Positions 1-20,014 of a stretch of DNA of 20,014 bases are shown here, piece after piece; the stretch's first letter is position 1, and each line of letters starts with the position of its first letter. Under the pieces are notes generated by a model. That model searched no databases. It was not told the origin of the DNA and was given only the letters and a program-made list of their open reading frames with translations. The position numbers were made by a program, and so were the translations under genes. Origin of the DNA: a virus; the IMG/VR virus record IMGVR_UViG_3300034375_005902, positions 1 through 20,014 of that record, one strand, 5' to 3'.

Positions 1-177
1 AAGGCCAACAGCACCAAGGCTCGCCGTGCTGACTTCGCTTGTGCTTGTGTCGAGTTCCAGCGTCACAGCGGCAACGCCTGCCGTTGCCATGTTGGCGGTG
101 ACCCCGCTTGCTGCGAATGACTGCGAGAAAGCACCCTTGCTCGCCTGACCAGTAATTGTGAAAGATAAATCCGGCAT
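1..177 (-). CDS. Partial tail-region protein (N-terminal 59 residues)
   Basis: An open frame starts with ATG at 177 and stays open to the window edge, giving 59 residues that begin MPDLSFTITG and are rich in Ser, Thr, Ala and Val, as in beta-rich virion proteins. A TGAGGCG stretch just before the ATG can act as ribosome binding site, and the start lies 7 bases after the stop of the upstream gene, so it belongs to the same operon. Function is not recognisable from this fragment. Its place after the tape measure and distal tail genes suggests a tail tip, baseplate or fibre component. It is incomplete at its 3' end. Confidence 0.65.
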   Translation of the reverse strand, partial: MPDLSFTITGQASKGAFSQSFAASGVTANMATAGVAAVTLELDTSTSEVSTASLGAVGL

Positions 178-184
178 GTTCGCC

Positions 185-1069
185 TCAAAATGGTGGAGTG
201 CTGAAATATGTAGGGAAATGCACCTCAGGCGAGACTCGCCTCGTCAATATATCTGGAACGCCGCCCGCTCCTGGGTATTTGAGCGAGCCATCAGTATCAA
301 GTGGCTGCGGATTCGATGCTGCAATCCGCTCTCCTATCGGCCCCGTCACATACACCGCCTTCTTCTCGCTGCCGTCGATGTAGTTCCATCCGACATGAGG
401 CAAAAGCATCGGCCATCCGCTTTGGCGATAAAGGAGTTCGACCGTAATCTGCCAGTAGTTTTTCTCTATCTCGTTGACAACTTCCGTCGCCTGCTGCGCG
501 CCGATCCCTGTACATTTCCAAGTGTGCTTTGCACCGCCAAGATATGGGGCGTCGTTTATCGCATTCGTTACTGCTGCTGCAACGTCAAGCGGGAAGAAGT
601 CGCGATTGCCGCTGATACTTGCTCGCACCTCCGATTCCTCTGTGGTCAAGCCTTCAAAGAAATCTCCAGCAGCGTTTACAAGCGGCCTCACGTCTCCGTT
701 GCCGTCGCCTTCATAGTAAACAAGTGCAGGAACCTGCGCCCCACCAGTGCTGAATGACCAAACGTCTTTCCTGGCGATAGGATCTTCCTGCCATTCGGAG
801 GTACCCCGAAGCGGAGTTTCGTACCGATACGAGATCGTCGCATGCCAAGGGTCAGGATCATTTTCTGAGACATTACCTTCGACACATCTGAGGTATGTGT
901 ACTCAGGATGAAAGTCGCCATGCAGGATGCCAACCGCACTAATCATCGACTGCTGTGGCGTCGCAGGATCATCGAGGGTCAACGCATAGCGAATCTCCGC
1001 AGTCGGTGCTTCACCGAAGCGATGCTGAAAGGTTCGTCCAGCAAGTTCGCGATAAGAAAGAACAGCCAT
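185..1069 (-). CDS. Probable distal tail / minor tail protein
   Basis: A 294-residue protein starting MAVLSYRELAG. The ATG at 1069 shares its A with the TGA stop of the tape measure gene; a GTG one codon earlier (1072) would give the same protein plus one residue. There is no signal peptide and no membrane segment. The composition is mixed and beta-rich, with many aromatic residues. I do not recognise a named family with certainty. Being directly after the tape measure gene is the usual position of the distal tail (Dit-like) or first minor tail protein of siphophages, so that role is inferred from gene order only. A structural comparison with Dit proteins would decide it. Confidence 0.6.
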   Translation of the reverse strand: MAVLSYRELAGRTFQHRFGEAPTAEIRYALTLDDPATPQQSMISAVGILHGDFHPEYTYLRCVEGNVSENDPDPWHATISYRYETPLRGTSEWQEDPIARKDVWSFSTGGAQVPALVYYEGDGNGDVRPLVNAAGDFFEGLTTEESEVRASISGNRDFFPLDVAAAVTNAINDAPYLGGAKHTWKCTGIGAQQATEVVNEIEKNYWQITVELLYRQSGWPMLLPHVGWNYIDGSEKKAVYVTGPIGERIAASNPQPLDTDGSLKYPGAGGVPDILTRRVSPEVHFPTYFSTPPF

Positions 1070-3078
1070 CACGCAGCCCCCGCAATCTCAACAGTGCTAC
1101 CCAGGTTGCGAATCTCGTTGCGAATCTCATCAAGTTTACGAACCTGCTTTCGAGCCTCTTGCACGGCAGGATCTTCTCTGCCCGTCGCCATCGCGATCAC
1201 GCTTGCAATGCCGCCGCTACGAATGTCGCTTGCCTCAAGTGCCTTGTTCGTGTTGGCAGCAAGGGCATCAAGCCTCTCCTGCTCCATGTCAGCGGAAACC
1301 TTGCTGAGTTCCTCCCGCTTGCTTGCGATCTCCTCTTCTCTCTGTATCTGATTGCGTACCATCTCAGCCTGCAAGTCAGCGAGTTTTTGCTGATACGCTT
1401 CTTCGTCTGCTTGTGCCTTCTTTGCAGCATCCTCTCTCGCTTTGATTTCATTGCGTACCATCTCGGCCTGCATGGCAGCAAGTTTGTTCTGATACTCCTC
1501 TTCCTGCTTGGCAGCCGCCGCCGCTTCGTCAGCCGCTTGTTGCAAAAGGTCGATGCGTTCCCTGAACGCTTCATTGGCTCGCTTCGCAGCCTCAGCGGCC
1601 TGCTCTTCTGTGTACTCGCCTTCTTCCTTGAGAAGGTTGATCTCTTCTAGAGCCTCTTGGTACTTCAGTGCAGCGTCGAAGCCTGCTTGGCCGAACTCGG
1701 CTGCGGCATCGACAGCAGAGGTGATTTCATCGTAGAAGTCTTGTGCGGCAGAGGTTGCGGCTTCCAGAGACTCGGCAACTTCGGCTGCACCTGCTGCTGC
1801 GTTTCCGAACCACTCCTCTGGAAGATTGAAATACTGAAGCCAGCCGTCAATACCTGCATTCACGCTGGCAAACAGCGTGTCGAGCCCATCAGTGAGAAAC
1901 TGTACTGCACCTGCGACCAGTTCAAACAGATATGCAAGCGGCTTTAGAACAGACCCGATCAACTTCAACCCGACGCCAATGACTGAGCCAATGACCTGAA
2001 CGACACCGCCAAGCAGATCGAGAAACGGAGTCAGGACCGCACCGAGCGAACTTAGGACCGACGTTGCGCCGCCGATGACATCTGCGAAAGCCTTTGTCAC
2101 GCCTTCAACAAGGCCAGCAAATGGCAGGATGAGTTGCCTGCCGAATCCCGACGTTGCAGTCTGGAGTTTGTCGAAGCCGTCACCCATGTCGTTGAGGCGG
2201 GCTATATCCAGTCCATCGAGGACTGCGCCGAACCTCTGTAAGTCTGCCTCCGCAACAGCGATCGACCTCAGGGCAGGTTGAAGCCTCGCACCGTTTTCAC
2301 CAAGTACGACAAGTGCCGCCGCAGACCGAGTTGCAGGGTCCTCGATCTTTCCGAGACCTACCGCAACTTTGTTGAAGATTTCTTCTGGAGAAAGGTTCTC
2401 GATGTCTTGAGTCGAGACGCCAAGTTTCTCAAAACTTCTGGTTACATTTTCCGACCCGTCTCTTGCTGCTTCGATGTTTCGCAACAAAGCAGTAAAGGCC
2501 ACTCTCAGGCTGTCAACGCTTTCGCCAGTTCTGCTTGCTCCAAGTTCAAGCGTCTGGAGGAACTGCAGGGACGTTCCGAGTTTCGTGGCTTCTATGCCAA
2601 GTCTCTCAACAAAATCCTCTAGGTAAATCAATGCAGGAGTTGCCGCAGCCGCTCCAGCACCGGCTGAGTAAAGAGCGGAAGTGAGTGTTCCAAGAGGACC
2701 GACCAAAGCAAGAACGCGAAACGCAACGGACTTGAGAATTGTCTTCCCGAAGAAGCCGATGCCCGTCGCCGCTGTTGCAAGAGCCCCGTTCATGATGAGG
2801 CTGCTATTGGTGAACACTTGAAACGCCGACGCGGCAGAGCCAGCCGCATGAGCGGCAGATGTAAGAACACTCGAAACCTTGTATACCTTGCCGTGCATCT
2901 CTTCGAGTTGCTGGTTGAGCAACTCAACGATGTTCGTAAGCAAAGAAATGATGGTTTTCGTGTCTTCGGTGGAAGCGTTGAGCCCACCGAGCGTCTCTTC
3001 CGTCTTCTTTACGCCCTGCTGAAGATTGGTCGCATCAGCAGTAATCTTCATTGCGAGGCCAACTGCGTTTGCCATCAT
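1069..3078 (-). CDS. Tail tape measure protein
   Basis: A 669-residue protein starting MMANAVGLAMKITADATN, the usual opening of tape measure proteins. It sets tail length and is threaded through the tail tube, later passing into the host envelope. Two strongly hydrophobic Gly/Ala-rich stretches, about residues 110-150 and 330-400, alternate with helical heptad-like regions. The C-terminal third (about 480-620) is a charged coiled coil rich in Glu, Ala, Lys and Gln. The ATG overlaps the stop of the G-T chaperone frame as ATGATG, with GAGGTGA as ribosome binding site. By the usual rule of about 1.5 angstrom per residue, it predicts a tail near 100 nm. The coiled coil contains a near-perfect 33-residue tandem repeat, listed separately. 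Confidence 0.92.
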   Translation of the reverse strand: MMANAVGLAMKITADATNLQQGVKKTEETLGGLNASTEDTKTIISLLTNIVELLNQQLEEMHGKVYKVSSVLTSAAHAAGSAASAFQVFTNSSLIMNGALATAATGIGFFGKTILKSVAFRVLALVGPLGTLTSALYSAGAGAAAATPALIYLEDFVERLGIEATKLGTSLQFLQTLELGASRTGESVDSLRVAFTALLRNIEAARDGSENVTRSFEKLGVSTQDIENLSPEEIFNKVAVGLGKIEDPATRSAAALVVLGENGARLQPALRSIAVAEADLQRFGAVLDGLDIARLNDMGDGFDKLQTATSGFGRQLILPFAGLVEGVTKAFADVIGGATSVLSSLGAVLTPFLDLLGGVVQVIGSVIGVGLKLIGSVLKPLAYLFELVAGAVQFLTDGLDTLFASVNAGIDGWLQYFNLPEEWFGNAAAGAAEVAESLEAATSAAQDFYDEITSAVDAAAEFGQAGFDAALKYQEALEEINLLKEEGEYTEEQAAEAAKRANEAFRERIDLLQQAADEAAAAAKQEEEYQNKLAAMQAEMVRNEIKAREDAAKKAQADEEAYQQKLADLQAEMVRNQIQREEEIASKREELSKVSADMEQERLDALAANTNKALEASDIRSGGIASVIAMATGREDPAVQEARKQVRKLDEIRNEIRNLGSTVEIAGAA
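1351..1548 (-). repeat. Two-copy 99-bp tandem repeat inside the tape measure gene
   Basis: The same coding block appears twice with a 99-base period: ATTGCGTACCATCTC begins at 1351 and again at 1450 on the plus strand. In protein it is a 33-residue unit centred on KLAxxQAEMVRNxI, in the coiled-coil part of the tape measure protein. Unit duplication in tape measure genes changes tail length. The outer limits given are approximate. Confidence 0.6.
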
Positions 3079-3727
3079 TCACCTCGCAATTGCCTGCTCA
3101 ACTCTTCCATCGCCGCACGAATCTGGAGATCGTGTTGCGGTGGACGCTCGATCGGCACAAAGTCTTGCGGCTTCGGCGTTTTCCCTCTTCCTGAGTACGG
3201 TGCAAGTATGGCGGATGCAATCACTCCCGTCTGATGCCAGGAGTCGGCAAGCGGCATGTAGAAACGATGCACGGCCATCCATTCGCTCAACTCTCTGCTG
3301 CTCATTGTTTCGCATAGTTGAGCCACCGTCATTCCAAGAGTTGCAGCCAACCGGAAGAGGAACAACCGCGTTGGCCGCAGATTCAGTTTTTTGCCATCTC
3401 CTCAACATCTGCATCAGCAAGTGCGTTGTGCTGCATTGCCTTCTCCCAGATGCGAGTAATCGCCCGAGCGGATTTCTTTGAAAGAACGCCTATTTCATCA
3501 GCCGTGAACAGCAAGTCGCCTTTCTCGTCACAGAGGACTCGCTGCAAAAACTTGCTGCGAAAGTTCTCGACTCCCTTGTTCTTGTTCACCATCCAATCGT
3601 TCTCGTAACTGTCTCGCTCGCCGACAGTCATCACGCGAACGAAAACACTGCCGCCCCACTCAGGAACCTGAACCTCAAGGAGGCCCATGTCATCGGCTGC
3701 GAGAATCTGATCTTTTGTGAGTGCCAT
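3075..3727 (-). CDS. Tail assembly chaperone G-T fusion made by -1 frameshift
   Basis: Joined product: residues 1-114 are the G protein (3727-3386). The ribosome then slips back one base on A AAA AAC (3392-3386) and reads 103 further codons from CTG at 3386 to the stop at 3077-3075, giving about 217 residues. The T part begins LNLRPTRLFLFRL and contains SSRELSEWMA, matching the T half of siphophage tail chaperones (lambda gpG-T type). G and G-T bind the tape measure protein and recruit tube subunits during tail assembly but are absent from the virion. The T frame has no good independent start, which supports expression only by frameshift. The next gene is the tape measure, as expected. Confidence 0.85.
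3342..3392 (-). promoter_or_regulatory. Programmed -1 ribosomal frameshift signal
   Basis: Read on the minus strand, the heptamer A AAA AAC (3392-3386) is in the correct phase and is followed at once by TGA. After a 6-base spacer a 10-bp stem forms between 3379-3370 and 3351-3342 (nine Watson-Crick pairs and one G-U), closing an 18-base loop. Heptamer, short spacer and stable stem is the canonical bacterial -1 frameshift layout. Confidence 0.85.
3383..3727 (-). CDS. Tail assembly chaperone, G-type (unshifted product)
   Basis: A 114-residue protein starting MALTKDQILAADDMG with the segment VPEWGGSVFVRVMT and a following GERDSYE, typical of siphophage tail assembly chaperones (gpG-like). It holds the tape measure protein soluble and helps nucleate tube polymerisation. 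The gene lies between the tail tube genes and the tape measure gene, the conserved place for this function. Its final codons GCA AAA AAC TGA contain the slippery heptamer that gives the longer G-T product. The ATG at 3727 is two bases after the stop of the upstream tail gene. Confidence 0.88.
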   Translation of the reverse strand: MALTKDQILAADDMGLLEVQVPEWGGSVFVRVMTVGERDSYENDWMVNKNKGVENFRSKFLQRVLCDEKGDLLFTADEIGVLSKKSARAITRIWEKAMQHNALADADVEEMAKN

Positions 3728-3729
3728 GT

Positions 3730-4047
3730 TTAGTTATCCACGATGCGAAAGGATACGGTGAATCGCGTCACACCATTCCGTTCAGGTGCGACAGCCACCG
3801 ACTCCCAGATAGCATACGTTGAAAGCCCAGCATCTCCACCGGAGATCACCAGTTGGGCTCGCGTTCCGAAGTTAGAGATATTGACGTTCGCAATACCAAG
3901 GCAGGTGACGCTGACACTGCCCTGCTCGGCTGACCACGCAGTGTCCCTGCCGGTGCGAGAGCCGCCGTAGTTCCACGACAACTCCTGCACCTCGGTGAAC
4001 GGCGTACCGTTCCATGTGACAGAGATGCCGGTGGAGTACGTTGCCAT
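3730..4047 (-). CDS. Tail tube-like protein (second copy-type)
   Basis: A 105-residue beta-rich protein starting MATYSTGISVTWNGTPFTEV. It contains a Gly-rich GGSRTGRD segment and a run of alternating hydrophobic residues ending TRFTVSFRIVDN. The pattern (FTEVQELSW near residue 17, LVISGG near 67, then NGVTRFTVSF) resembles small siphophage tail tube proteins with the lambda gpV-like fold. It sits between another tail-tube-like gene and the G/G-T chaperones. It may be the main tube subunit, or a specialised ring subunit at one end of the tube. I cannot tell which of the two adjacent genes makes the tube. No strong ribosome binding site is visible before the ATG, so translational coupling is likely. 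Confidence 0.7.
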   Translation of the reverse strand: MATYSTGISVTWNGTPFTEVQELSWNYGGSRTGRDTAWSAEQGSVSVTCLGIANVNISNFGTRAQLVISGGDAGLSTYAIWESVAVAPERNGVTRFTVSFRIVDN

Positions 4048-4052
4048 CAGCG

Positions 4053-4430
4053 TTAGGCAGTCACGCGAACTGTAGCACTGCCACGGATGACGTCATTCAT
4101 GGCAAGCGTCACAGATGACGAGACGACAGTTGCCGTCGCACCAGTGATGTACGTGCCAACGACAAATGACCCAGAAGTGCCACCCGCAAGTTGAGTTGTG
4201 CCGATGTAGTCAAACGACACTTCCTTGCCGGTCTCTCCAGTAGCACTGCCCTTGAGCGGGCGAGCCTGAGTCAGCATTGTCTCTCCAGTTGTCTGCCCGA
4301 GATGGCTGATGTCAATGCGGTCAGTCTGACCGCTAACATCGGAGTAACTGATCGAAACATTAGTGACGGTGTAAGTTGAGCCGCTGAAAACAACCGTCGT
4401 TCCTGGGGCATCATGTGGCGTTACTGCCAT
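4053..4430 (-). CDS. Major tail / tail tube protein candidate
   Basis: A 125-residue protein starting MAVTPHDAPGTTVVF. It is rich in Thr, Val, Ser and Gly, with the segment DRIDISHLGQTTG near residues 37-49, a phrase common in phage tail tube subunits. It has a good ribosome binding site (GGAGAG, about 8 bases before the ATG), unlike its neighbour downstream, which suggests strong expression fitting a major structural protein. It lies between the DUF3168-type tail terminator and the second tube-like gene. The role is inferred from composition, motif and gene order. Confidence 0.72.
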   Translation of the reverse strand: MAVTPHDAPGTTVVFSGSTYTVTNVSISYSDVSGQTDRIDISHLGQTTGETMLTQARPLKGSATGETGKEVSFDYIGTTQLAGGTSGSFVVGTYITGATATVVSSSVTLAMNDVIRGSATVRVTA

Positions 4431-4433
4431 CGT

Positions 4434-4850
4434 CTAACTCTCCTGCCAGAGAATGTCGTACTCTTGAGTTACGAGATATGCGTTCGGTACCTCCGAGCCA
4501 TCCAAGGCAGCGATTCCATCGGATTCTGAATCGAGACTGCACAGGCTCACTTGTGTATTGTCGAAACTGCCCCTGAACCCATCCAGAACGCCGCGAGCGG
4601 CATCCGCGGCTTTTCTGGCGGTGATGTAGGTTTCGGCATAAATCTGCAAATCGAGCCGAACTGTTGGGACTCCGAGAGGCTGAGATAACGTCTGTTCTCT
4701 TCGGACAGAGGATCGACGCCATATGGCAAACGGCAGGGCCGCATCGGCAGGGGCGATGTTTGCGTAGACGCGGTGACCTGCCAAGGAAGTGAAGTCCGCA
4801 TCGCTGATAAGCGCATTTCGTATGACTGTCTCAGGCGACTTCCAGATCAT
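4434..4850 (-). CDS. DUF3168-type tail terminator/completion protein
   Basis: A 138-residue protein starting MIWKSPETVIRNALISDADF. It shows the features of the DUF3168 (tail completion, gpU-like) family: an N-terminal helix followed by LAGHRVYANIAPADAALPFAIWRR, a central strand TVRLDLQIYAE, then a helix with ARKAADAARGVLDG. Members cap the tail tube when it reaches full length and connect it to the neck. The ATG is two bases after the stop of the gp10-like gene, and the gene lies directly before the tail tube genes, which is the normal place. Family assignment is by recognition, without a profile search. Confidence 0.82.
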   Translation of the reverse strand: MIWKSPETVIRNALISDADFTSLAGHRVYANIAPADAALPFAIWRRSSVRREQTLSQPLGVPTVRLDLQIYAETYITARKAADAARGVLDGFRGSFDNTQVSLCSLDSESDGIAALDGSEVPNAYLVTQEYDILWQES

Positions 4851-4852
4851 GG

Positions 4853-5509
4853 CTACGCTTTCGGAAAAAGATTCGCTATCGACCCGTTCGTGATACGCAG
4901 TTGCTTGCCGATCGACTTCTTCGCGCTTGAAGATATGGACGATGCAGATCGCTCAAACGAGTTTTTGATTGGCTCAAGAGGCAGGACCCTGCCTGTGCTG
5001 ACCGTTTGCCCCTTTTTTGCTCGCTTGAAAAAGGCATTCGGATATGCAGGGCGTGTCTTCACAGGAGGGTACACGCCTATCATTTTGAAAGGACCGAATC
5101 TCCTGAAACTTGACGCCACAGGACCCTTCGTCCTTCTTGGGTCTGTCCCGAACTCAAGAAATCCTGCATGGAACGCACGGTTCTGTCCGATCTTCACCGT
5201 TCCTTTGCTTGCGGCGGCATAGCCTCCAGGGACCGCCCTGTATCCAACAAGTCCTACGGCGTTTCCGCTTTCTTTATATGGGACAACCTTTGCAATCGTT
5301 CCGTTCAAGAGATTGCCTGTCGGTCCCCTATGGTTTTGCCGTATGTACGACCTGAGTCCCTTTAAGCCGACATCAACAACAGGCTCCATCGCCTCGGCCA
5401 TCTTGCGGGCGACGACATCTGCCTTGTATTTCTCTTGCAGAACTTTCCTTAGTTTGCTGAGTTGAGGCTCAAACGTAAGTTCTTGGACGATTTCATTTCC
5501 GCTGCTCAT
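4853..5509 (-). CDS. HK97 gp10-like neck / tail completion protein
   Basis: A 218-residue basic protein. The diagnostic stretch is HAGFLEFGTDPRRTK near residues 114-128, followed by RPAYPNAFFKRA near 153-164, which correspond to the EFGT and HPF(L/F)RPA motifs of the HK97 gp10 family. These proteins act at the head-tail interface or as tail completion factors. The ATG at 5509 overlaps the stop of the head-tail adaptor as ATGA. At 218 residues it is longer than many family members (about 130-150), with extra N- and C-terminal segments, the latter Ser- and Lys-rich. Confidence 0.8.
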   Translation of the reverse strand: MSSGNEIVQELTFEPQLSKLRKVLQEKYKADVVARKMAEAMEPVVDVGLKGLRSYIRQNHRGPTGNLLNGTIAKVVPYKESGNAVGLVGYRAVPGGYAAASKGTVKIGQNRAFHAGFLEFGTDPRRTKGPVASSFRRFGPFKMIGVYPPVKTRPAYPNAFFKRAKKGQTVSTGRVLPLEPIKNSFERSASSISSSAKKSIGKQLRITNGSIANLFPKA

Positions 5510-5826
5510 TCTCCGATCTCCTCACACACAGCGACATGCTCTGAGCGGTTGTCATATTCAAGCAAACTGACAATCTGCAAGACGCGACTTCTCCAAACAA
5601 AGCGGTGCGTATGTTTCAAGCCACTGAGGTATCGCATGCGAACGCGATGCGTGATGCGAGTCTCCTGCTGACCATCAGCAAGAGCCTCACGCGAACTGAC
5701 TCCGTTCACGCTGGCCCACACAGTTGTCGAGTCAGACCATGTGAACGTCGCTTCGCCAAGTGCATTGTTGACTTGCGTAGGAACCTGCACGGTCACTCGC
5801 TCTCGCAACTCACCGGGGCGAATCAT
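5506..5826 (-). CDS. Head-tail adaptor (head closure) protein
   Basis: A 106-residue protein starting MIRPGELRERVTVQ, the standard opening of the phage head-tail joining family (SPP1 gp16 / HK97 gp9-like, PF05521). A conserved Trp lies near WSDSTTVWASVNG and the protein ends with short strands. It closes the head after packaging and provides the docking face for the tail. I chose the ATG at 5826 because it makes an ATGA overlap with the connector stop and is preceded by GGGGG. An in-frame GTG at 5841 would add five residues but lies further inside the upstream gene. Confidence 0.85.
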   Translation of the reverse strand: MIRPGELRERVTVQVPTQVNNALGEATFTWSDSTTVWASVNGVSSREALADGQQETRITHRVRMRYLSGLKHTHRFVWRSRVLQIVSLLEYDNRSEHVAVCEEIGE

Positions 5827-6446
5827 CTGTATTGCCCCCACTTCTGTGAGTCGAGGAGAGCCTTGACGCCAAATGGCACTTCATTTGATGCCACATTGTC
5901 AGCGGCAAGCCTTCGCTCGTAGAGGTGACCGACGTGCATTAGGATCGCATGGCGAATGGCAGCAGGCACATCGCTGCCGCTGGCTCCGTAGCCGCCCCAC
6001 CATGTCACCGTGATGGAGTTCTGGTCTGCGAGGTGGCTCGGCCATGAGCCGCCATAGTTCGTGCGAGCAACGCCAGGGGTAGAGTCGCGGTCAACACGAT
6101 ACTCGCTCGTTGAGAGAGTTGCAGTCGTCTGCGAATCACTGATCGTATAGGTGATGCTGACTGCCGTCGTCGTGCCAGCCTGAGACATTGGCGGTCGTGG
6201 CATCTCGACTTCCCAAGGAAACGTGTCGAGTTTCATCTGCCACTGCGTATAGACCAGTGTGCGGTCAATGTAGGCTTCTGCCCACTGCCTCGCAGCCGTG
6301 ATGAGTGTGCCGATGTAAGTGTCATCGTCGCTGGTATCAACTCGCAAGTGAGCCTTCGCCTCGCTGACGCTCACCGGCTCAACTGCGGCGTCGGTTGCTC
6401 TCTTCAGCGAACGATACTCAGTTCTTGCGGAGTGAATGAATCTCAT
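5823..6446 (-). CDS. Head-tail connector protein (HK97 gp6-like)
   Basis: A 207-residue protein starting MRFIHSARTEYRSL. The segment PVSVSEAKAHLRVDTSDDDTYIGTLITAARQWAEAYIDRTL spans about residues 20-60 and is the hallmark of the gp6-like / phiE125 gp8 connector family. The same phrase is followed by a beta-rich middle and a C-terminal helix near AAIRHAILMHVGHLYERR. It forms the ring below the portal through which DNA passes. The ATG at 6446 overlaps the stop of the glycosyltransferase gene as ATGA and has GGAGAG 7 bases upstream. A TTG at 6461 is in frame but less convincing. Confidence 0.88.
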   Translation of the reverse strand: MRFIHSARTEYRSLKRATDAAVEPVSVSEAKAHLRVDTSDDDTYIGTLITAARQWAEAYIDRTLVYTQWQMKLDTFPWEVEMPRPPMSQAGTTTAVSITYTISDSQTTATLSTSEYRVDRDSTPGVARTNYGGSWPSHLADQNSITVTWWGGYGASGSDVPAAIRHAILMHVGHLYERRLAADNVASNEVPFGVKALLDSQKWGQYR

Positions 6447-7177
6447 CCCGGCACTCTCCAAGAGTTCTCAGGTCGCTTGTTCGTCGTCAGAAAATCGGTG
6501 CTGTACTGATAGACAGGCCCAGACAAGTTTTTACCGGGCCATGTCACCATATATTCTCCATGTCCAAGCACGACCCTTGGAGAGACGAACAACCGATTTC
6601 CTGCCTTCTTGAACTGCTTCCAAAAAAAGATGTCGTCATCAGTTCTGCTATCTCCCCACTCGCCATCGTCGTTCGGTATTCCTTGGAACCACGGCTTCGG
6701 AGTCCGCTTGAGTGCGGCTGTTGAGATGAACGTGCATCCGAAGTGTGCGGTGTCTACCTGCTGAACAGGTGCGCCGAACCATTCCATCGGCAGAGAAGAG
6801 TGAGATTCTTCAGGTGGGTTATCCATCGTGTCGAGCAGCGTCAGCATTGGCCTGCCGTCCTCACGCTTTGTTTGCAAGCCAGTGACGGCATCGCATTGAA
6901 ACGTCATCGCCAGAGTCAGCAGATGCTCGACATCTTCCTTGGTGAAGAATGTGTCGTAGTCGATCGTGAGGATGTACTCGCATTCGTCTACGAACTGCTC
7001 CATTACTCGCTGGAGACATTGGCCCCAGAACGCACCTGTCACCTTCGTTGGCCGAATGCCAAGCGGCATCAAGGCCTGAGCCCATGTATAGAAGTTGTCC
7101 ATGAAGCCAAGACGAGGCACTGACATCACTGCTTCAACACGAACGTCAGCGGTTGTGTCACCAACTTTGATAAGCAT
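6443..7177 (-). CDS. GT-A fold glycosyltransferase in the head-tail operon
   Basis: A 244-residue soluble protein with the layout of a GT2-like nucleotide-sugar transferase. The DxD-like metal and sugar-nucleotide motif is IDYDTF at residues 72-77. A mid-domain acceptor-loop pattern FGCTFISTAALKRTPKPWF lies at 146-164. An acidic cluster TDDD (179-182) is followed by a helix FFWKQFKKAG, and a His near residue 206 could be the C-terminal metal ligand. No membrane segment or signal peptide is present. The ATG at 7177 has a GGAG site 5 bases away and lies just behind a strong terminator. It overlaps the connector gene by ATGA, so it is co-translated with neck proteins. A role in glycosylating a capsid or tail protein is plausible; the acceptor is unknown. 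Confidence 0.8.
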   Translation of the reverse strand: MLIKVGDTTADVRVEAVMSVPRLGFMDNFYTWAQALMPLGIRPTKVTGAFWGQCLQRVMEQFVDECEYILTIDYDTFFTKEDVEHLLTLAMTFQCDAVTGLQTKREDGRPMLTLLDTMDNPPEESHSSLPMEWFGAPVQQVDTAHFGCTFISTAALKRTPKPWFQGIPNDDGEWGDSRTDDDIFFWKQFKKAGNRLFVSPRVVLGHGEYMVTWPGKNLSGPVYQYSTDFLTTNKRPENSWRVPG

Positions 7178-7189
7178 TGCAACTCCAAT

Positions 7190-7224
7190 AAAAAACGGGC
7201 GAGCGTCGATGTGACGCCCGCCCG
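7190..7224 (-). terminator. Intrinsic terminator after the capsid and decoration genes
   Basis: On the minus strand a 12-bp stem (7224-7213 with 7207-7196, one A-C mismatch) encloses a 5-base loop and is followed by six T (7195-7190), a classical rho-independent terminator. It starts about 26 bases after the stop at 7250. The next gene starts only 13 bases after the T run, leaving no room for a full promoter there, so downstream genes probably rely on read-through. Confidence 0.9.
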
Positions 7225-7249
7225 CTATGTTATCAGTTGCCTGTCAGTG

Positions 7250-7699
7250 TCAACCGGCGACCGCAGCCTTGACGCCCTTTGTGGTAGCGTCCTTCGGGCC
7301 TTCTTCGCCACGGCTCAGGCGAGCGTTGCTGGCAATAACCGAAGCAGCCTGCGGAGTCGCATAGACATTGAGGTAGCGGCTCTTGCCGCGAAGATCAACG
7401 TCAAAGCGAACCACATTGGTATCGCTGGTGTTGCCGGGAGTCGGCACGGTGAAACCACCTGCACCACCACCGACGAACGCCGTGATGTCGCTGTAGGACG
7501 AGGTTGTATCCCCTTCCTGCAACTTCAGAGCAATCGCAACAGCGGAGTTCGTTCCAGCCGCAGCGACCGGCTCAAACACAACGTCGATGCTGGCATGGTC
7601 GAAACCAAGCGTGTCGATGCTGTGCTGATGAGTCGTCGCGGTGGTCAGGTCCGCCGTGGCGATCTTGGTGACAGACTTACTGTTTTCTACTGGTAGCAT
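7250..7699 (-). CDS. Probable capsid decoration/cement protein
   Basis: A 149-residue protein starting MLPVENSKSVTKIATADLTTATTH. It is Thr-, Ala- and Val-rich with regular short strands, Gly-rich turns (FVGGGAGGF) and RFDVDLRGKSRYLNVYAT near residues 98-115. This is the look of small beta-structured virion proteins. It lies directly after the major capsid gene, has a GGAG site about 10 bases before the ATG, and is followed by a strong terminator, so it should be made in amounts like the capsid protein. That combination suggests a head decoration protein. No named family is recognised, so the role is inferred from position and composition. Confidence 0.65.
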   Translation of the reverse strand: MLPVENSKSVTKIATADLTTATTHQHSIDTLGFDHASIDVVFEPVAAAGTNSAVAIALKLQEGDTTSSYSDITAFVGGGAGGFTVPTPGNTSDTNVVRFDVDLRGKSRYLNVYATPQAASVIASNARLSRGEEGPKDATTKGVKAAVAG

Positions 7700-7719
7700 C
7701 TCTATCTATCTCCGTGAGA

Positions 7720-9081
7720 TCAAGAAGCGAACTTGAGACCGACGATCGGGCCAGCAACCGAGGTGCTGCCGAGATCATGAACAACCATGGCGTTGCGAGT
7801 TGTGGCGAACGTCAGCGTCTGATCGAACTCGATGTAACGCTCGGAAGCGGTACGGATCGAAACAGCACGTCGCTCACCGAACGTCGCAGCCTGTGACAGA
7901 TCACCGAAGAGGCAGGCAATCTCCGAGGCAGTGCCGGTCAGGTCGCTCACCATGCTGTGAACAAGCCGGACAGGAAAGCCAAGGAAGTTGAGGCCAGCAC
8001 CGCCAGCAATGTCGCTGGCAGAGTTGCCACTGCCTGCCATCATCAGACGAAGCATCGAAGACCCATAGCCAGCCGGCGAGATGTACCATGCTGCCTGACG
8101 ACGAGCGTACAGAGGCAGGCGGCTCACCGTGTTGGTGAAGTCATTGAGGTCAAGGTTGTCGAACGTGTTGTTGCCGCTGGCGGCATTCACGACCGACTTC
8201 GTGTGGCTGCCATCGTTGATCTTCGTGGTCACGCCAACAGTACCGTGATAGGTGCTGGTGCCGTCACCGATGAAGCCAGCGTTGTCGAAGGATTCAGCAA
8301 ACGCCTGAGCCACTTCAACAGCCATCGCATCAGCGAGGTCGATGATGGAGTCTTCAAGCAGCGAGTTTGGAACGCGATTGGCGACGCCCCAAATCTTCGC
8401 AACGAGTTGCACGTTGTCGAAGGTCACATCGCTGGTGCTGACTTCGGTGTTTTCACCAACAGCACGGGCGGCGAGTCCACCAGTGCGGCGAGCGATCACC
8501 AGGGTGTCAGACGACATCGGCACGCGGCGAGCGTACTGCGGAAAAGCACCGTACTCTTCAACGAGCCGGATGATTTCGCTGCTCATCTCGTCGCTGACCA
8601 GAACGCCACCAAGCGAGTTGACGCCGCCAGCCTGAGCCCGGCTTTCAACGCGGTGGTCTTCGCACCAGCGACGAGCCTCGGAGTCGTTGAACAGAGTGGC
8701 CTTCAGGTGCATGCCAGCACGATAGGCTCGCTCTTCAGCGTTCGGCCCAGTAAAAGCCTTGAGGTTGCCGACTGCCTTCGGCACGGCGAAGTTACGCTTT
8801 TCTTCCACGGCTGGTGCCTCCTCGGTTTTCTTCTCGATGGCTGCGGCAGGAGCAGATCGCTCAAGCACGGAACGCAGTTCAAGTTCCTTCGCCTGGATCT
8901 TTTCGCAGAACTCAATCTTCTCCTTGATCTTGTCTGCTCGCTCGGAGAGTTCCTTGAGTCGGCCCTCTTCATCATCGTGCATGTCGGCATCTTCGGTCAT
9001 GCCTTCTTCCATTGCTGACATCTCAGCGACAACGGAAGCGAGTTCATCGAGCAGTGCCTTGATCTTTTCTGCGTAAGCCAT
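7720..9081 (-). CDS. Major capsid protein, HK97 family
   Basis: A 453-residue protein. Residues 1-75 form a charged helical coiled coil (the scaffolding delta domain) and are followed by an Ala/Pro/Glu linker to about 95. The mature part begins near residue 150-160 with GGVLVSDEMSSEIIRLVEEYGAF, the usual start of HK97 capsid cores. GENTEV near 209-214 and IWGVANRVPNSLLEDS near 230-245 are further family landmarks. The core is likely released by the prohead protease encoded just upstream, with cleavage somewhere around residues 95-150. The ATG has AGGAG about 9 bases upstream. A second start inside the coiled coil is not supported. Confidence 0.95.
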   Translation of the reverse strand: MAYAEKIKALLDELASVVAEMSAMEEGMTEDADMHDDEEGRLKELSERADKIKEKIEFCEKIQAKELELRSVLERSAPAAAIEKKTEEAPAVEEKRNFAVPKAVGNLKAFTGPNAEERAYRAGMHLKATLFNDSEARRWCEDHRVESRAQAGGVNSLGGVLVSDEMSSEIIRLVEEYGAFPQYARRVPMSSDTLVIARRTGGLAARAVGENTEVSTSDVTFDNVQLVAKIWGVANRVPNSLLEDSIIDLADAMAVEVAQAFAESFDNAGFIGDGTSTYHGTVGVTTKINDGSHTKSVVNAASGNNTFDNLDLNDFTNTVSRLPLYARRQAAWYISPAGYGSSMLRLMMAGSGNSASDIAGGAGLNFLGFPVRLVHSMVSDLTGTASEIACLFGDLSQAATFGERRAVSIRTASERYIEFDQTLTFATTRNAMVVHDLGSTSVAGPIVGLKFAS

Positions 9082-9180
9082 CTGTGGTTACTCCTGTGTA
9101 CGGCTTGGCGTAGTTTTCGCCTGCCCCTGAAACTAAGAAACAAACTAGCGGACCATCCAGACTGAATGGAAGTTTCCGTT
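9082..9180 (-). other. 99-base gap before the major capsid gene, with small hairpin
   Basis: This is one of the longest non-coding stretches in the window. It contains a 7-bp hairpin (9153-9169, one G-U pair, 3-base loop) without a following T run, and then the ribosome binding site of the capsid gene. I see no convincing -35/-10 pair. It may be an RNA processing or stability element, or hold a phage promoter of unknown type. Confidence 0.3.
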
Positions 9181-9363
9181 CTACTTAGAACAAACAAGCG
9201 GTTGGCGGCGACGGATGTCGCTGGCATTGACTACGGACTTCTCATTATGGCCGCAGACGCTGCAACGCAAGTATCGAACCTGCAACGGACCTGATGCCCT
9301 ACTTGAGATACACCCTAGATATGCCTTGCGGCATCGCGGGCAAATGTCACCGGTCTTCGCCAT
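9181..9363 (-). CDS. Small zinc-ribbon protein
   Basis: A 60-residue protein starting MAKTGDICPRCRKAYL. It carries two Cys pairs, CPRC (residues 8-11) and CSVC (residues 34-37), with 22 residues between them, the pattern of a zinc ribbon. A further Cys lies near each end. The ATG at 9363 has a GGAG site 4 bases upstream and overlaps the end of the prohead protease by 17 bases, in a different frame. It may bind nucleic acid or protein, but the function is unknown. In-frame upstream codons continue the frame but lie inside the protease gene and lack a good start signal. It lies directly before the major capsid gene. Confidence 0.7.
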   Translation of the reverse strand: MAKTGDICPRCRKAYLGCISSRASGPLQVRYLRCSVCGHNEKSVVNASDIRRRQPLVCSK

Positions 9364-10513
9364 GCTTCTCCAGCCATTCGCGGTACTCGCCAATCTTGCC
9401 GTGCCAAGCCTCTCGCTTCTTGCAGCCTTCGGCACACTGCTCGCGGAACTGATCGTATGATCGCTTCGCAACAGCAACGCCAGAGTCAGGATAAGCAGGG
9501 TATGTCACAGGCCCGACATCATAGAGTTCGGCAATCTTGGTGACAGTGCGGATGCTGCGGCCTTCCTCCATGCTCCACTGCTCGCCGTCCTTTGCGATGA
9601 CGAATGAGAAGGATGAGCCACGCACGATGCCATTGGCAATGTTGCTGGCAATGTCCTTGCCGTAGGTTGTTTCCGGCACCGGAAACTCATACCGCAGACC
9701 GACCTCATCGACCGACATCTGCAATGTCTGCGGGTATCGTGCCAGCGGGTAGTTGGCATCATGGTTCCAGAGAGCCCGCGTCTCCAGCGGCTTCTTTCTG
9801 CCGCGTCGCTCCCTCACAAGGTCGAATGCCCCAGGATCAAGACGCTCAACAAAGTCACCCATGTCGAGCGAGTCAACGCCGAACTTGGCGGCATACCCGA
9901 CGATCCATTGCTGCGCCTCCTCGCCGCCTTCTTCCTTGGCTCGCGACTCAACCCGCAGCATGTCTTCGTCGCCTTCGACTTTGATCGACCGAACTTCGAT
10001 AGCCATAGACCTGCTCTCCTCGTCTGCGGCGTTTATCTGCCGCACAAGTTTTCCTGACCACGACCGCCCAGCGTCACCGCCCCACAATGCCCATGCGATC
10101 CGACCGGCAGACGGGAATCCTGATTGACCTGGGCTCCAGCCCTCTGCTTGCTTGTCTACTTCGTGGCGGTCGAAGTACGCTTTCATTCGCTTGGCAGTTG
10201 ACGGGCTGATTCTCGTCCCATTGCTCAGGTCGCGTGCGCGAGCAACGCCGACTGCCGTGCCGCCTCGTCCATATTCTCTTCGCCACTCAAGGCCTTTCTT
10301 CGCTTCTTCTCGCACGCCTGCCGGTGGCATGAAATCAATGTGGTCGTACTTGGCTCGCTCTTCTTCTGAGTATGCGATATTCAGTGCAGTCAACTGCTCA
10401 TTAGCATCATCCTCAGTTTCGTGGCAGGCTACCACCTCATGCGGCTCATCCTTCATCACAGCCCAAGGCTTTGAGACGGGACACTTCTCACTCTTCATGA
10501 CGTGATACGGCAT
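9347..10513 (-). CDS. HK97-type prohead protease with an N-terminal extra domain
   Basis: A 388-residue protein. The C-terminal half (about 200-355) is a peptidase S78 (HK97 gp4-like) domain: WIVGYAAKFGV opens it, the catalytic His is H251 in ALWNHD, and the catalytic Ser is at 300/301 in VRGSSFSF. It cleaves the capsid delta domain during maturation. Residues about 60-155 form a separate conserved domain (GLEWRREYGRGG, then SAGRIAWALWGGDAG) often found in phage head genes; its function is unknown to me. The first 55 residues look like a third small unit. The ATG at 10513 shares a base with the portal stop. The length is about twice that of a minimal HK97 protease (about 200), because of the N-terminal addition. 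Confidence 0.9.
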   Translation of the reverse strand: MPYHVMKSEKCPVSKPWAVMKDEPHEVVACHETEDDANEQLTALNIAYSEEERAKYDHIDFMPPAGVREEAKKGLEWRREYGRGGTAVGVARARDLSNGTRISPSTAKRMKAYFDRHEVDKQAEGWSPGQSGFPSAGRIAWALWGGDAGRSWSGKLVRQINAADEESRSMAIEVRSIKVEGDEDMLRVESRAKEEGGEEAQQWIVGYAAKFGVDSLDMGDFVERLDPGAFDLVRERRGRKKPLETRALWNHDANYPLARYPQTLQMSVDEVGLRYEFPVPETTYGKDIASNIANGIVRGSSFSFVIAKDGEQWSMEEGRSIRTVTKIAELYDVGPVTYPAYPDSGVAVAKRSYDQFREQCAEGCKKREAWHGKIGEYREWLEKHGEDR

Positions 10514-12288
10514 CAGTCGAGGGCTCCAATCTTCGTCAACGTGCTTGCCTTGTGACCTACCTGAACGTCACTCGGCTCCCAGCCATCGGCAAGTTCTTTG
10601 TAGACCGTAATCAAAACAGCGGGGTCATCCTCTGTACCTGTGATCGTAAAGGATGAATTAGGCACATTGATCTCACCATCGCGAACGATGCGAGCAATCT
10701 TGCCGCGCCCTCGACCTTCACCGCTGCCCCAAGACACGAAGTCGCCAACACTGATTGAGTCAGGTGCGGCTCGCTGCTCATTTTTGATGTATTGCGGCGA
10801 GTCATCAATCCACACATCGACCTTGATACCGGCAGCCTCCGCAGCCTCGTCTTTCATGGAGTCTCCGACGAGCAGAATGTCAGAGAATGCGTTTTTGTAC
10901 TCTCCAAGAGTTGCGTCAACGTCTACCTGATTCTCTGGAGTGTCTGGCCTCCGAGAGATCATCACGACGCGGTTGCCAGCCGCAGCCGATCCCTTTGCGA
11001 ACTCACCCCACATCTTCGGGTCAGCAGCGAACGTCCTGTCGTAGTCGATACTGATCGTCATGGCTCGCATCGACATGACCTGCTCGGGCTCAGGCTCTGG
11101 CATCACGCCACCTGCATTCGCCTGATCGAGCGTCTGCATGTTGAGTTGAACGAATCGCGTGTCGCCGCCATCGACTGGATCAAGATTCTCCCAGCGGCGA
11201 ATCTCGTTGATGCTGGCAACGCCAAGATTCCACAGCGTCTGGTAATACGACGCCCTCGCTGCGGCATCACCTCGCAGCAAACCGCGAGTGTCAAACTCAG
11301 CGAAGTATTGCGGATCGCTAATCAGGTCGCGGACGATGCTCGTTTCAAAGCGGCGAAGCCACGGCAGCAGGGTGTGCTGCACAAAGTCGATGCTCTGCTG
11401 TTCGATATTCGAGAACGACGAACGGGTCAGGTCGCCAACAAGGTGTGGCGGGCATCTATACAACCGACAGACTTCTTCCACTTGGAACCGGCGAGCCTCA
11501 AGGAACTGCGCCTCTTGATTGTTGCCGCCGAGTTCAACAGGCTTCAGGCCACCCGTCAGCACTGCGGTCCTACTGCTGTTCGCAGCACCACGGTGCATCC
11601 TCTCCCAGTTGTTTCGCAGTTGCTCTGATGCTTCTGCTGACAAGGTGTTATCGGTAGACAGCACCACGCCGGGCCTTGCCCCATTGCCGAAGAACGCCGC
11701 ACCGTGAATCTCACAGGCTCTCGCCAGCCCGATTGCATCGCGGGCCAACTCGACAGGGATCATGCCGTTTACGCCGTCATCTGACAGCCATCGCAGGTGC
11801 ATGATCTGATCTTGTCTATAGACTGTCTCGCTGCCTGTCTCTTCGCGGTACTTGTAACGCAGCCTGCCGTTTTCGATCCTCTCAACCTTCATGCGAGAAG
11901 GATGCAGAGGCCAGAGTTCGGTCACAGCACCCGCAGCACCGGGACGAATCTCTGAGTAGGCATTGCCCCACAGGCACAGGTGCAGCATCGACTGCTCTCG
12001 CCACTCGAAACTGGTCTGCCATGAGTTCGGCGTATCATGCAGGATGCGATAAAGCGGATGCTCGCGAGCGATCTCTTTGCCGCCATCAGGCAGGCGACGA
12101 AGCAGTTGCAGCGGTAGCCCAGCGATCGACTCAGCCAGCACCCTCGCACAAGCCAGAACGACGGTAGATTGCAGTGCCGTTTCAGGATTCACCCGCACGC
12201 CCGACGGATTCTGGCGAGTTAGAAAACCATCATTCCAGCCGTAATGACGCTCTTCCCCAGGCAACCAAAGGATTCTTTGTTCACTCAC
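10513..12288 (-). CDS. Portal protein with C-terminal HAD phosphatase and Tudor-like domains
   Basis: A 591-residue protein. Residues 1 to about 395 are an HK97-family portal (PF04860-like): NPETALQSTVVLACARVLAESIAGLPL near 35-61 and RYRCPPHLVG-type text near 277-285 are landmarks. After a Pro/Glu linker (397-403) comes a HAD-like domain (about 410-501) with motif I DYDRT (D415, D417), motif II Ser445, a Lys near 479 and motif IV IDDSP (D495, D496), so it appears catalytically intact. Residues about 512-587 (VGDFVSWGSGEG to STLTKI) are a Tudor-like domain known from phage head proteins. The start is GTG at 12288, overlapping the TerL stop as GTGA. No clear ribosome binding site is seen, so translational coupling is likely. 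Confidence 0.92.
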   Translation of the reverse strand: MSEQRILWLPGEERHYGWNDGFLTRQNPSGVRVNPETALQSTVVLACARVLAESIAGLPLQLLRRLPDGGKEIAREHPLYRILHDTPNSWQTSFEWREQSMLHLCLWGNAYSEIRPGAAGAVTELWPLHPSRMKVERIENGRLRYKYREETGSETVYRQDQIMHLRWLSDDGVNGMIPVELARDAIGLARACEIHGAAFFGNGARPGVVLSTDNTLSAEASEQLRNNWERMHRGAANSSRTAVLTGGLKPVELGGNNQEAQFLEARRFQVEEVCRLYRCPPHLVGDLTRSSFSNIEQQSIDFVQHTLLPWLRRFETSIVRDLISDPQYFAEFDTRGLLRGDAAARASYYQTLWNLGVASINEIRRWENLDPVDGGDTRFVQLNMQTLDQANAGGVMPEPEPEQVMSMRAMTISIDYDRTFAADPKMWGEFAKGSAAAGNRVVMISRRPDTPENQVDVDATLGEYKNAFSDILLVGDSMKDEAAEAAGIKVDVWIDDSPQYIKNEQRAAPDSISVGDFVSWGSGEGRGRGKIARIVRDGEINVPNSSFTITGTEDDPAVLITVYKELADGWEPSDVQVGHKASTLTKIGALD

Positions 12289-13889
12289 AGCAGCATGATC
12301 CCAGGTTCAGGTATGTCTTCGGGTGGCTTTTGTGCAGAGTGGATGCCGATTGCCATGATAAGACTGACGATGCCGTCGATGCGTTCTGCATTGCCCTGTT
12401 TAGGTTTCACAGGACGGAAGTTGCCGTTACTATCAACCTTGACGCTCGCGTTGCCCGCCATCCATGTCAGCACCTTGTTTCCAGCGTGTCGAATCTTGCC
12501 CGACACTACCAGATTTTCTAGCAGTTTCGAGGGAGCAGACATGCTTCCAATGCCCTGTGAAAAACCGACGACATCATGCCCATCTTGATTTAACTGAATC
12601 GACAACTGAGTCGCATTCCAGCGGTCGATCGCCAGTTGCCTCATGTTGTATTGGCGGGCAAACTCGTTGACATCTTTGCGGATCACATCGTAGTCAGTGA
12701 CATTGCCGTCAGTCATTTTCAATCCTGTCTCAGGCTCATTCGCCCAAGCAATGTACGGCACGCGATCACGCTTCTCTCGCTCGGCTGCGTTGTCACCGGG
12801 AATCCAGAAGCGACAAAGGATGTCGAATGTCCCATCTTCGGCGGGGAATAATGCGACAAATGCCGAGGTGTCGTAGGTTGTCGCAAGGTCAAGCCCGCAC
12901 CAGCACTCCCTGCCATCGAGAGGCCCCGGCGGCTTGTCGTCACAAGCCGCCCATGCCTCGGCTTTCAACCACCGAGTGTCAGCCTGGGTCCACATGTTCA
13001 GCCGGTAGCGTTTGAACGAGAACTCCTTGGTGTTGCTCTTCTGAGCCTCTTTGCAATCAGCCGCGAAGTCAGTCGGATTAATCGTTACTGACCATGATGG
13101 GTTCGCCTTCGGCCATGTTTCCTGATCAGTCCAATCGTCTTTTTCTTCTGCCTCATAGATCAGCGGAAAGAATGTCGGGTCATACTGCCAGTCCTCAAGG
13201 ACTCGCTTGGCATATTGGTACTGCTCATAGCAGATGGAGTTGCGATCAAAACCTGCCGTCGTGATCGAGCAGAGAAGCGGCTGCGACCGTGCTGCACCGC
13301 CATAGCGGAGCGAGTCGAAGAGGTCGCGGGTACGCTGTGCATGCAACTCATCGAAAAGCAGCCCATGGATATTGAGGCCTTCTGCCCTGAAAGCGTCAGC
13401 AGGCAAGACTCTGTAAAAAGATGAAGCAGCCTTGAAAGCAATCGTCCTACGAGAATCAACAACCTCCAGCGGCTTTGATAGGACCGGGGATGCCCTCACC
13501 ATGTTTGCCGCTTCTTTGAAAACCAGCGACGCTTGTTCCCTGTCCGCTGCAGCACCATAGATTTCTGCACCGGGCTCCCCATCGGCCAGCAAAAGATACA
13601 GACCAATGCCAGCGAGGATTGTTGACTTACCAGATTTCTTTGCCGTGCTGATGTAAGCCATACGATAGCGGCGAGTATCGTCGTCTATCCTTGCCCATCC
13701 GAAGAGTTCTTCAAGCATGTCGCGCTGCCAGTCAAGAAGCGCAAACGGTTTTCCTGCGAAGCGACCTTTCGAGTGCTTCAGGAAGTTTTGAAAAAACTCA
13801 ACGACATGATCTCCACGATTCTGGTCATAGAAGTATTCATGCCCCTGCTCGATCGCCTCTTTTTTGGATAAACGCGATAAGCGTGTCAT
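12285..13889 (-). CDS. terL: Terminase large subunit
   Basis: A 534-residue packaging motor and nuclease (Terminase_1 / HK97 family). The ATPase has Walker A STAKKSGKST (residues 81-90) and Walker B LLFDE (177-181, E181 as catalytic carboxylate). The nuclease domain offers D334 in GLDLATTYD, D422 in AIDRW and D505 in RIDG as metal ligands. The length is normal. The ATG at 13889 lies 53 bases inside the small terminase gene in another frame. It pairs with TerS and docks on the portal encoded next. A P27-type small subunit with this large subunit is common in cos-type (HK97-like) phages, although cohesive ends cannot be seen here. Confidence 0.96.
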   Translation of the reverse strand: MTRLSRLSKKEAIEQGHEYFYDQNRGDHVVEFFQNFLKHSKGRFAGKPFALLDWQRDMLEELFGWARIDDDTRRYRMAYISTAKKSGKSTILAGIGLYLLLADGEPGAEIYGAAADREQASLVFKEAANMVRASPVLSKPLEVVDSRRTIAFKAASSFYRVLPADAFRAEGLNIHGLLFDELHAQRTRDLFDSLRYGGAARSQPLLCSITTAGFDRNSICYEQYQYAKRVLEDWQYDPTFFPLIYEAEEKDDWTDQETWPKANPSWSVTINPTDFAADCKEAQKSNTKEFSFKRYRLNMWTQADTRWLKAEAWAACDDKPPGPLDGRECWCGLDLATTYDTSAFVALFPAEDGTFDILCRFWIPGDNAAEREKRDRVPYIAWANEPETGLKMTDGNVTDYDVIRKDVNEFARQYNMRQLAIDRWNATQLSIQLNQDGHDVVGFSQGIGSMSAPSKLLENLVVSGKIRHAGNKVLTWMAGNASVKVDSNGNFRPVKPKQGNAERIDGIVSLIMAIGIHSAQKPPEDIPEPGIMLL

Positions 13890-14364
13890 CGGCTTTGTTG
13901 CTGTGGATCGTGACTTGCGATCGGCTCGATGGAGTCAAGCCAAACTCACGCTCTAGTTGTAGCAGGTCTTTGCGAGCAGCCTTCTCGTCAACTGCCCACG
14001 GTGCTGGCTGCGCCCATTTGATGCGAAGCCTGCCGTCTGTGCGGTTGGGATCGGCTTCATAGGTAATGACCTGACGGCCAAGTTGCCTGCACTGCTCGCG
14101 GACCTGCATCCAGTGTGACCAGACAAGGCAATATCTCGCAAGCGTTTCAACATCGGCCTCCGTCATAACGCGCATGTCAGTCAAAACTCTGACAGCCTCA
14201 TTCCACTTGCGAACTGCAAGTTCGTCATCTTCAAGATGCTCTGGCACATCGAAACTCTGAAGAAGATCAGGTACCGGCTCGTTTTCGTTGATTCTCTCTT
14301 TGCTTGGGTTTCCCCTGACATACTTCAATATCGAAGGCTGAGGTGCAGGACCGCGTTTACCCAT
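13837..14364 (-). CDS. terS: Terminase small subunit, P27 family
   Basis: A 175-residue protein starting MGKRGPAPQPSILKYVRGNPSKER. That opening, followed by NENEPVP, is the signature of the P27 small terminase family (PF05119), and the ending EFGLTPSSRSQV is equally typical. It recognises the packaging site and presents DNA to TerL. The start at 14364 lies two bases after the UDP-galactopyranose mutase stop, with AGGGG upstream. The final 53 bases overlap the terL start. Confidence 0.94.
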   Translation of the reverse strand: MGKRGPAPQPSILKYVRGNPSKERINENEPVPDLLQSFDVPEHLEDDELAVRKWNEAVRVLTDMRVMTEADVETLARYCLVWSHWMQVREQCRQLGRQVITYEADPNRTDGRLRIKWAQPAPWAVDEKAARKDLLQLEREFGLTPSSRSQVTIHSNKADDTLIAFIQKRGDRAGA

Positions 14365-14366
14365 CT

Positions 14367-15458
14367 CTACCCCTTCATGATTTTCTTCAGTAGCATCATT
14401 GCCCTGGCGATTGATTGATCCATGTCATAGTATCTGTATTCACCAAGCCTTCCTGCAATGATGACATCATCCATCGAGTCCGCTCTCTCTCGGTACTTGC
14501 TGTACAACTCGCTGTTTTTGTCGTCGGGGAAGGGATACTCATATCTGTCTGGGTCACTCGGAGAATATGGAGTCTCTGTTGTGACGACCGTGCCGCGTAT
14601 GTTGTTTGCTACATCACATTGCAGCATATGCTTCCACTCCAGTGTTCTGATGTGAGGCCCCCCAGAATGCAAAGGGTTATTGATCTGTCCTTTTCTTTGA
14701 AAAAAGTCCAGATCGCCGTGATATTGATGCTTTCTTTTTTGCCCTCGATATTGCAGTCTTCCTATATCGAAATCAAAGAACTCGTCTATGGGGCCTGTGA
14801 AGACAAGTTTTTTTGAGGCGAAGACTTCTTCTCTTCTTTTCAGATAGTCGAAGTTCAGGATAACCGGTATCCCTGAGAAAATGTTGCTTGTCCAGGTTGC
14901 ATATCCTCCAACCGGAATGCCTTGATGCTTTGCAAGCGGCTTCAGTCTGCTGTCTCCATCGACCCTCACATCGAAACGCTTGCACAACTCAGCACTCAGG
15001 CTTTTGCAGTCCACTCCCCATTGTTTTTCGTTGTATTCCTTGACAAAAGTCTCAAAGATGCGGCGAGGCATCAACGACAACGCGGCTTCTTCAAGATTCG
15101 TTGGCTCGCCTTGAAATGATGGAGACCATTTTTCTCCAATCTTTGCTGAGATGTATTGAGATGACAAAGGCCACTGGACGAGATCGTCCCCAATGTCTGC
15201 AAGCAGGGACGCTTCATATCGATAGAACTCCGAGAAACGGTTGGCCCATTCCCATACTCGTTCACATGACGTTCTGAAGTAATGCGGTCCGTATGTGTGA
15301 ATCCTTATTCCCGACAAGTGAAAACGATCGTGAACATTTCCACCAATGTGATCGCGACGATCGACAACCACAACGTCTCGGCCTGAATCAAACAAACCCC
15401 TTGCTATCACGGCCCCGGTCAAGCCAGAACCCACGACAACATAGTCTGCCTTTATCAT
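14367..15458 (-). CDS. glf: UDP-galactopyranose mutase
   Basis: A 363-residue FAD enzyme that converts UDP-galactopyranose to UDP-galactofuranose. The FAD-binding VVGSGLTG (8-15) is followed by DRRDHIGGN (33-41), then YGPHYFRT (56-63), NEKQWGVD (143-150), TGPIDEFFDF (221-230), RTLEWKH (271-277) and GRLGEYRYYDMDQSIARAM (336-354). All of these are conserved blocks of the family and look intact. Length is normal (about 360-390). I chose the ATG at 15458, which overlaps the sulfotransferase stop as ATGA. A TTG at 15476 is in frame but not needed. This enzyme is unusual beside a terminase. It probably supplies a furanose donor to a glycosyltransferase in this phage. Confidence 0.95.
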   Translation of the reverse strand: MIKADYVVVGSGLTGAVIARGLFDSGRDVVVVDRRDHIGGNVHDRFHLSGIRIHTYGPHYFRTSCERVWEWANRFSEFYRYEASLLADIGDDLVQWPLSSQYISAKIGEKWSPSFQGEPTNLEEAALSLMPRRIFETFVKEYNEKQWGVDCKSLSAELCKRFDVRVDGDSRLKPLAKHQGIPVGGYATWTSNIFSGIPVILNFDYLKRREEVFASKKLVFTGPIDEFFDFDIGRLQYRGQKRKHQYHGDLDFFQRKGQINNPLHSGGPHIRTLEWKHMLQCDVANNIRGTVVTTETPYSPSDPDRYEYPFPDDKNSELYSKYRERADSMDDVIIAGRLGEYRYYDMDQSIARAMMLLKKIMKG

Positions 15459-16279
15459 CGCAACTTCGACTCCCAAACCTTTTTGCTTCGCGACAGTATT
15501 TCATCGGAGTCAATGTTGCACGAAGAGCCTACGGAGTCATAGCCGCCTATAAAACAATCCTCCTTGTAGACTTCGTGGATCGCGTCAGCAGCCTCTTGAG
15601 ACAGTCTTTCAGCGGGGGGCTTTTTCATCTCCTCGGTTTTTGAATACATCTTGGTATGCCTGCTTAATGAAAGATCGATTCCTATCGCCTTGCAGACGGC
15701 GGGCCAATCTTTGTCAATCTGTTCATACCGCCCAACAAACGAAAACTCTGGATAAGCCCACGACCATTGATGCGAAGTCAGATAGAACCTTAAAGAGCAA
15801 GGCCTTGTCTTCGCGTACCTTGATGATCTCAGAGAAACAGCAAACTCATTGAGGGATTTGCCTTGCACAAGCGTCTTTTTCCCGGCTTGCTCCCATGAGT
15901 TCAGAAGATTCCAAACGGATATGATTCTTGCCCACGGGTTGCGTATGAATGTGAAACTGAATCTTCTTTTGAACTCGGTTTTGGTCAGACACTTCTCCCG
16001 CAATAGAGCAGCAACGGGCGTATGATTGTGGCAGACGTTCACATGCGAATACAGCGGGTTTGAGTAAAAAACCTTGGCATGGTTCGCTTGATTGATTCTT
16101 ACATAGTCAAACACTCCTTGCTTCAGGATACCGTGCATGCTTTCAGAGGCTGTTCTCGGGATTTTCGTAAAAATGAACGGCCTTGCCCTTTGCCCATTGC
16201 CTCTTTTTTCGATGCTGACATTCCTTCTCTTCATGTCCGCAATAAGGGTGTCTGCATTTTTATTGCTTCCGTTTTTCAT
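15455..16279 (-). CDS. PAPS-dependent sulfotransferase (family 2-like)
   Basis: A 274-residue cytosolic protein that should move sulfate from PAPS to a sugar or other hydroxyl. The 5'-phosphosulfate loop is FTKIPRTASES (residues 37-47, K39 and S45). The 3'-phosphate motif is FIRNPWARIISVW (111-123, R113 and S121). A His cluster HNHTP near 84-88 could contain the catalytic base, and FVGRYEQIDKDW near 182-193 is a later family landmark. No membrane anchor is present, in contrast to Golgi carbohydrate sulfotransferases. The ATG at 16279 makes an ATGA overlap with the TAGT stop. The composition is AT-richer than the head genes. The acceptor is unknown; the neighbours suggest a phage-made glycan. 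Confidence 0.88.
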   Translation of the reverse strand: MKNGSNKNADTLIADMKRRNVSIEKRGNGQRARPFIFTKIPRTASESMHGILKQGVFDYVRINQANHAKVFYSNPLYSHVNVCHNHTPVAALLREKCLTKTEFKRRFSFTFIRNPWARIISVWNLLNSWEQAGKKTLVQGKSLNEFAVSLRSSRYAKTRPCSLRFYLTSHQWSWAYPEFSFVGRYEQIDKDWPAVCKAIGIDLSLSRHTKMYSKTEEMKKPPAERLSQEAADAIHEVYKEDCFIGGYDSVGSSCNIDSDEILSRSKKVWESKLR

Positions 16280-17178
16280 GGCTGGATTCCCTTGCGATAC
16301 TTCTCGCTGAGCAACACCGGGCAAGTCTTCTTCCAAATGACCTTATGGTGAATCCTCCACTTCCCCGCCATTCGCGCAACTTTGACGCACGACGGAGCAA
16401 CCATAACGGAATAGAAGGATTTGATGTACGTTCCAAGTTCGAGATAAATCTCGGTGCATCCTCCTGTTCTCTTTTGCGTAGGAGGCTGATACACCCTTAC
16501 ATGCGGAATCGTGGCAAACAAGTCTCCTCTTCTCCCGCCCTCAACATAGAGATTCACGTCGTCATTCACCCGACCCCGAAAGACCACTGGTCTGTCAGTC
16601 CGAAAGAAAAAACTGTTCATTACCTTCCGGTACATTCTTCCGGACCTATGCAACTTCATCAGCAACGATTTTTGATGAGGAGTGTCTGGGCCTCCATCAC
16701 CACCGATAAAGTCTCCTCCCTGAGCAAAGGCAACAGACTTGAACGACGTGCTGTCAAGAAAGTCCAGGCAATGCTCAAATACTGCGTCAATGTTCTTGAT
16801 CTGGGTTTCTTCAACTTTCCAGATGTATTCGTCTTTGTCGTTGAGCCTCCATGTGAAGTCTGTGTAATCGTCGTCAAGTTGAAGGAAATGCGTTAGACGC
16901 ATTTCCTTGGCTAAAATGAAGTTGTAGTTTCTCGCGTAGACAATCGAGTTTCTTCGATCATAGTTGTCGCAGGCATCAACCTGATTGGAGAAAGAAGTCT
17001 TGTCGAATACGATCACCTCATCGCCATACTTTTCGATGTACTGATCAGCCTGAGAGTCTTCGTTATCTACCAGAATGTAGATTTTCCCCGTATATCCGCT
17101 GCTCCTAAGTGCGTCATATGTCAGCAGAGAATCAGCGCGACCGTGAGAAAGAATAAAAGCGGCAAAATTTCGTTTCAT
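16276..17178 (-). CDS. TAGT/GREB1-type glycosyltransferase
   Basis: A 300-residue protein of the phage family linked to TET/JBP-associated glycosyltransferases and the GREB1 C-terminal domain. Features: FILSHGRADSLLT (8-20), ILVDNEDSQADQYIEKYGD (35-53), VIVFDK (55-60), the DxD-type LQLDDDY (99-105), FAQGGDFIGG (151-160), FRTDRPVVFRGRVNDDVN (192-209) and a C-terminal MAGKWRIHHKV (270-280). The family as described by Iyer and colleagues is proposed to glycosylate modified bases in phage DNA; I cannot see a base hydroxylase in this window. The ATG at 17178 overlaps the ParB-like stop as ATGA. The three genes that follow it are coupled the same way. Substrate assignment is inference. Confidence 0.85.
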   Translation of the reverse strand: MKRNFAAFILSHGRADSLLTYDALRSSGYTGKIYILVDNEDSQADQYIEKYGDEVIVFDKTSFSNQVDACDNYDRRNSIVYARNYNFILAKEMRLTHFLQLDDDYTDFTWRLNDKDEYIWKVEETQIKNIDAVFEHCLDFLDSTSFKSVAFAQGGDFIGGDGGPDTPHQKSLLMKLHRSGRMYRKVMNSFFFRTDRPVVFRGRVNDDVNLYVEGGRRGDLFATIPHVRVYQPPTQKRTGGCTEIYLELGTYIKSFYSVMVAPSCVKVARMAGKWRIHHKVIWKKTCPVLLSEKYRKGIQP

Positions 17179-17990
17179 TCGGAGTCGTCCCTCTCTTCGG
17201 CAAATGCCTTGTTGAGATTTTCGCCAAGTTTTGCCCATCCATTTTTGATCGCTTCACCTAAATCCACGATGACAAGAGCACTCGCCTCCATAAGCCTTTG
17301 AGTCTCTGGATCGGAGTGTGCGTAAAACTCAGCGGCTTTTTGAAAATCAAAAACGGAGTGACGATACGCCGCAGCCCTCAGAAAAACTTTTTCATCTTCT
17401 GGGACTGAACTGGCATCAATATCCTTGATAAGTTTCTCCGTTGTCGAACAATCAAAGATGTCACCAAGATCGGGTTTCTCTGCTCGCACTTCATAGGCAG
17501 GTACTTCTGTCTTTTCCGTGTAAGGAGAATCATTTGGATTGCTATTCTCCTTTTGCTCAGAGTCATCCTGAAAGTCTTGCTCGAAAATCGACTGCTCTGA
17601 ACTGCTCTGCATCATTTGCTGCAAGGCATCATTTCCGATGTCGATACTCTCGATGAGACTGCTTAACTTCTCCGAGTCGCTCTCAGCCATCGCGGCCAGC
17701 GGATCGAGCGTCGCGAGAATCTTGTCTGCCTCGGCTTCGTCAACATCGAGGATGAGGACCGGGACAACTTCGGCCCCGATCGTCTCTGCCCTGAGATGCC
17801 CGTCGATGAGCATCAGCGACCCGTCATCGAGTTCACGGGCGAGGCAGGCGTCGGCCATGCCGACTTCTGCGAGGATGCCTTTGAGTGCATCCTGTTGAGC
17901 CTTGGGATGCGTTCGCCAGTTCTTCGGGTTCGGGCGAAGATCAGAAGCCGGAACGTGCCTGAGTTCCTTGATCCGATTGCGAATCTGCAT
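17175..17990 (-). CDS. ParB/Srx-like domain protein with extra C-terminal domain
   Basis: A 271-residue protein. Residues 1-110 are a ParB N-terminal-type domain: ASDLRPNPKNWRTHPKAQQDALKG (about 15-38) and LIDGHLRAE (about 61-69) with the conserved GHxR motif. Such domains use NTP (CTP in true ParB) or act as nucleases in phages. A Gln/Ser/Glu-rich linker (about 125-170) leads to a helical C-terminal domain (about 180-260) with VPEDEKVFLRAAAYRHSVFD and SALVIVDLGEAI, which I recall from other phage ParB-like proteins but cannot name. The start at 17990 lies 50 bases inside the HNH gene and fits the usual N-terminus. It is the first gene coupled to the glycan cassette. Function is unknown. Confidence 0.85.
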   Translation of the reverse strand: MQIRNRIKELRHVPASDLRPNPKNWRTHPKAQQDALKGILAEVGMADACLARELDDGSLMLIDGHLRAETIGAEVVPVLILDVDEAEADKILATLDPLAAMAESDSEKLSSLIESIDIGNDALQQMMQSSSEQSIFEQDFQDDSEQKENSNPNDSPYTEKTEVPAYEVRAEKPDLGDIFDCSTTEKLIKDIDASSVPEDEKVFLRAAAYRHSVFDFQKAAEFYAHSDPETQRLMEASALVIVDLGEAIKNGWAKLGENLNKAFAEERDDSE

Positions 17991-18291
17991 TGCGGTTCTC
18001 TCTCAGCGTCTTGCGGGCATGACAGGCAGCACAAAGACACTGCCCGTTCTCAAGGTCATATCTTGCACCACCTTCAGCGATAGGCAAGATGTGGTCCGCA
18101 TGTGCATCGCGTTTGCCGCTGCATATCTTCTTGCAATCCTGGCACTGGTAAGCGTCTCGGATTAGCACCGCCATCCTCCACTGCTTGTGAGCGTTGTCGC
18201 AGTAGCCACGCTGTGCCGCGTTCGGCCTACCTGTGTCGTCTCGCTTGGTGCGAAGACGCGGCGGCTTAAATGTTCCAATGCGGAAGGGCAT
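17941..18291 (-). CDS. HNH endonuclease
   Basis: A 116-residue HNH nuclease: CQDC (50-53), ADHILPIAEGG (65-75), DLENGQCLCAACHARK (80-95). H67, N83 and H92 fit the HNH metal site, and C50, C53, C88 and C91 a structural zinc. HNH proteins encoded beside terminase genes help DNA cleavage during packaging in HK97-like phages. In this window four genes separate it from terS, unlike the usual direct adjacency. The ATG shares a base with the upstream stop (TGATG). It is basic at the N-terminus. Confidence 0.93.
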   Translation of the reverse strand: MPFRIGTFKPPRLRTKRDDTGRPNAAQRGYCDNAHKQWRMAVLIRDAYQCQDCKKICSGKRDAHADHILPIAEGGARYDLENGQCLCAACHARKTLRENRNADSQSDQGTQARSGF

Positions 18292-18695
18292 CAGGAACCA
18301 AACAGGAGGAGAGTGTATGACGACGTGCCGTTCGTGGTGTAGACGTTCACGGTGTCATCGGTATTGTGGATGCAACTGATCGCCATGTGATTGTCAGTCG
18401 CATGGAGTTTGATGTCGATGTCCACGAAGTTGACGAACGCCTCGTTCTCGGAGATGAACCCCGCACGGTCAACGTAAGACATGGTGACAAGGTTGCCTGC
18501 GGCGTCTCGGTAGTCGAGGTCAGACAGGTCGATATTCTGAACCGCCGTGCCGACAGTGCCAGTAACGACGGCCACCTTGCCAGACGTGTAGACATCGGCA
18601 GACGCCAGCGAAGCCTTCTTCTCCGACTCGACGCCCGTTGAAGACGCCGTGTCTACGAATGACATGCTGACGTTGATCGTACCGTTGAGTGCCAT
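18291..18695 (-). CDS. Unrecognised small protein, probably beta-rich virion protein
   Basis: A 134-residue protein starting MALNGTINVSMSFVDTASSTG. It is rich in Thr, Val, Asp, Asn and Ser, with short alternating strands and no signal peptide, Cys pair or membrane segment (a single Cys lies in its last third). The ending TSSYTLLLFGS is hydrophobic. A GAGG site precedes the ATG, and the gene is eight bases from its upstream neighbour. Its composition matches virion structural or fibre-type proteins more than an enzyme. No family is recognised. Confidence 0.6.
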   Translation of the reverse strand: MALNGTINVSMSFVDTASSTGVESEKKASLASADVYTSGKVAVVTGTVGTAVQNIDLSDLDYRDAAGNLVTMSYVDRAGFISENEAFVNFVDIDIKLHATDNHMAISCIHNTDDTVNVYTTNGTSSYTLLLFGS

Positions 18696-18702
18696 GACTG
18701 CC

Positions 18703-19059
18703 TCAAGACTTGAACATGATCGTGCCGCTGACGCCAGTTGAGTAAGCGTCGCCGCTCACAAGTTTGCCATATGGCAGAGCGAAGATCGCATCAGGCAAAG
18801 CGTACATGGCACCGACGCTGGTGCTTGGCTGCAGCGTGATGTTAGCAGGCGAGCCTACGTTGTCGTAGAGGCGACGATACTCGCCGTCTTCCTCATCACT
18901 GCCGTAGACATGAATCGCCACGCTGCTGGTGTGCATCGTGCCAAACGACACGATCGCACCGGCTGCATCTTCCAGACGCACGGTTGTCGCTGAACTCGTT
19001 GCGGTACTGAGCGTCACATCGACGCTCTTATCCCTGCGGACAATATCGACTTCGGCCAT
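18703..19059 (-). CDS. Unrecognised small protein, probably beta-rich virion protein
   Basis: A 118-residue protein starting MAEVDIVRRDKSVDVTLSTATS. It is Ser/Thr/Val/Ala-rich with predicted short strands and an acidic YGSDEEDGEYRRLYDN segment near residues 52-67. It has a strong ribosome binding site (GGAGG, 9 bases before the ATG), which suggests good expression. It looks like a small structural or decoration-type protein. No family is recognised. Confidence 0.6.
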   Translation of the reverse strand: MAEVDIVRRDKSVDVTLSTATSSATTVRLEDAAGAIVSFGTMHTSSVAIHVYGSDEEDGEYRRLYDNVGSPANITLQPSTSVGAMYALPDAIFALPYGKLVSGDAYSTGVSGTIMFKS

Positions 19060-19110
19060 TGTGTGGTGCCTCCAAGGTTCTGCTCAGTGTATCGCAGCGG
19101 CTAGGCTATC

Positions 19111-20014
19111 TCAAAACATATCGTCTGCGGTGCAGTTGCCGTCCTGCAAAACACCGTCAATCCATTCCCGGTAGTCAGCGAGCCACGGCCCAGTGCCTCC
19201 ACCTGACTGAAGCGGCCATGCCAGCACCAGCCGGTCGCCCTTCAGGAAGCAAACGCTACTGCCGCTATCGCCAACCTGAATACTAGCAGGATACTTTGCT
19301 CTTGCCTCGTTCCAGCAGGGGTACACGAACCCCGTCGAAGTGCTGGCCGCAACATATGACAAATCGTTGAGCCCCGGCGGCTTGCTGGCATTGCCATCTG
19401 AGAAGTAGACCAGCGGCGGTGCATCGCCTGCCGGATACTGCGTCGGAGGGCCACCGGCATGCGGCATCTTGCCCGTCCACTCTTTCGACAGCAGTTGTGC
19501 TGGCCTGATCTCCATGTCTCGGTCTAGCGTGGCAATGCAGAGGTCGGCCGATGGGTGGCGGGCCACTGCCGTGACCGTGGCAGTTTCACCTCGCCAGAAA
19601 CGCACAACGTGGCCGATCGGCGGTGCATAGTGGTTAACGTGAACCGTGTGTCGAGGCGTGATAAGTGTGCCGTTGCGGCTGCTCTTCACAACTGGAGAAC
19701 AGTCAATCGCGTCTATCCACTGGTCGCCGTGAGTTTTAATGGCATCGTCAACTGACCGGCTGAATGTCTTCTCAGTCTCACTCAGGTCGATGGTTATCTG
19801 ACCGGCGTCTTTGATGTCCCAGCCGTAGTCGATGAGTTCTTCACGGTACTGTCTTGCGTACTCGGTGAACTTAGACTCGCCCATATCGACAGGAGACATG
19901 GGTGTCGGCAATGTGCCTGCTCGCATCTGAGCATGGACGTTTCGGAGGAACTCGTTGTAATAGACGGATGCCATGCCACTACCGCCGCCAAAGAAGTTGC
20001 GGAAGGCATCTGGC
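19111..20014 (-). CDS. Trypsin-like serine protease-domain protein, 5' end outside window
   Basis: The reading frame is open from the stop at 19111 through the right edge. An ATG at 19974 would give 287 residues, but it has no ribosome binding site and the frame continues upstream as PDAFRNFFGGGSG, so the gene probably starts outside the window. Counting from that Met, the chymotrypsin-fold triad candidates are H109 in ITPRHTVHV, D144 in SADLCIATLD and S237 in VGDSGSSVCFL, all in the right order. A C-terminal LADYREWIDG helix is also typical. No signal peptide is visible in the part seen. A Gly-rich segment before the Met suggests the protease domain is attached to another domain. Substrate and role are unknown. 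Confidence 0.72.
   Translation of the reverse strand, partial: PDAFRNFFGGGSGMASVYYNEFLRNVHAQMRAGTLPTPMSPVDMGESKFTEYARQYREELIDYGWDIKDAGQITIDLSETEKTFSRSVDDAIKTHGDQWIDAIDCSPVVKSSRNGTLITPRHTVHVNHYAPPIGHVVRFWRGETATVTAVARHPSADLCIATLDRDMEIRPAQLLSKEWTGKMPHAGGPPTQYPAGDAPPLVYFSDGNASKPPGLNDLSYVAASTSTGFVYPCWNEARAKYPASIQVGDSGSSVCFLKGDRLVLAWPLQSGGGTGPWLADYREWIDGVLQDGNCTADDMF

Follow-up and report, generated by a model that had tools for sequence, protein, structure and literature searches.

A phage portal protein carrying HAD phosphatase-like and Tudor-like modules, each behind a predicted prohead-protease site

The portal is a dodecameric ring at one vertex of the phage head, with C-termini (the crown) that face the head interior. 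Proteins can be delivered from the head, as with the internal proteins of phage T4, which enter the prohead within a larger polypeptide bearing a capsid-targeting sequence, are freed by the prohead protease and are injected. Portals fused to PBECR, 2H phosphoesterase, InPase and lysozyme domains have been described, with injection proposed (PMC5512222), and toxins linked to the MuF domain have also been proposed to be injected (PMC5576092). In phage SPN3US, a single motif marks where the protease cleaves the portal, the capsid protein and ejection proteins (PMC10052503). In the HK97-like phage phi12, the capsid protein is cut at R128/L129 (a slash marks the cleaved bond throughout), and K or R at P1 is the sole feature common to both of the sites in that phage (PMC8569155).

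We analysed a 20,014 nt stretch of an uncultured viral contig (the window; IMG/VR record IMGVR_UViG_3300034375_005902), annotated with the gene order TerS, TerL, portal, S78 protease and capsid protein (Table 1). A first-pass annotation, made from the letters alone, had described the portal as unusually long and fused in frame to an HAD phosphatase and a Tudor-like domain. This description was borne out: the window portal has 591 aa, compared with 424 aa for HK97 gp3, and portal, HAD and Tudor lie in a single uninterrupted 591-codon ORF that is recurrent in relatives, with no frame interruption separating the domains. The GTG start of this ORF overlaps the terminase stop. Residues 33–374 match the HK97 portal family TIGR01537 (E 2e-81, 273.7 bits against a cut-off of 112) and residues 43–368 match PF04860 (E 2e-110). 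At the C-terminus, residues 515–561 match Hva1_TUDOR (PF11160) with 25.7 bits, just above the Pfam cut-off of 24.1, and a search of the PDB with the Tudor profile returned no useful match. An AlphaFold2 model of residues 405–591, built from 67 aligned sequences, had a mean pLDDT of 94.2 and consisted of two compact, separate domains.

Table 1. Features of the head-gene region of the window; cut sites are predictions.
Feature	Coordinates	Strand	Basis or remarks
Terminase large subunit	12285..13889	minus	PF20441, PF03354
Portal-HAD-Tudor ORF	12288..10513	minus	591 aa, GTG start, no internal stop
Portal core, residues 1-408	11065..12288	minus	PF04860, TIGR01537; predicted mature portal of 408 aa
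Predicted prohead-protease site 1, SM-R408/A409	11062..11067	minus	Invariant Arg, 77 tails
HAD module, residues 409-506	10771..11064	minus	phrog_4919 match, motifs, AlphaFold2
Predicted prohead-protease site 2, EQ-R506/A507	10768..10773	minus	[RK][AS] at Tudor boundaries
Hva1_TUDOR-like module, residues 507-591	10516..10770	minus	PF11160
Prohead protease (Peptidase_S78)	9347..10513	minus	PF04586 E 3e-35, TIGR01543
Predicted site EEE-R53/A54 between protease modules	10352..10357	minus	Motif scan and PHROG limits
Predicted site EES-R168/S169, accessory module/protease	10007..10012	minus	Recurrence in relatives
Predicted site VES-R191/A192 before protease domain	9938..9943	minus	Recurrence in relatives
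Major capsid protein, HK97 fold with N-terminal delta domain	7720..9081	minus	PF05065 E 1e-33, TIGR01554 E 1e-47
Predicted delta-domain site VES-R148/A149	8635..8640	minus	Aligned with HK97 K103/S104

Although portal–effector fusions are already known, neither the HAD version nor a slot that appears to be bounded by cut sites was found in the literature searched, which lay mostly outside subscription journals. What sets this portal-borne fusion apart seems to be that its modules are delimited by cut sites that are invariant and protease-like. As in the polyvalent proteins (PMC5512222), an enzymatic domain is carried on the portal, and one sister portal (L185) bears ART-PolyVal itself. HAD and Tudor domains are, however, absent from the portal fusions found in that study, and modules of the window type differ in that protease-like sites mark their limits and that shuffling moves them as cassettes. 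In the MuF polymorphic toxins (PMC5576092), too, a head protein encoded at the portal locus ends in an effector that varies, and their metallopeptidase and ADP-ribosyltransferase payloads are types also seen in sister portals. In contrast to the MuF toxins, the carrier here is the portal itself and the payload is phosphatase-like, and a Pfam scan of the window portal and the tails of its relatives detected no MuF family. The T4 internal proteins are similar in their working to the cargo proposed below, but the carrier is here the portal, the predicted cut follows Arg rather than Glu, and the protease is of the S78 type. In SPN3US, gp245 cuts portal gp81, capsid and ejection proteins at a shared motif, as we propose for this locus; the SPN3US motif is AXE/, however, and gp81 loses an N-terminal propeptide that contains no known enzyme (PMC10052503).

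Residues 407–507, which span the HAD module, matched phrog_4919 (E 2e-14) and phrog_4256, both of them families of small phage proteins with no assigned function; relatives of these proteins carry HAD motifs. The claim in the first-pass annotation that small HADs usually stand alone in phages agreed with our searches of phage proteins. These stand-alone proteins have the same domain (~95 aa, with the pattern DxDxT ... [ST]xR ... K ... VDVWxDD), but are separate small genes without an R/[AS] leader, the nearest being that of the relative L205. The motifs reported in the window portal were intact at the positions given for them (D415, D417, T419, S445, R447, K479, D495 and D496), and neither in 54 distinct fused HADs nor in 77 distinct tails did the catalytic residues vary, apart from Thr sometimes replacing S445. 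The complete conservation of D415, D417, K479, D495 and D496 implies catalysis; a degenerate HAD was ruled out by the invariant motifs. Between the window and the relative L049, dN/dS (YN00) was 0.20 for HAD and 0.10 for Tudor, synonymous sites being saturated in most other pairs.

The closest folds found with VIA-align were the 3′-phosphatase domain of T4 polynucleotide kinase (T4 Pnkp; Z 10.1 over 97 residues) and MDP-1 (Z 9.4), with AphA and acid phosphatases also among the best matches (overall Z 8–10). The window HAD shares the S-x-R form of motif II with T4 Pnkp, S445-x-R447 falling on S211-x-R213 in a short and statistically insignificant profile alignment, but has no significant sequence similarity to it (profile comparison probability 1.4%, not significant) and lacks a kinase domain. 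A Foldseek search of the PDB gave a best E of 0.017, which is not significant, and PDB sequence searches with the HAD returned only designed proteins and weak AphA matches. Among curated HAD Pfam families none scored above its cut-off (PF13242 reached 14.2 bits against 22); such a cut-off is a threshold for naming, and the motifs and fold of an HAD are both present. Judged from its residues and predicted fold, the module looks like a phosphatase that is active, Mg-dependent and capless. The best guess is that it acts on nucleotides or on phosphorylated ends of nucleic acids early in infection, a guess to which we give a low probability.

The central observation concerns the junction of the portal core and the HAD. 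Across 77 distinct tails, the position of R408 used all six Arg codons and underwent 25 codon changes on the tree without a single amino-acid change, as compared with 9–15 changes at each of the six linker positions that precede it; the constraint on R408 equals that on the catalytic residues. In the same tails, P1′ is restricted to Ala or Ser. R408–A409 lie directly upstream of the point at which stand-alone HADs begin with their Met. P3 at this site is E in 36/77 relatives and A in 30/77; the window reads SMR/A, without the Glu at P3, unlike ExR/A. The Tudor boundary showed a comparable pattern, with [RK][AS] before the module in all 52 distinct boundary windows and R[AS] in 50 of them, and was kept whether the module followed the portal linker or the HAD, or lay within the protease polyprotein. 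The putative cut motif accompanies each module in either order (LNGAQ-HAD-Tudor or LNGAQ-Tudor-HAD). A cultured phage, Roseobacter phage CRP-811, carries the same kind of Tudor cassette, with the sequences EKER/S, DEVR/AEP and VGVGR/AAE. A Lys-type Tudor boundary, K/A, occurs in L029, L030 and L032, at whose loci no matching capsid protein was recognized. ExR[AS] reached a density of 42–48 per 1000 residues in module-boundary windows, against 0–6.5 per 1000 residues inside the portal, capsid, protease, HAD and Tudor domains, and occurred four times in the non-head proteins of the window. R[AS] dipeptides are also found inside folded Tudor and portal domains; the dipeptide by itself therefore defines no site.

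The same E-x-R/[AS] motif was present in the protease and the capsid protein. The window protease has two N-terminal accessory modules, at residues about 1–53 and 54–168 (PHROG matches at 15–53 and 55–165), and E-x-R/[AS] at R53, R168 and R191 coincides with the PHROG module limits and with the point where the protease domain begins. ADExxR/S recurs across relatives having the protease accessory module, and VExR/[AS] recurs before the protease domain across relatives, with Cys at P1′ in a few. The HK97 capsid protein is processed at K103/S104, residues that were confirmed in NC_002167. In three alignment modes, this position aligned with VExR/A of the same-contig capsid proteins, where R was present in 67/67 phage sequences and A at P1′ in 64/67. 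Since the invariant R/A or R/S before the portal modules matches these capsid and protease sites, release of the modules by the prohead protease is predicted.

To place the fusion among its relatives, viral contigs were scanned with four queries (the portal, the HAD–Tudor stretch, an HAD profile and a portal-core profile), which yielded 106 distinct closed portals. The search for the same fusion in relatives was positive: the HAD lay inside the portal ORF in 66 of these portals and a Tudor domain was present in 58. In the portal-core scan, which made no selection for HAD, 35/62 distinct closed portals had the module. The combined set displayed 16 tail architectures, including HAD without Tudor, Tudor without HAD, a second Tudor-like module, and swapped order with Tudor before HAD (L112, L116 and L190). 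HAD presence required 23 changes on the portal tree, compared with a mean of 32 when shuffled, indicating that modules come and go, yet non-randomly. The slot occupied by HAD and Tudor holds Zeta_toxin in the sister portal L161 (E 2e-20) and ART-PolyVal in L185 (E 6e-14), and alternative cargo often follows a conserved [RK]-[ND]CGTGxGGFxxGNxCA stretch. A peptidase-like domain in the slot of the sister portal L204 was judged by eye only.

We give slightly better than even odds to the portal being a polyprotein from which, within the procapsid, the prohead protease releases the HAD and Tudor modules, probably as cargo for ejection. Under this model, twelve portal copies would bring the modules into the procapsid on their inward C-termini. 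The S78 protease that is predicted to remove the delta domain at VESR/A would also cut at SMR408/A and EQR506/A, leaving a 408-residue portal together with up to 12 HAD (~11 kDa) and 12 Tudor (~9 kDa) modules. The freed 9–11 kDa modules might escape with the delta-domain fragments. On the basis of conservation and motif matching, cleavage at R408 and R506 is likely to occur. The presence of toxin and ART domains in the same slot of sister portals suggests that the modules are effectors for ejection, and the freed HAD would most likely enter the host alongside the DNA; we put the chance that freed modules are retained in the head and ejected at slightly below even. A virion portal of ~45 kDa would leave the fusion unrefuted, since processing predicts such a product along with the ~11 and ~9 kDa pieces.

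The first-pass annotation had instead envisaged a phosphatase stationed at the portal vertex. The fusion and the intact motifs on which that idea drew are sound, but permanent display is doubtful, given that the R/A and R/S sites predict release. An intact fusion, in which twelve HAD–Tudor modules stay on the portal crown and, from the vertex, act on nucleotides or on the ends of the DNA, accords with the single ORF, the well-folded model of both modules and the preserved HAD catalytic residues. It leaves unexplained the invariant R/[AS] at module starts and the identity of this motif with that of the capsid and protease, and the wide variation in module presence, order and identity would be odd for a structural part of the vertex; we regard it as unlikely. 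Cleavage without delivery is a different matter: the modules could be transient assembly parts, such as a scaffold or adaptor, that are cut off and lost, with the HAD useful for folding or binding and not as an effector. The processing motif is indeed the same as that of the delta domain, and related modules are also found on the protease, an assembly factor. The unvarying catalytic residues of the HAD nevertheless imply catalysis, other phages in the clade do without the HAD, and toxin and ART domains fill the same slot, all of which make this explanation improbable.

The two remaining explanations question the polypeptide itself. The window portal does carry in-frame ATG codons for Met405, Met407 and Met410, from which the earlier proposal derived a separate HAD–Tudor protein made by internal initiation. 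This proposal was not supported, as few relatives have Met405 or Met407, 18/77 carry a Leu codon (CTG or CTC) or a Val codon (GTC or GTT) in place of Met410, and no convincing ribosome-binding site lies upstream; internal starts would explain neither the invariant Arg nor the site before the Tudor module, and are very improbable. In an uncultured viral contig, one might suspect that an error of assembly or sequencing had joined two genes, and the relative L014 carries frameshifts, but this reading was excluded by the occurrence of the same in-frame fusion in dozens of contigs from many samples and different metagenomes, with HAD identity of 60–100%.

If the portal is a processed polyprotein, the finding may extend beyond this locus. 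It is possible, although we lean slightly against it, that HK97-type phages have a general cargo route in which portal and protease act as plug-in carriers and each cassette brings its own cut site. The cassettes would include the HAD phosphatase, Tudor, Zeta toxin, ART and peptidase-like domains, and the portal polyprotein would give every head a small, defined number of free effectors for ejection. A slot bounded by cut sites would offer a simple answer to the question of how an enzyme joined to the portal ring might work in a newly infected host: the portal would set the dose and the maturation protease would release the cargo. Head cargo would then be predictable from sequence in uncultured phages, by looking for xR/[AS] cassettes beside S78 proteases, and such a route would amount to a natural scheme for loading ~12 protein copies into HK97-like shells. 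It would also link phages of Planctomycetota to early-infection effectors.

The phages with the portal fusion form a large uncultured aquatic group that apparently infects Planctomycetota. The full fusion was absent from 50,697 deposited phages, in which 0/1871 portal matches reached 80% query coverage. Genomic matches numbered three among 84,980 species, all of them Planctomycetota MAGs, and the HAD was found in 1/392 sampled Planctomycetota genomes, namely the query genome itself. In a Planctomycetaceae MAG (L205), the HAD is encoded as a separate gene directly after the protease. This separate HAD clusters with the fused HADs on the tree (support 0.93), which suggests that a neighbouring gene of the head cluster was absorbed into the portal.

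Between the portal core and the C-terminal module that we term cargo, the portals of most relatives carry a conserved, helical stretch, 'SLNGAQITGLIAIV...AAAMIAASFPSI...IDAILAG' (relatives' loci L006, L011, L058, L135 and others), which is missing from the window portal. The motif [RK]-[ND]CGTGxGGFxxGNxCA is conserved in the portal C-termini of L161, L183, L185, L204 (a variant form), L013, L173 and L097. In these sister portals the motif is followed by a Gly/Ser-rich linker and then by cargo, either toxin-like or unknown (Zeta toxin, ART, peptidase-like). Many cargo-bearing portals (L112, L006, L011, L135 and others) end in a strongly basic extreme C-terminus, such as KPRRRKRG, and these tails could bind packaged DNA.

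The HAD domain is not always part of the portal ORF. In L204, from a Phycisphaerales metagenome-assembled genome, it is encoded by a different ORF, which is followed in the contig by a stretch of N. This HAD keeps the leader LPEAR|A, and is preceded by a short, helical-looking N-terminus, MTLIVEDFYGAITRLAEEL, which is possibly a head-targeting leader.

Residues 1-168 of the window prohead protease comprise two N-terminal accessory modules, each bounded by the predicted cleavage motif E-x-R|[AS], that match families of unknown function (PHROG 3684/4280 and PHROG 2859). In other phages, these modules were found again in protease and protease-capsid fusion proteins. An ORF of Roseobacter phage CRP-811 (L211), annotated 'major capsid protein', has an accessory module-Tudor-protease-capsid polyprotein layout, with R|[AS] at the junctions as in the window phage group. 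CRP-811 is a cultured phage and represents a convenient test system.

Elsewhere in the window, an island of lower GC content (0.46-0.48) is flanked by terminase genes on one side and a ParB/HNH-like pair on the other. Its gene set gives a hint of DNA that is glycosylated or hypermodified, or else of virion glycans. Two further genes with weak domain matches are listed alongside the island.

Locations of the features described, in the window unless a relative is named
Feature	Location	Strand	Match
Glycosyltransferase-2-like gene, within head-tail gene block	6443-7177	-	E 0.07 (weak)
Prohead protease	9347-10513	-	Peptidase_S78
Low-GC island	14367-17238	-	
UDP-galactopyranose mutase	in 14367-17238	-	PF03275, E 4e-44
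Sulfotransfer_2	in 14367-17238	-	E 3e-9
TET-associated glycosyltransferase	in 14367-17238	-	PF20691, E 3e-31
Protein with trypsin-like peptidase domain	19111-19974	-	PF13365, E 0.003 (under Pfam cut-off)
Phycisphaerales, separate HAD	L204:4330-6159		
CRP-811 polyprotein	L211:3620-6070
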